In this document: positions 1 through 64,000 of the stretch, piece after piece | Numbering within the stretch: position 1 is the stretch's first letter | Layout of the letters: each line of letters starts with the position of its first letter | From: Bacteroidales bacterium | Lineage (GTDB): Bacteria > Bacteroidota > Bacteroidia > Bacteroidales > F082 | Reading direction: 5' to 3' | Assembly (NCBI GenBank): GCA_017538795.1 | Contig: JAFYIE010000066.1 | Location: 49,006-113,005, forward strand | Length of the DNA stretch: 64,000 nucleotides | Notes under the pieces: model-generated | Seen by the model: only the letters and a program-made list of their open reading frames with translations | What the model was told of the DNA's origin: nothing | Databases searched by the model: none | Made by a program: the position numbers and the translations under genes

Positions 1-1
1 G

Positions 2-1174
2 CCTTATTTCTTAGATAAAATGAGCGCCGCCAACAGCGAGCAGATGGAAAAACTCGTTAACTCGATATGGTTCAAAATCATCAGCGACATCAACACCTCA
101 AGAAGCATTAGCACCCAGAGAATCAACGAGTTAGCCGACAATTTGTCTTTGACATTCGACACGAAGCTGGCTCTTGAAGAAGGTTTCGTCGACGGCCTCG
201 CATACAGAGACGAGATTATCGCGAGAATCAAGGAACTGGCTGGACTCAAGGAATCGGAGGAAATCAACACCATCACCAACGGACAATATGCCGGTTTGAG
301 ACCGCAAGACAAGGTGAAACCTGATAAAATCGCCATCATTTACGCCAACGGACAAATCAACGACGGTGAAGGCGACGACAGCACCATTGGCTCAACGACC
401 TTGTCGAAAGCAATCCGCGAGGCACGCGAGAACAAAAAAGTGAAAGCCATCGTTATGCGCGTCAACTCGCCAGGCGGCAGCGCCCTCGCCTCCGAAGTGA
501 TTCGCAGAGAAGTGGAACTCGCCAAAGCAGAAAAACCTTTCATCATCTCCATGGGAGGCTATGCGGCATCAGGCGGCTACTGGATCTCGACAGAAGGCAA
601 TTACATCTTCGCTGACCCAACCACGTTGACGGGTTCAATCGGCGTTTTCGGAACCTTCCCTAACGCAAAGAAATTCCTCAACGAGAGAGTCGGCTTAACC
701 TTCGACGGAGTGAAAACTAACGAAAACGCCGATTTCGGACGCATTTCCGAGCCGCTCACACCTTATCAGAAGGAATTGCTGCAGAAATATGTTGGCAAAA
801 CATACAACGACTTCACCGCTTTGGTAGCCCGCACACGCGGACTGCGTCAGAGCTACGTCGACTCCATCGGTCAAGGTAGAGTGTGGACAGGCGCCGACGC
901 CCTCGAACTCGGTCTGGTCGACGAACTCGGCGGACTCGACAAAGCCATCGCATACGCCGCTCAACAAGCCAATCTGACAGATTTTTCCATCAAAGAATAT
1001 CCAAAACAAAAAGATCTGATGGAAGCACTGTTAAGCGGAGAAATGCCTGAACCATACACTAAATCATTGTTAAAGAAGAGATTTGGCGATAACTACATAT
1101 ATGTCGAGACATTTGAAAACATATCAAAACTCGATGGTGTTCAGGCACTTATGCCATTTTTAGTTGTGGAATAA
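2..1174 (+). CDS. sppA: Signal peptide peptidase SppA, 67K type (5' truncated by window edge)
   Basis: C-terminal two thirds of a protease IV/SppA, a membrane-bound Ser/Lys peptidase that degrades cleaved signal peptides. The frame is open to the window start, so the first methionine (nt 20) is internal and the N-terminal membrane anchor lies outside. The second S49 domain is complete: the nucleophile serine sits in GGYAASGGYWIS (TCA at nt 569-571), preceded by the conserved RVNSPGGS. The general-base lysine of 67K SppA lies in the N-terminal half and cannot be checked here. The frame ends 9 bp before the acyltransferase gene, suggesting co-transcription. Confidence 0.93.
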   Translation, partial: PYFLDKMSAANSEQMEKLVNSIWFKIISDINTSRSISTQRINELADNLSLTFDTKLALEEGFVDGLAYRDEIIARIKELAGLKESEEINTITNGQYAGLRPQDKVKPDKIAIIYANGQINDGEGDDSTIGSTTLSKAIREARENKKVKAIVMRVNSPGGSALASEVIRREVELAKAEKPFIISMGGYAASGGYWISTEGNYIFADPTTLTGSIGVFGTFPNAKKFLNERVGLTFDGVKTNENADFGRISEPLTPYQKELLQKYVGKTYNDFTALVARTRGLRQSYVDSIGQGRVWTGADALELGLVDELGGLDKAIAYAAQQANLTDFSIKEYPKQKDLMEALLSGEMPEPYTKSLLKKRFGDNYIYVETFENISKLDGVQALMPFLVVE

Positions 1175-1183
1175 TTTTTTAAG

Positions 1184-2338
1184 ATGATACCCGAACAATT
1201 TGAAGATATAAGGTCGTATAAAGACGATGAGATTCCGGCTGCGATGGAATATTTCATCAACGACGAGGCATCACTCGCGACAGCGAAAATGGTGCTTCCC
1301 GATATGTCAGACGACGAAATTAAAAATTTGTTGAGAAGCATTAAGACAACCGACGACTTTCAACGTATAATGATGACACGTTTCGTTAAGTTGATCATCG
1401 CTACAACCATGAAACACGTTGACTCTCAAGGATTTGAGCTCATCGACAAACACAAGGCATATCTTTTTACAGGCAATCACCGCGACATCACTCTGGATGC
1501 CTTCATCCTTCAGATGTGCATGTTTGAAAACGGCTTCGAGACATGCAACATCGCTTTCGGAGCCAACCTCATCTTCAATAAAACCATCGACATTTTCAGC
1601 AAGTCGAACAAGATGTTCAAGGTTGAAAGGTCGCAGAACGTCAGGGAGTTAACACAAAATTCGCAGCATCTCTCAGATTATATCAGGTATCTTATCAGAG
1701 ACAACAAATCAGTTTGGATCGCGCAACGTAACGGCAGGACGAAAGACGGCAACGACAAGACCGACCACGGCTTGCTAACGATGTTCTCGATGTCGGGCGA
1801 CAGAAAAAATCTCGTGCCGAATCTCGCTGAACTAAACATCACACCTGTAGCGACTTCTTACGAATACGAGCCTTGCGCCATGATGAAAGCCCGCGAAAGC
1901 TATATCAAAGAGCGCGATGGCGTTTATGTGAAGAAACCTAACGAAGACTTTGAAAGCGTGGTCTCGGGCATACAGAAGAAGAAAGGCATCATGAATATCG
2001 CCATCTGCCCTACCATCACGTACGACGATTTGAAACAATACGAAGGCGCAGACAAGCATGAGATTGTCCCGGCAATAGCCGACATGATCGACAAAAGAAT
2101 CTACGAAAGATACAGGCTCTACCCGAACAACTACATCGCATACGACTGGTTGTCAGGAACTTCCACCTTCAAGAATTATTACACGCAGGAAGAGAAAGAC
2201 AAATTCAAAGCCTATTGCGATAAGATTTTCTCGAAGCTTCTGGAAGAACTCGGCAATGACGCGGAGAAACGGTTCACGGAGATTTTATTGGGAATCTACG
2301 CCATTCCTGTTGAAAATCATATCAAAGCGACGAAGTAA
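1184..2338 (+). CDS. Glycerol-3-phosphate/1-acylglycerol-3-phosphate acyltransferase-like protein
   Basis: 384-aa acyltransferase of the PlsB/PlsC superfamily, expected to acylate a phospholipid precursor at the inner membrane. The motif I region reads FTGNHRDITLD (around residues 93-103): the histidine is followed by D two residues later and another D six residues later, rather than a strict HX4D. Motif III-like IAQRNGRTKDGNDKTDHGLL follows. There is no obvious transmembrane segment or signal peptide. It lies 9 bp after sppA and ends directly against the convergent ABC-F gene with no spacer. Acyl donor and acceptor specificity cannot be read from the sequence. Confidence 0.8.
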   Translation: MIPEQFEDIRSYKDDEIPAAMEYFINDEASLATAKMVLPDMSDDEIKNLLRSIKTTDDFQRIMMTRFVKLIIATTMKHVDSQGFELIDKHKAYLFTGNHRDITLDAFILQMCMFENGFETCNIAFGANLIFNKTIDIFSKSNKMFKVERSQNVRELTQNSQHLSDYIRYLIRDNKSVWIAQRNGRTKDGNDKTDHGLLTMFSMSGDRKNLVPNLAELNITPVATSYEYEPCAMMKARESYIKERDGVYVKKPNEDFESVVSGIQKKKGIMNIAICPTITYDDLKQYEGADKHEIVPAIADMIDKRIYERYRLYPNNYIAYDWLSGTSTFKNYYTQEEKDKFKAYCDKIFSKLLEELGNDAEKRFTEILLGIYAIPVENHIKATK

Positions 2339-4255
2339 CTACATTGCGAGTTCACCCCATTTGTCGATAAGGTACTGCAAATCTTCTTTTTTCTTGCCAT
2401 ACGACCAGTAAAAGTCGTCGTCAACCTTGACTTCAGGGTGCACTGAAGGATTTGCCATTATCTCGTCGAGTGTGGCAAGTTCTTTCTCCAAAGCATCGAT
2501 CTGTTCCTCCAATTTCTTGATTTCCTTCTCGACACGACGTTTCTCACGGTCATCAGCTTTCTTCGCCTCGTAGTCGATCTTATTCTGGGATACGACGGGT
2601 GCCTGTTGCTGTTGCACCTTCTGCTGACGGTTCAAATCGTCGAGTTCCTTCAGGCGTTTTTCTTCAAGAAAATCATAGATGTCGCCGATATATTCCTTGA
2701 TATGCGGCTTTTTGAACTCGTAAACCTTAGTTGTCAAGCCCTGCAAGAAATCGCGGTCGTGGGAGACGACAATAAGCGTACCGTCGAACTGTATCAAGGC
2801 CGATTTGAGGATATCTTTCGAGAGCATGTCGAGGTGGTTCGTAGGCTCGTCGAGGATGAGCAAGTTGGTCGGGAAAAGCAACATTTTAGCCAACGACAGA
2901 CGAGCTTTTTCGCCTCCCGAAAGCACCTTCACCTTTTTGTCGATGGTCTCGCCACTGAACAGGAACGCCCCGAGCAGCGACTTCACCTTCACGCGCATAT
3001 CGCCTGTTGCGACGTCGTCCAATGTCTCAAACACGGTCTTGTCCGGGTCGAGCATATCCTGTTGATTCTGAGCGTAATAGCCGATTTTCACCTCGTGACC
3101 GAGCTTCACCTCGCCGGTATGATCCAGCACGCCAGCAATGATTTTTGATAACGTCGATTTGCCTTCGCCGTTGCGACCGACAAAAGCGATCTTTTCCCCT
3201 CTCGGAATCAGCAGATTGATGTCGTTGAGGATATTTTTCTCACCGTACGACTTCGACACGTGGCTCAGCTCCAATGTCACCTTGCCCGAATGCGGCGCAG
3301 GCGGGAACTTGAAGTGCATCACCGACTTGTCGCGGTCGTCGATTTCGACCACTTCCATCTTCTCGAGCTGTTTCACACGCGACTGCACCTGTTTCGCCTT
3401 CGTAGCTTTATAACGAAAACGCTCAATGAAAGCCTCTATCTCTTTTATCTCACGCTGTTGGTTGTCGAACGCCGCCTTTTGCATGTCGATACGCTCCTCG
3501 CGACGCTCCACAAACTCGGTGTAGGCGCATTTGTAGTCGTAAATCTTACCTCCCGAGATCTCGATGGTTCGAATTGTGATATGGTCAAGGAAAGCGCGGT
3601 CGTGCGACACCATGAAGATGGCGCCGTAGTAGTTTTTCAAATAGTTTTCGAGCCATTGAATTGACTCGATGTCGAGGTGGTTCGTGGGCTCGTCGAGAAG
3701 CAGAAGCTTCGGTTTGCGCAACAATATCTTTGCCAGCTCCACACGCATCTGCCATCCGTTGCTGAACTCGTTCATCTCGCGCGTCATATCCTCATGGTCG
3801 AAGCCCAATCCCACTAAAATCCGTTCAGCCTCGCCTTCCACGTTATGGCCACCAATGAGAGTAAGCCGCTCGTTCAAGGCGCTCATTCTCTCGCAGAGCT
3901 TCTGATAGCCATCAGTCTCATAATCAGTACGTTGCGAAAGCTCATCCTGAAGTTTCGCAAGATTCCTCTCAATCTGATGATACTCCTCGAACGCCGTCAT
4001 CGTCTCTTCGAGGACAGTCTTGGTGGAATGGATGTTCTTTTCCTGCGGCAGATAGCCGATAGTGACATCGTCCGACATCACCACGCCGCCATGCGAAGGC
4101 TGCTCAAGCCCTGCAATGATACGGATCAGCGTGGTTTTACCGGCACCGTTCTTACCCACGAGACCGATGCGATCCTTCTCCCGAATCATAAAGTTGATGT
4201 CGGTGAAAAGGTCCTGACCCGTAAAATGTATGCTAAGATTCTGTATCGAAATCAT
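2339..4255 (-). CDS. ABC-F family ATP-binding cassette protein (Uup/EttA-like)
   Basis: 638-aa soluble protein with two fused ABC domains and no membrane segment, so an ABC-F ribosome-associated ATPase rather than a transporter. Domain 1: Walker A GKNGAGKT (34-41), signature FSNGWQMR (164-171, degenerate), Walker B LLLLDEP (184-190). Linker about 230-325. Domain 2: Walker A GRNGEGKS (361-368), LSGGEK (445-450), LLILDEP (465-471). Residues 560-638 are a charged coiled coil, as in Uup. ABC-F proteins act on ribosomes or DNA repair intermediates; which applies here is unknown. The start codon overlaps the stop of the upstream endonuclease by one base (TAATG), so the two are probably translationally coupled. 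Confidence 0.9.
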   Translation of the reverse strand: MISIQNLSIHFTGQDLFTDINFMIREKDRIGLVGKNGAGKTTLIRIIAGLEQPSHGGVVMSDDVTIGYLPQEKNIHSTKTVLEETMTAFEEYHQIERNLAKLQDELSQRTDYETDGYQKLCERMSALNERLTLIGGHNVEGEAERILVGLGFDHEDMTREMNEFSNGWQMRVELAKILLRKPKLLLLDEPTNHLDIESIQWLENYLKNYYGAIFMVSHDRAFLDHITIRTIEISGGKIYDYKCAYTEFVERREERIDMQKAAFDNQQREIKEIEAFIERFRYKATKAKQVQSRVKQLEKMEVVEIDDRDKSVMHFKFPPAPHSGKVTLELSHVSKSYGEKNILNDINLLIPRGEKIAFVGRNGEGKSTLSKIIAGVLDHTGEVKLGHEVKIGYYAQNQQDMLDPDKTVFETLDDVATGDMRVKVKSLLGAFLFSGETIDKKVKVLSGGEKARLSLAKMLLFPTNLLILDEPTNHLDMLSKDILKSALIQFDGTLIVVSHDRDFLQGLTTKVYEFKKPHIKEYIGDIYDFLEEKRLKELDDLNRQQKVQQQQAPVVSQNKIDYEAKKADDREKRRVEKEIKKLEEQIDALEKELATLDEIMANPSVHPEVKVDDDFYWSYGKKKEDLQYLIDKWGELAM

Positions 4256-5307
4256 TACTGCACAACAACTTTTTTAAGTACCGAGCCTCCGTTATGCGAG
4301 ATCACGTTCATGAAATATATGCCGCTGTTGAAGCTGCCGACGTCGATTGAATTCTGCTCGTCGGCATTGCTAACATCAAGAGTGAGAACAAGTTGACCTA
4401 TTGAATTGTACATGTAGACAGCATCAAGATTCTCACCTTTTATATTGATGGTTGATGTCGCAGGGTTCGGCCACACGTTAACCAACACTGTGTATTCGTT
4501 TTCATCCACGTTCCAATGCGGATCCCAAATCTTTTCGGCGAATTCCGGATAATCGACGAACGGGTTTCTGTTGCGCTGGATGTTATAAACGGCGTTGTTT
4601 CTGTTGATTTCCTTGTCGTCGACGGGGTCTTCCTCGTGCCAGCGGAGCAGCATTGTCATCGCCCAGTCTTTGATGACCGACTTGTTTGTCATGTCGGACG
4701 TGCTCCAGCTGCTGTCTTCCTGGTAGTAGCGCACGCTGACGTACATGAGAGCGCGGGCGATGTCGCCTTTATATTCGTCGATAGGCTCGAACACGGTGCC
4801 GTTGTATCCGCTGACTGTGTTAGAGCCAAGTTTGCTGCCATTTTGTGAGGTCCACGATGCATTTCCGACCTCGCCGAAGGCATAATTATCGCGTTTGTTG
4901 TTAACCCAGCCGTCGGTAGGATATACATGATGCAGGTCGGTTTTATGCGTGCCGTCGTTGCTTGTCCACGATTGCGCCCAGAGGTGCTCACGGTTGTAGC
5001 AGTCGCCCTCGCCGTTATAGCTGCCGCATTGGTCGTCACCTAAAACGAATTGGTATGGAGGCGTTCCGTTTGGCACATCGGAATAGATATCCCAGACATA
5101 GTTGGTACCTGGCCGTTTGTCGGTCTGATAATATGCGCTCCACAAGCCGCTATACGACGCATGGTCGTCGTTTTTGATAATGTTATGCAGAGCCGTTTTC
5201 AGGGCGTTTCCGGTGAGGCCTTCGGTGCCGTTGTAATAGTTTTGAGGCTGTGCATTGAGGGTAACAGCCGCGATTATCAGGGTTAATATTAAATATAATT
5301 TTTTCAT
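4255..5307 (-). CDS. Secreted endonuclease I family nuclease with T9SS sorting domain
   Basis: 350 aa. Sec signal peptide at residues 1-19 (ends LNAQ), then an EndA/NucM-type nuclease domain. The metal-finger motifs are clear: NREHLW (105-110) and DLHHVYPTDGWVNNKRDN (124-141), which hold the catalytic His and Asn ligands. The last ~75 residues begin NVWPNPATSTINIKGE and end SGIYFMNVIS...VLKKVVVQ, the standard T9SS type A C-terminal domain, so the nuclease should be exported to the cell surface. Likely role is breakdown of extracellular DNA for nutrients. It is the upstream gene of a pair with the ABC-F gene, an odd functional pairing. Confidence 0.92.
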   Translation of the reverse strand: MKKLYLILTLIIAAVTLNAQPQNYYNGTEGLTGNALKTALHNIIKNDDHASYSGLWSAYYQTDKRPGTNYVWDIYSDVPNGTPPYQFVLGDDQCGSYNGEGDCYNREHLWAQSWTSNDGTHKTDLHHVYPTDGWVNNKRDNYAFGEVGNASWTSQNGSKLGSNTVSGYNGTVFEPIDEYKGDIARALMYVSVRYYQEDSSWSTSDMTNKSVIKDWAMTMLLRWHEEDPVDDKEINRNNAVYNIQRNRNPFVDYPEFAEKIWDPHWNVDENEYTVLVNVWPNPATSTINIKGENLDAVYMYNSIGQLVLTLDVSNADEQNSIDVGSFNSGIYFMNVISHNGGSVLKKVVVQ

Positions 5308-5350
5308 TATCAGATATTTAAAAAATTTTTAATTATATTGTTTTAGATTA

Positions 5351-5358
5351 CAAATATA
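5351..5358 (-). promoter_or_regulatory. -7 box (TATATTTG) for the endonuclease/ABC-F unit
   Basis: TAnnTTTG-type box, 44 bp upstream of the endonuclease start in an AT-rich spacer. No convincing -33 TTTG is seen. Confidence 0.5.
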
Positions 5359-5368
5359 CAAAATATTA

Positions 5369-5776
5369 TCATGCTGTAACAGATTGCAACTCTTTTCCTA
5401 AAGAATGAAGCGCATTGACGATTTTATCCTGCTGTTTTTTCATAGGATGGCTTCTTCCACAGATATAATGCCCAAGTTGTCTTTCATTGATGCCTGTCAG
5501 TCTTGACAAGGCGGCTCTTGTGATGATTTTATCATAACAATACAAAATAGTTTGAATATTCATTTGATATTCAAAAACATATTGACCGTCAAAAACCTTA
5601 GGATAATCTCTTTTATCAGCTTTTGCACACTCGATATAAAAATCCACGCTTTCCTGAATATATTTTGAAAAATCGGTAAAGTTGCCTGTAAATGCAACCA
5701 CCCAGCCTGGCAATAACTCACAACTTGCACTGAATCCTTTTTCTGTTTTCGATGTTAAAATAATAACTTTTTCCAT
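5369..5776 (-). CDS. hicB: HicB-type antitoxin with C-terminal helix-turn-helix
   Basis: 135 aa. The N-terminal ~75 residues have the HicB partial RNase H-like pattern (GFSASCELLPGWVVAFTGNFTDFSKYIQESVDFYIECAK). Residues ~85-130 form a helix-turn-helix (RAALSRLTGINERQLGHYICGRSHPMKKQQDKIVNAL), the DNA-binding part used for autorepression in this family. It starts 1 bp after the hicA stop, in the usual toxin-first order. It should bind and neutralise HicA and repress the shared promoter. Confidence 0.85.
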   Translation of the reverse strand: MEKVIILTSKTEKGFSASCELLPGWVVAFTGNFTDFSKYIQESVDFYIECAKADKRDYPKVFDGQYVFEYQMNIQTILYCYDKIITRAALSRLTGINERQLGHYICGRSHPMKKQQDKIVNALHSLGKELQSVTA

Positions 5777-5777
5777 A

Positions 5778-5975
5778 TTAAAACTCTATTCCTGATTGAT
5801 TTTCAATACTTTTCAATTCAAAACCCCAAGTATCGTAACTTGGTTTTCCATTCACTGTCACAACTCCAGATTTCTCAGGATGCTTAAACTGTCTGTGACT
5901 CCCTTTTTGTCTGTCGATGAACCATCCGTTCTCCATCAACTTTTTGATTATAAAACTAACTTTAACTACCTTCAT
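5778..5975 (-). CDS. hicA: HicA-type mRNA interferase toxin
   Basis: 65 aa, normal length for HicA (YcfA/dsRBD fold). The catalytic histidine is H27 in QKGSHRQFKHP. HicA toxins cleave mRNA or tmRNA independently of the ribosome when free of HicB. The C-terminus (DTWGFELKSIENQSGIEF) is slightly longer than in classical HicA. It is the first gene of the two-gene operon, with a leader of only about 18 nt from the predicted transcript start. Confidence 0.88.
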   Translation of the reverse strand: MKVVKVSFIIKKLMENGWFIDRQKGSHRQFKHPEKSGVVTVNGKPSYDTWGFELKSIENQSGIEF

Positions 5976-5997
5976 AAATTCAGATTTTTGTTCTCGG

Positions 5998-6028
5998 CAA
6001 AAATAGTAATAATACTATTACTTGTCAA
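5998..6028 (-). promoter_or_regulatory. hicAB promoter with embedded inverted-repeat operator
   Basis: On the minus strand a TTG(ACA) -33 element (TTG at 6026-6028) and a TATTTTTG -7 box (5998-6005) are 20 bp apart. Between them, and touching the -7 box, is the inverted repeat AGTAATA-N4-TATTACT (6005-6022, 7-bp arms, perfect). Its position in the spacer fits a HicB operator that would block RNA polymerase. The box and repeat are read directly; repressor identity is inferred. Confidence 0.7.
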
Positions 6029-6147
6029 GAGTTTTCATGAAAAAAATTTATTTTTCGCAAAAATATATCAAAGCACAACACCTCCGACATTTTTAACTTA
6101 ACTTGCAGAAAAAAGGTGGAAATCTTAAAAAAATTTAACAATTTTTG

Positions 6148-6193
6148 CCATTACATGGCGGTTTTTTGTTCTTTCCATCATGGGAAAGAACAA
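6148..6193. terminator. Two adjacent hairpins, possible terminators
   Basis: GCCA-N5-TGGC followed by a T run (6148-6167), then TTGTTCTTTCC (6166-6176) with GGAAAGAACAA (6183-6193), an 11-bp perfect stem. Neither lies inside a gene. They may end the unit reading leftward from tnaA or serve as boundary elements for hicAB. The rest of 6029-6259 shows nothing recognisable. Confidence 0.4.
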
Positions 6194-6259
6194 GAAAGAC
6201 TGCCTGTTAAGGCATAATAATCAATTTAATAATCTAAATTTGATTGAAATGACGATAGA

Positions 6260-6799
6260 TTAAAATATCGCTACGAAGCCTGTGGCAAGCACTGCCAAAG
6301 CCGCAGCGATGTTCAGTAAGCTGTTAATCAACAGTTTTGTTTGCGAAAACTTGGTTCCTATTCCGATGAATCCCCAAATAAGCGAGATCCCTATTATATA
6401 TAAAGGTGTGATTTTTCCAAATAAAGGCAAAAATGCCGCATCAGCTATCAATCCAGCTATTAAAGTATTGATACCCAAGGCAATAGATAAGATTATCAGT
6501 TGTTTTGGTTTGTCGATAAGGAAAAGGTTCTTTCCGCTTTTGATTTTCAGTGTGTCGAGAATCATCCTGAATGCTATCATGAAACAAAGGATGAATACGA
6601 TGACCTTGGCGAAACCCTCGAATCGGTTCATAAACGTGCCGCCGAGCAACGAGCCAAGCCAGTACATCAGCCCCTGCCCTGCCGCCAAGGCGCAGATGAA
6701 TAAAAAATTGCGCCACCAACCACTGCGTTTCTCTATGTTAAACGCAGTGGAGGCGGTGCATATACAAAATGTCAATGCAATGACAAATGCAAAATTCAT
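6260..6799 (-). CDS. MntP-like (DUF204-type) six-helix membrane protein lacking the conserved acidic residues
   Basis: 179 aa, six predicted transmembrane helices in two related halves, as in manganese efflux pump MntP. Where MntP has an Asp in helix 1 (consensus MDAFAV) this protein has CTASTAF (T15). Where helix 4 has IDALAVG it has INTLIAG (N111). It starts immediately after the tnaA stop codon, so it is probably co-transcribed with tryptophanase. With both acidic positions lost, Mn(II) export is doubtful; another substrate, for example linked to tryptophan or indole, is possible but unsupported. Family assignment is moderate. Confidence 0.55.
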   Translation of the reverse strand: MNFAFVIALTFCICTASTAFNIEKRSGWWRNFLFICALAAGQGLMYWLGSLLGGTFMNRFEGFAKVIVFILCFMIAFRMILDTLKIKSGKNLFLIDKPKQLIILSIALGINTLIAGLIADAAFLPLFGKITPLYIIGISLIWGFIGIGTKFSQTKLLINSLLNIAAALAVLATGFVAIF

Positions 6800-8185
6800 T
6801 TATTTCAAACGTTTGAATTGGCAGGTGAAGTGACGCATCAATTCAGCTTCCCAGGTGATTTCCAAACCACGTTTGATGGTGTCGCGGCGGTCGTAAACGT
6901 TCTTCAGAGCTGCTGCGATGACGTCCATGTGGTTGTTGGTGTAAACACGGCGTGGGATGCACAGACGCACGAAGTCGTTGCCACCGAAACGGTTTTCACG
7001 TGTAACAGGGTCACGGTCGGCGAGAACGTAACCGATTTCGCAAGCGCGGATACCTGCTTCGAGGTAGAGCTCGCATGTCAAAGTCTGTGCAGGGAACTCT
7101 TCCTTAGGGATGTTGGTCAAAACCTTGTCAGCATCGACGAAGATGGCGTGACCACCGGCAGGACGCTGGTAAGGAATGCCGTATTCATCGAGTTTCGAAG
7201 CGAGGTAGTGCACCTGTTTTATACGTGTCTCGACCATTTCGAATTCGATGTTTTCCTTCAAACCGACGGCGAGAGCATCCATATCACGGCCGTTCATACC
7301 ACCGTATGTGAGGAAGCCTTCGAACGGGATGCAGAACAACTTGGCACCTTCGTACCAGTCCTTCTTATTTGTTGCGATGAAGCCGCCCATGTTGACGAGA
7401 GCGTCTTTCTTTGCTGACATTGTCATTGAGTCGGCATAGCTGAACATCTCTTTCACGATCTCGCGGAGGGTCTTGTTTTCATAACCTTTCTCACGTGTCT
7501 TGATGAAATATGCGTTCTCGATGAAACGAGCGCTGTCGATGTTGACCGGCACGCCGTATTTATGACAGAGTTCGCAGGTCTCGCGGACGTTCTGCATTGA
7601 AACAGGCTGTCCGCCGACGGTGTTGTTTGTCACTGTCAAGACGAAGAACGGGACGTTGCCTTTGTTTTCCTTCAAAATCTTCTCGAGTTTCTCGAGGTCG
7701 ACATTGCCTTTGAAAGGAGCTTCGAGCTGTGTGTCGTAAGCCTCACGCACTGTGACGTCGATAGCGAATGCCTTACGGCTCTCGATATGACCTTTTGTTG
7801 TGTCGAAATGAGCGTTGCCCGGGATGATCTGACCTGGTTTCACGAGATATGAGAACAGCACGTTCTCAGCGGCGCGGCCCTGGTGTGTAGGGATAACATA
7901 TTCAAAACCAGTGAGTTCGGTGATGGTGTCTTTCATGTGATAGAAAGAACGAGCGCCGCCGTAGCTTTCGTCGCCCTGCATCATAGCTGCCCACTGACGG
8001 TCGCTCATGGCGCCTGTACCTGAGTCGGTGAGAAGGTCGATGTAGACGTAGTCGCTCTTCAACATAAACACATTCTGATGGGCTTCGTTGAGCCACTTTT
8101 CACGTTGTTCGCGAGTGGATTTCTTGATAGGTTCAACCATCTTGATTTTCCACGCTTCTGCAAATGGTAATTCCATGATATTCAA
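6800..8185 (-). CDS. tnaA: Tryptophanase (tryptophan indole-lyase)
   Basis: 461-aa PLP enzyme splitting L-tryptophan into indole, pyruvate and ammonia in the cytoplasm. The PLP lysine is in MSAKKDALVNMGG (K260). The conserved TDSGTGAMSDRQWAAMMQGDE and PFEGFLTYGGMNGRDM blocks are present. The C-terminus reads LMRHFTCQF; the histidine (H452) marks tryptophanase, whereas tyrosine phenol-lyase has Phe there. Full length. No TnaC-like leader peptide or transporter gene is visible; the partner downstream is the MntP-like gene. Indole production is a typical trait of gut Bacteroidales. Confidence 0.96.
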   Translation of the reverse strand: MNIMELPFAEAWKIKMVEPIKKSTREQREKWLNEAHQNVFMLKSDYVYIDLLTDSGTGAMSDRQWAAMMQGDESYGGARSFYHMKDTITELTGFEYVIPTHQGRAAENVLFSYLVKPGQIIPGNAHFDTTKGHIESRKAFAIDVTVREAYDTQLEAPFKGNVDLEKLEKILKENKGNVPFFVLTVTNNTVGGQPVSMQNVRETCELCHKYGVPVNIDSARFIENAYFIKTREKGYENKTLREIVKEMFSYADSMTMSAKKDALVNMGGFIATNKKDWYEGAKLFCIPFEGFLTYGGMNGRDMDALAVGLKENIEFEMVETRIKQVHYLASKLDEYGIPYQRPAGGHAIFVDADKVLTNIPKEEFPAQTLTCELYLEAGIRACEIGYVLADRDPVTRENRFGGNDFVRLCIPRRVYTNNHMDVIAAALKNVYDRRDTIKRGLEITWEAELMRHFTCQFKRLK

Positions 8186-8248
8186 TATTTTAGATTTAAT
8201 AATTCAAAGATTTAAAGATTCGAAAATTTCTCCTTATTAAAAGGTCTG

Positions 8249-8256
8249 CAAAAGTA
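8249..8256 (-). promoter_or_regulatory. -7 box (TACTTTTG) for tnaA
   Basis: TAnnTTTG match 63 bp upstream of the tnaA start. The upstream side is a T/A-rich run without a clear -33 TTTG. Confidence 0.45.
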
Positions 8257-8283
8257 CGATTTTTTTTGATTTTATTTAAAAAA

Positions 8284-9684
8284 TCATTTAATAAATTTTC
8301 CAACCTTTGTTTTTCCGTTAAAGTCAACAGCTTCAATGAGATACGTGCCGACAGCGAGTTTTGTGATGTCGATTTCAACGACTGTCTGGTCTTTCACTGA
8401 AATCTTTTTCACCGTCTGGCCTTTGATATTGAAAATTTTGATCTTTTTCAAGCCTTCCGAATCGATTTTTATCACTGAAGAGGCTGGATTAGGATAGATT
8501 TTCAATGAGTCGGACGATGTGTTTTCCTCAACAACGTCATCATCGAGAGAGTCGGCGCCGTCGGTGAGCCATTCGAGGCTGAAATTGTAGAATGCCGTAA
8601 GATAATTTCCCATCTCGCCAGCCGGATTTTCCTCAACATAAAGTCCTATGCTGCCGTCGGGAAGGACGCAGAGCGATGAATATGCCGAGCTGTAAGGGAC
8701 GATCGTCTTGCTGACAGGCCACGTCTCGCCCTCGTCGTAGCTGATATAGACCGTGACGTCGGTACGCTGCGTTCCTTTTGGCACAGAGTGAAGTAACCTG
8801 TTTTTGTTAGCTCCTTGATTTACAGAAGTATAACGTATCAAATCGCCGTTACACGCCGGTGCCGTGATGTCGTTCCAGGTCGAGGTTGTCGGTTGCCATG
8901 TCTCGCCACCGTCTTCGGAAATATTGTACCAGCGTTTGCCGCCGTGACGGATGCTCATGAGGATACGACCATCGACAAGTTCGGTGACTTTTGCTTCGTC
9001 GCCGCCGGTCGAGGCGCGTCCCGACACCTGCCATGTGACGCCGTTATCGTCGGAATAGACAGCGTAGTTGTTCAGCGACTGCGCCGAGCCTTCGCGTATT
9101 GCGGCCACGAACATGATTCTTCCTGTCTTGGTGAGGAGGCCGTTGCCAGAACCAAAGAACGAGGCGCGCCAGGTGGCGTGTTCAGGGATCACGCAGTTGT
9201 CGCCAAAGATGAAATGTGTGATGTCTTCAGGCTCCGTCCAAGTCTGACCATTATCGTAACTATATGATTTATAAGATCTTATCGGGTTGCTTGGAGTTGA
9301 ATTCCAAAGCCCGACGCCACCCACGAAGACAGCGATAAGGCCGTTTTCGTCGTTGCTCCACGCCAGCGCGCAGTCGCCGAAGCCATGATTGTAGCCGGTG
9401 CCTTGCGCTATGGTGTACGGCTCGCTCCACGTCAAGCCGCCGTCGGTGCTGCGGTTGCAAATGATGTCGATATCTTGCGGAAGGTCGCCTTCGTTGTATT
9501 TCCGTTTGTCGGTGACAGCCACTATTGAGCCATCTTTCGCCGTGATGACGGCAGGGATGCGGTAGTTTGTCGAGCCATAATCGCCCGGATGGTAAAGCTC
9601 TGTGCGGGTAAACAGAGAGTCGTTTTGCGCAAAAGCGGCAACAGTCGCGAAAAAAGCGAAAATAAGGGTCAGGATTTTTTTCAT
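8284..9684 (-). CDS. Exo-alpha-sialidase (GH33) with T9SS sorting domain
   Basis: 466 aa. The start is the methionine of MKKILTLIFAFFATVAAFAQ, a good signal peptide; a further-upstream in-frame ATG would put the promoter inside the gene. Sialidase signatures: YRIP (41-44, first Arg of the triad), five Asp boxes SxDxGxTW at 79-86, 142-149, 211-218, 256-263 and 315-322, SIRHG (Arg 246), and the nucleophile Tyr335 in SSAYSSL. The C-terminal ~75 residues (KIYPNPASSVIKID...GTYLIEAVD...GKFIK) are a T9SS type A domain. It should release sialic acid from host glycoproteins at the cell surface. No sialic-acid catabolic genes are nearby. Confidence 0.94.
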   Translation of the reverse strand: MKKILTLIFAFFATVAAFAQNDSLFTRTELYHPGDYGSTNYRIPAVITAKDGSIVAVTDKRKYNEGDLPQDIDIICNRSTDGGLTWSEPYTIAQGTGYNHGFGDCALAWSNDENGLIAVFVGGVGLWNSTPSNPIRSYKSYSYDNGQTWTEPEDITHFIFGDNCVIPEHATWRASFFGSGNGLLTKTGRIMFVAAIREGSAQSLNNYAVYSDDNGVTWQVSGRASTGGDEAKVTELVDGRILMSIRHGGKRWYNISEDGGETWQPTTSTWNDITAPACNGDLIRYTSVNQGANKNRLLHSVPKGTQRTDVTVYISYDEGETWPVSKTIVPYSSAYSSLCVLPDGSIGLYVEENPAGEMGNYLTAFYNFSLEWLTDGADSLDDDVVEENTSSDSLKIYPNPASSVIKIDSEGLKKIKIFNIKGQTVKKISVKDQTVVEIDITKLAVGTYLIEAVDFNGKTKVGKFIK

Positions 9685-9703
9685 AGAGATAGATTTTAAG
9701 TCG

Positions 9704-9711
9704 CAAATATA
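9704..9711 (-). promoter_or_regulatory. -7 box (TATATTTG) for the sialidase gene
   Basis: TAnnTTTG match 20 bp upstream of the chosen start codon. It supports that start over the earlier ATG at 9783. Confidence 0.6.
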
Positions 9712-9772
9712 CAAAATTTTCGAAACATTAAAAAAAAATATCCAAAACAGAACAAAATCAAAATAAGTTTCA

Positions 9773-9780
9773 TAACTTTG
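9773..9780 (+). promoter_or_regulatory. -7 box (TAACTTTG) for aqpZ
   Basis: TAnnTTTG match 29 bp upstream of the aqpZ start codon, divergent from the sialidase promoter. Confidence 0.6.
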
Positions 9781-9809
9781 CACTGCTAAAACTTTAAAAT
9801 TTAAAAGTC

Positions 9810-10535
9810 ATGAAAACATGTAACAAGTTTTTCGCCGAGTTGTTCGGCACTTTCGTTTTGGTTTTCGGAGGTTGCGGCACAGCACTCTTCGGACAAGTTG
9901 GTTTTCTTGGTGTAGCTATCGCTTTCGGCTTGACCGTCATCGCGATGGCATACGGCATCGGTCACATCTCAGGCGCACATTTGAACCCTGCTGTGAGTTT
10001 CGGCGTATGGGCTAATGGACGCATGAGTTTCAAAGAGATGCTCACCTATTGGGCAGCTCAGATTATCGGCGGTATCATCGCGGGTGCATTGCTTTATGTC
10101 ATCTGGAACGCCGCAGGTCTTGGCAACACTGGCGTTTTCGCATCTAACGGCTACGGTCCAGACTTCGCTCAGGCAGCTGGCGACGGATATCTCAAGCTCA
10201 CCACTGGTGGCGCCTTCCTCGTTGAGGCATTGCTCACCTTCGTGTTCTTGATGGTCATCCTCGGCATCACCGACAGCCGTCATGAGAACGGCAAGTTCGG
10301 CGGCTTAGCCATCGGTCTCACCTTGACTCTCATCCACCTCATCAGCATCCCGTTGACCAACACATCTGTCAACCCGGCTCGTTCACTCGGCGTGGCTATC
10401 TTCTCAGACTGCCCGACATGGAGCGCATGCGGTCAGGTGTGGTTGTTCATCGTGGCGCCGCTCGTTGGTGCATGCCTCGCAGGATTGGCATACAAATGCA
10501 TCATGGGGGACTGCTGCAAAAAGTGCGAGAAATAA
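9810..10535 (+). CDS. aqpZ: Aquaporin Z-type water channel
   Basis: 241-aa MIP family channel. The two NPA boxes are at 59-61 (HLNPAVSFG) and 188-190 (SVNPARSLG). The selectivity-filter residues match a strict water channel: F39, H176, T185 and R191, as in E. coli AqpZ, rather than the wider glycerol-facilitator pattern. Six transmembrane helices are evident. The C-terminus ends in a short Cys/Lys-rich tail (GDCCKKCEK), which is unusual. Monocistronic: divergent promoter upstream, hairpin array downstream. Confidence 0.95.
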
Positions 10536-10553
10536 TATTTGATTATTAGCAAT

Positions 10554-10883
10554 CATTAGTCGTCATTCCTTAGCTGGCGCTTTGCTTTGCAAATCAAGGC
10601 TAAGTCATTGACGACTAATGATGTTTTTAGAATTCGTTATTAGTCATCGTTATCGAGCTGGCATCTCGCTACGCTCGCTGAGGCTCTCTAACTGACGACT
10701 AATGATGTTTTTATTGATTGTTTAGTCGTTAATCATCATTACTTAGCTGGCGCTTTGCTTCGCAAATCAAGGCTAAGTCATTGATGACTAATGTTTTTTT
10801 GAATCCGTTGTTAGTCATCATTATCGAGCTGGCACCTCGCTACGCTCGCTGAGGCTCTCTAATTGATGACTAACAACTTTTTT
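10554..10883. repeat. Tandem array of four long hairpins (A-B-A-B), BIME-like
   Basis: Fills the whole gap between convergent aqpZ and the EEP gene. Unit 1 is hairpin A (10554-10620; CATTAGTCGTCA...TGACGACTAATG) plus hairpin B (about 10636-10705). Unit 2 repeats both with small changes (A' about 10721-10792, B' 10807-10877). A-type hairpins share the interior TTAGCTGGCGCTTTGCTT; B-type share TCGCTACGCTCGCTGAGGC. B' has the 14-bp perfect arms GTTGTTAGTCATCA / TGATGACTAACAAC followed by a T run, so it can terminate aqpZ. A' is also followed by eight Ts. Another B-type copy lies at 15038-15102. Confidence 0.85.
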
Positions 10884-11805
10884 AAAATATGATTCTTACG
10901 AAAATCGGATAGTGGTCGGATGGGTTGCGGCGGGTTGTGTTGCTGAACCATATTTCCTGCGGTGCGTCGGAGGCTTTTTCCGAGGCGCTTGGGGTGGCAT
11001 TTTCGGTCCAGTAGCTGTTGGTGAGAACGCCGTAGGCCTCAACTTTTGTTGATGGTGACACGAAGACGTGGTCGATGCGGCTTGTGGTGAAATATTCGGT
11101 TTTGAACGCGTTGAAGGTTCCGTTTTCGGCAAAGCGGATGCGGGCTGCGTCATAAGAGTCTTTCAGCAAACCAGAGTTTGTGAAAATAGTGTAGATTTCG
11201 TTGGTTTGGTCGACGTTGAAGTCGCCGGTGAGGATAACGGGAGCGCCTTGTGCGATTTCTTGAATACGAGCAACCACGAGTTTCGCGGCTTCACGACGTG
11301 CAATCACACCTACGTGGTCCATGTGGAGGTTGAAGAAATAAAACACAGTGCGGTCTTTTTTCTTCTTGGCGTTGACTTGGAACTTGCCCCATGTGCAGAT
11401 GCGGATGCAGGCGGCATCCCAGCCGAGACCAGGTTTTTCGGGCGTCTCGCTGAGCCAGAAGTTGCCGTTATCGAGGAGTGTCAGCTGGTCTTTTTTATAG
11501 AAAATAGCTTCGTGTTCGCCAGCACGTTCGCCGTCATCGCGGCCAATTCCGATGTAGTCGTAGCCGTCGAGACCTTTCAGCAGGTCCTGAAGCTGACCAT
11601 AGAGCACTTCTTGGGTACCAAAAATGAGCGGATTCATGAAGTTTATCTGGTCGCATATCACCTGGCAACGCTTGGTCCAGACGTTGCCGCTAAGGCTGTC
11701 ATTGCGGTTTTTGTAACGAATATTATATGAGCCGACGAGCATCTCCTGCGCCGTGATTGAAAGCGCCAAAACGCTGAATATGGCAATAAATAAAAGCTTT
11801 TTCAT
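10882..11805 (-). CDS. Secreted endonuclease/exonuclease/phosphatase family hydrolase
   Basis: 307 aa with signal peptide 1-19 (ITAQ). EEP fold motifs in order: GSYNIRYKN, GTQEV (metal-binding Glu), FFNLHMDHVG, LTGDFN (catalytic Asp/Asn), RIDHVF and SDHYPI (catalytic His). Such proteins in Bacteroidota are annotated as exported Mg-dependent phosphoesterases; nuclease or sugar/lipid phosphatase activity cannot be separated here. There is no T9SS domain, so a periplasmic location is likely. It starts 2 bp after the bcp stop and is probably in the same operon. Confidence 0.85.
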   Translation of the reverse strand: MKKLLFIAIFSVLALSITAQEMLVGSYNIRYKNRNDSLSGNVWTKRCQVICDQINFMNPLIFGTQEVLYGQLQDLLKGLDGYDYIGIGRDDGERAGEHEAIFYKKDQLTLLDNGNFWLSETPEKPGLGWDAACIRICTWGKFQVNAKKKKDRTVFYFFNLHMDHVGVIARREAAKLVVARIQEIAQGAPVILTGDFNVDQTNEIYTIFTNSGLLKDSYDAARIRFAENGTFNAFKTEYFTTSRIDHVFVSPSTKVEAYGVLTNSYWTENATPSASEKASDAPQEIWFSNTTRRNPSDHYPIFVRIIF

Positions 11806-11807
11806 AA

Positions 11808-12251
11808 TTATAGAATCTGTGCTGTGTGATTTTTCGTATCGACTTTGCCGATTGCATCGATAATTACACCGTTTTCGTCGATGACGTAGGTCGTTCTTAA
11901 AGTTCCTTCTGTGGTTTTGCCGTACATTTTCTTTTCGCCCCAGGCTTCGTAAGCTTTGAGGATGGTGAGGTCGGTGTCGGCGATGAGGTGGAACGGCAGC
12001 TCATATTTTGCGATAAATTTCTGGTGCGATGCGGCGCTGTCGCGGCTCACTCCCAGCACGTTGTAACCCAATGCTATGAAGCGATGATAGTTGTCGCGGA
12101 GGTCGCAGGCTTCGGCAGTGCAGCCCGGGGTGCTGTCTTTCGGATAGAAATACAAAACGAGCTTCTTTCCAGCGAAATCTGTGAGTTTCACGACGTTTCC
12201 GTTTTCATCTTTGCCCTCGAAATAAGGGGCTTTTTGACCTGGTTGTAACAT
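11808..12251 (-). CDS. bcp: Thioredoxin-dependent thiol peroxidase (Bcp/PrxQ)
   Basis: 147-aa atypical 2-Cys peroxiredoxin. PKDSTPGCTAEACDLRD holds the peroxidatic Cys44 and resolving Cys49, spaced as in BCP/PrxQ. It reduces H2O2 and organic peroxides using thioredoxin in the cytoplasm. The protein begins MLQPGQKAPYF, a normal N-terminus. It lies between the HD-domain gene (12 bp upstream) and the EEP gene (2 bp downstream) on one strand. Confidence 0.93.
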   Translation of the reverse strand: MLQPGQKAPYFEGKDENGNVVKLTDFAGKKLVLYFYPKDSTPGCTAEACDLRDNYHRFIALGYNVLGVSRDSAASHQKFIAKYELPFHLIADTDLTILKAYEAWGEKKMYGKTTEGTLRTTYVIDENGVIIDAIGKVDTKNHTAQIL

Positions 12252-12262
12252 GATATTAACTT

Positions 12263-12889
12263 TTAATGTTTCTGCAAAATTAAAAAATTTTCAAATATCT
12301 TCTTTATTTCATTTTCCTCATCAATCATTTGTCTCAATTTCTCCAATCTTGCAGCGTTTGGTGAATTTGGAAACCAAAGTTTCAGATAACCATCTCGGCC
12401 ATATTTTTCGTGGAGATGCTGCATCATGCGGTCGTATTGCTGCTCCTTGGAGAGCTCGGGATAGTGGTCGAGGCCGTATTGGATGGTACGCTTCACTATG
12501 GTTTCGGGGTCTATGAAACGGTCGGCTTCGGCAACGATGCGGCCGTAGATGGTGCGAGGCTCGTGTTTCGATGAGGCGCGATGGTCTTCAGCGGCATCGG
12601 CCATGGTTTGAATCTGCTCCTCTGTGAACCATTTCCGAAGGTTTTCATCGGCTTTTATGATTTGCGCCGACACCTCATGATGGCTCTCACGGCCTTCGCA
12701 AAGCCCGGTGTCATGATAAGCCGCAATGACATAAACCATATTGGGATCAACATCAAGATGCTCAGCAATTTCAAGGCTTTGCTTGATAACCATCGTCACA
12801 TGGTCACGCTGATGTGCTGCGTCGAAGTTATCGTAACGCGGGATGATTTCAGATTCAATACACGAAACTATTTCGGGATTAATTTTCAT
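12263..12889 (-). CDS. HD domain-containing metal-dependent phosphohydrolase
   Basis: 208 aa from MKINPEIVSC. An earlier in-frame ATG at 12949 is rejected because it lies upstream of the promoter. HD motif residues: H30 in HQRDH, H59-D60 in AAYHDTG, H70/H71, and a later EADRFID. The family hydrolyses phosphates of nucleotides or signalling molecules; the substrate is unknown. First gene of an HD-bcp-EEP unit, driven by one half of a symmetric divergent promoter shared with the M13 peptidase gene. Confidence 0.82.
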   Translation of the reverse strand: MKINPEIVSCIESEIIPRYDNFDAAHQRDHVTMVIKQSLEIAEHLDVDPNMVYVIAAYHDTGLCEGRESHHEVSAQIIKADENLRKWFTEEQIQTMADAAEDHRASSKHEPRTIYGRIVAEADRFIDPETIVKRTIQYGLDHYPELSKEQQYDRMMQHLHEKYGRDGYLKLWFPNSPNAARLEKLRQMIDEENEIKKIFENFLILQKH

Positions 12890-12893
12890 TTTA

Positions 12894-12919
12894 CAAAGAT
12901 ACAAAATTTTGTATATTTG
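12894..12919. promoter_or_regulatory. Symmetric bidirectional promoter (HD gene / M13 peptidase)
   Basis: Minus-strand TATCTTTG (12894-12901) and plus-strand TATATTTG (12912-12919) face away from each other. They are separated only by CAAAATTTTG (12902-12911), a perfect palindrome; the symmetry extends to TACAAAATTTTGTA. The two -7 boxes are so close that polymerases would exclude each other. Confidence 0.7.
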
Positions 12920-12955
12920 CACCGCGAAAAAAATTATTAAAAATATCATTTTAAA

Positions 12956-15013
12956 ATGAAAAAACTCCTTTTAACTATTGCAACTATGGCTATTATCGCT
13001 ACAGGTTGTCAACACGCTCCAAAGCTTACGTCAGGCGTGAATCTTGACAATTTAGACACATCAGCTCGTCTACAAGATGATTTCTACCAATATGCATGCG
13101 GCGGATGGATGAAAAACAATCCTCTTGACGCCGAGCATTCACGCTACGGCGCATTCGACGTGCTCGCCGAGAACGCTCAGAAAGACCTGCGCGACATAAT
13201 CGACAACGTCAGTAAGAACAATAATCCTCAAGGCTCGATAGCCGAAAAGATTGCCATGTTCTACAACATCGGCATGGACAGCATCCGTCTGCAGGAGCAG
13301 GGTGCGGCACCTCTTATGCCTTACCTTGAGCAAATCAACAGCATGAAGACCCGCGAGGATGTATGGAACGCTTTGCTCGAGATGCACCGCCGCGGTGGCT
13401 TCGCGCTCTTCGCGACATTCGGCGAGTCAGACCCGGACGAAGCCAACATGAACATCGCCTGGACTTACCAGAGCGGACTCGGTCTCGGCGACCGCGACTA
13501 CTACCTCACCGACGAAGGCAACAACGTCAACATCCGCAAAGGTTATGTCGCTTTGATGGCAAAAGAATTCAACATGACAGGTTTCGACAAGATGAGCGGC
13601 ATCGAGGCCGAAAAACTCGCACAGATGGTGATGGACTTCGAGACTCGTCTCGCCAAAGCACAGAACACACGCCTCGAGAACCGTGACCCTCAGGCCACCT
13701 TCAACCGCTTCACCGTAAAAGAAGCATCTGAGGCTATGCCAAACATCGATTGGGCAAATTATTTCGAGACAATGGGCATCTTGGACGGTATGAAGAGTTT
13801 CAACATCGCTCAGCCTAAGTATTTCCAAGAGGTTAACAACGTACTCGGCGACACCGATATCAATGTCTTCAAGGCATATTTCGCATGGAACGCCATCAAC
13901 GGAGCCGCCGGCTACCTCAGCGACGACTTCGTGGAGGTCAACTTCGACTTCTACGGCAGACAGCTTAGCGGTCGCGAGCAGAACCGTCCACGCTGGAAAC
14001 GTGTCACTTCAACTGTTGACGGTGCCATGGGCGAGGCTCTCGGACAGCTTTATGTAGAGAAATACTTCCCGGCAGAGGCCAAGGCACGTATGGAGACACT
14101 GGTGCAGAACCTCATCACAGCCCTCGGACAGCGTATCGACATGGCAGAATGGATGACCGACGCCACCAAGGCAAACGCACACGAGAAACTCGGCACAATC
14201 TTGGTTAAGATTGGTTACCCTGACAAATGGCGTGACTACAGCGGTCTTGAAATCAAAGACGACAGCTACTTCGCCAACATCATGCGCAGCAACGAGTTCG
14301 ACATGGCTTACATGTTCAGCAAAATCAACAAACCTGTCGACCGCGACGAATGGGGCATGACACCTCAGACCGTCAACGCTTACTACAACCCGACAACTAA
14401 CGAGATCTGCTTCCCTGCAGCTATCCTTCAGCCTCCGTTCTTCAACATGAACGCTGACGAGGCCGCTAACTACGGTGCCATCGGCGTGGTGATTGGCCAC
14501 GAGCTGACACACGGTTACGACGACCAAGGCCGTCAATACGACAAAGACGGAAACCTCAACGACTGGTGGACAGAGCAAGACGCAGCCAACTTCGACAAGA
14601 ACAAACAGACACTCATTGAGGCCTTCAACAACTGCATCGCTGTCGATGACCCTGAGCTGGGTCTCATCCACGGCAACGGCGAGTTGACATTAGGCGAGAA
14701 CATCGCTGACAACGGCGGTTTGCATGTGAGCTACCTCGCTATGCACAATGCAATGGCAAAGGGCCAGGTCAACAAACAGATGATGGATGGCTTCACTCCT
14801 GAGCAGCGTTTCTTCCTTGCATACGCAGCAGTGTGGGCGAGCAACATTCGCCCGAAGGCAGCGCTGCAGCTCACCCAGATGGACGTTCACTCACTCGGAC
14901 GTAACCGCGTTAACGTGGCACTTCCGCAGGTGACAGAGTTCATCGAGGCCTTCGACATCAAGGAAGGCGACGGAATGTGGCTGGAGCCTGAAAAACGAGT
15001 AGTTTTGTGGTAA
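12956..15013 (+). CDS. M13 family zinc metallopeptidase lipoprotein (PepO/neprilysin-like)
   Basis: 685 aa. Lipoprotein signal peptide with lipobox IATGC (Cys18). Zinc motif HELTH at 518-522 (catalytic E519), third ligand E581 in GENIADNGGL, and the substrate-binding NAYYNPTTNEICFPAAILQPPFF block, all typical of M13. Length is normal for the family. It should act on the periplasmic or outer face of the envelope, cleaving oligopeptides. Codon use is strongly biased to C-ending codons, which suggests high expression. It stands alone: own promoter upstream, hairpin downstream. Confidence 0.95.
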   Translation: MKKLLLTIATMAIIATGCQHAPKLTSGVNLDNLDTSARLQDDFYQYACGGWMKNNPLDAEHSRYGAFDVLAENAQKDLRDIIDNVSKNNNPQGSIAEKIAMFYNIGMDSIRLQEQGAAPLMPYLEQINSMKTREDVWNALLEMHRRGGFALFATFGESDPDEANMNIAWTYQSGLGLGDRDYYLTDEGNNVNIRKGYVALMAKEFNMTGFDKMSGIEAEKLAQMVMDFETRLAKAQNTRLENRDPQATFNRFTVKEASEAMPNIDWANYFETMGILDGMKSFNIAQPKYFQEVNNVLGDTDINVFKAYFAWNAINGAAGYLSDDFVEVNFDFYGRQLSGREQNRPRWKRVTSTVDGAMGEALGQLYVEKYFPAEAKARMETLVQNLITALGQRIDMAEWMTDATKANAHEKLGTILVKIGYPDKWRDYSGLEIKDDSYFANIMRSNEFDMAYMFSKINKPVDRDEWGMTPQTVNAYYNPTTNEICFPAAILQPPFFNMNADEAANYGAIGVVIGHELTHGYDDQGRQYDKDGNLNDWWTEQDAANFDKNKQTLIEAFNNCIAVDDPELGLIHGNGELTLGENIADNGGLHVSYLAMHNAMAKGQVNKQMMDGFTPEQRFFLAYAAVWASNIRPKAALQLTQMDVHSLGRNRVNVALPQVTEFIEAFDIKEGDGMWLEPEKRVVLW

Positions 15014-15037
15014 AAATTTGATTGTTAATAAACGTAA

Positions 15038-15102
15038 TTAGTCGTCATTATCGAGTTGCCACCTTTCTACGAAAGCTGAAGGCTCGATAATTGACGACTA
15101 AT
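15038..15102. repeat. Long hairpin, dispersed B-type copy, likely terminator of the M13 gene
   Basis: GTAATTAGTCGTCATTATCGAG pairs with CTCGATAATTGACGACTAATTAC (about 22-bp stem with one asymmetry). The outer arms match the B-type hairpins at 10.6-10.9 kb, but the interior differs (ACCTTTCTACGAAAGCTGAAGG). It lies 25 bp past the peptidase stop. Confidence 0.75.
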
Positions 15103-15176
15103 TACTTAAAGATTGAGAGCAAAGATGTCATGTATTATGATGTCTCTGATTTTTTATGTTTTTTTTCAAAAAAATG

Positions 15177-15204
15177 TTGTAATTTAATATTTTTTGTATA
15201 TTTG
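15177..15204 (+). promoter_or_regulatory. Promoter of the structured RNA / caspase operon
   Basis: TTG at 15177-15179 and TATATTTG at 15197-15204, 17 bp apart, in AT-rich DNA. Transcription should begin around 15209-15211, exactly at a 5' hairpin. It is the only clear promoter found between the M13 gene and the three-gene operon starting at 15471. Confidence 0.65.
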
Positions 15205-15208
15205 CAGT

Positions 15209-15410
15209 GGTTTAAGCAATTAAACCTCTACTTACTGAAATTAACGAAGCGTTATGCTTGTCTTGTGAATGAAAACGTAGGAAATTTTCATTAAAAGTTG
15301 CAAGAATAGTATAATGGTTCGCGCTGTTACAGCGTGGGCTATACCCATTCTTCAACTTTAGGTTTTTCCTACGACCTTCATTCAGAGATTGGCATACAGT
15401 TCCACGCTTC
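15209..15410 (+). ncRNA. Candidate structured RNA (rod-like, about 200 nt), leader or independent ncRNA
   Basis: It begins with a perfect hairpin GGTTTAA-GCAA-TTAAACC (15209-15226). Then nested helices pair outward-in: 15246-15252 GAAGCGT with 15404-15410 ACGCTTC; TATGC 15253-15257 with GCATA 15392-15396; TGAATGAA 15266-15273 with TTCATTCA 15377-15384; CGTAGGAAA 15276-15284 with TTTCCTACG 15365-15373; AAAGTTG 15294-15300 with CAACTTT 15353-15359; AAGAAT 15302-15307 with ATTCTT 15347-15352; GTATA 15309-15313 with TATAC 15340-15344; apical CGCTG-TTA-CAGCG (15322-15334). The architecture recalls 6S RNA, but I cannot assign a family. No U-rich terminator follows, so it may be a 5' leader of the operon. 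Confidence 0.6.
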
Positions 15411-15470
15411 CTTTATTGATTAACTAACGTTTAGCTCATGATGGAACTGACATGGGATGGAGGAAAAAAT

Positions 15471-16160
15471 ATGAAAAAGAATTTACACCTTCTCATCACA
15501 GCATTCATGCTGTTTGCTTTCACATCATTCTGCAACGCTCAGGAAAAAGATTACAAAGAGTTCATGAAGGAACGCAAGGAAATGCAGAAATTCACCAAAG
15601 ATCAATTAAAGGAAAAAGTTTCAAAATCAACTCAAAAAGAAGCTAAGACATTACAAAAACAGGGATGGAAGGTATCTCCAGGATCATTACCGCTCGACAA
15701 ACAACTTGAACGTGCATATCAGATGCAATATGAACTTGATATGGAAACCGGTTTCCCAAAATATATTCAAGGCACAGCATTATCTTCCGGCGCAACATAT
15801 GATGCAGCCAAAATGCAAGCTATGAATCTCGCAAAGATTGAATTGGCGGGCAATATAGCATCCGAAGTGGGTGCACTCATCGACAGTCGTGTAAGCAATA
15901 ATGAACTTGGCAAAACTGAAGCCGAATCGGCATCAGAATCTGTTATGGCGGCCAAGAGCCTCATTCAGCAGAAGATAGGAAGGACCATTCCTGTAGTGGA
16001 AGTTTATCGTGATTTAAAAAACAAGAACAAAGAAGTAAGAGTTGTCATTTTATATAGCAGCGACATGGCCAAAGCGGCAGCCAAAGAAGCTATTCGTGAG
16101 GAGATGACAAAAAAATCGGACAAGCTCGCCGACCAATTGGACGAAATCTTAGGTTTCTAA
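15471..16160 (+). CDS. Secreted LPP20-like protein, first gene of the caspase operon
   Basis: 229 aa. The start is the ATG at 15471 after AGGAGG-like GGAGGAAAAAAT; an in-frame ATG at 15438 lacks a signal peptide. Signal peptide 1-23 (FCNAQ). A charged helical stretch (about 24-65) precedes an LPP20-like alpha/beta domain with ATYDAAKMQAMNLAKIELAGNIAS and a C-terminal charged helix. There is no lipobox, unlike classical LPP20. Function unknown. It is followed 3 bp later by the DUF4384 gene; together with the caspase they form one transcript. Codon use is more A/T-rich than in the neighbouring M13 gene. Confidence 0.7.
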   Translation: MKKNLHLLITAFMLFAFTSFCNAQEKDYKEFMKERKEMQKFTKDQLKEKVSKSTQKEAKTLQKQGWKVSPGSLPLDKQLERAYQMQYELDMETGFPKYIQGTALSSGATYDAAKMQAMNLAKIELAGNIASEVGALIDSRVSNNELGKTEAESASESVMAAKSLIQQKIGRTIPVVEVYRDLKNKNKEVRVVILYSSDMAKAAAKEAIREEMTKKSDKLADQLDEILGF

Positions 16161-16163
16161 ACC

Positions 16164-17012
16164 ATGAGACGATTAGTTTTTTCAATTATACTGATGGTAT
16201 TCGCCCTCGTATGCCACGCACAAAAAACGGTCAATGTGAGTGGCGAATACCGTTATGTGGTACCTGAAAACGTTTCAATAACTGATGCCAAGAACATAGC
16301 AATCGAAAGGGCTAAAAATGAGGCATTAGCAAAAGAATTCGGGACTGTAGTGTCACAAACTAACACCAGTACAATGCAAACTGTTGACGGCAAAGTTGAA
16401 ACCAACTTCTTGTCAATAGGCGGCACAGAATCGAAAGGTATTTGGCTAAGCGACACTAAGGAACCGGAAATTAGTATTCTTTACGAAAACGATGTTATGG
16501 TTGTAGTAGCCAAGGTCTTTGGCAAAGCAAGAGAAATTAAAAATTCTGAAACAGAGCTGGAAGTCACAATATTGTGCAATGGTACAAAAAGCGATAATTT
16601 CAAAAACAACGACTTTTTGTCTGTCGATTTCAAGGCTGCGTCAAAGGGTTATGTTGCGATTTTCCTACGTAATGATAATATTGATGACCCGGTTTACTGC
16701 TTACTGCCATATGAAAATGAAAACGGCGAGCCTCGTGCTGTGAAAAGTAATGCAACAAACACGTTCCTTTCTACAAAAGACCCCATTTACCCTTACTCGG
16801 AAGAAACGATTTTGGTAACTGATAAAATCATTGAAATTAACAAAATAATAATTGTTTTCTCGAAAAACAAATTTGATATACCTCTTTCAGAACACGGAGA
16901 GTTTGTAGATGAAATCCCAGCAGAGAAATTCAACAAATGGCTACGCAAGAATCGCATCAACGATGAGACAATGCAGGTGATTGAAAAAACTGTGGAAATA
17001 AGAAAAAAATAA
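16164..17012 (+). CDS. Secreted protein with DUF4384-like C-terminal domain
   Basis: 282 aa with a signal peptide (LVCHAQ, cleavage about 19). The N-terminal half resembles the LPP20/flagellar assembly T-type fold: ITDAKNIAIERAKNEALAKEFGT. The C-terminal half contains VDFKAASKGYVAIFLRNDN...VYCLLPYENENG, the core of DUF4384, a domain repeatedly found beside caspase-fold genes in bacteria. Middle gene of the operon, 20 bp before the caspase gene. No catalytic residues recognised; a periplasmic binding or scaffold role is plausible but unproven. Confidence 0.65.
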   Translation: MRRLVFSIILMVFALVCHAQKTVNVSGEYRYVVPENVSITDAKNIAIERAKNEALAKEFGTVVSQTNTSTMQTVDGKVETNFLSIGGTESKGIWLSDTKEPEISILYENDVMVVVAKVFGKAREIKNSETELEVTILCNGTKSDNFKNNDFLSVDFKAASKGYVAIFLRNDNIDDPVYCLLPYENENGEPRAVKSNATNTFLSTKDPIYPYSEETILVTDKIIEINKIIIVFSKNKFDIPLSEHGEFVDEIPAEKFNKWLRKNRINDETMQVIEKTVEIRKK

Positions 17013-17032
17013 TCAGTAAAACGTTTTATCTC

Positions 17033-18703
17033 ATGAAAAAAATCAAAATACTGGCAATATTGTTGGTTATGGTCATGGTATTGCCTTCATGTGCCACTCT
17101 TTTTAAACGCAAGGCGACATTCACAGCAAACACTACTACAGCAGATGAGCTTAGCATAGACAAAGTAACATATTATAATGTGACATTCCCATTTAGTGTT
17201 CGCCTAAAAGGAGGATATGGAAAGACAAAAGTTCACGCAAAAAACAGCAATAATCAGGAAGCCGATCTTGTTATACGGAAAAAATTCAGGACAATGTTTG
17301 TTTTCGATTTGCTATGTGGTGGCGTTCCTGGTGTCATCGATATTTTTTCAGGGAATGTTACAAAACCAATTCAGCAGGATTTCTATCTGAGCTTTGAAGA
17401 AAAGCAAATCCCCAACCAGGACATTGATATAAAAGCCACTGAACAAAGCACACCACTTCAGCCAACAATAGCACTTCAGCCGAATATAAAAACAATCAAC
17501 GTTTATTATTGCAATATTATCAGAAACAATTATGATAATATGATTTCCATAGGCGACAATAATTATGTAACAGATTTGAAAAACAATTATTACATAAGAA
17601 TTTACACTGACGAGCAAAAGCTATTATTCACTAATAGATTCGCGCCAAAAGGGACACCGTTTGAAGATGTTATGCAACTGAAAGGCAATCAGTTCGAGTT
17701 ACGCATGAATAACACCGAAAGAGAATACTATCTTTATATAGTTTACGATGGTACTATTCATGAAAAAAACAAAGATGATTTTGACAAAAAGCTTCCTAAA
17801 TTAAGTTTGCAGGGAGATTATGTGTATAAAGACAACAAAGTCACGCAACCGGATTCTTATCAGCAACAAGAAGGAATGGCACCTATTGCGGCTCAGCAAC
17901 CCGCAAAGAAAACGGCTCCTACGATTGCAAGCGATGTTGACAAAGCTCCTGTTACAAACGTAAAATCGCCTAACACCTTCGTTCTCATTATAGCTAACGA
18001 GCATTACACCTTTGTTGACAATGTAGATTATGCTATTCACGACGGTGAGGTTTTCAATGAATACTGCATCAAAACATTAGGTGTGCCTGAGAAACAGGTG
18101 TGGTTCTATAAAGACGCTTCGGCCGGTATTATCTCCGGCGGTGTCGGCAAGATGGTGCAAGCGATGAGCCTGTTTGAGAACTCCAAAGCCATTGTTTATT
18201 ACTGCGGTCATGGCATTCCGGATGAGCACACTGGCGACGCTTACATAGTGCCGACCGACGGCAACGGCAAGAATCTCGCGACATGCTACAGCCTTAACAA
18301 GCTTTACACAACTCTTGCAGCTTCGAATGCAGCGAGTGTGACATATTTCATGGACGCATGCTTCAGCGGTGCAAACAAGGAGGGCTCAATGCTTGTGGCG
18401 GCACGTGGCGTAGCTCGTGAAGCGAAGAAAGAGACTCTTAAAGGAAATACCGTTGTTTTCTCAGCAGCATCAGGCGATGAAACGGCTATGACATACAAGG
18501 AAAAAGGTCACGGCTTGTTCACTTATTTCCTTTTGAAGAAACTTCAAGAAACTAAAGGTGATGTCAGCTATGGCGACCTCGACAAATACATAAAAGACAA
18601 CGTGAAACGTGAGTCGTTCCTCACAAACGAGAAAGTTCAGACCCCGACAACCAACGTTAGCGAAAATGCAGTTAACAGTTGGCGAAATATGAGGTTGAAA
18701 TAG
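17033..18703 (+). CDS. Caspase-fold (C14) peptidase lipoprotein
   Basis: 556 aa. Lipoprotein signal with lipobox VLPSC (Cys20). Residues 21-130 form a beta-rich domain ending in a hydrophobic glycine-rich segment (FVFDLLCGGVPGVIDIFSG). Residues about 130-290 have no recognised family. A low-complexity linker (about 290-315) leads to a caspase domain (about 318-530) with both catalytic residues: H393 in YYCGHGIPDE and C443 in FMDACFSGA. Caspase-fold enzymes cleave after Arg/Lys or Asp; specificity is unknown here. The lipid anchor places it in the envelope, not the cytoplasm where most defence caspases act. It ends the operon before a strong terminator. Confidence 0.88.
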   Translation: MKKIKILAILLVMVMVLPSCATLFKRKATFTANTTTADELSIDKVTYYNVTFPFSVRLKGGYGKTKVHAKNSNNQEADLVIRKKFRTMFVFDLLCGGVPGVIDIFSGNVTKPIQQDFYLSFEEKQIPNQDIDIKATEQSTPLQPTIALQPNIKTINVYYCNIIRNNYDNMISIGDNNYVTDLKNNYYIRIYTDEQKLLFTNRFAPKGTPFEDVMQLKGNQFELRMNNTEREYYLYIVYDGTIHEKNKDDFDKKLPKLSLQGDYVYKDNKVTQPDSYQQQEGMAPIAAQQPAKKTAPTIASDVDKAPVTNVKSPNTFVLIIANEHYTFVDNVDYAIHDGEVFNEYCIKTLGVPEKQVWFYKDASAGIISGGVGKMVQAMSLFENSKAIVYYCGHGIPDEHTGDAYIVPTDGNGKNLATCYSLNKLYTTLAASNAASVTYFMDACFSGANKEGSMLVAARGVAREAKKETLKGNTVVFSAASGDETAMTYKEKGHGLFTYFLLKKLQETKGDVSYGDLDKYIKDNVKRESFLTNEKVQTPTTNVSENAVNSWRNMRLK

Positions 18704-18722
18704 TCTTACAGATTTGTAATAT

Positions 18723-18766
18723 AATCCCCGAACTTGTTGAAAAATTTAATGAGTTCGGGGATTTTT
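18723..18766 (+). terminator. Rho-independent terminator of the caspase operon
   Basis: AATCCCCGAACT (18723-18734) pairs perfectly with AGTTCGGGGATT (18752-18763), a 12-bp stem with a 17-nt loop and trailing Ts. It can serve both the operon and the convergent fic gene. Confidence 0.9.
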
Positions 18767-18775
18767 AATAGTCGT

Positions 18776-19810
18776 TTAAAAATACTGCTCAACTGCGAAA
18801 GCGAACTGTTCAATGAAAATTTTCTTGAAAGCAGTGATATTGTTTTGCTCGTAAAAAACCAACATCGCCTTTTTGTAATCAACAGAATCTACTGTGCGAA
18901 ACGAAATGGGGCAATAACCGTTGGCAATCAGTATCGCGTTGCTTGTAATGCGCGCAGTACGTTTGTTGCCATCGGAAAACGCTTGAATGTAAGACAGCAA
19001 AACCAGTGCGAGTATCGCTTTTTCAAAAACATTTTCTTTGGCATTAATGAGACGACATGTATCTTCTAAAGCTTCTCGAATCTGAAACTCGTTGTCAAGC
19101 GGCCTATAGTTGGTGCCAGTAATGCCTACACGACGGCTGCGAATACCCTTATCAACCTCAAGTTCTTTGACAAGCAAAGTGTGAATATCTTCTATATTCC
19201 TGACGCTCAACTCTTTAAGATAATCAGGATTATCAAGAATAAAATCTAACGCATCTTTATGATTCAGTAACATTATAGCTTCATCCTTCGTCTTACCCGA
19301 TGCTGTTTTCTTCTCTCTCAGAAGTTTTTCGGTCTCCAACAAAGAATATGTATTCCCCTCAATTTGCGATGATTTCCAGCTCAAATCTATTCCAAGGCGT
19401 TCCATCTCCTTACGATATTCCGTTTCCGAAATTCCATGTATATTATTTGAGAACTTGGTCTGTAAAGATTTCAAATACTCTTTTTCATCTGCGGTAAAAA
19501 GCTCAACTTCAGGTAAAACATCATTTATCAAACTGAAATTGAACGACGTTTGAACCTCACGTTCATCTGTTTCTTTTTTAAAATAAGTGTCAATGTCAAT
19601 AGGCATGGTCACCTGAGCCTGAGCCGAAATGCTATAACGTGTTGCCCGACCTTGTCCTGTAATAACCAAATTACCTTGTTCAACAAGCAAAGCAAGCATT
19701 CTTTTTAGCGTTGCAGGGCTTTCCGTAAGATTTAAGCCCGTCTCAATCTCATTTCTCGAGCTCTCAGGGTGAAAATGCAAAAACTGCAGTATTTCAAAAT
19801 CTTTTTTCAT
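18776..19810 (-). CDS. Fic domain protein with winged-helix N-terminus and Gln in place of the catalytic His
   Basis: 344 aa from MKKDFEILQF; longer upstream readings run through operator repeats and the neighbouring gene and are rejected. Residues 1-65 are a winged helix-turn-helix. An inhibitory-type motif SSQIEGN (S/TxxxEG) precedes the Fic core. The Fic motif reads IQAFSDGNKRTAR, where the consensus is HPFxDGNxRxxR: the catalytic histidine is Q276 (CAA at 18983-18985), one base from a His codon. Fic proteins transfer AMP to protein hydroxyls; without the His this protein may be inactive or act only as an autoregulator. The upstream operators fit autoregulation. Confidence 0.85.
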   Translation of the reverse strand: MKKDFEILQFLHFHPESSRNEIETGLNLTESPATLKRMLALLVEQGNLVITGQGRATRYSISAQAQVTMPIDIDTYFKKETDEREVQTSFNFSLINDVLPEVELFTADEKEYLKSLQTKFSNNIHGISETEYRKEMERLGIDLSWKSSQIEGNTYSLLETEKLLREKKTASGKTKDEAIMLLNHKDALDFILDNPDYLKELSVRNIEDIHTLLVKELEVDKGIRSRRVGITGTNYRPLDNEFQIREALEDTCRLINAKENVFEKAILALVLLSYIQAFSDGNKRTARITSNAILIANGYCPISFRTVDSVDYKKAMLVFYEQNNITAFKKIFIEQFAFAVEQYF

Positions 19811-19818
19811 GACAAAAG

Positions 19819-19906
19819 TTTTTCGGCTCAAAATTATATGTTTTTTTAATACAAAAACAAAAATTTGAGCCGAAAAATGCTTTTTTTTACGATTTTTGAG
19901 CCGAAA
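19819..19906 (-). promoter_or_regulatory. fic promoter with three GAGCCGAAA-type operator half-sites
   Basis: Three copies of a 12-bp element occur in 90 bp: TTTCGGCTCAAA at 19821-19832, and its inverse TTTGAGCCGAAA at 19864-19875 and at 19895-19906 (the last overlapping the end of the DUF1846 gene). The first overlaps a minus-strand -7 box TAATTTTG (19829-19836). Placement over and just upstream of the -7 box suggests repression by the winged helix of the Fic protein itself. Confidence 0.7.
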
Positions 19907-19908
19907 CC

Positions 19909-21369
19909 CTATTTCTTCACCGGGTCGCATGTCAACCCTATGCCGAGTTTCTTGAAGATTTTGCGGTCGACTTCGGGGAGCATCACTGTGGAGTGCACCT
20001 GACAGCCGTTGAGTTGCGGAAGCATGTCGAGGGCTTTCTTGCAGTTCTCGTCCCACAACGAGAGCATCGACAGTGCCACGAGGACCTCGTCAGTGTGAAG
20101 GCGCGGGTTCTTGCCGTTTAAGATGTCTACTTTGGTCTTCTGGATTGGCTCGATCATCGCCTGAGGGATGAGTTTCACGTCGTGACCGATTCCAGCCAGG
20201 TGTTTGGTGGCGTTGAGGATCAGTGCGGCGCTGGAGCCGAGCAATGCGCTGGCGTGAGCGGTGATGATGGTGCCGTCTTCAAGCTCGATGGCGGCTGAAT
20301 GTTCCTTCTCCTGCTCTTTGCGTTCCTTGGCGGCGATGGTGGTCTTACGGTCTTCGGTGGTGATTTTCGCCTGTTTCATCAGCAGAGCTATCTTATTCAC
20401 CTCGTTCTCGCTTCCCTTGCCCGCTGCGAGCTCGCAAAGTGCTGTGTAATAACGTCTTATGATCTCGTCTTTCGATGCGGCACAGCAGATAGCGTCGTCG
20501 CTCAAACAGTAGCCTGCCATGTTCACGCCCATGTCGGTCGGCGATTTATACGGGTTCTCGCCGTAAATCGACTCGAAGATAGCGTTCAGCACCGGGAAAA
20601 TCTCGATGTCGCGGTTATAGTTGACAGCAGTCTCGCCGTATGCCTCGAGATGGAACGGGTCGATCATATTCACGTCGTTGAGGTCGGCAGTCGCTGCCTC
20701 GTATGCGATATTCACTGGGTGTTTCAGCGGCAGATTCCAAATCGGGAACGTCTCATATTTCGAATATCCGGCTTTGATGCCGCGTTTGTTCTCATGATAA
20801 AGCTGGCTCAGGCACACCGCCATCTTGCCGCTGCCAGGTCCCGGAGCGGTGATGACGACCAACGGACGCTGTGTCTCGACGTAGTCGTTCTTGCCGAATC
20901 CGTCTTCCGAGTCGATAAGCGCCACGTTGTTCGGGTATCCTTCGATGATACGGTGGTAATAAACCTTCACTCCCAGTCGCTCCAGACGGTGACGGTAAGC
21001 GTCGGCACTCGCCTGACCGTTGTAATGGGTGATGACGACAGAATTCACCATTAAGCCACGGTTCATGAACTCATCGCGGAGACGCAACACGTCGACATCG
21101 TAGGTGATGCCGAGGTCGCCACGGACCTTGTTCTTCTCGATGTCGACCGCGCTGATGACGATGACGATCTCCGCCACGTCGGCAAGCTGCATCAACATTT
21201 TCAGCTTAATGTCAGGCTGAAAACCCGGCAAAACACGACTTGCATGGAAGTCGTCGAACAACTTCCCGCCAAATTCCAGATAAAGCTTATCGCCAAATTT
21301 CGCGATGCGCTCTTTAATATGTTCGGACTGAATCTTAAGGTATTTTTCGCTATCGAACCCGTATTTCAT
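19909..21369 (-). CDS. DUF1846 family protein
   Basis: 486 aa matching the DUF1846 family over its full length: begins MKYGFDSEKYLKIQSEHIKERI, includes VVITHYNGQASADAYRHRLERLG and the P-loop-like TAPGPGSGKMAVCLSQLYHE (about 174-193), then NMAGYCLSDDAICCAASKDEIIRRYY. The family is widespread in anaerobes with no settled biochemical role; the glycine-rich loop suggests nucleotide binding. No signal peptide. It precedes the fic gene on the same strand, but with intervening operators, so separate control is likely. Confidence 0.88.
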   Translation of the reverse strand: MKYGFDSEKYLKIQSEHIKERIAKFGDKLYLEFGGKLFDDFHASRVLPGFQPDIKLKMLMQLADVAEIVIVISAVDIEKNKVRGDLGITYDVDVLRLRDEFMNRGLMVNSVVITHYNGQASADAYRHRLERLGVKVYYHRIIEGYPNNVALIDSEDGFGKNDYVETQRPLVVITAPGPGSGKMAVCLSQLYHENKRGIKAGYSKYETFPIWNLPLKHPVNIAYEAATADLNDVNMIDPFHLEAYGETAVNYNRDIEIFPVLNAIFESIYGENPYKSPTDMGVNMAGYCLSDDAICCAASKDEIIRRYYTALCELAAGKGSENEVNKIALLMKQAKITTEDRKTTIAAKERKEQEKEHSAAIELEDGTIITAHASALLGSSAALILNATKHLAGIGHDVKLIPQAMIEPIQKTKVDILNGKNPRLHTDEVLVALSMLSLWDENCKKALDMLPQLNGCQVHSTVMLPEVDRKIFKKLGIGLTCDPVKK

Positions 21370-21432
21370 AGGACTTATTTTTTATCAATACGGGATGCAA
21401 AGGTACGAAGATTTTTTCACCCGACGACAAAA

Positions 21433-22188
21433 TTATTTTAAAAAATACTGCCCTTTTCCTTGGGTCTTTTTTCCGTATTGGATGGCGTGTTTCGGACAAT
21501 GATGATAGCAGGCGTTGCATGTGGTGCAGTTGCCGTGCCAACGCGGGCGCCCGTCTTCGAGTGTTATGTTCTGCAAAGGACAAACCTTTACGCAGGTGCC
21601 GCACGACACGCATTCGTCGGTGCTTAAAAACGGCTTGTCGGACACCAACAGACGGTAAAAGGCCTTTCCGATGAAATTACTCTTGAACCTCGGCAAGCCT
21701 CCTTTTATCATATCCGAAAACGACTTCTTCGCAGCGATCATCTCTATCACCTTCGGCAGTTTTTCCTTGGCTTTCGCGATTTTCTCGTTCGCCACCTCTT
21801 CCCTGTCGACGCTCATCCCCATAAAGTTGACGTAAGTGTTCGGCATCACGAAGCAGAAAGCGGCGTCGAGGTTCAGGCCTATGTCTTTAAGCTCCTTACG
21901 GAAGATATTTTCCGTCTCGCCCACATTGTCGCCGCATGTGACAGCCGTCCAGACATACGAGGCCTCGCCGTTCAGACGCAGGTTTTTCACGAAATTCTCG
22001 ACCAAACGAGGCGGTCGCCACGAATAAATCGGGTAAACAAAACCAACCTTCTCCCCTTCCGAAAGACTATATTCAAAACGGTTTTCGCGCTGAGCCTCAG
22101 GGATGAAGACGAGTTGTTCGTTCAGTGCGTCGGCAATGCTTTTAGCGATAAACTCGCTGTTGCCGCAACCTGAATAGTAAATTATCAT
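21433..22188 (-). CDS. EFR1-type flavodoxin/2[4Fe-4S] ferredoxin protein
   Basis: 251 aa. The N-terminal ~170 residues are flavodoxin-like (MIIYYSGCGNSEFIAKSIAD; FVYPIYSWRPPRLVENFV). The C-terminal ~60 carry two 4Fe-4S motifs, CVSCGTCVKVCP and CTTCNACYHHCP. Predicted cytoplasmic electron carrier linking ferredoxin and flavin chemistry. It starts 6 bp after the nitroreductase stop, so the two are co-transcribed and it may be the electron donor for that enzyme or a related one. Confidence 0.88.
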   Translation of the reverse strand: MIIYYSGCGNSEFIAKSIADALNEQLVFIPEAQRENRFEYSLSEGEKVGFVYPIYSWRPPRLVENFVKNLRLNGEASYVWTAVTCGDNVGETENIFRKELKDIGLNLDAAFCFVMPNTYVNFMGMSVDREEVANEKIAKAKEKLPKVIEMIAAKKSFSDMIKGGLPRFKSNFIGKAFYRLLVSDKPFLSTDECVSCGTCVKVCPLQNITLEDGRPRWHGNCTTCNACYHHCPKHAIQYGKKTQGKGQYFLK

Positions 22189-22194
22189 GACTCG

Positions 22195-22815
22195 TTATTT
22201 AATCCAATACACGTAATTCTCTTTGCGTGGTCTGGCCTGCGGATAGTCGCCTTTCACATAGCCGAGTATGCAGTTGCCGATGCCCACGTAGTCGCCTTCG
22301 ATGCCGAGGTCAGCGAGGATAGCCTTGCCTTCTTCTGTCTCGAACACCTCTTTGGCGCGATGAATCCAGCATGAGCCGAGACCCATGGCGTGGGCGGCGT
22401 TGAGAAGGTTACCCATCACCAGTGAGCCGTCTTCCATCCAGGTGAAAGCGGCGTTGCGGTCGGCGAGGACTACCAACACGACAGGAGCGCCATAGAACGG
22501 ATCCATATCGTTGTCCTTGCCGAAGACGTTGGCATTCAGGCGGCTGAGTTTGTCGCGCACCTCACGGTTTGTCACCGCGATGATGATAGGGCTCTGTTTG
22601 TTCATTCCTGTAGGGGCGTAGGTGCCGGCCTCGCAGATTTCTTCAATCACCTCCATAGGAGGCATCTCATCGGTGTAGCTGCGGATGCTGCGACGAGTCA
22701 TCAGGTCTTCCATTGTAGTGTTCATAGTTTTTGTGTTTTGAGTCTCCTTGCAGCACGACGCCATAATCAGCGCTAAAGCCACAAGACCCAGCATTTTACA
22801 AATATTTTTCTTCAT
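22195..22815 (-). CDS. Nitroreductase family protein with lipoprotein signal
   Basis: 206 aa. The fold is a compact FMN nitroreductase: RRSIRSYTDEMPP, AGTYAPTGMNKQSPIIIAVTNRE, GSLVMGNLLNAAHAMGLGSCWIH. The N-terminus is an apparent lipoprotein signal, LGLVALALIMASCC (Cys21), followed by a short linker and MTTMEDLM-like start of the usual cytoplasmic enzyme. An internal ATG (MNTTMEDLM) could give a cytoplasmic form. FMN enzymes are rarely surface or periplasmic, so the export signal is notable. Upstream of the EFR1 gene. Confidence 0.85.
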   Translation of the reverse strand: MKKNICKMLGLVALALIMASCCKETQNTKTMNTTMEDLMTRRSIRSYTDEMPPMEVIEEICEAGTYAPTGMNKQSPIIIAVTNREVRDKLSRLNANVFGKDNDMDPFYGAPVVLVVLADRNAAFTWMEDGSLVMGNLLNAAHAMGLGSCWIHRAKEVFETEEGKAILADLGIEGDYVGIGNCILGYVKGDYPQARPRKENYVYWIK

Positions 22816-22845
22816 CTTTTTTTATTTTTGAGATTATTTTCTCCG

Positions 22846-22872
22846 CAAAGATACAAAAAAATTATATTTTTG
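22846..22872. promoter_or_regulatory. Divergent -7 boxes: nitroreductase (-) and lipoprotein (+)
   Basis: Minus strand TATCTTTG at 22846-22853 for the nitroreductase; plus strand TATTTTTG at 22865-22872 for the lipoprotein gene at 22889. Confidence 0.65.
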
Positions 22873-22888
22873 CAAAAATTTAAGTTCA

Positions 22889-23461
22889 ATGAAGGTAAAA
22901 TTTCACCTCCTTATGACATGTCTCTCGGCGCTTTTTATGATGTCGTGTAACAGCGAAGACAAGGCCATCCGCCGCATGTGCGAAGAGATTCACGAAAACT
23001 ATCCTCTCGCCACGTTGCAGGATGTCTACAAGACCTGTTACCAAGATTTCTTCGGCGCGGAGCATCTGATGAACGACACCGCGGCGGCGCGGCAATACAT
23101 ACATTATGAGTTGGAACAATGCCGTGACACCGACCTCAGCCTCATGCCGAAACGTGAGCCGACTGGGTTCCGTCATCGTTTCGTGAGGATAAATTTCTCA
23201 AACATCGTCGAAGGCGAACTCACTGAAGAACAATTGGTTATGATGTTTATAGGCGCCGCCGGCAAAGACAACGCCTTCAGCGACAACTGGCTCGGGGAAT
23301 GGCAGAAAATAGAAAGAATAGCTCTTGAAGTCAACCCTTATTGGGAAGAGCCTGAGCTTCAATCAGAGCTGATGAAAGCCGCGGAAGGCAAGCATGCCGT
23401 CCGTCACAGCGAGGCGTTCCGAAATAATTACAACCCGCATTACAGGATTGTCAGGAATTAA
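22889..23461 (+). CDS. Conserved lipoprotein of unknown function
   Basis: 190 aa with lipobox FMMSC (Cys20). The mature protein has a conserved-looking core, YPLATLQDVYKTCYQDFFGAEHLM and EPTGFRHRFVRINFSNIVEGE, rich in charged and aromatic residues, with no catalytic motif I recognise. I have the impression of related uncharacterised Bacteroidales proteins but cannot name a family. The last 11 bp overlap the end of the convergent thioesterase gene. Confidence 0.65.
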   Translation: MKVKFHLLMTCLSALFMMSCNSEDKAIRRMCEEIHENYPLATLQDVYKTCYQDFFGAEHLMNDTAAARQYIHYELEQCRDTDLSLMPKREPTGFRHRFVRINFSNIVEGELTEEQLVMMFIGAAGKDNAFSDNWLGEWQKIERIALEVNPYWEEPELQSELMKAAEGKHAVRHSEAFRNNYNPHYRIVRN

Positions 23462-23861
23462 CTGACATCGCCTCACAAATGGCCTTGTACAACCCAGGCA
23501 GCCTTTTCGCTATCACCACAGGGCGGCCGTTTTCGGTGAAGCAGTGCACGGTATGACCCTCAGCCACCAGCTTGCCGTCTTTCCGCATGATGTAGTCGAA
23601 CTCAAACTTAAGGTCGCTCATCTTACTGATGCAAACCTCCACATCGATGATGTCTTTGAACGTCGTCGGGCTTTTGTATCTGCATTCCACCGACACCACA
23701 GGCGAGACCACGCCGTCGGCCTCAATCTTGTCGAAGCCCCAACCCAGCTTGTCGAGGTAGTCGATGCGCGCCTCCTCCATGATTCTCACATAGTTAGAAT
23801 GGTGAGTGATGCCCATTCGGTCGCATTCGTAATATCTGACTTCGTGTCTGTAATTTTGCAT
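23451..23861 (-). CDS. Hotdog-fold acyl-CoA thioesterase (YbgC/FcbC-like)
   Basis: 136 aa, 4HBT family. The active-site helix pattern VRYYECDRMGITHHSNYVRIMEEARIDYL is characteristic: Asp in CDRMG and the HHSNY segment. Cytoplasmic thioesterase acting on short acyl-CoA or acyl-ACP; in other bacteria the relatives support phospholipid or envelope metabolism. Single gene with its own promoter (TATTTTTG at 23881-23888). The 3' end overlaps the convergent lipoprotein gene by 11 bp. Confidence 0.9.
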   Translation of the reverse strand: MQNYRHEVRYYECDRMGITHHSNYVRIMEEARIDYLDKLGWGFDKIEADGVVSPVVSVECRYKSPTTFKDIIDVEVCISKMSDLKFEFDYIMRKDGKLVAEGHTVHCFTENGRPVVIAKRLPGLYKAICEAMSVNS

Positions 23862-23880
23862 TTTATCTTAATTTTGGGTG

Positions 23881-23917
23881 CAAAAATAATATTTTTTAAA
23901 ATAAATCCATATCTTTG
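23881..23917. promoter_or_regulatory. Divergent -7 boxes: thioesterase (-) and DUF4421 gene (+)
   Basis: Minus TATTTTTG at 23881-23888; plus TATCTTTG at 23910-23917, 18 bp before the DUF4421 start codon. Confidence 0.65.
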
Positions 23918-23934
23918 CATCGAAAATTCAATGT

Positions 23935-24966
23935 ATGAAAAAATTATTACTGGTCTTAATAGCGTTAATTTGCTGCTTTCAGGCGACAGCACAAAGAAAA
24001 TTCCTTAAAAAAGTCGACGACTATTTAAGCAAAGGCTATTACAAGGTAAATTACGACACGGCATATATCGGCCGCCCGGTCGGCACTAAATGGACAGCAA
24101 TGGTAAAGCCCATCTTTTCTTATTCGCAGCTCGATTTCTCCGGCATAATGATTTACCATGACGATGACACCGGTGAAGATGAGTATGTAAACTTCAAATC
24201 AAAACTCGACTCTGACATAAATCCGAAATTAAGTTTTTCCATAAGTTATCTTGGTTTATCCGCCGGCACCGGCTTCAGTTTGAACAAAGTAACGGGGCAA
24301 GGCAAAAAAACTGACGCCGACTTCTCACTCAGCTCTTACGGCAACAGCTTCGGCATCGAATTCGCCATAAACTATTATAAAAGCTTTACCGGAAACTACG
24401 ATTATTGGGACGACTCCATTCATCTACGCCTTATAATTCCGCGCGAGTTTGTCTCACAAATCACCCTTGATTTGGATTTTTATTACGCTTTCAACAACAA
24501 ACGTTTCTCCTATCCGGCGGCGTTTTCACAGTCGTACATCCAGAAAAAAAGTGCCGGAAGCTTGCTTATAGGCGGTTCGTTGCACGCAAACGAGATTCTT
24601 GCCGGCGACAGTACCGCGGGCACAGAGATATTCTGTCTCGAAAATTATTCATTAGGTATAGGTGTCGGTTACGCATATAACCTCGTGATAAACAAACATA
24701 TGCTTTTCCACCTTTCCCTGCTTCCATACGTGGTGTTTGACGGAGGAACCTCCCTCAGACATCTCGGCAAGGGAGAACTTAAAGGTGTCAAAACTGATTT
24801 TCCGGAGATGTACGTCATCCTACGAAACGCCTTTATCTACAACTACAAGGGATGGTTCTTCGGCACCAACTTACAGTTGAATCAATCGTATTTTAAATCG
24901 GGTGATGCGATAAAAATGACGAGCACGCAATGGCTCGCATCGTGTTTCGTGGGATTCAGATTCTGA
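23935..24966 (+). CDS. DUF4421 family outer-membrane-like protein (copy 1)
   Basis: 343 aa, signal peptide 1-20 (QATAQ). The mature chain starts RKFLKKVDDYLSKGYYKVNYDTAYIGRP, the DUF4421 N-terminal signature, followed by alternating beta strands (SYLGLSAGTGFSLN, YYAFNNKRFSYPAAFSQSYIQKKSAGSLLIGGSLH) and a final aromatic GFRF. This fits a small beta-barrel. A paralogue at 38922-39920 shares FSYAAA..SYIQRKSAGSLII and the same ending, and sits in an RND efflux operon. Function unknown. Confidence 0.82.
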   Translation: MKKLLLVLIALICCFQATAQRKFLKKVDDYLSKGYYKVNYDTAYIGRPVGTKWTAMVKPIFSYSQLDFSGIMIYHDDDTGEDEYVNFKSKLDSDINPKLSFSISYLGLSAGTGFSLNKVTGQGKKTDADFSLSSYGNSFGIEFAINYYKSFTGNYDYWDDSIHLRLIIPREFVSQITLDLDFYYAFNNKRFSYPAAFSQSYIQKKSAGSLLIGGSLHANEILAGDSTAGTEIFCLENYSLGIGVGYAYNLVINKHMLFHLSLLPYVVFDGGTSLRHLGKGELKGVKTDFPEMYVILRNAFIYNYKGWFFGTNLQLNQSYFKSGDAIKMTSTQWLASCFVGFRF

Positions 24967-24977
24967 TAGCAAAAGCT

Positions 24978-26012
24978 TTATTTACAACTCACTATAAGTT
25001 CGCTGCCGGAAGTATAGGTGAAGTCGTCGTCATACATCCTGCCGGTGTGTTCCACTTCGTCTTTATATTTCTTTATCTCACCGCTTTTTATTGTTTCCGT
25101 GATAGGGCCTCCATTACTCAAGAAACACGGTCTCACGACATACGTCACGCTGTCGTCGGTGACATCGGTAACTTCGATATTAGCGCTTTCTGCGTTGATA
25201 TGAAAATCGCCATTGTACAGAACCACCGCTTTGTTGTATGGCAACTTGCCTTTCTGGGCGATAAAGAGGCATCTCACCGCCTCGGAATAGCCGAATCCAT
25301 AATGACTTTCCGACACCATCAGAAACAACGCTTTCTTGCCGCCTTCGAGCTCGATGGTATCGAAGTCGAGGTCTCCTTTTTGCCACAACGCGGTGAATTT
25401 CACGCCGTTAGCGAAGGTGTAGTTGCCTATTCCATTGAGATATCCTTCGGGAAACTCGCAGACGTCGCCGTTCACCATCTTATGGACGCAAGGTCCGACA
25501 AGTTTGCCATCTTCGAATTCGCCCTCGAAATACTCCTTGCCGTTGGCGAAGTTGCCGTCGTAGCCGTCTTTAGTAATCTTTCCGTGGCCGTGACGTTTGC
25601 CTTCCTTAAATCCGCCTTCGTATTTCACGCTGATAGTACTCAGATGCACTCCGTGCTGGTCGTTGTTGACCGACACGCCGTAGCCATGTTCTTTATCGTC
25701 GAGCCATTCGCCATCGTATTTGTAGTCGTGACTCGCGCCGCCGCCCATGGTATAATATTTGTATTTGCCTTTGCCGCAACGTTTATCGTCGCGCCACTCG
25801 CCTTCATATTCAGCGCTGGCGCCGTTCAGCTCGTAGCTCATGTAGCCGAAGCCGTCTTTCTTGCCGTTTTTAAACTCTCCCTCGTAACGGTCACGACGGC
25901 AGCAGCCGGTGTCGCTCGGCGAATCGAGATAGCCCTTGCCATGCGGCAGTCCAGCCTCGTTCACCTCCCCCTCATAGCGCGAGCCGTCTTTAAAGTTGAT
26001 GGTTTTATTCAT
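24978..26012 (-). CDS. MORN repeat protein
   Basis: 344 aa without a signal peptide. At least eight MORN repeats (YEGEVNEAGLPHGKGYL, YEGEFKNGKKDGFGYM, YEGEWRDDKRCGKGKY, YDGEWLDDKEHGYGV, YEGGFKEGKRHGHGKI, ...) fill residues about 10-215. The C-terminal ~130 residues are not MORN and carry no recognised domain. MORN repeats mediate lipid or protein contacts. It starts 1 bp after the CMP-kinase-like gene, so the pair is one operon. Confidence 0.88.
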   Translation of the reverse strand: MNKTINFKDGSRYEGEVNEAGLPHGKGYLDSPSDTGCCRRDRYEGEFKNGKKDGFGYMSYELNGASAEYEGEWRDDKRCGKGKYKYYTMGGGASHDYKYDGEWLDDKEHGYGVSVNNDQHGVHLSTISVKYEGGFKEGKRHGHGKITKDGYDGNFANGKEYFEGEFEDGKLVGPCVHKMVNGDVCEFPEGYLNGIGNYTFANGVKFTALWQKGDLDFDTIELEGGKKALFLMVSESHYGFGYSEAVRCLFIAQKGKLPYNKAVVLYNGDFHINAESANIEVTDVTDDSVTYVVRPCFLSNGGPITETIKSGEIKKYKDEVEHTGRMYDDDFTYTSGSELIVSCK

Positions 26013-26013
26013 G

Positions 26014-26538
26014 TCAGACGTTTTTCTGGAATTTCCATCTCACATTTTGTGCGAGGAACACCGCCACGTGATATGTAGGGATGTTGGTCACGTTGATGAC
26101 AAAGTCGTAGTTATGAGCGTCGTAACGCGACACACCGGTGTATTTCTTAGTGAATTTCTCACGACGTTCGTCGATATCCTTAACCATCTTACGGGCTTCC
26201 GACTCGCTGAGGTCAAGTTTCTCGCAAAGGTTTTTAGTCCTCGCGTCGAAGTCGGCGATGAGGAAAATCTTCACGGCGTTAGGATAATCCTTGAAGATGT
26301 GGAATCCGGCGCGGCCCACGATGACACACGACTCTTTCGCGGCTATTTCCTTCAATATCTTCTCTTCGGCTTGATACATCTTCTTCGATGTCACGTTCTG
26401 GTCGAAGCCCATGTCGGTATCGAGAACGTTTTTGTCGTACACCTTCACGCCGAGGATATTACCCAGCTTATGAGCTATCTCTCTGCCACCAGTACCGAAT
26501 TCACGGTTGATGGTTATGATGATATTTTTATTTTCCAT
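26014..26538 (-). CDS. Cytidylate kinase-like protein
   Basis: 174 aa matching the cytidylate kinase-like family: NIIITINREFGTGGREIAHKLGNILGVKVYDKNVL (modified P-loop), CVIVGRAGFHIFKDYPNAVKIFLIA, and RREKFTKKYTGVSRYDAHNYDFVINVT. Somewhat shorter than the common ~200-aa forms. Presumed nucleotide phosphotransferase; the substrate is unproven and it is distinct from the essential Cmk. First gene of the pair with the MORN protein. Confidence 0.85.
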   Translation of the reverse strand: MENKNIIITINREFGTGGREIAHKLGNILGVKVYDKNVLDTDMGFDQNVTSKKMYQAEEKILKEIAAKESCVIVGRAGFHIFKDYPNAVKIFLIADFDARTKNLCEKLDLSESEARKMVKDIDERREKFTKKYTGVSRYDAHNYDFVINVTNIPTYHVAVFLAQNVRWKFQKNV

Positions 26539-26561
26539 AGATTAAGTTTTTTATCAAGATG

Positions 26562-26569
26562 CAAATATA
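26562..26569 (-). promoter_or_regulatory. -7 box (TATATTTG) for the CMP-kinase-like/MORN operon
   Basis: TAnnTTTG match 23 bp upstream of the start codon, between this operon and the end of queF. Confidence 0.6.
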
Positions 26570-26599
26570 TAAATTTTTTCAATATAAAAACTAACCTTC

Positions 26600-27061
26600 T
26601 TATCTTATTTGATAGCCTTTCATTCTCTCTTCCGCCATCGCTTCGTATTTTGTGCCAGGCTTGCCGTAGTTGGCGTATGGGTAGATGCTGATACCGCCAC
26701 GCGGGACGAACAATCCCACCACCTCGATGTAGCGCGGATCCATCAGCTTTCTGAGGTCGTCGAGAATGATATTGATGACATCCTCATGAAAATCGCCGTG
26801 ATTTCTAAAAGAGAAGAGGTAAAGTTTCAAGCTCTTGCTCTCCACCATTTTTTTGTCGGGGATGTACAAAATCTTTATCTCGCCGAAGTCGGGCTGGCTG
26901 GTGATTGGGCACAGCGTGGTGAACTCAGGGCAGTTGAACTGCACCCAGTAGTCGCGTTCTGGATGACGGTTTTCGAAAGCCTCGAGGATTTCCGGCGCGT
27001 ATGTCTCAGGTATCTCAGCCTTGCGGCCCAATGATTGTAAATTATCGTTTTCTCTATTCAT
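26600..27061 (-). CDS. queF: NADPH-dependent preQ0 reductase QueF (type I)
   Basis: 153 aa. Converts 7-cyano-7-deazaguanine (preQ0) to preQ1 in queuosine synthesis. The active-site thiol is C51 in [15 protein letters not shown], with the following Asp58, and the QueF motif [20 protein letters not shown] binds NADPH. Length matches unimodular QueF. Last gene of the queCDEF operon, 2 bp after queE. Confidence 0.95.
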
Positions 27062-27063
27062 AA

Positions 27064-27645
27064 CTATCTGATATTTAAAATTTTATGTGTCTGCAAAGAG
27101 AGCCTCCACTCGGGATGCTCCTTGCAAAATTCTATTGTTTTCTTTGTTATTTCTTTGTTTTTATCGGCGTCGCCAGTGTCGCAAGGCTGAAGGAAACGAT
27201 GGGTTATTTTAATATTTCCATATAATTTTGGTTCATTTTTGCCATCAAAAATGACCTTCAATTCATCTGCTTCGCGCAAAACTGGCATTGCCTTCTCGCC
27301 AAGGAACATGTCTTTCGGCGAAAGCGTTATCCAGTCGACGTTTTTAGGCAGTTCGACGGTGCCGTTGGTCTCGACAGCAACCGTTTTTCCCAGCAGATGC
27401 AACATCTCCACCAACGATTCGGTGAGTTGCAACGCCGGCTCGCCGCCTGTTACAACCACCAACGAAGCCTTGTGCCTTGACACCTCTTCGATGATGTCGC
27501 CTTCGGTCATCTCCTTCCCTTCCTGATGCCGGGTGTCGCAGAACGGGCACTCGAGATTGCATCCGCTGAAACGGATGAAAACTGCCGGCGTTCCGGTGTT
27601 GAAGCCCTCGCCTTGCAGCGAATAGAATATCTCGTTGACCCTCAT
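27064..27645 (-). CDS. queE: 7-carboxy-7-deazaguanine synthase QueE (radical SAM)
   Basis: 193 aa from [14 protein letters not shown]; a longer frame upstream overlaps queD and is rejected. Radical SAM cysteines C29, C33 and C36 lie in [11 protein letters not shown] with the classical CX3CX2C spacing. TGGEPALQ is the GGE motif. It rearranges 6-carboxy-tetrahydropterin to CDG. 2 bp after queD and 2 bp before queF. Confidence 0.95.
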
Positions 27646-27647
27646 TA

Positions 27648-27980
27648 TCAATCTTTTTCGTAAGATGCGATATTGCCGGTAGTCTCCTGCACGTCGACAC
27701 GGTAGCAGTTGGTTATCTGCTCGCAGCACCAGCGGGCGATGTTTTCCGCCGTCGGGTTGCATTTCAGCACATCGTTAACCACTTTATGGTCAAGAGCGTC
27801 GACAATGCGGTGTTTTATCTCAGTAAAATCGACAACCATGCCGTTTCTGTCGAGCTCCTTGGCTTTGCAGTAGATGGTGATAATCCAGTTATGTCCGTGC
27901 AACGAGCAGCATTTGCTCGGATAGTCGAGTGTAAGCTGGTGTGCGCCTGCCACTTCTATTGTTTTCTTGATGTAATACAT
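27648..27980 (-). CDS. queD: 6-carboxy-5,6,7,8-tetrahydropterin synthase QueD
   Basis: 110-aa PTPS-family enzyme. Zinc ligands H14, H28 and H30 (AGAHQLTL; SLHGHNW), catalytic Cys24 four residues before the first His of HGH, and an Asp-His pair in ALDHKVVND. PTAENIARW is the substrate-binding Glu region. Converts 7,8-dihydroneopterin triphosphate to CPH4. 3 bp after queC. Confidence 0.95.
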   Translation of the reverse strand: MYYIKKTIEVAGAHQLTLDYPSKCCSLHGHNWIITIYCKAKELDRNGMVVDFTEIKHRIVDALDHKVVNDVLKCNPTAENIARWCCEQITNCYRVDVQETTGNIASYEKD

Positions 27981-27983
27981 TTT

Positions 27984-28640
27984 TTAATCCTCGTAATTTG
28001 TTGGGTCAATAATTCCGGCTTCAGCAAAAGCCTCTTTACGTTCGCGACATGTGCCGCAGCGTCCGCAATGGCGTTCGCCGCCTCGATAACATGAATATGT
28101 AGTGCTGTAGTCGATGCCAAGCTTCACGCCTCGTTTCACTATATCGCCCTTGGTGATGTCGGTGTAAGGCGCCACAAGTTTCACTCCTTCGTAGGTTCCC
28201 GCTGTCATAGCCGAATCCATCGCTTTAATGAACTCCGGACGGCAATCGGGATAGATGGCGTGGTCGCCTCCGTGGTTGGCTATTAAAACACGTTTCAAGC
28301 TGCGGCTCTCGGCCAACCCGCATGCCACCGAAAGCATAATGCCGTTGCGGAAAGGCACCACCGTGCTTCGCATGTTTTCGTCGTCGTAGTTGCCTTCAGG
28401 GATAGCATCAGCGCCCGCCGTCAACGACGAGCAGAAGTGACGTCCGATGAAAGCGAGGTCTATGACAAGATGTTCGATGCCTAAGTTGGCACAATGGCGG
28501 CGGGCGCATGCTATCTCCCTCGCGGCGTGGTTGCTGCCGTAGTCGATGGTGACAGCCAGAGCAATCCGCTCACATTCCTCATAGAGAAGCGTGGTGGAGT
28601 CGAGACCGCCAGAATAAATGATAATTGAATCTTTTGTCAT
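27984..28640 (-). CDS. queC: 7-cyano-7-deazaguanine synthase QueC
   Basis: 218 aa. ATP-pyrophosphatase loop SGGLDS (10-15). C-terminal zinc site: CYRGGERHCGRCGTCRER. Converts CDG to preQ0 with ATP and ammonia. First gene of the operon, whose translation start lies directly under a preQ1-I riboswitch. folE, the entry enzyme, is not in the window. Confidence 0.96.
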   Translation of the reverse strand: MTKDSIIIYSGGLDSTTLLYEECERIALAVTIDYGSNHAAREIACARRHCANLGIEHLVIDLAFIGRHFCSSLTAGADAIPEGNYDDENMRSTVVPFRNGIMLSVACGLAESRSLKRVLIANHGGDHAIYPDCRPEFIKAMDSAMTAGTYEGVKLVAPYTDITKGDIVKRGVKLGIDYSTTYSCYRGGERHCGRCGTCRERKEAFAEAGIIDPTNYED

Positions 28641-28641
28641 T

Positions 28642-28677
28642 TCTTGTTTTGTTAAAGGGGGTTTCCAAGTACCCCTG
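28642..28677 (-). promoter_or_regulatory. preQ1-I riboswitch upstream of queC
   Basis: In transcript sense the leader reads AGGGG, an 11-nt loop UACUUGGAAAC, CCCCU, then the A-rich tail UUAACAAAACAAG ending two bases before the ATG. P1 is AGGGG/CCCCU. The tail is nearly identical to that of the Thermoanaerobacter tengcongensis preQ1-I aptamer (UUAACAAAACAAGG), and the loop matches in size and ends. Overlap of the tail with the initiation region implies translational control: preQ1 binding hides the start. Context (queCDEF) agrees. Confidence 0.88.
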
Positions 28678-28692
28678 TTAGTAAAATATCGG

Positions 28693-28700
28693 CAAAAATA
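28693..28700 (-). promoter_or_regulatory. -7 box (TATTTTTG) for the que operon
   Basis: TAnnTTTG match that would start the transcript about 10 nt before the preQ1 aptamer. Confidence 0.65.
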
Positions 28701-28828
28701 ATAAAAATTTGAATACGTCGCAGCTTTCTGACAAATTTTAAATTATGCTAAAATTCGGCATTTTCGTCAAAAACTACACAAAAATTTAAAAATATGACAA
28801 TTTTTGCCGAATTTTTAAAAATTATATG

Positions 28829-28836
28829 TATTTTTG
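28829..28836 (+). promoter_or_regulatory. -7 box (TATTTTTG) for the TPR/AraC regulator gene
   Basis: It lies 20 bp before the ATG at 28856. The in-frame ATG at 28826 overlaps it and so cannot be the start. Confidence 0.6.
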
Positions 28837-28855
28837 CGCCGGAAAATTCATTAAG

Positions 28856-30499
28856 ATGAGATATAAGATTTTTGCCGTCATAATATTTTTTACGCTGTGT
28901 TTCTGCGGATGCGAAAGGATTCCGGTTCAACAACAGGAAGAAGAAAACCCGGCATACAGCCCCGACACCCTTAGAAAAATTGCCTCAGAAAACTTCGACG
29001 ACGTCATTCTCTATGTGCTAAAAGGCGAAAAGAACGGAGATATCTCAGCTTATAAAGCCAACTATCTGTGCGCCCAGCTCACATACCAATACACGCCAAA
29101 CAACCTCACGGCAATAAAATACTGCCAGAACGCGTTGCTCGCCCTCAACATCAAAGACAACTACAAAGACCGCGTGGAGGTGCTTTATCTTCTCAGCAAC
29201 GTGGCATACGCGGAGTTAGACCTCAACACCAGCATCAAAGCGGCTCTTGAAGGAAAAGCTGTGGCTCACAAGCATCAAATGGCTTTTGAGGAGGCCTCGT
29301 TCGACTATATCGTGGGACGTTGCCGTTTCAACATGGGCGAGATGGAAGGCCTTGAAGTCATGCGCGAATCCATCGAAAGAGCCCGTAAAGTGGCTGAAAA
29401 GAGAATAGAATTCGGTCACCTTGTGTTTTTTGTCGGCGACTTGACGTTATGCTATGCCACATTAGGTCATTCTGAGATAAGTTACATGAACAACCTCTTG
29501 AGTGAGTTGGATGTTCATGAACGCATAGTCAACGAGATGGAAAATCGCTTCCCGCAAGCCAAGAATTACTGCGACAGAAACCGTTATCAGATAACTTTTT
29601 ACCGTGCGGTAGCTTATGCGACCTTAGGCAACCTGAACGAGGGCGACAAATACATGAAACAGAGTCTGACAACAAGATTCGCCTATACCGACCAAGAGCA
29701 TTATCGCCACATTGAATATTATGCCGAAATCGGCAATCTGGATTCAGTTATGGCAATCAGCAATAAATTTCCTTACGAAGGCGACACCGTACAACGAACC
29801 TTCCGCAGGGAATTAACATTATTGGAGATAGCATATCGCAAGGCCGGTGAGATCGACAAAGCTGACGCATATGCAAAACGAATCGAGGCAATTTCGGAAC
29901 TTATCGACCAACGCGAGATGCAGGAAGGTCTTGCCGTGAACGCGGTGAAATACGAGACACAGAACTACCGTCTCGCCTTCGACGACCACGAGAAATCCAT
30001 GCAAAAGCTGCACCTCATGTTGGCAGTCATCGCGATAATCATCATAACTTTCGTATTGTTAATGGCTCTGATTCATAAAAAGAGGACCAACACTATGGAA
30101 GATTATATGATAGGTCTCAAAAAACAAATGAGCAAGATCGCCAACAAACAGGAGGCTCAAAAGGCCAACGAAAAGGCAAATCGTTCGCTCAACGACATCG
30201 TCGAGGGGCAGAAACTCTATCTGAAGAAAGACATATCACGTTCTGTAGTGTCGTGCATTTTGGGCTGCTCGCAGCACACTCTCACCAAGATGCTCGACGA
30301 GATAGAGCCCGACCTCTCCTTCCCTGACTACATCAGAAACCTGCGCATCAAGCACGCTATAAAACTCATAAAAGACAACCCGAACATCTCCGTGCAACAG
30401 GTCGCCGACGACTCAGGATTCTATAGCCTCAGTGCCTTTGAGCGCAGTTTCAAGGCTGTCACCGGAATGACCCCTAAAACTTTTATCAAAAACAATTAA
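28856..30499 (+). CDS. Membrane-anchored regulator: periplasmic TPR domain plus cytoplasmic AraC HTH
   Basis: 547 aa. Hydrophobic N-terminus with lipobox FCGC (Cys19). Residues about 45-380 are helical TPR-like repeats (YKANYLCAQLTYQYTPNNLTAIKYCQNAL etc.). One transmembrane helix at about 388-408 (MLAVIAIIIITFVLLMALI) is followed by a short coiled coil. The C-terminal ~95 residues are an AraC-type double HTH (IKHAIKLIKDNPNISVQQVADDSGFYSLSAFERSFKAVTGMTPKTFI). This is the layout of Bacteroidota one-component envelope sensors. The signal and target genes are unknown; the thioesterase gene 1 bp downstream is co-transcribed. Confidence 0.88.
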   Translation: MRYKIFAVIIFFTLCFCGCERIPVQQQEEENPAYSPDTLRKIASENFDDVILYVLKGEKNGDISAYKANYLCAQLTYQYTPNNLTAIKYCQNALLALNIKDNYKDRVEVLYLLSNVAYAELDLNTSIKAALEGKAVAHKHQMAFEEASFDYIVGRCRFNMGEMEGLEVMRESIERARKVAEKRIEFGHLVFFVGDLTLCYATLGHSEISYMNNLLSELDVHERIVNEMENRFPQAKNYCDRNRYQITFYRAVAYATLGNLNEGDKYMKQSLTTRFAYTDQEHYRHIEYYAEIGNLDSVMAISNKFPYEGDTVQRTFRRELTLLEIAYRKAGEIDKADAYAKRIEAISELIDQREMQEGLAVNAVKYETQNYRLAFDDHEKSMQKLHLMLAVIAIIIITFVLLMALIHKKRTNTMEDYMIGLKKQMSKIANKQEAQKANEKANRSLNDIVEGQKLYLKKDISRSVVSCILGCSQHTLTKMLDEIEPDLSFPDYIRNLRIKHAIKLIKDNPNISVQQVADDSGFYSLSAFERSFKAVTGMTPKTFIKNN

Positions 30500-30500
30500 A

Positions 30501-30959
30501 ATGAAGGCAACTTATTCACAACGTCTTATCAAACTTGCCGACCTGAATCATCATCAGACTTTTTTCGCAGGCCGCTGTTCAGAATATTTCCTCGAGAGTT
30601 CTTATTTCGCTGTAGCGCAATATGTCGACACTAAAGACACCGTTCTTCTCGTGCTCCATGGCATCGACTTCAAGTTCCCTATCTTTGCCGGCGACATCGT
30701 CACTTACGAGAGCAAAGTCATAGCGGCGGGACGTTCGACGCTCACCGTCTACACCAAGATGTATCGCAGCCGCGAGCCTGAAAAAGTTGCCGCCGACGGC
30801 TTCGCCACATTCTCGTACCTCGACGAGAACCATCACTCAAAGCCACATGGCGTGGTCATCGTTCCTGAGACAGAAGAGGAAAAATGGCTCAACCAACAGG
30901 CGAAGGAAGTGCTTGAGGATTCCAAACGTCGCGCCAAGGCGATGAATGGATTCGCATAA
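30501..30959 (+). CDS. Hotdog-fold acyl-CoA thioesterase (ACOT/YciA-like)
   Basis: 152 aa. The pattern ADLNHHQTFFAGRCSEYFLESSYFAVAQYV with IFAGDIVTYESKVIAAGRSTLTVYTKMY is that of the ACOT-type hotdog thioesterases, different from the YbgC-like one at 23.5 kb. Cytoplasmic, acyl-CoA hydrolysis. Starts 1 bp after the AraC-type regulator gene and ends 3 bp before the convergent GH92 gene. Confidence 0.82.
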   Translation: MKATYSQRLIKLADLNHHQTFFAGRCSEYFLESSYFAVAQYVDTKDTVLLVLHGIDFKFPIFAGDIVTYESKVIAAGRSTLTVYTKMYRSREPEKVAADGFATFSYLDENHHSKPHGVVIVPETEEEKWLNQQAKEVLEDSKRRAKAMNGFA

Positions 30960-30962
30960 AAT

Positions 30963-33185
30963 TTATTTCATGATAAACTCCAACGTGCCGCCGTCAACAA
31001 TCTGTTGATGCGTGATTTTGTAGTCTTTTACAGCCTTTCCGTTCAGCTTCACGCTCTTGACGTGAATCTTTTCAGAAGTCTTGTTTTTCGCCGTGATGAC
31101 GAAGTCTTTGCCGCCGTCGAGATGCAACGTGGCCTTGGTAAACAACGGCGTTCCTATGACATATTCCGCTGAGCCTGCATGGAACGGATAGAATCCGAGA
31201 CTCGAGAAGATATACCATGCCGACATCTGTCCGCAGTCGTCGTTGCCTGCATAGCCGCATGGTGTGGCACGATAGAACTCGGAGCGTACCTGCTCCACTA
31301 ACTCCTGGGTGCGCTCGGGGCGGCCCGCGAAATTATAGAGATACACGGTGTGATGACTCGGCTCGTTGCCGTGCGCATATTGTCCGATGAAACCGCTCGC
31401 GTTGCCGTTGACCTCGCCAGAAGTGGCTGTCAGAGTAAAGTTTTCATCTAATTTCTTCAAAAACGCCTTCTTGCTGCCGAAGAGGTCGATGAGACCTTGC
31501 GGATCCTGCGGCACGAACCACATATACTGCCATGCGTTGCCTTCCACGAAACAAGGCTGCTCGTATGAAAGCGGATCGAAGCCCTCAATCCAGTTACCGT
31601 TCTCGTCTTTCGGACGGAAGAAACCAGTCTCAGGGTCGAAGAGGTTTTTATAGAACATGCTGCGACGGTAGAAACGCTCGTAGTCGTCGGTCTTACCCAA
31701 TTTTTTTGCCACCAAAGCCACGCAGGCGTCGTCGAAAGCCTGCTCCATGGTGATGCTAACACTCTCGTTTTGCAAAGTCTGAGGCAGATAGCCATATTGT
31801 TCCCAGATCTCGAAAGGTGAATTGTAATGGCTGCGGGTGCTGCTCTCCACCATCGCCTGATACGCTTCTTCGACGTCGACGCCTGGAATCTCAGCTAAAA
31901 TGGCGTCGGCCAAAACCGGGATGGCGTGATTGCCGATCATGCAGTAGTTATCCTGTCCCCAGAGATCCCAAATCGGCAGGTAGCCGTAGGTTTTATGGTG
32001 AATCACCATGTCGCGGACAAACTGTGCCGCCAAATCGGGTGCGACAAGTGTATACAGCGGATGCGCCGCGCGGAAAGTGTCCCAAAGACTAAAGGTGCTG
32101 TGATACGTCTGTCCTTCAGGCATCTGTTTGATTTCAAAGTTGGTGTCCATATAACGTCCGTCAACGTCGCTCATCGTGTTAGGCTGCATCAAGACGTGGT
32201 AAAGACCTGTGTAGAAAATGGTTTTCTGCTCATCGGTGCCTTCAACGTCGATGCGACTGAGTTCTTTTTGCCAAACGTCGTGGGCGTTTTGCACATATTC
32301 GTCGAAGTTCCAACTTGTGGCTTCGGCGAGCATGTTTTTGCGTGCGCCATCGTTGTCGACAGGCGAGATAGCGACTTTTACTATAAGTTCTTGATTATCA
32401 CTTGAATTAAAGCTCAAAGCTGCACGCAATGTGCGTCCGTTCACCACATCGCTCTTGCCGACGTTGAGGCCGCCGTTCATCAAAAGATGCTTGCTGATAG
32501 GCTTAGAGAACTCGGCACGGAAGTAAATCTTACGCATCTTAGCCCATCCTGTGATGACACGGTAACCCTCGATGGTGTGGTCGTCGACGATACGAATCTG
32601 TGCCATGATGATGTCGTAGGAACGGCGGCCTGAGTAATAAGCGTCGCCACGATAGGTGCCACGGTCGAGGTCAAGAACCACAGTCTGAGGCTGGCCTTCG
32701 GGGAAAGTATATTTTGTGATTCCGGTTCTGACAGTAGCCGAAACCTCAACGTTCACTCCGCTTTCCTGCAACAACACTTGATAATATCCAGGTCGCGCCG
32801 CTTCATTTTCGTGACTGTAATGCTGGCCGAAATCGGCTTTTTTCAGTTGCTCAGGCGTCACTTCTGCGGTGACAGGCATCAAACTGACATCTATCAAATC
32901 GGTGCAACCCGTTCCGCTGAGGTGTGTATGTGTGAAGCCGTAAATCACGTCTTTGTTGTAGTCGTAGCCCGAGCAAGGATCCCATGTCACCATCTGCTCC
33001 GTTTCAGGACTCAGCTGCACCATACCCTGCGGCATAGTCGCTCCAGGAAACGTGCTTCCGCTCAAAGCGCCCGTCTCGTCGGTTTGCGTCCCGATGAAAG
33101 GATTAACATATTTTGTGTAGTCTTGGGCCTGCACATTCAGGAAAAATGACAGCAAAAGTGCAAGAAGTGTTGTTAACTTTTTCAT
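30963..33185 (-). CDS. GH92 family alpha-mannosidase
   Basis: 740 aa from MKKLTTLLALLLSFFLNVQAQ, a clear signal peptide; the upstream ATG lies before the promoter. GH92 signatures in order: VNPFIGTQTDETGALSGSTFPGATMPQG, YGFTHTHLSGTGC, SLWDTFRAAHPLYTLVAP, IWDLWGQDNYCMIGNHAIPVLADA, HGNEPSHH (contains the likely acid Glu) and YAGNDDCGQMSAWYIFSSLGFYP (likely base Asp and calcium site). These calcium-dependent exo-mannosidases remove alpha-linked mannose from N-glycans. No T9SS or lipobox, so probably periplasmic. No SusCD pair or other glycan enzymes are adjacent. Confidence 0.96.
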   Translation of the reverse strand: MKKLTTLLALLLSFFLNVQAQDYTKYVNPFIGTQTDETGALSGSTFPGATMPQGMVQLSPETEQMVTWDPCSGYDYNKDVIYGFTHTHLSGTGCTDLIDVSLMPVTAEVTPEQLKKADFGQHYSHENEAARPGYYQVLLQESGVNVEVSATVRTGITKYTFPEGQPQTVVLDLDRGTYRGDAYYSGRRSYDIIMAQIRIVDDHTIEGYRVITGWAKMRKIYFRAEFSKPISKHLLMNGGLNVGKSDVVNGRTLRAALSFNSSDNQELIVKVAISPVDNDGARKNMLAEATSWNFDEYVQNAHDVWQKELSRIDVEGTDEQKTIFYTGLYHVLMQPNTMSDVDGRYMDTNFEIKQMPEGQTYHSTFSLWDTFRAAHPLYTLVAPDLAAQFVRDMVIHHKTYGYLPIWDLWGQDNYCMIGNHAIPVLADAILAEIPGVDVEEAYQAMVESSTRSHYNSPFEIWEQYGYLPQTLQNESVSITMEQAFDDACVALVAKKLGKTDDYERFYRRSMFYKNLFDPETGFFRPKDENGNWIEGFDPLSYEQPCFVEGNAWQYMWFVPQDPQGLIDLFGSKKAFLKKLDENFTLTATSGEVNGNASGFIGQYAHGNEPSHHTVYLYNFAGRPERTQELVEQVRSEFYRATPCGYAGNDDCGQMSAWYIFSSLGFYPFHAGSAEYVIGTPLFTKATLHLDGGKDFVITAKNKTSEKIHVKSVKLNGKAVKDYKITHQQIVDGGTLEFIMK

Positions 33186-33206
33186 TTTTTTATTTTTTAT
33201 CGACCA

Positions 33207-33256
33207 CAAAAATAATGAAAAAATCCCACAATAATTCAAAAAAATCAATATCTTTG
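33207..33256. promoter_or_regulatory. Divergent -7 boxes: GH92 (-) and RND efflux operon (+)
   Basis: Minus TATTTTTG at 33207-33214; plus TATCTTTG at 33249-33256, 22 bp before the membrane-fusion gene start. Confidence 0.7.
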
Positions 33257-33278
33257 CATCATTAATAATTATTTACAT

Positions 33279-34367
33279 ATGAAATGGATTTACATGTTTG
33301 GTCTTATGACCGTTTTAAGCGCCTGTCACATTGATATTCCTAAGGAAGTGCCGTCATCATTCGAGACGATGACAGTACAAAAATCAGACATCATTCTGCC
33401 TATAAAATTCAGTGCCAAGATGAAGGGCATGCACGATGTCACCATCAGACCGCAGGTAAGCGGACAGCTGATGCAGATTTGTGTAAGTGAAGGTCAGCAA
33501 GTAAGTGAAGGAACCACTTTGTTTATTATCGACTCGCGCAATGCGGAGCTGGAGCTGGAGGCAGCCGAAGCCAACCTGTTAGCAGCCGAAGCCAGAGAAA
33601 ACAGCGCCAAGTTGGAGCTTGAATCGAGCAAGAACCTATTCGAGAAAAATATCGTCAGCCGTTACATGCTGGACAATGCCGAGAATGCCTACAAGCAGGC
33701 ACAGGCCGCTGTCAGCCAGGCTCGCGCCTCGGTTAACCGCGCCAAAGTGAACCTCGGATTCTGCACCATCAAGGCGCCTGTAACCGGTGTCATTGGCGGC
33801 ATAAACGTTTATATTGGCGACCAGGTAGGTCCGGCCACCACTCTGACAATGCTCAGCGGCAACGCCATGATGAACGCTGAATTCTCCATCACGGAATCGT
33901 TGCTGGAGGCGCAGGTGTCGAGGGGACTGTCGAAAAACGATAAAGAAAAGAACATCGCCGCGCTTCCCGACGTGAGTTTCGTAATGAAGAACGGCACAGA
34001 ATATCCGCACAAAGGTCGTATCACGAGTTTGACTGGCATGGTGGACGCCGCCACCGGCTCGCTCGCCTGCAAAGCCACGTTCCCTAACCCTGAGGGACAT
34101 TTGTTCTCTGGCATCCAAGGCACTGTAGTGTTGCCATTGAGCCAGAAAGACGTGATGGTAATCCCGCAAGTCGCGGTATTGCGTCTGCAGAACAAGAGCC
34201 TAGTTTATGTAGTGCAACCCGACAGCACCGTTGTTTCTGTCGCCGTCACAACCACCTCGACCGGCAACGGCAAGGATGTCATCGTGACTTCAGGCCTCAA
34301 TGTGGGCGACCGCATCGTTACCATAGGCGCCAACAACGTACAAGAAGGACAGAAAGTGATTTTCTAA
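33279..34367 (+). CDS. RND efflux periplasmic adaptor (membrane fusion protein) lipoprotein
   Basis: 362 aa, lipobox VLSAC (Cys16). Order typical of AcrA/MexA: lipoyl half (DVTIRPQVSGQLMQICVSEGQQVSEG), alpha-hairpin (about 85-150, LELEAAEANLLAAEARENSAKLELESSKNLFEKNIVSRYMLDNAENAYKQ), lipoyl half (LGFCTIKAPVTGVIGGINVYIGDQV), beta-barrel and membrane-proximal domain. Bridges the pump and the outer-membrane channel. First of four genes in the operon; 1 bp before the pump gene. Confidence 0.94.
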   Translation: MKWIYMFGLMTVLSACHIDIPKEVPSSFETMTVQKSDIILPIKFSAKMKGMHDVTIRPQVSGQLMQICVSEGQQVSEGTTLFIIDSRNAELELEAAEANLLAAEARENSAKLELESSKNLFEKNIVSRYMLDNAENAYKQAQAAVSQARASVNRAKVNLGFCTIKAPVTGVIGGINVYIGDQVGPATTLTMLSGNAMMNAEFSITESLLEAQVSRGLSKNDKEKNIAALPDVSFVMKNGTEYPHKGRITSLTGMVDAATGSLACKATFPNPEGHLFSGIQGTVVLPLSQKDVMVIPQVAVLRLQNKSLVYVVQPDSTVVSVAVTTTSTGNGKDVIVTSGLNVGDRIVTIGANNVQEGQKVIF

Positions 34368-34368
34368 T

Positions 34369-37300
34369 ATGAAAGGCAATATATTTATTTCAAAATATGT
34401 GATGGCGTGCGCTATAGCTATCGTCATCACGCTGGTGGGCTTTATCTGCATCACGACGTTGCCCATTGAGCAATACCCTAACATAGCGCCTCCGACGGTG
34501 CGTGTCTCGACATCATACACGGGTGCCGACGCCAACACCATCATGAAGTCGGTGGTGCAGCCTTTAGAGGAGAACATCAATGGCGTGCCCGGCATGACCT
34601 ACATCACAAGCTCGGCATCAGCATCAGGCGATGTTTCCATCCAGGTTTATTTCGAACAGGGCACCGACCCCGACCTCGCCGCCGTGAACGTACAGAACCG
34701 CGTCAGCAGAGCCACGGCATTGCTGCCGTCGGAAGTGACGAAGGTGGGTGTACAGGTCATGAAACAGCAAAGCAACATTCTGCATATCGGTGCGCTTAAG
34801 AGCGTTGACGGCAAATACGATGCCGACTTCATCGCCAACTATATCGACATCAACATTCGTCCGCGACTGATGCGTATTACCGGCGTGGGCGACGTTATGG
34901 CTCTCGGCAACACCTACGCCTTGCGTATCTGGCTGAAACCTGACGTGATGGCACAGTACGGCCTTGACCCTAACGACGTGTTCACCGCCATCGGAGGCCA
35001 GAGTTTCGTCGCCGCCACAGGTTCACTTGGCGAACAATCGGAAAACGCATATCAGTATTCTATGGAATACAAAGGCACGCTCAAGACCGTCGAGGAGTTC
35101 AACGACATCGTATTGCGCACGAGCGACGGCGGACACCTGCTGCACCTGAGCGACGTCGCCGACGTGGAGATTGGAGCTGTGAGCTATAACTTCACATCCA
35201 ACATCGACGGCATGCCTGGAACTATCTACATGGTGTTCCAAGCACCGGGCGCCAACGCCACTGAAGTCAACGCCCGCATCAGCAAGCTGTACGAGGATTT
35301 GAAGCCAACGATGCCTGCCGGACTGGAGTTCGAGATTTTGGAAACATCCGACGACTTCCTTTTCGCCGCTATCCACAACGTTGTGGAGACCTTGATTATC
35401 GCTATCATCCTCGTTATTTTGGTCGTTTATTTCTTCCTGCGCAGTTTCAAAGCTACTGTTATTCCTTCGCTTTCAATCATAGTATCACTGCTAGGAACCT
35501 TCGCCGTAGTGTCGCTTGCAGGCTTTTCTCTCAACATTTTGACTTTATTCGCCTTGGTGCTCGCCATCGGTACGGTGGTCGACGACGCCATCGTGGTGGT
35601 CGAGGCTGTGATGGCTAAGATGGAAGGCGGCATTTCCGACGCGCGCGAGGCCACACGCCAAGCTATGAGCGATGTGTCGGTGGCTGTCATCTCGTGTACG
35701 TTAGTCTTCATGGCAGTGTTCATCCCTGTGGCTTTCATGCCTGGCACATCAGGCTCGTTCTTCCTCCAGTTTGGTGTCACTTTGGCCTCGTCAGTGGGTC
35801 TGTCGTGCGTGTCAGCTCTCACGCTGTGCCCTGCCCTGTGCGCCATCATGATGCGTTATTCCAAAGACGAGAAAGAGAAGAAAGACCTCAACTACTACGT
35901 CACCAAAGCTTATACCGCAAGCTATAACGCCATCTCCAAGAAATACAAGAAGAGCGTCAGCGGCTTCATCAAGCATCCGTGGATTTCAGGATTGCTTCTG
36001 GCTGTCGCCGCGGTATTTCTCGTCATCTTTATGCGCGGTTTGCCGTCAGGTCTTGTCCCGCAGGAAGACCAAGGTGTGTTCTTCGCCGAGGTGCGCGCTC
36101 CTGAAGGTTGTACACTCTATGAGACACAGGAGATTGTGAAAAAAGTGGAAGAGAAAGTCAAGAAGATACCGGAGTTGGAAAACTACGCTGTGGTCAACGG
36201 CTACGGCATGATGGCCGGCCGCTCGGGCAGCTGCTACGCCACCCTCATCATCCGTCTCAAGAACTGGGACGACCGACCTGGCATGAACCACAACATAATG
36301 CTTGTATATGCCCGTTTTGCCATGGACTGTAAAGATATCAAGAACGCCAGAGTCATTCCGTTCCAGATGCCTCAGGTGCCAGGATACGGCTCGAACAGCA
36401 GCGTACACCTCGTGTTGCAGGACATGCAAGACCGCCCGATGTCGGAGTTCAACGCCGATGCAACCAAGTTCCTCACCAAGCTAAACCAGCGTCCGGAGAT
36501 TATGATGGCTATGTCCACCTACTCTGAGCGTTTCCCGAAATATGAGGTCAGCGTCGACGCTCCACAATGCGACCGCGCCGGGGTGACACCAGCGGCAGTG
36601 CTCAGGACGTTAGGTTCTTACTGCGGCGGTTCTTATGTCGGCAACTTCAACCAATACGGTAAGATTTATCGTATCATGGCCAACGCCGCACCGGAGTATC
36701 GTCTCGACCCATCATCACTAAACAATATCTTTGTTCGCGTACGTGGCGGCAAGATGGCACCTATCTCGGAATTCGTGACATTGAAAGAAATCGTCGGTTC
36801 GGCGTCTGTCGACCACTTCAACCTGTTCCAGAGCATCACCTGCGGTGTCATGACCGCCAGTGGTTTCTCGGAAGGCGACGCGCACAAAGCCATCGCCGAG
36901 GTGTTCAAGGAGACTATGCCTGCCGGCTACGGCTACGAATATGGTGGAATGTCGCGCGAGGTGGAAGAGGCAGCAGGCTCCAACGCCACAGCCCTCATCT
37001 ACGCCATCTGCGCCATCCTCATCTACCTCATCCTCGCCTCGCTCTACAACTCATGGTTCACGCCATGGGCGGTGCTTCTGAGCGTTCCTTTCGGACTGAT
37101 GGGCTCGTTCGGCATCACATGGCTCGCCTCGCTGTTACATCTTCCTGGCATGGAAAACAATATCTACCTGCAGACAGGTGTCATCATGCTTATCGGTTTG
37201 TTGGCAAAGACCGCCATCCTCATCACCGAGTTCGCTTCGGAACGCCGTGCGCAAGGTATGAGCATCCGCGACGCCGCGTTTGCCGCCTGTGAGGAACGTC

Positions 37301-37530
37301 TGCGTCCTATCCTTATGACCGTCGTGACAATGATAGCCGGTATGATTCCGCTCATCATCGCCGGTGGCGCTGGCGCCAACGGCAACCGCGTGCTCGCTCT
37401 CGGCGTCACCGCAGGTATGGCTGTGGGTACCCTTGCCCTGCTCTTCGTAGTCCCAGCCTTCTTCATCGTGTTCCAGAAACTCCATGAGAGATTTCAGGGA
37501 AATGTTGAACTTAAATCAGAGGAGAAATAA
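34369..37530 (+). CDS. RND multidrug efflux inner-membrane pump (AcrB/HAE1 family)
   Basis: 1053 aa, full length, 12 transmembrane helices with two large periplasmic loops. Proton-relay residues are present: the Asp pair in IGTVVDDAIVVVEAV (TM4) and Lys in LLAKTAILITEF (TM10). N-terminus FISKYVMACAIAIVITLVGFICITTLPIEQYPNIAPPTV is characteristic of HAE1 pumps. Drug or bile/lipid substrates cannot be told. Operon neighbours supply the adaptor and outer-membrane channel; no TetR-type regulator is adjacent. Confidence 0.96.
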   Translation: MKGNIFISKYVMACAIAIVITLVGFICITTLPIEQYPNIAPPTVRVSTSYTGADANTIMKSVVQPLEENINGVPGMTYITSSASASGDVSIQVYFEQGTDPDLAAVNVQNRVSRATALLPSEVTKVGVQVMKQQSNILHIGALKSVDGKYDADFIANYIDINIRPRLMRITGVGDVMALGNTYALRIWLKPDVMAQYGLDPNDVFTAIGGQSFVAATGSLGEQSENAYQYSMEYKGTLKTVEEFNDIVLRTSDGGHLLHLSDVADVEIGAVSYNFTSNIDGMPGTIYMVFQAPGANATEVNARISKLYEDLKPTMPAGLEFEILETSDDFLFAAIHNVVETLIIAIILVILVVYFFLRSFKATVIPSLSIIVSLLGTFAVVSLAGFSLNILTLFALVLAIGTVVDDAIVVVEAVMAKMEGGISDAREATRQAMSDVSVAVISCTLVFMAVFIPVAFMPGTSGSFFLQFGVTLASSVGLSCVSALTLCPALCAIMMRYSKDEKEKKDLNYYVTKAYTASYNAISKKYKKSVSGFIKHPWISGLLLAVAAVFLVIFMRGLPSGLVPQEDQGVFFAEVRAPEGCTLYETQEIVKKVEEKVKKIPELENYAVVNGYGMMAGRSGSCYATLIIRLKNWDDRPGMNHNIMLVYARFAMDCKDIKNARVIPFQMPQVPGYGSNSSVHLVLQDMQDRPMSEFNADATKFLTKLNQRPEIMMAMSTYSERFPKYEVSVDAPQCDRAGVTPAAVLRTLGSYCGGSYVGNFNQYGKIYRIMANAAPEYRLDPSSLNNIFVRVRGGKMAPISEFVTLKEIVGSASVDHFNLFQSITCGVMTASGFSEGDAHKAIAEVFKETMPAGYGYEYGGMSREVEEAAGSNATALIYAICAILIYLILASLYNSWFTPWAVLLSVPFGLMGSFGITWLASLLHLPGMENNIYLQTGVIMLIGLLAKTAILITEFASERRAQGMSIRDAAFAACEERLRPILMTVVTMIAGMIPLIIAGGAGANGNRVLALGVTAGMAVGTLALLFVVPAFFIVFQKLHERFQGNVELKSEEK

Positions 37531-37533
37531 GTC

Positions 37534-38925
37534 ATGAAAAAAATAAGCAATATCGTTGTCGCTATAGCTGTGAGCCTCTTTCTCACAAGCTGCGGTTTAT
37601 ACAATAAATACGAGCAGAATAACGAGATGCCCGCCGACGCCTTCGGCACCACTGAAGACGTAATAGCTGAAGCAGACACCGCATCGATGGCTCAGATGTC
37701 GTGGCGCGAGTTCTTCACCGACCCGTTGTTGCAACAGCTCATCGAACAGGTGCTTGAAAACAACACCGACATAAACTCAGCGCGCATCGCAGTGGAAAAG
37801 AGTGAAGCGTCGTTGAAAGCCGCGAAGATGGCATACCTGCCGTCGCTTTATTTCTCACCGTCGGGCACGCTGTCGAGCTACGACAACAGCCCTTGGACGA
37901 AGGCTTATAACCTGCCTCTGCAGATGAGCATGGACGTCGACGTATTTGGTTCCATCAGAAACAAAAAACGTGCCGCCAAAGCGGTGGTACTGCAGGCTCA
38001 AGTGCGAGAGGAGTCGGTGCGCGCCAACCTCATCTCCACAACGGCGCAGCAATATTTCATGCTTATAGTGCTCGACCGTCAGCTTGAGATCCTCACCATG
38101 ACCGACAGTTTGTGGAACGCCTCGCTGGAAACACAGAAATCGCTCTGGGAAAACGGCAAGTCATATTCCACCGCCGTCAACCAGATGGAGTCGTCATATC
38201 TGAATGTGAAAAATCAAATCGTCGACACACGCCGCAACATCCGCGCCGTCGAAAACGCCATCTGTCGTTTGTTGGCAATCACGCCACAGCATATTGAGCG
38301 CAGCAAATGGGATGCTTCAGCATTGGGAGAAATACCTGATGACTTCATTAAGATTGGCGTGCCTGCCCGTATGATCGAGCTACGTCCCGACATACGCATC
38401 GCCAACTACACCATGGAAGAGGCATTCTATAACACACAGGCTGCCCGCGCCGCTTTCTACCCAGGCATCACACTGACAGCCACCGCAGGATGGACCAACT
38501 CGGCTGGAGGCGCCATCATCAACCCGGGCAAACTCCTGCTAACAGCAGTGGGCTCACTTACACAGCCTATCTTCGCGCGCGGCAAGCTGAAAGCCAACCT
38601 GAAGATTTCCAAGCTGACTCAGGAAGACCTGAAACAGAAGTATGTTCAGACTGTCATCAACGCAGGCAACCAGGTTAACGAGGCATTGGCGGATTGTCAG
38701 GTAGCCCGCGAGAAGCACGAATATTACCATCGTCAGGTGCAGGTGCTCTACGACGCCTACACCGGCACACACGAACTTATGGACAACGGCAAAGCCAACT
38801 ACCTCGAGGTGCTCACCGCCCAAGAGACCTTGCTCAACGCACAGCTCAACGAGGCCATGAACATGTATAAAGGAGCTCAGTCAGTCATTGCCCTTTATAT
38901 CGCCCTCGGCGGCGGCACAAAATGA
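37534..38925 (+). CDS. TolC-like outer-membrane efflux lipoprotein (NodT family)
   Basis: 463 aa, lipobox FLTSC (Cys20). Two repeated OEP domains: WREFFTDPLLQQLIEQVLENNTDINSARIAVEKSEASLKAAK... and the second with YNTQAARAAFYPGITLTATAGWTNSAGG...LTQPIFARGKLKANLKISKLTQE. It forms the trimeric outer-membrane exit duct. 3 bp after the pump gene; its last four bases (ATGA) overlap the start of the DUF4421 gene. Confidence 0.94.
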   Translation: MKKISNIVVAIAVSLFLTSCGLYNKYEQNNEMPADAFGTTEDVIAEADTASMAQMSWREFFTDPLLQQLIEQVLENNTDINSARIAVEKSEASLKAAKMAYLPSLYFSPSGTLSSYDNSPWTKAYNLPLQMSMDVDVFGSIRNKKRAAKAVVLQAQVREESVRANLISTTAQQYFMLIVLDRQLEILTMTDSLWNASLETQKSLWENGKSYSTAVNQMESSYLNVKNQIVDTRRNIRAVENAICRLLAITPQHIERSKWDASALGEIPDDFIKIGVPARMIELRPDIRIANYTMEEAFYNTQAARAAFYPGITLTATAGWTNSAGGAIINPGKLLLTAVGSLTQPIFARGKLKANLKISKLTQEDLKQKYVQTVINAGNQVNEALADCQVAREKHEYYHRQVQVLYDAYTGTHELMDNGKANYLEVLTAQETLLNAQLNEAMNMYKGAQSVIALYIALGGGTK

Positions 38926-39920
38926 TAATCCGAGGTCGAAATATTGTTTTATTAGTAATAATACTGTTGGCGGGGACTCTTCGAGTCCCCGCCCAAAACA
39001 GTTCCAAGTTCAGGCAACGCGTCGACAGCTTGTTGATAAGAAAATACTGGAGAGCTAACGTCGACACCTCCTACGTCACACGCCCACAAGCCAAGATGAT
39101 GATTTTGGGACGCCTCAACGTGTCCGGAGCAAAAATAAAGACACAAGGACATATAAACAATCACAGCTTCTCATCTGAGCTTACAGCCGATTATAAATCC
39201 ACATTAAGCGCCGGCGTGAGTTATAGGGGCATTTTAATTAACTTTTCGGTCAACCCGGCCAGAGTGTTAGGAAGATATAGGGACTTAGAGCTTTACATGC
39301 AGTCATACAAGCCCCGTTTCGGCTTCGACATCTCTTATCAGAATGCCCGAAACTTCAATGGAACGGTCACAGTTGACGGCGTGCCACACTCTGTCACGAA
39401 GACTGACGGCTTATTCGAAGTTGAGACTATCAACGCTAATTTTTATTTTGTGTTTAACCCACGTCGCTTCTCTTATGCCGCGGCTCTCGCCTACAGCTAT
39501 ATCCAACGCAAGTCGGCTGGCAGTCTCATCATTGCCGTGTCGGGACAAGGACAACACGCAAGGGTGGAGTCTACTGAGGGGAGTGGGGTCATCGACTTTA
39601 AAATGACTATCATCGGCGTCGGCGCGGGATATGGCTACAACTACGTGCGCAACAATTGGCTGTTTCACCTCTCCACCGTGCCGGCTTTCATCGTCTACAG
39701 CAAAACGTCGTTCACCTCCGACAACGACGATGTCTCTTTGAGATACCGCTTCCCAGAGTTCATCGTCACCTCTCGCGCCGCCATCGTCAAGCAGATAGGC
39801 AAGAACAAGTTCGCAGGCCTTTCAATGATATACTACTACACCAACATCGGAGAAGAGGAACATCTCTACGTTAACAACCGAAAATGGCTCGCCAGAATTT
39901 ACTTCGGCTTCAGGTTATAA
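38922..39920 (+). CDS. DUF4421 family protein (copy 2), last gene of the RND efflux operon
   Basis: 332 aa. ATGA overlap with the TolC-like gene makes co-translation likely. Hydrophobic N-terminal helix (IVLLVIILLAGTL) then RVPAQ, a signal peptide whose codons are formed by a long perfect palindrome (38963-39002). DUF4421 features: FRQRVDSLLIRKYWRANVDTSYVTRPQAKMM, FNPRRFSYAAALAYSYIQRKSAGSLII, terminal IYFGFRL. Paralogue of 23935-24966. Location in the efflux operon suggests an outer-membrane partner of the pump; untested. Confidence 0.82.
   Translation: MIIRGRNIVLLVIILLAGTLRVPAQNSSKFRQRVDSLLIRKYWRANVDTSYVTRPQAKMMILGRLNVSGAKIKTQGHINNHSFSSELTADYKSTLSAGVSYRGILINFSVNPARVLGRYRDLELYMQSYKPRFGFDISYQNARNFNGTVTVDGVPHSVTKTDGLFEVETINANFYFVFNPRRFSYAAALAYSYIQRKSAGSLIIAVSGQGQHARVESTEGSGVIDFKMTIIGVGAGYGYNYVRNNWLFHLSTVPAFIVYSKTSFTSDNDDVSLRYRFPEFIVTSRAAIVKQIGKNKFAGLSMIYYYTNIGEEEHLYVNNRKWLARIYFGFRL
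38963..39002. repeat. Palindrome inside the DUF4421 signal-peptide codons
   Basis: Stem ACTGTT + GGCGGGGACTC, loop TTC, then GAGTCCCCGCC, a 3-nt bulge CAA, and AACAGT. The inner 11 bp are perfect (969-979 with 983-993 of 38 kb). GC content is far above its AT-rich surroundings, indicating a mobile palindromic repeat inserted in frame and read as LLAGTLRVPAQ. Confidence 0.8.
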
Positions 39921-39924
39921 AAAA

Positions 39925-39951
39925 AGGAGACGCCTCATCGACATCTCCATT
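39925..39951 (+). terminator. Weak hairpin after the efflux operon
   Basis: GGAGA and TCTCC arms enclosing about 13 nt, flanked by A and T runs. A plausible bidirectional terminator between convergent units. Confidence 0.4.
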
Positions 39952-39982
39952 TCTATTCAATTGATTATCAATGATTTATTGA

Positions 39983-40204
39983 TTAGTATTCGTCTTCGTG
40001 GAAGAAGAAGTCATCTTTAGTAGGATAATCTGGCCAGAGGTCTTCGATGCGTTCGTAAACATCGCCCTCGTCCTCAATCTCCTGAAGATTCTCTATCACC
40101 TCCTGCGGTGCACCTGTTCTCATAGCCCATTCAAGAAGCTCATCTCTCGTTGCCGGCCATGGAGCATCCTCCATTTTCGACGCTAATTCTAATGTCCAAT
40201 ACAT
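39983..40204 (-). CDS. Small acidic DUF2795-like protein
   Basis: 73 aa, very acidic: MYWTLELASKMEDAPWPATRDELLEWAMRTGAPQEVIENLQEIEDEGDVYERIEDLWPDYPTKDDFFFHEDEY. The central segment PATRDELLEWAMRTGAPQEVIENLQ matches the DUF2795 helical core. Near-identical small proteins are, in my recollection, common in Bacteroidota; function unknown. Single gene with its own promoter. Confidence 0.8.
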   Translation of the reverse strand: MYWTLELASKMEDAPWPATRDELLEWAMRTGAPQEVIENLQEIEDEGDVYERIEDLWPDYPTKDDFFFHEDEY

Positions 40205-40230
40205 AATTCTTCCTTTCTTATTTTGGGGTG

Positions 40231-40238
40231 CAAAAATA
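40231..40238 (-). promoter_or_regulatory. -7 box (TATTTTTG) for the DUF2795-like gene
   Basis: TAnnTTTG match 26 bp upstream of the start codon. Confidence 0.6.
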
Positions 40239-40308
40239 CTACAATTTTTTATTTTGTCAAGAAAAATTTTATAAAAATTTTAAGCCATTAAGAAATAGTC
40301 ATTAGCCG

Positions 40309-40836
40309 TTATGGATTCCACTTGATGTCACCTTCCGAAAACACTCTCGACATCACGAAAAACATGTCAGAAAGTCGGTTTAAGTACCTCATTATCACTG
40401 GGTTGACATCATGCTGACGGCTCATGCGCACCACTGCTCGCTCAGCCCTTCTGCACACCGTTCGGCATACATGACACTTCGACGCCAACAGATTTCCGCC
40501 AGGAATGATGAGGCTGTTCAACGGCTTCAAACCTTCGTTCATCTCGTCGATGAATTTCTCGATGCCTTCGACGTCGCTCTCCTCCATTTGCGGCAGCTGC
40601 TTCCTGAGCTCACTTGTCTCGTCGGTGGCGAGCAGACATTCAGCAACGAGCAAACGCTCCTGAATACGCTTGAAAACGTCGTTATATTTCTCCGTCGAAT
40701 CCATCAGCACCGCGATAAACGCGCTCAGCTCATCAAGCGTACCGTAAGCCTCCAAACGCAGGTCGTCTTTGCCGACACGCGTGCCGTTGACCAACGAAGT
40801 GGTGCCTTTGTCACCTGTCTTAGTGTAAACTTTCAT
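40309..40836 (-). CDS. Cob(I)yrinic acid a,c-diamide adenosyltransferase, PduO type
   Basis: 175 aa. ATP-binding N-terminal motif YTKTGDKGTTSLVNGTRVGKDDLRLEAYGTLDEL, then PGGNLLASKCHVCRTVCRRAERAVV and YLNRLSDMFFVMSR, the signature blocks of PduO/CobO-type ATR. Converts cob(I)alamin to adenosylcobalamin. Its start overlaps the stop of the methyltransferase remnant by four bases, so it depends on that reading frame for transcription and perhaps coupling. Confidence 0.94.
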   Translation of the reverse strand: MKVYTKTGDKGTTSLVNGTRVGKDDLRLEAYGTLDELSAFIAVLMDSTEKYNDVFKRIQERLLVAECLLATDETSELRKQLPQMEESDVEGIEKFIDEMNEGLKPLNSLIIPGGNLLASKCHVCRTVCRRAERAVVRMSRQHDVNPVIMRYLNRLSDMFFVMSRVFSEGDIKWNP

Positions 40837-41207
40837 ACCTTTAATATATAGTGTTCTTTTTTTATCCTATCCATCATAAAAACTATGCCGAAACGCCAAC
40901 AATCGATGCTCAGCCGCACCTTCTCGTCATCTTTCAGCCTTTCCCAATCCGCCTCGTTCTGCTTGTCACGATGAATGTCCTTCACAATCATCACAACGTC
41001 ATCAGATTTGAAAATCAAAGGATTATCATTAACAAAAGACTTCAGTCTCTCGTCTAATTCCTCATAAAAAACGTTGTCATTCCGAGCGCAGCGAGGAATC
41101 TCATACGCTTTTTCGAGCACATTCTCATACAGTTCAAACACCAACGGCGAATGCAGATGATATTTGCCCTGAGCCTTCCTTCGATATTTCAAATAACTGA
41201 TAATCAT
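40833..41207 (-). pseudogene. Internally deleted class I SAM methyltransferase remnant, frame preserved
   Basis: 124 aa. The N-terminus (YLKYRRKAQGKYHLHSPLVFELYENVL) and the C-terminus (DIHRDKQNEADWERLKDDEKVRLSIDCWRFGIVFMMDRIKKEHYILK) match the two ends of a Bacteroidota methyltransferase family I recall as about 230-260 aa. The Rossmann core with the glycine-rich SAM loop between them is missing. Residues 36-44 (EIPRCARND) are encoded by a copy of the GTCATTCCGAGC...GAGGAATCTC repeat (41076-41102). The frame stays open to the overlap with the adenosyltransferase gene, so it may persist for translational coupling. No enzymatic function expected. Confidence 0.65.
41076..41102 (+). repeat. GTCATTCCGAGC-type repeat, copy 1 (inside methyltransferase remnant)
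   Basis: 27 bp: GTCATTCCGAGC-GCA-GCGAGGAATCTC. The interior CCGAGCGCAGCGAGG is partly palindromic. Other copies: 52623-52649 (inverted), 52746-52776, 53249-53276. Confidence 0.85.
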
Positions 41208-41217
41208 TGATTAAAAC

Positions 41218-41245
41218 GTAGAGACGCGCCATGGCACGTCTCTAC
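41218..41245. repeat. Palindromic repeat GTAGAGACG / CGTCTCTAC
   Basis: GTAGAGACG (41218-41226) pairs with CGTCTCTAC (41237-41245) around a second palindrome GCCATGGC. It lies between the T9SS gene and the methyltransferase remnant and may terminate the former's upstream neighbour or be a dispersed repeat. Confidence 0.75.
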
Positions 41246-41267
41246 ATTAAAATATTTATTATTTATT

Positions 41268-42896
41268 TTATTTCTTCATGAACTTCACGACTGCGCTGTT
41301 CATTCTCACGAAGTAAACACCGCTTTCGAGATTTGAAACATTGATTGAATTTTCGCCTTCAACCACGTTGACTGTCATCACCATACGGCCTGCCATATCC
41401 ATAATCTGGAGCTCGCAGTCGTTTGCAGCGTTAACGCTAATGCTGCTTGTTGCAGGGTTTGGATATACATTGAATGATGTTTCTGTGTTTTCATCAACTG
41501 AAGTCCATTCTGTGAAGACTTTGAACTCAGCCACTTCCCATGTTGAAGATGCAGCGTCGGTGCTGGTGAACTTAAATGCGATGTAAAGATTTGACATTCC
41601 TGCTACGTTGAGTGTGTTGGTCGTTTCCACCCATACATAATTTTCAACATCTGTATCCCATTCAAAGTTATCAGAAACATTCACCCAATTGAATTCAGTA
41701 GGATCGCTCATGCCGTCATAATCTTCTGAAATCAATATCTGAAGAGGTTCACCTGCGAATTTAAATGAGTTCATAAATGACACTGTAACCTCATCGAAGC
41801 TGTTATTTGCAAATATGTTGGTTGTGATAAGCCAGTCTTCGTTAGCATGGTTACCACCTGAATAACCGCTCATCTTTGCGTAAGGGATGCCGTCATATGA
41901 ACCTGTAGTCCAAGCCTGATCGCCCAAAACATCGTATGCTGTGAATGGTGCGAGGCTGCTTGCGAAATCTGATGCGAAGAGGCACATGATCATATCTGTT
42001 GTCTCTGATCCTGTAGGATAGTTACCATCGGTCTTATAGTCGATATTTTCACCACTGTTGGTGTAAGGGAAAATAGCGACATTGTATGTACCTGGAGTCA
42101 AGCTGGTGAAAGTAGCTGTCTGAACGCCATAGCTCACGTTCTTTGCATAAGCGCTGTTAGCGACTGGCACACCGTCGGTAGGAACAGTGATGTTGCCTGC
42201 TGAAATCAGAACCAAGTATTTTGAAGGAAGCTGCTCACCTGTTGCATCTGTCCAAGTAACTGTGATGTCAACCATATCGTGTGATGTTGACAATGCTGTA
42301 GGATAGTTGCTAGGTTCAGGATAGATAGTTGGTGTGCCACCTTCTTTGTAGAAAGCTACAGCAACGCCAGCTGATGATGTTGGCAGATAGCAGTTGAACA
42401 AAGGTGTTCCGTTCTGGCTGTTTTCGTTGAAACGGAGGACGTTACGTGTGTTGTCGCCATTGGCTGTGACAACTGCTGTTCCGTCTGCTTCAAAAACAAT
42501 ATTCCATTCACCGTTTGCATTGTTGGTTGTCTGTGTCTTCAACTGGTTTGCTGAACTGCTTGCTGCATAGAGATAACCGTTTTTCAGCTCATCGAAGAAT
42601 GTCCACGCACCTGCGCTGCCACCCAATGTAATCTGGAATGCTTCTGTCTGGCTGCTTGGGTCTGAAGCTGGAATCAATGTGATGCTTCCACCATCTTCAG
42701 CGACCTGAATAGCATGACGGTTGCTGGCTTTCTGATAGCTCAACACGCAATAGCCGAGAGCCTCATCATAACCAACCATGATGTAATTTGCACCTGCTTC
42801 AAGTTCTGAAACTGATGTAACTTTTGTGTAAGTGGTCTGAGCCATCATGCTCAAGCCCATCAACACTACTGCTAAGAATAGTAAAGTTTTTTTCAT
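41268..42896 (-). CDS. T9SS-exported protein with choice-of-anchor-like domain
   Basis: 542 aa, signal peptide 1-19 (SMMAQ). Residues about 20-185 form a beta-trefoil-like or lectin-like module (YIMVGYDEALGYCVLSYQ, GEWNIVFEADGTAVVTANG). A fibronectin-like stretch follows (about 195-300). Residues about 310-455 resemble choice-of-anchor J adhesion domains (LFASDFASSLAPFTAYDVLGDQAW...NEDWLITTNIFANNSFDEVTVSFMNSFKF...LYIAFKFTS). A T9SS type A C-terminal domain closes it (FNVYPNPATSSISVNA...SGVYFVRMN...KFMKK). Probably a surface adhesin or binding protein; ligand unknown. Confidence 0.82.
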   Translation of the reverse strand: MKKTLLFLAVVLMGLSMMAQTTYTKVTSVSELEAGANYIMVGYDEALGYCVLSYQKASNRHAIQVAEDGGSITLIPASDPSSQTEAFQITLGGSAGAWTFFDELKNGYLYAASSSANQLKTQTTNNANGEWNIVFEADGTAVVTANGDNTRNVLRFNENSQNGTPLFNCYLPTSSAGVAVAFYKEGGTPTIYPEPSNYPTALSTSHDMVDITVTWTDATGEQLPSKYLVLISAGNITVPTDGVPVANSAYAKNVSYGVQTATFTSLTPGTYNVAIFPYTNSGENIDYKTDGNYPTGSETTDMIMCLFASDFASSLAPFTAYDVLGDQAWTTGSYDGIPYAKMSGYSGGNHANEDWLITTNIFANNSFDEVTVSFMNSFKFAGEPLQILISEDYDGMSDPTEFNWVNVSDNFEWDTDVENYVWVETTNTLNVAGMSNLYIAFKFTSTDAASSTWEVAEFKVFTEWTSVDENTETSFNVYPNPATSSISVNAANDCELQIMDMAGRMVMTVNVVEGENSINVSNLESGVYFVRMNSAVVKFMKK

Positions 42897-42954
42897 GTTG
42901 TTAAAATTTTAATTTGACATTATTTAATTATCTTTCCTTAAATTTTCTTATCCT

Positions 42955-43191
42955 TTACACCTTCTCCACTGCCTTAATCTCCGGAATCACGCTCTTCATC
43001 GTCTTCTCGATGCCGTTTTTCAACGTCTGCGAGCTGTGCGGACAGTTGGCGCAATGGCCTGTGAGCTTCACCCACACCACCATGTCGTCGTCCAGATTCA
43101 CAAACTCCACGCCACCGCCGTCGGCCTTCAGATAAGGCTCGATCTGCGTCAGCACGTTCTTCACTTTCTTGATTATCGCTTCTTTTTCCAT
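42955..43191 (-). CDS. NifU C-terminal domain (Nfu-type) Fe-S carrier
   Basis: 78 aa, the stand-alone Nfu domain: LKADGGGVEFVNLDDDMVVWVKLTGHCANCPHSSQTLKNGIE. C47 and C50 (CANC) bind the transferable 4Fe-4S cluster. It begins 1 bp after the mrp stop; the pair is an Fe-S delivery module. Confidence 0.92.
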   Translation of the reverse strand: MEKEAIIKKVKNVLTQIEPYLKADGGGVEFVNLDDDMVVWVKLTGHCANCPHSSQTLKNGIEKTMKSVIPEIKAVEKV

Positions 43192-43192
43192 C

Positions 43193-44218
43193 TTAAATCA
43201 ATTCAATAACTTTTCTTGCCACTTTTTCGAATGCCGCCGTCACCGGACCGAAGTTGCCGAAGGTATAAGGCGTGCCTTTGTCGCCCGCGCTCGCGATGTT
43301 CTCATCCATAGGGATGGCGCCGAGGAACGGGATGCCGAGCTCTTCAGCGAATTCCTTGCCGTGACCCTGTCCGAAGATGTAATATTTCTTGTCGGGCATA
43401 TCGGTTGGCGTGAAATATGCCATATTCTCGACCAATCCGAGGATCGGGATGCTCACGCCTTTGTGCTTAAACATGTTAGCCGCGCGGCGCACGTCAGCGA
43501 ATGCCACTTTCTGTGGTGTCGTCACGATGACAGAACCCGAGACTTTGAAGTTCTGCGCCAAACAAAGCTGGATGTCGCCTGTTCCCGGAGGCATGTCGAC
43601 TACCAAAAAGTCGATCTCGCCCCAGTCGGTCTCGGTCATGAGCTGCGTGAGAGCGCTTGTCGCCATAGGTCCGCGCCAAATGAGCGGCTGACTTGGGTCA
43701 ACCATCATGCCTATACTCATGAGTTTGATGCCGTATTTCTGAAGCGGCACCATATATGTCTTGCCGTCTTTGTCGTAGCATTCCGGCTGCGTGCCTTCTG
43801 TTCCGAACATGATCGGCACCGACGGACCGTAGATGTCAGCGTCGAGCATGCCGACACGGAAACCCTGTGTCGCCAAAGCCACAGCGAGGTTCACCGCCAC
43901 CGTCGACTTACCGACACCGCCTTTTCCAGACGCCACCGCGATGATATGTTTCACCTTCGAAAGCATCGTCACCGGCGCCGTCGGGATGATGTCAACGTCA
44001 ACATCTCCAAACGTATCGTTCAAAATCTTCTTCGCGTTTTCAATCACAAACTTGTTTTTCTCGTCGTCGACATCGTCAAGAACGAGCTTAAAACGAACCA
44101 AATTCTCCCCCACCTCGACGTCTTTAACCATCTCAGCGTCAACGATATTACTTCCTTTCGGGAAATAAACCACGTCTTTTAAAACTTCTAAAACTCTTTG
44201 TTTTGATGGAATCATCAC
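43193..44218 (-). CDS. Mrp/NBP35 family Fe-S carrier ATPase
   Basis: 341 aa. An N-terminal MIP18-like domain (about 5-80) is followed by a MinD-type ATPase with deviant Walker A GKGGVGKST (98-106), LDADIYGPSVP and VVDMPPGTGD. The CXXC cluster ligand pair usual near ENMSYF in other Mrp proteins is absent: here ENMAYFTPTDMPDKKYYIFG. The following nfu gene may supply the cysteine ligands. The start could be M1 or M2. Own promoter TATCTTTG at 44243-44250. Confidence 0.93.
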   Translation of the reverse strand: MMIPSKQRVLEVLKDVVYFPKGSNIVDAEMVKDVEVGENLVRFKLVLDDVDDEKNKFVIENAKKILNDTFGDVDVDIIPTAPVTMLSKVKHIIAVASGKGGVGKSTVAVNLAVALATQGFRVGMLDADIYGPSVPIMFGTEGTQPECYDKDGKTYMVPLQKYGIKLMSIGMMVDPSQPLIWRGPMATSALTQLMTETDWGEIDFLVVDMPPGTGDIQLCLAQNFKVSGSVIVTTPQKVAFADVRRAANMFKHKGVSIPILGLVENMAYFTPTDMPDKKYYIFGQGHGKEFAEELGIPFLGAIPMDENIASAGDKGTPYTFGNFGPVTAAFEKVARKVIELI

Positions 44219-44242
44219 TAAAATTTATTTAAAATAAGACTA

Positions 44243-44250
44243 CAAAGATA
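44243..44250 (-). promoter_or_regulatory. -7 box (TATCTTTG) for mrp-nfu
   Basis: TAnnTTTG match 25 bp upstream of the mrp start, in the spacer after the hydrolase gene. Confidence 0.65.
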
Positions 44251-44258
44251 CAAATTTT

Positions 44259-45041
44259 TTAAATGTGCAACAAAAACTTTTCTGTTTCTCTCATGAAACC
44301 CACTGGGTCGTCGACATGAATCCAGTGTCCCGATTCTGGCAGCGTAACAAGCTGATAATTAGGCAGATGCTCTTTCATCACCGGTAAATCTTTCTCCAAG
44401 ATGTAATCCGACTGACCACCTCTAATGAACAGCGTCGGGCCGTTGTAAACTCCTTGATCTTCAAGACCTTTGCCAATCTCTTCAATGTTTTTGTAAATCG
44501 ATTTGAGATATGGCTTCCACTTGAATCCGTGCTCGTGGCTGTACGAGAGGTTTTTCATCAGGAAAAGCAGAACTCGTTTCTCGAAGTTGTATTTTGCAAG
44601 CTGTTCCTCCACGTCGCTGCGGCGTTTCACGTGTCGCAGGTCGACCTTCCCCATCGCGTCGATGAAGCCTACATGTTCCAACGGATGGTCGAACTTGCGC
44701 GGACTTATATCCAGAACCTCCAGACGCTCAACGAGTTGCGGATTTTCAAAGGCAAGCATCATGGCGATTTTACCACCCATGCTGTGCCCGATTACGTAAC
44801 ATTTTTTAATGTGTTCGTGTTCAAGCACATTTTTTATGTCGCGCGCCATCACTTTGTAGTTGAACGCCTCCATCTTCGGCGACTGCCCATGATTGCGCAT
44901 GTCGGGCACTATCACATAAAATCCAAGCTCAGCAAAGCGTTTGCCGAAATAATCCCAGTTGTCGGAAAGCCCCAGCACGCCATGAAGAACAACTATCGGC
45001 TTGTTCTTCGGGTTACCGTATTTTCTATAAAACAGCAACAT
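44259..45041 (-). CDS. Alpha/beta hydrolase (YbfF-like esterase)
   Basis: 260 aa. Oxyanion strand VVLHGVLGLSDNWDYF, nucleophile elbow GHSMGG, acid region FIRGGQSDYI and catalytic His in ESGHWIHVDDP. PDMRNHGQSP is the usual second strand motif. Cytoplasmic esterase or thioesterase of unknown substrate. Its ATG overlaps the SIMPL gene's stop by one base (TAATG), third gene of a dtd-SIMPL-hydrolase operon. Confidence 0.88.
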   Translation of the reverse strand: MLLFYRKYGNPKNKPIVVLHGVLGLSDNWDYFGKRFAELGFYVIVPDMRNHGQSPKMEAFNYKVMARDIKNVLEHEHIKKCYVIGHSMGGKIAMMLAFENPQLVERLEVLDISPRKFDHPLEHVGFIDAMGKVDLRHVKRRSDVEEQLAKYNFEKRVLLFLMKNLSYSHEHGFKWKPYLKSIYKNIEEIGKGLEDQGVYNGPTLFIRGGQSDYILEKDLPVMKEHLPNYQLVTLPESGHWIHVDDPVGFMRETEKFLLHI

Positions 45042-45742
45042 TAGTCTTCAAGGAAATATGTTACGTTTGTCACCACTCTGATATGCTTTACGTAAGGTGT
45101 GTTCTCGTCGACGTTTTCGATGGTGAACAAGCCCTGGTTTGCAGTTTTAATCTTGCCGAGCTTGCTTTCTGAGTCTTTCGCAAACTTTTCGGCTGCGGCG
45201 CGTGCGTTCTTTGTGGCGTCTTCAATCATCTGCGGCTTGATGCTGTTGAGCTCGGTGTACTCGTAAACGGTACTTGTGCCGTAATCCTGCGCTGCGATGG
45301 CGACACCTTGTTTCAGCAGCTCACCCTGACGGCTCATCAAGTCTCTCACGAGGCTCACGTTTTTCGATGTTACAACGATTTTTGAAGTCACGTTGTAGCG
45401 CTGTTTCCAGTCGTTGTCGTACATATTAGCCGCGCGATCTACAACCTGCGGAGCGTTAACCGCTATTTCAGCATCAGTTAAACCATTGTCTTTCAAAAAC
45501 TTAACAACAGCATTGTTGTTTTTGTTGACATCGTTGTAAAGGGTGTTCAAGTCATTGCTGACGACCTTCACCACAATAGGCCAAACCACCTTGTTTGCCT
45601 CGACATTCATCTCGGCGAGGCCTTTCACGTTGACGGTTCTCGCACTTTGATTGACTTTTCCAAGTCCTGCTTTTACACATAATCCCATGATAATCAACCC
45701 GATCATCAAAAGGAACGCTTCAAATTTGAAATTTTTCATCAT
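45041..45742 (-). CDS. SIMPL (DUF541) domain protein, membrane-anchored
   Basis: 233 aa. One N-terminal membrane helix (FLLMIGLIIMGLCVKAGL) without a clear cleavage site, then a SIMPL/DUF541 domain: ARTVNVKGLAEMNVEANKVVWPIVVKVVSNDL, IAAQDYGTSTVYEYTELNSIKPQMIEDATKNARAAAEKFA. Periplasmic side expected. Relatives are linked to oxidative stress or interleukin-receptor-associated signalling in other systems; bacterial role unsettled. Start overlaps the dtd stop by four bases. Confidence 0.88.
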   Translation of the reverse strand: MMKNFKFEAFLLMIGLIIMGLCVKAGLGKVNQSARTVNVKGLAEMNVEANKVVWPIVVKVVSNDLNTLYNDVNKNNNAVVKFLKDNGLTDAEIAVNAPQVVDRAANMYDNDWKQRYNVTSKIVVTSKNVSLVRDLMSRQGELLKQGVAIAAQDYGTSTVYEYTELNSIKPQMIEDATKNARAAAEKFAKDSESKLGKIKTANQGLFTIENVDENTPYVKHIRVVTNVTYFLED

Positions 45743-46191
45743 TGTATATTTTTTGTGTCAATAATTATCGTTACCGGGCCGTCGTTGATGAGCTCCACTT
45801 GCATGTCGGCGCCGAACTCTCCGCATTCCACTTTGCATCCCGAAACCTCAGCTAACCTCTTGAGGAACAGCTCATAAAGCGGGATAGCATGCTCAGGTCG
45901 CGCGGCGCGGATGAAGCTCGGACGGTTGCCTTTTTTCGTCATCGCGTGAAGCGTAAACTGGCTCACCACAAGGAAATCGCCCTCCACTTGGTTAACGTCG
46001 AGATTCATCGCATTATTGTCATCGGCGAAAATTCTCAGCTTCGACAGCTTCTGGCAAAGATATTCCACATCTTCTTGATTATCAGCGTCTTCGATACCAA
46101 GAAGAATCATCATCCCCTTCCCTATCTTCGACTTCAAAACGCCGCCGATGGTTACTGACGCGCGACTGACTCTTTGTGCTACTATTCTCAT
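45739..46191 (-). CDS. dtd: D-aminoacyl-tRNA deacylase
   Basis: 150 aa from MRIVAQRVSRASV, the invariant DTD start; an in-frame ATG at 46206 overlaps the -7 box and is rejected. Catalytic motifs: VVSQFTLHA and NDGPVTIIID (cross-subunit Gly-cisPro type motif). Removes D-amino acids and glycine mischarged on tRNA. First gene of the dtd-SIMPL-hydrolase operon. The leader is very short (about 8 nt). Confidence 0.95.
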   Translation of the reverse strand: MRIVAQRVSRASVTIGGVLKSKIGKGMMILLGIEDADNQEDVEYLCQKLSKLRIFADDNNAMNLDVNQVEGDFLVVSQFTLHAMTKKGNRPSFIRAARPEHAIPLYELFLKRLAEVSGCKVECGEFGADMQVELINDGPVTIIIDTKNIQ

Positions 46192-46203
46192 ATTTTTTAT
46201 TTG

Positions 46204-46263
46204 CAAATTTATGAAATATTATTGAAAAACGGCTTCTCTGCATTAAAAAAAAATGTAATTTTG
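46204..46263. promoter_or_regulatory. Divergent -7 boxes: dtd (-) and rbfA (+), near-leaderless
   Basis: Minus TAAATTTG at 46204-46211, ending 13 bp from the dtd ATG; plus TAATTTTG at 46256-46263, ending 9 bp from the rbfA ATG. Both transcripts would have leaders of only about 4-8 nt. Confidence 0.6.
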
Positions 46264-46271
46264 CAATCACT

Positions 46272-46613
46272 ATGGAAACAAAAAGACAACAGAAAATCTC
46301 GAAGCTGATTCAAAAAGAACTCAGCGAAATATTTCAGCGTGAAATCAAGACGCAGGGCGGCATCATGATTACCGTTACAAAGGTCAACGTGACGAGCGAT
46401 ATGTCGTATGCCCGCGTGTATCTCAGCGTGTTCGGTCCCGACCGCGAGGCGAAAACCAACGTGGTGAAGGAGGTGAACGCCATGAACAAGAACATCCGCC
46501 GCATGCTAGGCGACCGCATCCGCTTCCAAATCAGGGTGATTCCTGAGCTGCAGTTCTTCGAAGACGACTCCCTCGACTATATTGAAAACATCGACAACCT
46601 GCTGAAATCTTGA
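46272..46613 (+). CDS. rbfA: Ribosome-binding factor A
   Basis: 113 aa. Matches RbfA throughout: RQQKISKLIQKELSEIFQRE, VTVTKVNVTSDMSYARVYLSVFG, NIRRMLGDRIRFQIRVIPELQFFEDDSLDYIENIDNLL. Assists 16S maturation and 30S assembly in the cold. The stop TGA overlaps the lolC start. Confidence 0.95.
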   Translation: METKRQQKISKLIQKELSEIFQREIKTQGGIMITVTKVNVTSDMSYARVYLSVFGPDREAKTNVVKEVNAMNKNIRRMLGDRIRFQIRVIPELQFFEDDSLDYIENIDNLLKS

Positions 46614-47824
46614 GACTGCCGTTATTCATAGCGCAACGTTATCTTCTCGCGAAGAAAAGTCACAACCTCATCAACATCGTGACGTGGATTTCCATTGTCA
46701 GCGTGGGGGTTGCAGCCTTCGCCATGATTTTCGTGCTCTCGGTGTTCAACGGCTTCAACGTGGTCATCAGCGACTCGATTCATAAGATGTCGCCAGATCT
46801 GCAGATCACTTCCGTGAATGGTAAGACAGTGAATATCAACGAGTTCCCGTTCGAGAAAATCAGAGCGATAAAAGACGTGGAGCTCGTCATGCCGACCATC
46901 ACCGAAGACGCGCTTTTCCGAAACGACGACAAGCAGCAAATCGGTCAAATCAAAGGAGTTCCTGAGGATTTTTACAGCGTCGAGCGAATCGGCAATTCGA
47001 TTATCAGCGACAGCAGATACAAGACAAACTCAAGCATCGAGTTCGCGATTCCAGGCGTCGGGATGGCCTATCATCTGGGCATCAACCCAAACAACCCTTT
47101 CGCGATGATTCAGGTGTACCTGCCACGTCGCGGCAACGCCTCTTCTTTCAACCTCGAAAACAGCTTCAACACAAGTCAGCTGTTCGCCACCAAGGTGTTT
47201 TCCACGCAGCAGGACATCGACGAAAATCTGGTACTCGCACCTTACGAATGGCTTCAGGAACTCATTGGATATGAAGGACTTGCATCGGATATTGAAATCT
47301 TTACAAACCAATCGGCAAATCTAAATAAGATCAAAAAGGATATCCAAAAAATCGTTGGAATTGAATATAATGTTCGCGACCAATACGAGCAGCAGTCGAC
47401 GCTCTACAAGATGATGAAATCGGAGAAACTCGCTGTGTATCTGATACTTGTGTTCATTTTGATTATGGCGACGTTCAACGTCATCGGCTCGCTTTCGATG
47501 CTTATCATCGAGAAGAAAAAAGACACCAACACTTTGCGCTCGATGGGAGCCGATAACTCATTGATTCGCAGCATCTTCCTCAACGAGGGGACGATTATTT
47601 CCGTCGTCGGCGGCATTTTAGGCTTGATAATAGGTATTATCGCTGTATTGCTTCAACAGTACGTCGGTTTCATCCGTCTCGGCGACGGCACCGGCAGCTA
47701 CATCGTCGAGTATTATCCTGTTGCGCTGCAACTGCAAGATGTTTTGCTCGTCCTAGCCACCATCACAATTATCGGAGGAATCGCGGCGTTTACTACAGTG
47801 AGGATCTCGATGAAAAATCTTTAA
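46610..47824 (+). CDS. LolC/LolE-family lipoprotein-releasing ABC permease (TTG start)
   Basis: 404 aa, begins MRLPLFIAQRYLLAKKSHNLINIVTWISIVSVGVAAFAM, the standard LolCE N-terminus. The start codon is TTG (46610-46612), overlapping the rbfA stop as TTGA. One N-terminal helix, a MacB-like periplasmic domain and three C-terminal helices of the FtsX fold (VYLILVFILIMATFNVIGSL; FLNEGTIISVVGGILGLIIGII; VLLVLATITIIGGIAAFTTV). Moves lipoproteins out of the inner membrane together with an ATPase (LolD) not in this window. Confidence 0.92.
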   Translation: MRLPLFIAQRYLLAKKSHNLINIVTWISIVSVGVAAFAMIFVLSVFNGFNVVISDSIHKMSPDLQITSVNGKTVNINEFPFEKIRAIKDVELVMPTITEDALFRNDDKQQIGQIKGVPEDFYSVERIGNSIISDSRYKTNSSIEFAIPGVGMAYHLGINPNNPFAMIQVYLPRRGNASSFNLENSFNTSQLFATKVFSTQQDIDENLVLAPYEWLQELIGYEGLASDIEIFTNQSANLNKIKKDIQKIVGIEYNVRDQYEQQSTLYKMMKSEKLAVYLILVFILIMATFNVIGSLSMLIIEKKKDTNTLRSMGADNSLIRSIFLNEGTIISVVGGILGLIIGIIAVLLQQYVGFIRLGDGTGSYIVEYYPVALQLQDVLLVLATITIIGGIAAFTTVRISMKNL

Positions 47825-47840
47825 CAATTTCCTAACAAAA

Positions 47841-47871
47841 AAGGCGACACTCAAATAATGAATGCCGCCTT
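47841..47871. terminator. Bidirectional hairpin terminator
   Basis: AAGGCG (47841-47846) pairs with CGCCTT (47866-47871), flanked by A6 upstream. Between convergent lolC and the small PLGSG-tail gene. Confidence 0.6.
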
Positions 47872-47891
47872 ATAAAGTTGCTTATTGCTAT

Positions 47892-48149
47892 TTATTTTTT
47901 GCGTTTCCGCATCACCGCATATCCTGCGCCGAGGGCGGTGAAAATTATGAGGCCGCTGCCAAGAGGAGCTCCTTCCTGGTCGTGATTTGTGAAGTGAGAG
48001 TTCGGAAAGATGACATCCGAGTAAACAGAAGAAGTTCTGTCTGTAATATCCTCGTTATAATTGAAGAAACCATCGGTTCTTCCACCTTGTGCGCTGGCGC
48101 CCAATGCCATCATAAAAATAAATGCTATTGCTAATAATATATTTTTCAT
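47892..48149 (-). CDS. Small exported protein with PLGSG-TM-basic C-terminal tail (cassette 1)
   Basis: 85 aa. Signal peptide 1-20 (LGASAQ), a ~38-residue polar middle (GGRTDGFFNYNEDITDRTSSVYSDVIFP...), then the tail EGAPLGSGLIIFTALGAGYAVMRKRKK: short motif APLGSG, hydrophobic helix, basic end. This tripartite ending resembles PEP-CTERM/exosortase-type sorting signals, but the motif differs. The paralogue at 57962-58213 shares only the tail and general layout. It starts 18 bp after the 1395-aa T9SS protein gene, so both are one operon. Confidence 0.75.
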   Translation of the reverse strand: MKNILLAIAFIFMMALGASAQGGRTDGFFNYNEDITDRTSSVYSDVIFPNSHFTNHDQEGAPLGSGLIIFTALGAGYAVMRKRKK

Positions 48150-48167
48150 TTTTCGTTCCTCCTATTT

Positions 48168-51100
48168 TTATCTGACAACAATCTTCTGAACCTTCTCTTT
48201 TAATCTGAAAATGTAAACGCCTGTTTGAGACGGTTTGCGAACCGTCTCTACGCCGTTGATACGCTGGTTCATAACCATACGGCCCATGACGTCGAAAACC
48301 TGAAGTTCACCTTCGCCGCTTACAACTATATCGTTGTCGCTTTGATATGCGAAGATTTCGATGTTTGAGTCGTTCTGGGAGCTGAACACCAGTTTAAACC
48401 TATTCTCACGGTCGGTTGAAGAGCCGATGAATGTGTAGGTATCGTTGACACTCAAGTCGATTACTGCATTATCAATCATGTCGACGAGGCTGACACCTGT
48501 CATATTCTCGCCGCTGAAGCTAAGGGTGTAACGGCCGGTTTCTTGCGCTTTGAAATTCAGCGGCAGCTCGCCAATTCTATAAGATAATACCATGGCATAA
48601 TCCACTCCGTTTTGTGGGATGTAAATCTTCGTGCTGTTGTCCCTAATTTGGAATTTAGGTAGAGTGTGATCCTTGTCGAAACTCACTATTGCGCGGTCAA
48701 TGACATTGCCTTTTGTGCCAGTGAGGTTGATGACAATGTTGTTTTCGTTTCTCTCGCCTTCTTTAGCTCCGCTAGGGGTAAATGTCACGATTTCGCCATC
48801 AGTTTCGGTGTAAACCAAGACGCCTTCCATTGGGTTAACAGTCACAGTACCTTCACAAAGAATAACTTCATCATGCGAATTCTTCATTTTGTAGCAATCC
48901 TTTGTGATAGTTGCCGTTACGCCAAACGGGTTGCCGATGAGGTTCCAGCCTCGCATTCTGGTGTCAGGATTAGCTGTACTATAGCTTAAACTAACCTGAC
49001 CATTTCCGCTGTATGGCGTTCCTACAAAGTTAAGCGTAACATCGGCGCTATTGGCGTAGAGATAGCCTCTACCAGGTTCAAGGTCAAAATGGTTGTGGTT
49101 GATAGATCCAGAATTCGCTTCATTCCAGTTTTCCCACTCAAGATAATTACCTTCATCATTTTGAGCTGGATTTTGATTGAAGCGGAAGATATCGTACTCG
49201 TTATTAGTCATGTATTCGACATCTACAGGGTTCACTGCACCGATAGGTGATGCGATGAAATACCATCCGTTTGTGGCTGTTGTAGGTGCATTGATGCTCA
49301 TGGAAGCAGAATACCTTACATTGATAGTGGTATTTGCAGCAGCCATGGTTAGGGTGTTAGGAGTGCTGTTAGTGTTAAGGGTACCATGGTCGGCACTATA
49401 TACTAATCCATATCCGGCATGTTCAGTGGCAGATAGAGTAAGGCTGACCACATCACCCTGACCGCCATATCGCACGCCGTCGAAAGAGAAACCGTCAGTT
49501 TCGTACAAATCCAATTTGCTGACATTATACGAGGTCACAGGCGTACCTACCGGAGTAATGGTCACTCCCGTACCTGCAGTAACGGAGTATACCCGCTCGC
49601 CTTTATAGGAAGTGGTTCTAACAAAACTATGGGTTTCTCCGTCTGTCATACCACCACTCGGCGCTTGCGTATAGTACATATTGCTAATTGCTCTGGTGTT
49701 GCCATCAAAACATCCGACAGGATGGAATTTGGCACTACCGACATACGTACCGGCAAAAAGACAATCAGTAATCGTCGCTGAGTTTGAACTGGCACCTCCC
49801 CAACCGGTCAATCCACCGGCATAGTAATTGCCGGAAGTAGTCAGCGTGCCATTATAGACACAACCGGTAATGGTGTAATTTGCCTGTCGACTATGACCTA
49901 TCAAACCGCCCATATACCTCGATCCGCTTACGTTGGCACTTACCAAACAATTCTCCAGCGCACACGTACCAACCATTACGCCCACCAAGCCAGAAGGATG
50001 GAGGTTGGTGGCAGCGGATACTGTTACGCTACCGGTTACTACCAGATTCTTAATAGTGGCATTGGCAATACAATGGAAAGGAGCCGTAAAGGTTTCAGAA
50101 CCATTGATTGCTACGTCGAGTGTATATCCGTCTCCATCATAAATACCATTAAATGTTCTGAAGCCATTATCGCTTACTCGATATCCCAACATTGTAGACA
50201 CACTGATGTTTGCCGTTTGACGGAAGTACTTCTCGGCATAATTGTGAGCGGCGTCGTTAACATTATACACCAACTTATTCCATGCATCTGTCGAAGGAAT
50301 AAGGTATGGATCATCTTCCGTTCCGTGACCTTCGAAATCTGTATAGTTTACGATGACATCTACATTGTACGCAGGCATAGTAAAGGTCCATTGTGCATCC
50401 TGAACTACCTCTGTCACAACAAAGCTTGCAGGAGCCAACTCCGACAAGTCTATAAAGGTTCCGGCATGTGTTCCACCTGAAGCACTTACAGTATTACGCC
50501 CAACAACCCTAACACCTCTATAAATCTTTACAGTCCCTGGAGCAGGGTCTTTCGTAAAGTTCTGAACAGCTGCGTACGTTCCGCTCTTCAGGATAAAGGC
50601 ATGACCGTCGGTGTATAGATTTGAGGGCATATAGACATTCTCCATTATCACCGTACCCATATAGACGTCACTCCATCCACCGTTGCCATCCATAGCGTTT
50701 ACTCTTCCGTTCTTGATAGTTATGACTTTGTCTAATGTGTTATTCTGCATGTAGAGAGTTGAAGTTATAGCATGTCCATTCAGGTCAATCACACCCTCAT
50801 CGGCGGTGATGGTCATAGTGCTCACATTGGTATTCAACACCAGTCGCGAACCTGGGTTGGCATTGAAATTGGCAACAGCCGTAGAAAGATCCGATGTGGT
50901 GTTGACATAATAGGTATGTGTATTACCAATCTCGATACTCTCAACATTTCGGTTACCGATATAGTTGACAGTTATTGTAGCTCCTTCAGGGGCAGATGTC
51001 GGGTAAACAGACCATCTGGCAACATCTTCAGTACCTTCTGCCATTCCCACCATGTAATTCCACTTGGCATAGAGTGAAGTATTTTGTGTCAAAGTAACTC

Positions 51101-52355
51101 CTGTTGTAACAGGAATTGTTAAAGCCTCGTCCAAGAACCAGCCTTGGAAGTCTGCACCTGCAACGGGATGCGTCGGCGTAGGCAGTGTAGTCGGAATAGT
51201 TGCTTCAAACGTGCCGGTGATAGGATTACCGCCATTAGTCTCATACGAAAGCAGGTAATGATAACCGCTTCCGTCGTAATACGGCATCAGCGCACCTTCA
51301 GCAGTTTGGAAGCCACGAATCTTGCCAAAGAAGAAACCGTCGGCATTACCGCCTCCTGCCTCAAAAATAGAAGTGCCGATATAGCATTTATCGAACTCAT
51401 GAATCGAATTCAATACAGTGACGATTTTCGATATATCAGACGAGACAGAATGTGTTAGCAATTCGCCATTGACATATAAAGTTGTATATCCTCCTGGAGC
51501 TACCACCATCGTAATGGTGCTCCATTGATTGTAATATGACCGGCCGGTAGTGTTTGACTTGTACGCTTCGCCGCTACCATATCCTTTGCGCAGACACCAC
51601 ATCAAATGCGCTGTTCCGCTGTTAGCATTACCTGCGTTAATAAAGATACAATCTTCCTCATGACCATCACTCAAGTCGAACAAACGCTGCCAACCTGACT
51701 TTTTTACATAAGCTCCTGTAGAACGATAGAAATATCCATTGCCGTTATTCTCGCTGCTAATCCAAACGTCCATCGTTAATGTAAAGCCGGTTTCTGCAGT
51801 AACATTGCCGAGAGGATTATCTATTTGTAGATATGCTTCTCCGTCAAATACGGCACAGTTTTCCTCGGAGTTCCAATAGACACCTCTGTTCTCCGAGTTA
51901 TTAAGTGCCACTTCTTGCGTTCCGACATTAGGAACAATATCAAAATTCCTTCCTTGAGTCAATCCTCCGTTGAAAAACGACTGATAATCGATAATCGTTT
52001 TGATGGTATAGACCACCTCGGCAGTAGCACCACCAGCAGAGATAGTTGCCGTGTAGGTTCCCAACATACTCGGTGCATTCGTCTTCCCGTTATACAGAAT
52101 AGTCGGAACGGTCAAACCGGCTGCCGTCCATGCGTCCGTATTGCTGATGGTGGCAGGTTTATAATTGCCATTGAACTGCAAATCGGCAGGAGCCGAGATA
52201 GTGATACTCAGCGGATTCTGGGCAGTGTAGCCTCCTTCGCCGTATGCTGACAGTACGTTTCCATTGGAGACATAACTCCACGCAGCCATCATGGATACTG
52301 GCATAAGCATAAACAGCATCGCCACTAGTGAAGTAAAGAATTTGGTTTGCTTCAT
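48168..52355 (-). CDS. Giant T9SS surface protein with LamG-like, Listeria-Bacteroides and GLUG-type repeats (cassette 1)
   Basis: 1395 aa. Signal peptide 1-24 (VSMMAAWS). Residues about 165-360 are a concanavalin/LamG-like domain (LTMDVWISSENNGNGYFYR, WSTITMVVAPGGYTTLYVNGELL). A Listeria-Bacteroides repeat follows (about 368-433, FQGWFLDEALTIPVTTG...SLYAKW). Right-handed helix-like repeats with GLUG character occupy about 690-900 (ATIKNLVVTGSVTVSAA, MGGLIGHSRQANYTITGCVYNGTLTT). The C-terminal ~330 residues (GWYFIASPIG...GRGYLYANSADV...GWNLIGNPFG...GELQVFDVMGRMV...) closely match the 1311-aa protein, ending in a T9SS domain. Likely adhesin; ligand unknown. Confidence 0.85.
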   Translation of the reverse strand: MKQTKFFTSLVAMLFMLMPVSMMAAWSYVSNGNVLSAYGEGGYTAQNPLSITISAPADLQFNGNYKPATISNTDAWTAAGLTVPTILYNGKTNAPSMLGTYTATISAGGATAEVVYTIKTIIDYQSFFNGGLTQGRNFDIVPNVGTQEVALNNSENRGVYWNSEENCAVFDGEAYLQIDNPLGNVTAETGFTLTMDVWISSENNGNGYFYRSTGAYVKKSGWQRLFDLSDGHEEDCIFINAGNANSGTAHLMWCLRKGYGSGEAYKSNTTGRSYYNQWSTITMVVAPGGYTTLYVNGELLTHSVSSDISKIVTVLNSIHEFDKCYIGTSIFEAGGGNADGFFFGKIRGFQTAEGALMPYYDGSGYHYLLSYETNGGNPITGTFEATIPTTLPTPTHPVAGADFQGWFLDEALTIPVTTGVTLTQNTSLYAKWNYMVGMAEGTEDVARWSVYPTSAPEGATITVNYIGNRNVESIEIGNTHTYYVNTTSDLSTAVANFNANPGSRLVLNTNVSTMTITADEGVIDLNGHAITSTLYMQNNTLDKVITIKNGRVNAMDGNGGWSDVYMGTVIMENVYMPSNLYTDGHAFILKSGTYAAVQNFTKDPAPGTVKIYRGVRVVGRNTVSASGGTHAGTFIDLSELAPASFVVTEVVQDAQWTFTMPAYNVDVIVNYTDFEGHGTEDDPYLIPSTDAWNKLVYNVNDAAHNYAEKYFRQTANISVSTMLGYRVSDNGFRTFNGIYDGDGYTLDVAINGSETFTAPFHCIANATIKNLVVTGSVTVSAATNLHPSGLVGVMVGTCALENCLVSANVSGSRYMGGLIGHSRQANYTITGCVYNGTLTTSGNYYAGGLTGWGGASSNSATITDCLFAGTYVGSAKFHPVGCFDGNTRAISNMYYTQAPSGGMTDGETHSFVRTTSYKGERVYSVTAGTGVTITPVGTPVTSYNVSKLDLYETDGFSFDGVRYGGQGDVVSLTLSATEHAGYGLVYSADHGTLNTNSTPNTLTMAAANTTINVRYSASMSINAPTTATNGWYFIASPIGAVNPVDVEYMTNNEYDIFRFNQNPAQNDEGNYLEWENWNEANSGSINHNHFDLEPGRGYLYANSADVTLNFVGTPYSGNGQVSLSYSTANPDTRMRGWNLIGNPFGVTATITKDCYKMKNSHDEVILCEGTVTVNPMEGVLVYTETDGEIVTFTPSGAKEGERNENNIVINLTGTKGNVIDRAIVSFDKDHTLPKFQIRDNSTKIYIPQNGVDYAMVLSYRIGELPLNFKAQETGRYTLSFSGENMTGVSLVDMIDNAVIDLSVNDTYTFIGSSTDRENRFKLVFSSQNDSNIEIFAYQSDNDIVVSGEGELQVFDVMGRMVMNQRINGVETVRKPSQTGVYIFRLKEKVQKIVVR
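48227..48248. repeat. Palindrome GAGACGGTT-TGCG-AACCGTCTC within T9SS domain codons
   Basis: 9-bp perfect arms (48227-48235, 48240-48248). It encodes part of GVETVRKPSQTG in the 1395-aa protein. The aligned stretch of the 1311-aa paralogue (GIQTIEKPQTTG) has no palindrome but equal length, so this is substitution-like rather than a simple insertion. The GAGACG/CGTCTCTAC arms resemble the repeat at 41218. Confidence 0.5.
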
Positions 52356-52471
52356 TGTTTGTTAGTTGATAATGTAATTGTTGTATTTAGTTAATGATTT
52401 TATTTTGACAGGAATAGCTGCTGCTGTTGCATATTTCTGTAAATCGTTGGAAATTAATATATTACAAAAAT

Positions 52472-52479
52472 GGGGGGGG
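52472..52479. repeat. G8 homopolymer in the leader of the 1395-aa protein gene
   Basis: Eight consecutive G (C8 on the coding strand) in otherwise AT-rich DNA, 117 bp upstream of the start codon and within the predicted 5' leader. Such tracts are prone to slippage. Confidence 0.7.
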
Positions 52480-52573
52480 TAATTAATGAATCACAAAATG
52501 CCAAGGCTGGCACGGTGTGGAAGTCATAATCGTATTGTTTTTTTAATAATTTCATCCCCTTAAAATGAGGGTG

Positions 52574-52581
52574 CAAAATTA
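52574..52581 (-). promoter_or_regulatory. -7 box (TAATTTTG) for cassette 1
   Basis: Same octamer and following GC as the cassette 2 promoter at 62193-62200. Here it is 219 bp from the start codon, giving a leader of about 210 nt; the leader holds the G8 tract and nothing else recognised. The remainder of 52356-52746 is filled by the repeats listed separately. Confidence 0.6.
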
Positions 52582-52622
52582 CAAAAAAATTTTAAAACAA
52601 TTTCAATAATTGAAATAATTTT

Positions 52623-52649
52623 GAGATTCCTCGCTTCGCTCGGAATGAC
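52623..52649 (-). repeat. GTCATTCCGAGC-type repeat, copy 2 (intergenic, inverted)
   Basis: GAGATTCCTCGCTTCGCTCGGAATGAC on the plus strand, that is the family in reverse orientation. It lies upstream of the cassette 1 promoter. Confidence 0.85.
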
Positions 52650-52667
52650 AAGTCATTATTATTAATC

Positions 52668-52725
52668 ACTGTGGCGCGGCATGCAAGAACATACTAATTA
52701 GTACGAACTATCAAGCCGCGCCAGT
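52668..52725. repeat. Cruciform-like nested palindrome
   Basis: TGGCGCGGC (52672-52680) pairs with GCCGCGCCA (52715-52723), extended by ACT/AGT outside. The interior contains a second perfect palindrome TACTAATTAGTA (52692-52703). Non-coding, between the ksgA end and the cassette 1 promoter. Confidence 0.75.
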
Positions 52726-52745
52726 TTATTTCCGTTTTTGTTTCT

Positions 52746-52776
52746 GTCATTCCGAGCACGAAGTGCGAGGAACCTC
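52746..52776 (+). repeat. GTCATTCCGAGC-type repeat, copy 3 (forms ksgA stop and C-terminus)
   Basis: GTCATTCCGAGC-ACGAAGT-GCGAGGAACCTC. On the minus strand it encodes the last residues EVPRTSCSE and the TGA stop of KsgA. Confidence 0.85.
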
Positions 52777-53589
52777 GAAATGACGGGTCAGCTCCACAAA
52801 CTCCTGCACCGACAACTGCTCAGGTCTCTTATTAAATATCTCGTTATCAATGATTTCCGCTGGAATCATCGAGCGCAGGGAGTTGCGCAAGGTTTTACGA
52901 CGCTGGTTGAAAGCCTGTTTGACAACTGTCACGAAGAGTTTCTCGTCGCAGTCCAGCTCCTTGACGTTGTTGCGTTTAAGGCGGATAACCGCAGATTTCA
53001 CCTTTGGTGGCGGGTTAAAAACGTTCTCGTGCACGGTGAACAGATACTCAATGTCATACCACGCCTGCAAAAGCACGCTCAAAATGCCGTATGTCTTGCT
53101 GCCAGGACCGGCCGCAATGCGCTCAGCCACCTCTTTTTGAATCATGCCGACGCACTCGGAGACGTTGTTGCGGTACTTGAGGATCTGGAAAAAGATTTGC
53201 GAGCTGATGTTGTAAGGGAAGTTGCCGATGACACCCACATCGACGGGTGTCATTCCGAGCGAAAGCGAGGAACCTCCTTTTGCCTTGGACAAATCATATT
53301 TTAGAAAATCACCAAGTGTTAAATGTCCTTCCAGCTCTGGAAACTTCTTTTTCAAAAACTCCACCGACTCCTTGTCAATTTCCACAACTTGCAGCTTTTC
53401 TAATTGATTTTCAATAAGATACTGCGTCAGGACTCCCATGCCGGCACCTACCTCAATCACCACGTCGTGGTCGGTCGAGAGCGAGTCGACAATCTTTCGG
53501 GCGATGTTCAAATCGACTAAGAAATGCTGTCCGAGGGCTTTTTTCGGCCTTACAAAATCGTTATTCGAGTAGTTTTCCATAATCATCAT
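52747..53589 (-). CDS. rsmA: 16S rRNA dimethyladenosine transferase KsgA/RsmA with two repeat-derived segments
   Basis: 280 aa. Methylates the two adenines of the 3'-terminal 16S hairpin. SAM-binding IEVGAGMGVLTQYL (45-58), catalytic NFPYNISSQ (123-131; NLPYxI motif) and KVKSAVIRLKRN, FNQRRKTLRNSL. Residues 105-114 (GGSSLSLGMT) come from repeat copy 4, lengthening the loop before the catalytic motif by about nine residues relative to Bacteroides KsgA as I recall it. The C-terminus EVPRTSCSE comes from copy 3. The ATGA start overlaps the TPR gene stop and supports the 53589 start. Last gene of the serS operon. Confidence 0.93.
   Translation of the reverse strand: MMIMENYSNNDFVRPKKALGQHFLVDLNIARKIVDSLSTDHDVVIEVGAGMGVLTQYLIENQLEKLQVVEIDKESVEFLKKKFPELEGHLTLGDFLKYDLSKAKGGSSLSLGMTPVDVGVIGNFPYNISSQIFFQILKYRNNVSECVGMIQKEVAERIAAGPGSKTYGILSVLLQAWYDIEYLFTVHENVFNPPPKVKSAVIRLKRNNVKELDCDEKLFVTVVKQAFNQRRKTLRNSLRSMIPAEIIDNEIFNKRPEQLSVQEFVELTRHFEVPRTSCSE
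53249..53276 (+). repeat. GTCATTCCGAGC-type repeat, copy 4 (inside ksgA)
   Basis: GTCATTCCGAGC-GAAA-GCGAGGAACCTC, 28 bp, read in frame on the minus strand as KsgA residues 105-114. Confidence 0.85.
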
Positions 53590-55427
53590 TTTTGTTCGTC
53601 ACGCAAACGGCGGTAGCTCTTTCGGGCCTGCGCCACATAAACGCTCGCTGTGTAATAATCGAAGAGCTTTGAATAGCATTCCATAGCCTCTTCTTTTTTA
53701 TTTAATTGATTTTCAAGTAATTGCGCATCTTCAATCAGCGCCTCATCGGCAATGTAGCTGTCGGCATAGCCTTCGTAGACACGCTTGTAGAGACTGTCGG
53801 CAAGCACAAAATCGCCTTCATTCATCGCAATTTTCGCCTTTCGATAAAACACATTCGGCAAGCTCACCTCGTTGGGGTTATATGCCGCAATCGAGTCAAG
53901 TGTCTGATTTGCAATATCATACTTCCGCTGATAGATGTAATAGTCGGCTTTTGCCAGGCGTTTCAAAGCGATGGTGTCGTATTCCAAATTGTCGCTTATG
54001 GTAAGCGAGAGTGTCATCGCGTCGTTGGCCACCAGCTTCGAAGTGGCCGATTTCAAGATGTTCAGCGCGGCGTTAGCCCATTCAAATTCACCAATAAAAT
54101 AACGCAGTTGCGCGTTTTTAAACCTCGCCTCATGGGCTATAGGCTCGTTTTTCAATGCTTTTTCTATCTGCGAATAAAGCAGAGTCGCCTCCCAAACCTC
54201 GTCAGTAAAGAGATAGACATCGGCAAGTTTCATCTTGATCTCGGCTTTGCTTTTAGGTGGCAGATTCATCTCTAAAGCATTGTTTAACAATGTTTTAGCA
54301 TCATCAAAGCGACCAAGTTCAAACGCCAGAACATCGGCTTGGACAGTCACCAGCGGCAGCAGCTCATTCGAAAGACCTATCTTCGCGACAGCGTCGTCAA
54401 TTTTCTTATTCAGATCTTCGTAAAAAGCCTTGTCGTGGTTGCCTTTCGCCACCGCTTTCCCGTAGCTCATACTGATAAATCCGACCGTTGCCTGGATATA
54501 GAAAACGCCCTCGCTCGCCTTGTTCATGACATAATCGTACGCCTCGATGGCGATGTCGTACTGACGGTTGTCGCCGGCGATCTGCGCCACATAAAGTATC
54601 TCATTCTCGTACTCGCCTTTGCCGCGTTTGTCGAGCGCCTTGAGCTGCATGAGAGCAAGCTCGTAATCCTGCTGTTGGAGCGAATACCACATCAACAGCG
54701 ACGAAAACTCCTCATTTTCAGGCTCTTCCTGAGTTTTTCGCAAAAGCGCCATCCTCACCACATCGTCAACATTGCCGTTGAGGTCGTACATCATCATCAC
54801 GCGAAGACGGTTTTTTATCATCTCATACTGTTCCGGGTTTTCCTTTAAATACAACAGATAGCACTCGGTGGCGTTCTCGAAGTCGAGCATCGAATTGTAG
54901 GTGTAACCCTTTTCGAGATAAAATTTGTAATCGATATTCTGATTTTTCGCTCCTCTGTCGTACAAAGCGATCGCCGTCTCGTTGAAACTCCTGGATCTCA
55001 GTAAGTTAGCGACTTCATTGATAGCATTTTTCGTGTCTGGAACGTCTTTTATGACCTTGTTCAGATACTTCACCGCCTTCGGGTTGTCGCCCTGCTGCTG
55101 ATAAACATACGCCAGGTCGACATGCGATTTCCAGTTTTTCGGATTTTTCTTCAAAAACGATTTGTAAGCCTTCTCAGCGCCTTCATAATCGCCCGTAAGT
55201 ATCAGACAATCAGCGTATTGGTTAAAATACTGCGTCTGACCGTAGTTGTCGTAAAGATTTTTGTAAATGTCGCGAGCCTTTTCGTAGTTTTTTTTGAAAT
55301 AAAACTCGCGGGCTAACTTCTCATCGAGTTGTCTTTGGTTACTAACATTCTGAGCATCAATGTTTTGCAAAAACAAGACGCAAATAAAAAAAATTGTGAG
55401 AAACCTTGAAAAGCGCGACAACCTCAT
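53586..55427 (-). CDS. Exported TPR protein
   Basis: 613 aa, signal peptide 1-25 (NIDAQ). TPR repeats through most of the chain: AREFYFKKNYEKARDIYKNLYDNYGQTQYFNQYADCLILTGDYEGAEKAYKSFLKKNPKNWKSHVDLAYVYQQQGDNPKAVKYL is one clear run (about 35-120), and further repeats reach the C-terminus. Large periplasmic or outer-membrane-associated TPR proteins of this type are common in Bacteroidota; function not known. Third gene of the serS-lipoprotein-TPR-ksgA operon, 4 bp after the lipoprotein gene. Confidence 0.85.
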   Translation of the reverse strand: MRLSRFSRFLTIFFICVLFLQNIDAQNVSNQRQLDEKLAREFYFKKNYEKARDIYKNLYDNYGQTQYFNQYADCLILTGDYEGAEKAYKSFLKKNPKNWKSHVDLAYVYQQQGDNPKAVKYLNKVIKDVPDTKNAINEVANLLRSRSFNETAIALYDRGAKNQNIDYKFYLEKGYTYNSMLDFENATECYLLYLKENPEQYEMIKNRLRVMMMYDLNGNVDDVVRMALLRKTQEEPENEEFSSLLMWYSLQQQDYELALMQLKALDKRGKGEYENEILYVAQIAGDNRQYDIAIEAYDYVMNKASEGVFYIQATVGFISMSYGKAVAKGNHDKAFYEDLNKKIDDAVAKIGLSNELLPLVTVQADVLAFELGRFDDAKTLLNNALEMNLPPKSKAEIKMKLADVYLFTDEVWEATLLYSQIEKALKNEPIAHEARFKNAQLRYFIGEFEWANAALNILKSATSKLVANDAMTLSLTISDNLEYDTIALKRLAKADYYIYQRKYDIANQTLDSIAAYNPNEVSLPNVFYRKAKIAMNEGDFVLADSLYKRVYEGYADSYIADEALIEDAQLLENQLNKKEEAMECYSKLFDYYTASVYVAQARKSYRRLRDEQK

Positions 55428-55431
55428 GGCA

Positions 55432-55908
55432 TCACTCCTTTCTCAGTTGTTTCACAACTTCTTTCTGTCCTTCAAACTTTTCCTTAAAATATTTGATTTG
55501 AGCCTCCATCATACGAAGCTCTTTTTCCTCGTCCCGGATATATTTCTCAACCGTAACCTCGTCGTAAAGATTGTTTTTCACGTCGTCTTTCAGATCTGAA
55601 AGCTGTTTTCTTGAGAATTCGACGTTTTCTTTTATCACAATGCGCTGACTTTCAAACTGTTGCAGATAAGCCTGCAGCAATTCCATCTCATCCTGGATGT
55701 CTTTCTTCATGGCGACGGTGGTGTCGAGCGACTGATAATCTTTCACGAGTTCGTTAAATTCCTGATTATAAAGCTCTTCCACTTGACGCTCAACGACATC
55801 CACGCGTTTCTGCATCGCGCTGATTTTGCCTGATGGCGACTTGGAGTTACAAGCCACCATCAAGAACAAAACCACACTGTATGTCAATATTTTACTTAAT
55901 AATTTCAA
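55432..55908 (-). CDS. Coiled-coil lipoprotein
   Basis: 158 aa, lipobox FLMVAC (Cys20). Nearly the whole mature chain (about 30-158) is predicted alpha-helical coiled coil, rich in E, K, Q (KRVDVVERQVEELYNQEFNELVKDYQSLDTTVAMKKDIQDE...). No named family recognised. Overlaps the 3' end of serS by 17 bp and precedes the TPR gene by 4 bp, so the lipoprotein and TPR protein may act together in the envelope. Confidence 0.8.
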   Translation of the reverse strand: MKLLSKILTYSVVLFLMVACNSKSPSGKISAMQKRVDVVERQVEELYNQEFNELVKDYQSLDTTVAMKKDIQDEMELLQAYLQQFESQRIVIKENVEFSRKQLSDLKDDVKNNLYDEVTVEKYIRDEEKELRMMEAQIKYFKEKFEGQKEVVKQLRKE

Positions 55909-57163
55909 AGCCTGTATATGGTTGAAGTGCCTTAGGAATCAAAATACCGTCTTCTGTTTGGTTGTTTTCGAGCAATGCCGCCACGATTCTTGGGAGGGCG
56001 AGGGCGCTGCCGTTGAGAGTGTGTGCCAACCGGATGTTGCCGTCTTTGTCTTTGAATCTGAGTTTTAAGCGGTTCGACTGGAATGTCTCGAAGCACGACA
56101 CCGAGCTCACCTCGAGCCACAGCTGCTGTGCTGCCGACCACACCTCGTAGTCGTAGGTCATTGCTGATGTCCAGCTCATGTCGCCGCCGCAGAGACGCAA
56201 AACATGGAATGGAAGCTCGAGCTTACGGAGAAGTCCGGCCACGTGTTCTTTCATTGCCTCAAGACGTTCGTATGAGTTGTCTGGATGTGCTATTTCGACG
56301 ATTTCGACCTTGTCGAACTGGTGCAGACGGTTCAAGCCGCGCACGTTCTTGCCCCACGATCCGGCTTCACGGCGGAAGCAGTTGGAGTAAGCCACGCGTT
56401 TCAGCGGAAGCTCGTTCTCCTGAACGATAACATCACGGAATATGTTGGTTACCGGCACCTCGGCGGTAGGAATCATGTACATTTTATCAAGTGGCACCGC
56501 ATACATTTGCGCTTCTTTATCAGGAAGTTGACCTGTAGCGTAAGCCGAAGCCTCGTTGACCACGATAGGTGGCTGCACCTCGTAGTAGCCGTCTTTCACA
56601 GCCTCATCGAGGAAGAAATTGATAAGAGCGCGCTGCAGACGTGCGCCTTTGCCTGTATAGAACGGGAATCCGGCGCCTGTCACTTTGTTGCCGAGTTCAA
56701 AATCAGCGAGTTTATATTTGTTGAGAAGCTCCCAATGAGGCAGAGCGTTCTTAGGGAGGTTAGGCATTGTGCCTTCTTCGCTCACCACGAGGTTGTCGGC
56801 GGCTGTCTTGCCACGCGGCACCAATGGATGCGGAGTGTTAGGAATCTCCACTAACTTACTCTGAATCAAAGCTTTAAGCTCTTCAAGACGATCGCTTTTA
56901 ACCTTGGTAAACTCTTTCAGTTCGGCGACGCGAGCCTTCAATGGCGCTGCTTCGGCTACCTTTCCCTGCTTACAGAGGTCGCCAACCTGACGTGCTATAT
57001 TGTTGGCTTCGGCTAAAGCCTCGTCGTTTTCCTGTTGAGTCTTGCGGCGTTCGTCGTCGAGCGCTAAAATCTCGTCAAGGAGTTCAAACCTAGTGAAGTT
57101 CTTGATACTCAGACGGTTAATACACTCCTCTTTATGTTCTCTAATATAAGGTATTGTTAACAT
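55892..57163 (-). CDS. serS: Seryl-tRNA synthetase
   Basis: 423 aa class II synthetase. N-terminal tRNA-binding coiled-coil arm (about 28-105), motif 2 NCFRREAGSWGKNVRGLNRLHQFDKVE and motif 3 HTLNGSALALPRIVAALLENNQ, with the serine-binding TAEVPVTN. Full length with a canonical MLTIPYIREHKEE start. Leads the serS-lipoprotein-TPR-ksgA operon from a TATTTTTG box at 57186-57193. Confidence 0.97.
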   Translation of the reverse strand: MLTIPYIREHKEECINRLSIKNFTRFELLDEILALDDERRKTQQENDEALAEANNIARQVGDLCKQGKVAEAAPLKARVAELKEFTKVKSDRLEELKALIQSKLVEIPNTPHPLVPRGKTAADNLVVSEEGTMPNLPKNALPHWELLNKYKLADFELGNKVTGAGFPFYTGKGARLQRALINFFLDEAVKDGYYEVQPPIVVNEASAYATGQLPDKEAQMYAVPLDKMYMIPTAEVPVTNIFRDVIVQENELPLKRVAYSNCFRREAGSWGKNVRGLNRLHQFDKVEIVEIAHPDNSYERLEAMKEHVAGLLRKLELPFHVLRLCGGDMSWTSAMTYDYEVWSAAQQLWLEVSSVSCFETFQSNRLKLRFKDKDGNIRLAHTLNGSALALPRIVAALLENNQTEDGILIPKALQPYTGFEIIK

Positions 57164-57185
57164 AGCTACAAAAAATTTTCAAACG

Positions 57186-57193
57186 CAAAAATA
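57186..57193 (-). promoter_or_regulatory. -7 box (TATTTTTG) for the serS operon
   Basis: TAnnTTTG match 22 bp upstream of serS, immediately after the rplU-rpmA terminator. Confidence 0.65.
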
Positions 57194-57205
57194 ATAATTT
57201 TTTTA

Positions 57206-57246
57206 CAAAAAAAATGTAGGGGCGAAAGATTTTTCGCCCCTACATT
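57206..57246 (-). terminator. Terminator of rplU-rpmA, also a palindromic repeat
   Basis: AATGTAGGGGCGAAA (57213-57227) pairs perfectly with TTTCGCCCCTACATT (57232-57246), 15 bp with a 4-nt loop. On the minus strand it is followed by eight Ts. The GC-rich stem in AT-rich DNA suggests a mobile palindrome recruited as a terminator. Confidence 0.85.
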
Positions 57247-57270
57247 ATTTTCTGTTCGTTTTCAGTTACG

Positions 57271-57543
57271 TTACTCTGTCACTTCGCCGTTGACCGGGAT
57301 GACGTTAACGTATGAACGATCTTCTCTCTTTCTGCGGAATTCCACGATGCCGTCTGTAAGAGCGAACAAAGTATGGTCTTTGCCCATGCCTACATTGTCA
57401 CCTGGATAATGTTGTGTTCCACGCTGGCGAACGATGATGTTGCCTGCGATGACTGCCTGTCCACCGAAAACTTTCACTCCGAGTCGTTTGCTGTGTGATT
57501 CACGACCGTTTTCGGAACTACCAACGCCTTTCTTGTGTGCCAT
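57271..57543 (-). CDS. rpmA: 50S ribosomal protein L27
   Basis: 90 aa: [65 protein letters not shown], the invariant L27 core. No N-terminal extension needing cleavage is present. 23 bp after rplU, as usual. Confidence 0.98.
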
Positions 57544-57566
57544 AATTCTTTAATTTTTTCGGTTTA

Positions 57567-57878
57567 TTATTCAGTGATGTTTTCAATGCGCACCTTGCTC
57601 AAATCCTGACGGTGGCCGTTTAAGGTCTGATAACCTTTTCTTCTTTTCTTTTTGAAGACAAGAACTTTGTCTGCTCTGAGATGCTTGATAATCTTGGCAT
57701 CTACCTTAGCACCTTCGAGGACGGGGGTGCCTACCCTTGTGTTGCCGTCATTGTCGATCAACAACACCTTGTCGAAGCTGATAGCGCTGTCGACATCGCC
57801 ATTCAAGCGGTTGCAGAAGATTTCATCTCCCTTGCTCACTTTGAACTGCTGCCCTGCTATTTCTACGATTGCGTACAT
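57567..57878 (-). CDS. rplU: 50S ribosomal protein L21
   Basis: 103 aa: MYAIVEIAGQQFKVSKGDEIFCNRL...KRRKGYQTLNGHRQDLSKVRIENI. Full length; GHRQ signature near the C-terminus. First gene of rplU-rpmA, promoter TATTTTTG at 57917-57924. Confidence 0.98.
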   Translation of the reverse strand: MYAIVEIAGQQFKVSKGDEIFCNRLNGDVDSAISFDKVLLIDNDGNTRVGTPVLEGAKVDAKIIKHLRADKVLVFKKKRRKGYQTLNGHRQDLSKVRIENITE

Positions 57879-57916
57879 TAATTTGTATTTAACTTTTATT
57901 CAAATTTTTCGGACTG

Positions 57917-57924
57917 CAAAAATA
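57917..57924 (-). promoter_or_regulatory. -7 box (TATTTTTG) for rplU-rpmA
   Basis: TAnnTTTG match 38 bp upstream of the rplU start codon. Confidence 0.65.
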
Positions 57925-57961
57925 CAACAAATATTAATACGCTCGACATTTTTCTGAAAAA

Positions 57962-58213
57962 TTAATTTTTACGTCCATGACGAGCCGCTGCGTATCCTGC
58001 GCCAAGTGCAGTAAAAACAAGCAATCCGCTTCCCAACGGAGCTTCGCTGTCGTAATCAACGCCATGCGACTGCGGCAATGAGAGACCGAAATCGTCGTTG
58101 GTTCGGTATAGGTCGTTATCATTGTCGTTCCATTTGAAAAACGAATCGCTCTGTGCGCTGGCGGCAAAGGCCATTGTCATTAAAACGGCAATTGTTAATA
58201 ATTTCTTTTTCAT
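57962..58213 (-). CDS. Small exported protein with PLGSG-TM-basic C-terminal tail (cassette 2)
   Basis: 83 aa. Signal peptide 1-20 (AFAASAQ), a polar middle (SDSFFKWNDNDNDLYRTNDDFGLSLPQSHGVDYDS) and the tail EAPLGSGLLVFTALGAGYAAARHGRKN. The tail aligns with the 47892-48149 protein over APLGSGL--FTALGAGYA--R--RK; the middles share only an SxFFxWN/GFFNYN motif. It lies 24 bp after the 1311-aa T9SS protein gene. Role unknown. Confidence 0.75.
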   Translation of the reverse strand: MKKKLLTIAVLMTMAFAASAQSDSFFKWNDNDNDLYRTNDDFGLSLPQSHGVDYDSEAPLGSGLLVFTALGAGYAAARHGRKN

Positions 58214-58237
58214 TGTATATGCTTTTTTATTTTGTTT

Positions 58238-61200
58238 CTATTTAATGATTATTTTCTGTGCTTTTCCATTCAGTTTGAAAATGTAAACGCCTGTTGTCTG
58301 CGGTTTTTCGATTGTTTGAATTCCGTTGACGTATTTTTGCATCACCATTCGTCCCATCAGGTCGAAGATCTGCAGTTCCCCTTCCCCGCTGACGATGATG
58401 TCGCTACCTGATTGATAGGCGAAGTTCTCGGTCTCCGAGCCTGTCGAAGAACCGAAAACTATTTTAAATCTTGCCTGGCGGTCGGCCGGTGAACCGATAA
58501 ACGTATACGTGTTGTTTTCGCTCAAATCGATTTCTTTTTCTTCAAGTATATCTATCAATTTTATGTTTTTCAAATCTATTCCTTCAAAACTGATGGTATA
58601 CATTCCTGTTTCTTTTGCCTTGAAATTCAACGGGATATCGCCTTGGCGGTTCGAACTGACTATTGCGTACTCTTCGAAATCCTGCGGGATGTATAATTTT
58701 GTGCTACCATCGAAGATTTGCAATTTCTCCATTGTTCTCTTGCTGCCGAAATGCACGATGGCGCGATCAATAATACTGCGGTTTCCTTTGCTGAGGTTGA
58801 TCACCAACGATTCGTTTTTACCACGGCCTTTGTATTGTTCGTCGGTGGTGAAGGTCATGGTCTCGCCGTCTTCGTCTGCATGCACAAAGATACCTTCCAT
58901 CGGCTTAATGTAGTCGCGATCCACGCTTGTAGCAGCAATGATTTCTGAGCCTTCGTCGTTCATGATGTAGAAAGAACGGTCGATGTAGGCATTGGCGGTA
59001 AACGGGTTGCCCACAAGGTTCCAGCCTTCCAATGTCACACCAGTTGTCTTGGTGAGCGTGACTATGCCGTCGCCTATGTAAGGCGTGCCTACAAAGGCGA
59101 TGGGAACATTTTCGCTGTTGGCGTAGAGGTAGCCTTTGCCGTTTTCCAGAACGAAACCTTCAGTGTGAACCTTGTAGTTCTCCCACTCGCCGTCGGTGCC
59201 CGCTTGGTTGAAGCGGTAGAGGTCGTAAGTGTTGGCAAGAAAACCGTCTTCTACAGTAGGTGTAATCGGATCGGAAACAGGCGATGCAATCAGATACCAG
59301 CCGCCAGGGTTATCGTCGTTACCATAGCCGGTGATGTTCTTGGTGAACTGGCCGGCATTCGGGTCGAGCTCCAGTGTCACGAGGACGGTAGCATCGGCGG
59401 CAGGCATGGTGAAAGAATACACTCCGCCAACTGATGCGATATTGTAGTTGTTGCCGCCGTAGGTTAGTGTAGCAGAGGTGATGGTATAGGCCGGTGCATT
59501 TGTTCCAAGCGTGACTTCTGTGCCTTCAATGTAGTATCGGACACCGTCGTAGGTGGCGTTAGGAACTGGTGTGGCAGTGATATGCGGGCTCAAAGTCAGA
59601 GTGTAGGCCTGCACCGCTCCATTGTGTGAAGTGAGATCGCCAACGATCATGTTCCCGATACTTGCAACACCACAACCTATATTGGAAGCCACTCCATTTA
59701 AAGTACAGTTGTGATAGTAGTTATAACCGATACTGCCAGATTGTTGTGATCCAATGATAGCACCACCTGTCACAAATAATTCAGAGTCGTCACAGGTGAT
59801 TGCAGTGTTTAAGACCATGTTGTTCTCAATTGTTTGGTTCGCGCTGTGACCAGCTATGCCGCCGACCAAACTATTGCCAGTTATGTTGGTGTTGATGACG
59901 CGACAGTTCTCAATGGTGCCCAGTTTATTGCCCGCAATGCCACCGACACAATTTCTTCCTATGACAACGGCATCGTCAAGGATGACATTTTTCACAGTTC
60001 CGGAGGAAGCAATCTCTCCAAATAAACCTTGTAAATCGTAATTGGACTTGTTGATACGGATACCACTGATGATATGGTTATCACCATCAAAGGTGCCATT
60101 GAATTGATAGTCTTCATTACCATCATAATTACCGATAGCGGTATAATTCTCACCGTTGATGAGTTCGTTAGGATTATAGTTGATATCAGCGCCAAGCTTG
60201 AAGTATATGCCGTTGTATCCGCTGCTGGCATAGTCATCGCCCGTACCAGTATTCAGGCGGGTAGCCAACATGTCGAGCTGGGCAGCATGAATAATAATGT
60301 ATGGAGAATCGCTGGTACCGGCACCTCCCCACGGAATGGCAGCGAGATTGGCGCTTACAGTGACATCACTGGCAGGCATCACGAAAGTGTTGCCCTCTAT
60401 AGGGGAGCCGTTCACTAAGAAGCCTTGGAATTCATATCCTGCAGATGGAGTGACGTTGTAGCTTAATGTAATATCGGTGCCAGGGGTATAATAGCTTGTG
60501 TTGTTGTAGGTTGCAGCAGGGACTGGTGTGGCGGTGATGTCATTATGCAAAACGAGGGCATAGGCAAAATGCGTCCAGTTGGCGGTGTAGCTGCGGTCGC
60601 CTGTCGAGCCTTGGGCGATGGTCACCGTCTGTGTCGCCTCAGTGAGGCCGGTGCCAGTCCAACCATCGAAAGTGCAGCCTGCTTGGGTCGGATTATTGAG
60701 CGAAAATGTCGGTGTTTCAATATTATAAGTAGTTGGATTTTCTGTCGCAACAGTGCCACCGTCAAGGTCGTAGGTGATATTATAGTTGCTGATATTCCAT
60801 TTGGCATAGAGCGTGACAGTTTGTCCATCCTCAGCAGTGAGGTTGCTGACGCTCTGGCCATCAGTGTATTCCGCCTCGCCATTAAAGGTTGTGCTCCATC
60901 CGATGAAGTCGTATCCGGTGCGGCTGAAGGCGTTGGCAGTGAGGTTCTGCGCCTGTCCGTAGGTGAATTGTTGGTCGCTCATCGTGCCACTTGCGCCATC
61001 GTTGTTCTTGTCGAAATGAACGTAATAGGTGATCGGAGTAAGCGTGGCGCTCACGGTACCATTGTCGTTGTTGGGCATGGTGAAGGTGTTGCCGCCGAGA
61101 GCGTTGCCGTTGAGTCTATATGTTACCAGATAGCCTGTGGAGTTGTTATGGCCCAAGGTGACGGTGGTGTTGCTGGCGTAATAGGTGGTGTTGCCAATCA

Positions 61201-62173
61201 CCACGCTCTCGCCAGTGGCGGTGATGTCGGTGCCCAAGGTGAGGGCGTGGACGCTGCGTGCGCCGTTCATGTCACCCGCCGGATTGCCCAAACCCACATT
61301 GGTGGCGTTAACTGAGCCGTTAATGGTGCAGTTGCGATAGTAGTTGCGGGAAAGATGAAGACGATTAAGATTGTCATCTGATGTCCTGTGACCGATGATG
61401 GCGCCGCCAACCGACTGGCCGCTTATGACCACTACGTTTAATGCTACGTTATCCTCGACATAGTGATTTACAGCTTGGCTTTGGCTTTGATATCCGATGA
61501 TGCCACCACAAATCGCGCTGATGGTATTCGCAAATTTAGGATGCGATTTGACAGTAGCGGAACTGGTGCAACGACGGACATTACCATTGGAGTTGGCTCC
61601 GACGACACCGCCGTGTTTGCTGGCATTGTCAGCCACACGATAGATGCCGACATTGCTTGCCACAACACAATCCTCAATGGTGCCATTGTTGCAACCTGCT
61701 ATGGCACCCACCTGCTGGTAGCCGGTGATGCTGGCATCGGCAACCGTCAGATTCCTGACGGAGCCACCGCTCAGGTTGCCAAAAACGCCTTGGAGTTGGT
61801 CTGCATTGGTTGTGCCGTTCTTGTAGATACGGATACCACTGATGGTGTGGCCTCCGCCGTCGAAATGCCCTTTGAAGGAATTACCGTAAGCACCGATAGC
61901 TGTGAAGTTATTCTCAGAGGCATAGTAATCAGTGCTGTTCCACGCATAAGTGTAGGTGTAGGTAAGGTCGGTTGTCAGCAAGAAATACGTGCCGCTATAG
62001 TTGGTACCGCTGTTCACGTTCGTAGCCAGCGTATTCATGTCGGCTATAGACTTTATCTGATACGGGTTTTGTTGTGTGCCTGCGCCAGTCCATTGCGCCA
62101 TGGCGTTCTGTCCGAAAACTAACGCCACCAAAAGAATCAAAGCCGAAAAAATAGGTTTATTAAAGTTTTTCAT
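58238..62173 (-). CDS. Giant T9SS surface protein with GLUG and Listeria-Bacteroides repeats (cassette 2)
   Basis: 1311 aa. Signal peptide 1-27 (QNAMAQ). Two blocks of GLUG-type repeats (about 50-300 and 620-870: VGAIAGCNNGTIEDCVV, VGGIAGNKLGTIENCRVINTNITGNSLVGGIAGHS). Between them are Listeria-Bacteroides repeats (about 385-545: FSRTGYDFIGWSTTFNGEAEYTDGQSV...TLYAKWN, TFDGWTGTGL...YTANWT). The C-terminal ~330 residues match the 1395-aa protein (GWYLIASPVS, GKGYLYANSENV, GWNLVGNPF, GELQIFDLMGRMVM) and end in a T9SS domain. Likely surface adhesin or matrix protein; followed by the PLGSG-tail gene. Confidence 0.87.
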   Translation of the reverse strand: MKNFNKPIFSALILLVALVFGQNAMAQWTGAGTQQNPYQIKSIADMNTLATNVNSGTNYSGTYFLLTTDLTYTYTYAWNSTDYYASENNFTAIGAYGNSFKGHFDGGGHTISGIRIYKNGTTNADQLQGVFGNLSGGSVRNLTVADASITGYQQVGAIAGCNNGTIEDCVVASNVGIYRVADNASKHGGVVGANSNGNVRRCTSSATVKSHPKFANTISAICGGIIGYQSQSQAVNHYVEDNVALNVVVISGQSVGGAIIGHRTSDDNLNRLHLSRNYYRNCTINGSVNATNVGLGNPAGDMNGARSVHALTLGTDITATGESVVIGNTTYYASNTTVTLGHNNSTGYLVTYRLNGNALGGNTFTMPNNDNGTVSATLTPITYYVHFDKNNDGASGTMSDQQFTYGQAQNLTANAFSRTGYDFIGWSTTFNGEAEYTDGQSVSNLTAEDGQTVTLYAKWNISNYNITYDLDGGTVATENPTTYNIETPTFSLNNPTQAGCTFDGWTGTGLTEATQTVTIAQGSTGDRSYTANWTHFAYALVLHNDITATPVPAATYNNTSYYTPGTDITLSYNVTPSAGYEFQGFLVNGSPIEGNTFVMPASDVTVSANLAAIPWGGAGTSDSPYIIIHAAQLDMLATRLNTGTGDDYASSGYNGIYFKLGADINYNPNELINGENYTAIGNYDGNEDYQFNGTFDGDNHIISGIRINKSNYDLQGLFGEIASSGTVKNVILDDAVVIGRNCVGGIAGNKLGTIENCRVINTNITGNSLVGGIAGHSANQTIENNMVLNTAITCDDSELFVTGGAIIGSQQSGSIGYNYYHNCTLNGVASNIGCGVASIGNMIVGDLTSHNGAVQAYTLTLSPHITATPVPNATYDGVRYYIEGTEVTLGTNAPAYTITSATLTYGGNNYNIASVGGVYSFTMPAADATVLVTLELDPNAGQFTKNITGYGNDDNPGGWYLIASPVSDPITPTVEDGFLANTYDLYRFNQAGTDGEWENYKVHTEGFVLENGKGYLYANSENVPIAFVGTPYIGDGIVTLTKTTGVTLEGWNLVGNPFTANAYIDRSFYIMNDEGSEIIAATSVDRDYIKPMEGIFVHADEDGETMTFTTDEQYKGRGKNESLVINLSKGNRSIIDRAIVHFGSKRTMEKLQIFDGSTKLYIPQDFEEYAIVSSNRQGDIPLNFKAKETGMYTISFEGIDLKNIKLIDILEEKEIDLSENNTYTFIGSPADRQARFKIVFGSSTGSETENFAYQSGSDIIVSGEGELQIFDLMGRMVMQKYVNGIQTIEKPQTTGVYIFKLNGKAQKIIIK

Positions 62174-62192
62174 AGGTTGTTAATTGAAGGCG

Positions 62193-62200
62193 CAAAATTA
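62193..62200 (-). promoter_or_regulatory. -7 box (TAATTTTG) for cassette 2
   Basis: Identical octamer to the cassette 1 box, here only 20 bp from the start codon. Confidence 0.6.
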
Positions 62201-62225
62201 AAACAAAAAAAGAATAATTGTATTC

Positions 62226-62684
62226 TTAATTGAAATTTTTTTGAAGAAAGCCTTCGCAGCCTTCAGTAATATCCCGGAACGTAGTCTCAAAATCGCCTGT
62301 ATACCAAGGGTCGGCGACGTCGCGATGCTTGCCTGCGTGGTCCATCATGAGAGAGATTTTATGTTCGGTGTCCTCGCCAAGAAGCAGTTTAAGATTCCGC
62401 AGGTTATTCTCATCCATTGCGATTATGAAATCGTAATAGTCGTAGTCCTGCCTTGTGATTTGCCGTGCCTTGCGATAGCCGTATTTTATGCCTTTTTTAA
62501 ACAAAATACGCCTCGCCGGAGGATACAGGTCATTCCCGATTTCCTCGGTCGAAGTCGCTGCCGACGCAATCTCAAACTCCTCTGCCCTTCCGGCTTTCTC
62601 GACCATATCCTTCAAAATATATTCCGCCATCGGGCTTCGGCAGATATTGCCATGACAGATAAAAAGAATGCGATGTTTTTTCAT
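62226..62684 (-). CDS. Low-molecular-weight protein tyrosine phosphatase
   Basis: 152 aa from MKKHRILFICHGNICRSPMAEYI; an earlier ATG at 62720 lies upstream of the -7 box. P-loop CHGNICRS (C(X)5R) with the nucleophile cysteine, and general acid Asp in DPWYTGDFETTF. Cytoplasmic. Such enzymes often pair with tyrosine kinases of capsule export, but none is here. Single gene. Confidence 0.94.
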   Translation of the reverse strand: MKKHRILFICHGNICRSPMAEYILKDMVEKAGRAEEFEIASAATSTEEIGNDLYPPARRILFKKGIKYGYRKARQITRQDYDYYDFIIAMDENNLRNLKLLLGEDTEHKISLMMDHAGKHRDVADPWYTGDFETTFRDITEGCEGFLQKNFN

Positions 62685-62697
62685 TGAAAATTTTTGG

Positions 62698-62737
62698 CAA
62701 AAATAATAAAAAAACTTCAAACTATTTTGTATCTTTG
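62698..62737. promoter_or_regulatory. Divergent -7 boxes: tyrosine phosphatase (-) and purL (+)
   Basis: Minus TATTTTTG at 62698-62705; plus TATCTTTG at 62730-62737, 20 bp before the purL ATG. Confidence 0.65.
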
Positions 62738-62757
62738 CGCCTTGAAAATTTCATACC

Positions 62758-64000
62758 ATGATAATCTTTTTCAAAACCCGTCAGAACACCGTCATCGCTG
62801 TAGAAAGCGTTGAAAATCACAATGATAACGATATCAAAAAATTCAATTGGCTCTTCGGCGACGCCACAAAAATTGAAGAGAAAACCGTCAAAGGCTTCTT
62901 CTTCGGTCCACGCCGCGAGATGATAACACCTTGGAGCACCAACGCCGTCGAAATAACTCAAAACATGGGCATTCGCGGCGTTTCTCGTATAGAGGAGTTC
63001 CATCCCGTCGAGGAAAACGACAACAGCTTCGACCCGATGCTGCAAAACAAATACCACGACCTCGACCAGAACGTGTTTTTCGTAGACCGTAAGCCTGAGC
63101 CGCTGAAATATATCACCGACATCGACGCCTACAACAACGAGGAAGGCCTCGCGCTCAGCCAGGAAGAGATTGATTATCTGAAAGGTATAAGCCTAAAGAT
63201 CGGCCGCGCTCTCACCGACTCGGAGGTCTACGGCTTCGCACAGGTCAACTCGGAGCACTGCCGCCACAAAATCTTCAACGGCACCTTTATTATTAATGGC
63301 AAGGAGATGCCCGACACGCTCTTCGCGCTCATCAAGAAGACCTCAAAGACCAACACCAACCGCCTCGTTTCGGCATATAAAGACAACGTCGCCTTCATCC
63401 TCGGACCGAAGGTCGAACAGTTTGCGCCGGCGACTCAGCATAAAGCCGATTTCTTCAAAATCAAAGATATAGACACCGTTATCTCTGTCAAGGCAGAGAC
63501 ACATAACTTCCCGACAACAGTGGAGCCGTTCAACGGAGCAGCTACCGGCACCGGTGGTGAGATCCGTGACCGTCTCGCTGGCGGTAGAGGCTCGATTCCG
63601 TTGGCAGGAACAGCCGTTTACATGACTTGCTACCCTCGTAACGACGAGAGCCGCGAGTGGGAAGACAACTTCAAGGCGCGTCCGTGGCTCTATCAGACCC
63701 CTGAAGAGCTGCTCATCAAAGCATCGAACGGCGCTTCGGACTTCGGAAACAAGTTCGGACAGCCTTTGATCAACGGATCGCTCCTCACTTTCGAACATAG
63801 CGAAAACGACAATAAAACCAACGACTACGGCTACGACAAGGTCATCATGCTCGCAGGCGGCATTGGATTTGCTCCAGCCGACGACAGCATGAAGGAAGAC
63901 CCTGAGCCGGGCGACCTCATCATCGTTCTTGGCGGTGACAACTACCGCATCGGTATGGGCGGCGCCGCAGTCTCGAGCGTGGGTACAGGACAATATTCCA
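62758..64000 (+). CDS. purL: Phosphoribosylformylglycinamidine synthase (large type), 3' truncated by window edge
   Basis: First 414 codons of a PurL of about 1,230 aa; the frame is open to the window end. N-terminal domain [18 protein letters not shown], then the AIR-synthase-like core with the conserved [49 protein letters not shown] and [19 protein letters not shown]. Converts FGAR to FGAM using glutamine and ATP in purine synthesis. The glutaminase domain lies outside. Own TATCTTTG promoter. Confidence 0.96.

Follow-up and report, generated by a model that had tools for sequence, protein, structure and literature searches.

The 64,000-nt stretch of Bacteroidales bacterium contig JAFYIE010000066.1 analysed here (the window, to which all positions refer) contains one member of a family of 5' leader RNAs which we judge, from sequence comparison and with moderate confidence, to act as transcription attenuators. 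In the window the leader heads a three-gene operon with a caspase-domain gene. Permutation and alignment statistics indicate that three pairings among its strands, b:a', a':b' and a:b, covary although b and a' can each serve one partner at once, the results for a:b being mixed.

The leader and its fold in the window

An earlier note on this DNA had described nested pairs forming a rod at 15246–15410 and a perfect 5' hairpin at 15209–15226 (GGTTTAA-GCAA-TTAAACC), and both are present in the sequence. It had proposed comparison with dinucleotide shuffles and a search for covariation in relatives as checks, and the rod withstood both. The minimum free energy of 15205–15470 was -80.6 kcal/mol against a shuffled mean of -55.36 (SD 4.98; z = -5.07), with none of 200 dinucleotide shuffles folding as well; and in 101 copies aligned to R1, a covariance model built from 28 homologues, the 12 pairs of helices P2b and P3 covaried at 20–31 SD and were 94–99% paired. 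Conserved internal loops flank P3 (A's opposite ACC; AUUUU opposite AGG) and include near-invariant bases: A15274 (101/101), A15275 (98/101), U15286 (100/101), C15375 (98/101) and C15376 (97/101). A further supposed helix, P5 (AGGU paired with ACCU, both on the 3' strand), was discarded, having many unpaired cells and unconvincing compensation. The segment between promoter and rod folded with z < -2 in 57 of 116 copies tested. The parts of the locus are as follows, with the basis of each assignment in brackets.

15197–15204, + strand: TATATTTG, a putative -7 promoter element of the TAnnTTTG type (sequence)
15209–15226, + strand: 5' hairpin at the predicted transcription start (sequence, fold)
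15246–15265, + strand: strand a, partner of b' in the rod and of b in the alternative (strand-swap and column tests)
15254–15268, + strand: putative ultra-short upstream ORF (uORF), ATG CTT GTC TTG TGA, MLVL stop (stop-codon statistics)
15266–15283, + strand: 5' strands of core helices P2b (15266–15272) and P3 (15276–15283), with conserved A's between (covariation)
15294–15300, + strand: P4 helix, 5' strand (fold)
15301–15326, + strand: strand b, partner of a or a' (a:b, z = -11.1; b:a', z = -13.0)
15330–15350, + strand: strand a', partner of b at the rod apex and of b' in a terminator-like helix (covariation, swap and column tests)
15353–15359, + strand: P4 helix, 3' strand (fold)
15366–15384, + strand: 3' strands of P3 (15366–15373) and P2b (15378–15384), with conserved ACC between (covariation)
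15385–15409, + strand: strand b', partner of a' or a (swap and column tests)
15408–15417, + strand: U-rich tract UUCCUUUAUU at the end of b', interrupted in the window copy (family U enrichment)
15442–15449, + strand: S4, TGGAACTG, a tentative part, perfect complement of 15397–15404 in b' (complementarity, helix-length test)
15471–16160, + strand: operon gene 1, signal-peptide-like N-terminus, without a Pfam family
16164–17012, + strand: operon gene 2, without a Pfam family
17033–18703, + strand: operon gene 3, caspase-domain protein (Peptidase_C14, E = 1.2e-14; Pfam)

A strong inverted repeat at 15034–15105, between an M13 peptidase gene and the leader promoter, is probably the terminator of the upstream gene.

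Distribution and genomic setting of the family

A DNA search found homologues in 24 of 60 genomes, often several per genome, and R1 matched 95 of 99 genomes of the window's genus (46 of the 46 better ones), 87 of 295 genomes sampled across Bacteroidales and 18 of 296 sampled across the phylum; the window's own genome, where R1 matched at 13 places, is included in each count. Rod and apex were recognisable at nine inspected loci from the phylum-wide survey, at least three of which (L340, L341 and L347) had an ORF start 40–52 nt downstream. Twelve genomes behind named loci, picked as copy carriers, held 2–18 R1 matches each, and an exact-pattern scan of named genomes gave at least 118 stretches; copy numbers per genome are lower bounds, with up to 28 counted in the genus survey and up to nine in the order and phylum surveys. 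Among the 80 matches listed were Bacteroides xylanisolvens, B. gallinarum, Phocaeicola, Parabacteroides, Alistipes, Butyricimonas, Prevotella and Xylanibacter. Copies were also present in seven records of a plasmid collection (one of them 1.77 Mb long) and one record of a phage collection, and nine viral contigs matched an element pattern; on three plasmid stretches the copy fills an unannotated gap immediately before a gene. On the antisense strand R1 gave weak scores of 21–33 bits, counted copies scoring at least 39 bits. The 164 copies analysed were mostly top-scoring matches and no random sample (L070, at 30.7 bits, was dropped); removal of two redundant cores left 162, and removal of five with less than 250 nt downstream left 157. 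Longer variants of 196–197 nt with an extended apical loop, scoring about 57 bits, were seen at L325 1276–1471 and L322 1572–1768. In the fragmented genome G051, six of nine copies among the matches listed lay less than 400 nt from a contig end, a hint that their surroundings vary between strains or are repeated.

Nothing in the window reached the gathering score of an Rfam 15 family; around the rod, at E ≤ 10, the best scores were far under threshold, and on 20 diverse loci at E ≤ 0.1 the sole match was DUF805b, at 25.5 of 35.6 bits. This sub-threshold match lies at L069 1710–1747, 38 nt after a rod that lacks the AUG. The element is not described in the portions of the literature examined, including those of PMC9723704, PMC8040213, PMC7366714 and PMC2965389, and supplementary candidate lists (e.g. 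that of PMC8040213) may contain it. The family is apparently unnamed.

Of 160 unique copies with enough sequence on the 5' side, 132 had the TAnnTTTG motif in the 130 nt upstream, compared with 21.2 expected from shuffles, at a median of 53 nt before the rod; the 130 nt downstream contained it in only 12. A same-strand ORF of at least 50 aa started 10–400 nt past the element in 149 of 157 copies (median 63 nt), and among the eight without one by this rule is L004, where an ORF starts immediately after the element. With the cut raised to 100 aa the figures were 129/145 against 62/145 in a mirror-image control. The first downstream proteins (141) gave matches to 74 Pfam families, of which the Por secretion tail (nine) and SprB repeats (six) were commonest, and no shared pathway was evident among the 25 commonest of the 74. 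Since the element thus combines a promoter motif, a same-strand ORF and varied downstream families, we regard it as a 5' leader that serves many unrelated genes.

By a crude heuristic, signal-peptide-like starts were found in 107 of 138 first genes of at least 100 aa, compared with 36 of 75 genes in second position at these loci and 22 of 45 window genes; these sets are a fairer comparison than upstream ORFs (13/80), among which spurious ORFs make the background too low. So measured, the leader appears to precede exported-protein genes more often than background.

The earlier suggestion that the leader may control the caspase genes gains from this context, in which promoter motif, rod and same-strand gene recur at more than 100 loci, and from paralogues of the operon. 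By visual comparison of lengths and N-termini, the genome has the leader with the first two operon genes at three places, including window 15246–18703 and L349 (G000:C17:24700-33200); a caspase-like third gene was seen at at least two of the three, and the third place reaches a contig end. Between leader and start codon, genus copies such as L002, L011 and L030 contain GTTGCGCCCGACACG, exactly in 7 of 29 copies listed and nearly so in five more. On B. uniformis plasmid pBUN1 (L308 6001–6220) a copy lies downstream of a MobV relaxase gene and directly upstream of an annotated beta-lactamase gene. Copies also stand right after MobV-like genes at L320 and L337 (by eye) and after an annotated toprim-hypothetical pair at L307, as if at these three loci the leader marked where the cargo region of a small mobile element begins.

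Exclusive pairings, a short frame and a possible mechanism

The earlier note overlooked a second set of helices that can form from the strands of the same rod. We examined the competing pairings with a strand-swap test, in which partners were exchanged between 75 copies of less than 75% identity (5000 permutations, ignoring relatedness). None of the 5000 permutations reached the native value for b:a' (z = -13.0), a':b' (z = -13.3) or a:b (z = -11.1), and the controls a:a' and b:b' gave z = +0.6 and z = -1.8. Differences of a few z units mean little in this test, because z = -3.3 was obtained for a control in which b' was paired with the upstream flank; the base of the rod, a:b', was unsupported among the 75 copies (z = -1.2).

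Column counts on 101 copies were compared with 500 shuffles, again ignoring relatedness, and with slid versions of each pairing. Paired cells made up 94.9% for a':b', 72.4% for a:b and 88.3% for a:b', and for each of the three the covariation score was higher than in every shuffle and every slid version. The support for a:b' depends on an alignment made with a model in which those pairs are already present. Because R1 holds P1, P2b, P3 and the apical pairs, its alignments lean towards the rod and not towards a:b or a':b'. For a:b, double-sided changes occurred at nine pairs against a shuffle mean of 9.0 (342/500 shuffles reach it), and further pair types were marginal (40/500 shuffles reach them). 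Column G15332 in a' has two covarying partners, C15324 in b (4.8 SD) and C15407 in b' (5.9 SD). The strongest change in an a':b' pair, G-C to C-G, is contributed by three copies in the genome to which the window belongs.

Mean duplex energies sum to -34.9 for a:b with a':b' and to -27.5 for a:b' with b:a', P4 and loop costs being left out. When window transcripts were grown, the minimum-energy fold contained a:b at seven tested ends from 15326 to 15370 and b:a' at six tested ends from 15380 on. The nested fold of the full window transcript favours the rod, and termination would therefore need kinetics or a factor.

The claim of the earlier note that no terminator precedes the operon is doubtful, because the element itself ends in a candidate terminator; yet its U-tract is interrupted here. 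In the family, the 8 nt matching 15409–15416, at the end of b', contain a mean of 5.6 U against a background of 2.3, and 83% of 162 copies have at least five U compared with 8% of background windows. Interruptions are frequent in the subfamily with an AUG in strand a, the window copy included. A pairing of b' with the downstream S4 (S3a:S4) was unconvincing in the energy swap test (z = -2.1, with 117/5000 permutations reaching it, and z = -3.3 for the upstream-flank control) and was present in 15 of 25 representatives (p = 0.06). Helices of at least 7 bp with the downstream stretch were found in 59/89 and 38/72 copies, against 11/89 and 13/72 for the upstream control, and S3a:S4 helices of at least 6 bp in 70/89 and 49/72 against 49.0 and 35.2 expected after swapping. 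We have kept S4 as a tentative part because this helix-length result is better than that of the energy test. Since S4 lies 3' of the U-tract, it would pair with b' in read-through transcripts only.

In the AUG subfamily a start codon lies inside strand a (window 15254–15256). Among 196 sequences selected for the AUG motif, 97% had an in-frame stop by the tenth codon, compared with 65% and 30% for the other frames and 52% after shuffling; the resulting frames are of 4–9 codons (peptides e.g. MLIL, MLVL and MLDL). The 5' strand of P3 has UAG or UGA at a fixed place in the 177 sequences that remain once 19 of the 196 without a recognised P3 motif are left out (another copy, L022, has UAA). Where this P3 stop is in frame (113 sequences) an earlier in-frame stop is present in 45, and where it is out of frame (64 sequences) in 63 (Fisher, 6e-17); counting distinct strings only, the figures are 22/57 and 36/37 (1.1e-9). 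In the window the second in-frame stop is a TAG at 15278–15280, within P3. By eye, GUG replaces AUG, with an in-frame stop, in L136 and L160 (one genome) and in L339. As we saw no pairing constraint that would give this stop pattern, we infer from selection on the stops that the frame is translated. The uORF is not a family-wide feature: the AUG was at the strand-a site in 49 of 101 aligned copies, which were picked for diversity, and in most copies without it P3 is free of the stop pattern. Since roughly one sampled copy in two has no AUG, a uORF cannot provide the input throughout the family; in the AUG subfamily it makes the ribosome a possible input.

With a:b and a':b' set against b:a' and a U-tract following, the layout has the strand logic of an attenuator. 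The helix a':b' with the U-tract would be an intrinsic terminator, b:a' the antiterminator and a:b the anti-antiterminator. In the AUG subfamily, including the window copy, a ribosome starting on the uORF would keep a off b, and with a so occupied b would pair with a', allowing read-through; when the ribosome is absent a:b would form, leaving a' free for b', and transcription would stop near 15410–15417. In the window, control would fall on the caspase operon with its three genes. Which way the switch acts is our guess from the order of the strands. Counting against attenuation are the terminator loop of about 60 nt, which is unusual, and the 4–9-codon frame, which is short for a classical amino-acid sensor. 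More tentatively, we put forward a Bacteroidota-wide switch in which one ribosome on this tiny frame may drive the four-strand exchange around a fixed central helix, such that a scattered set of surface, secreted and mobile-element genes (here the caspase operon) would follow translation-initiation capacity or ribosome inhibition and not a metabolite.

Other readings and known systems

The exchange of strands could instead be the expression platform of a riboswitch-like leader, with the loops beside P3 binding a small molecule or protein and the uORF being secondary or the property of one subfamily. The near-invariance of those loop bases in the 101 copies, the large share of sampled copies without an AUG and the many unrelated, often exported products, which would suit a second-messenger regulon, are all consistent with this; it is nevertheless rather unlikely, given that the 25 commonest of the 74 Pfam families (141 proteins) reveal no common pathway and that the stop pattern of the AUG subfamily demands a role for translation. 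Improbable, too, is a stabilising or insulating 5' UTR lacking conditional termination, in which rod and S4 would protect the mRNA or set its translation and the alternative pairings would reflect internal symmetry. The preference of the full-length nested fold for the rod, the place of S4 past the U-tract and the interruption of that tract in many copies agree with such a role, but a rod alone leaves the covariation of a:b and a':b' and the enrichment of U unexplained.

We give very little weight to a small RNA in its own right, about 200 nt long, that would end at the U-tract and act in trans, the gene being read by leakage only: the majority of copies do have a promoter motif and a terminator-like end, but a further TAnnTTTG follows within 130 nt in just 12 of 160, yet 149 of 157 are followed by a same-strand ORF. 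A dispersed repeat of MITE or REP-like palindromic type with no role in expression is hardly tenable, for although the element is multi-copy, quasi-palindromic (with weak antisense scores for R1 as well) and found on plasmids, its strand-specific promoter, gene orientation, compensatory changes and uORF pattern all disfavour it.

If the attenuator reading is true, a common element unnamed in Rfam precedes exported and mobile-element genes in many Bacteroidales, the carriers including Bacteroides, Phocaeicola, Alistipes, Prevotella and Butyricimonas among the matches listed. The leader-bearing genes would then be a ready list for tests of common regulation, a connection of surface gene expression with the state of the ribosome would become testable, and there would be a possible explanation of how mobile-element genes carry their own regulated promoter-leader unit. 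Attenuators, uORFs and modular leaders are known kinds; the combination of a central helix joining both halves, a tiny frame and unrelated genes was not encountered in Rfam 15 or in the portions of the literature examined.

The earlier note had also offered a 6S-like RNA. The family shares with 6S RNA a long rod with bulges, but this identity was rejected: there is no covariance-model match in Rfam, genomes contain several to many copies, and these are located before genes (same-strand ORF in 149/157). The c-di-GMP (GEMM) riboswitches are one RNA class that stands before many unrelated, often exported proteins, with several copies per genome. The present family is like them in its varied, often exported downstream proteins and in its copy number, and unlike them in having no Rfam match. 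In the Bacteroides element CTnDOT, tetQ is under leader-peptide control through a very short leader ORF, by translational attenuation of one gene. The likeness, one of description, is that of a very short ORF in a Bacteroides leader; the family differs from tetQ, where attenuation is translational and concerns a single gene.

A trp-type attenuator has a leader peptide and strands 1-2-3-4 of which 1:2 and 3:4 compete with 2:3. The family departs from it in a uORF of 4–9 codons that has no runs of regulatory codons and is missing in many copies, in the conserved P2b/P3 helix that links the two halves, and in heading unrelated genes with several copies per genome; no regulatory codons matching an operon product were found in peptides such as MLIL, MLVL and MLDL, and the downstream genes are of many kinds. 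It resembles the trp type in being the leader of a gene or operon, in a putative short ORF over strand 1 in one subfamily (AUG in 49/101 sampled copies), in a U-tract after 3:4 in the family (interrupted in the window copy), and in the exclusive pairings 1:2 and 3:4 versus 2:3, with covariation that is mixed for 1:2, the counterpart of a:b.
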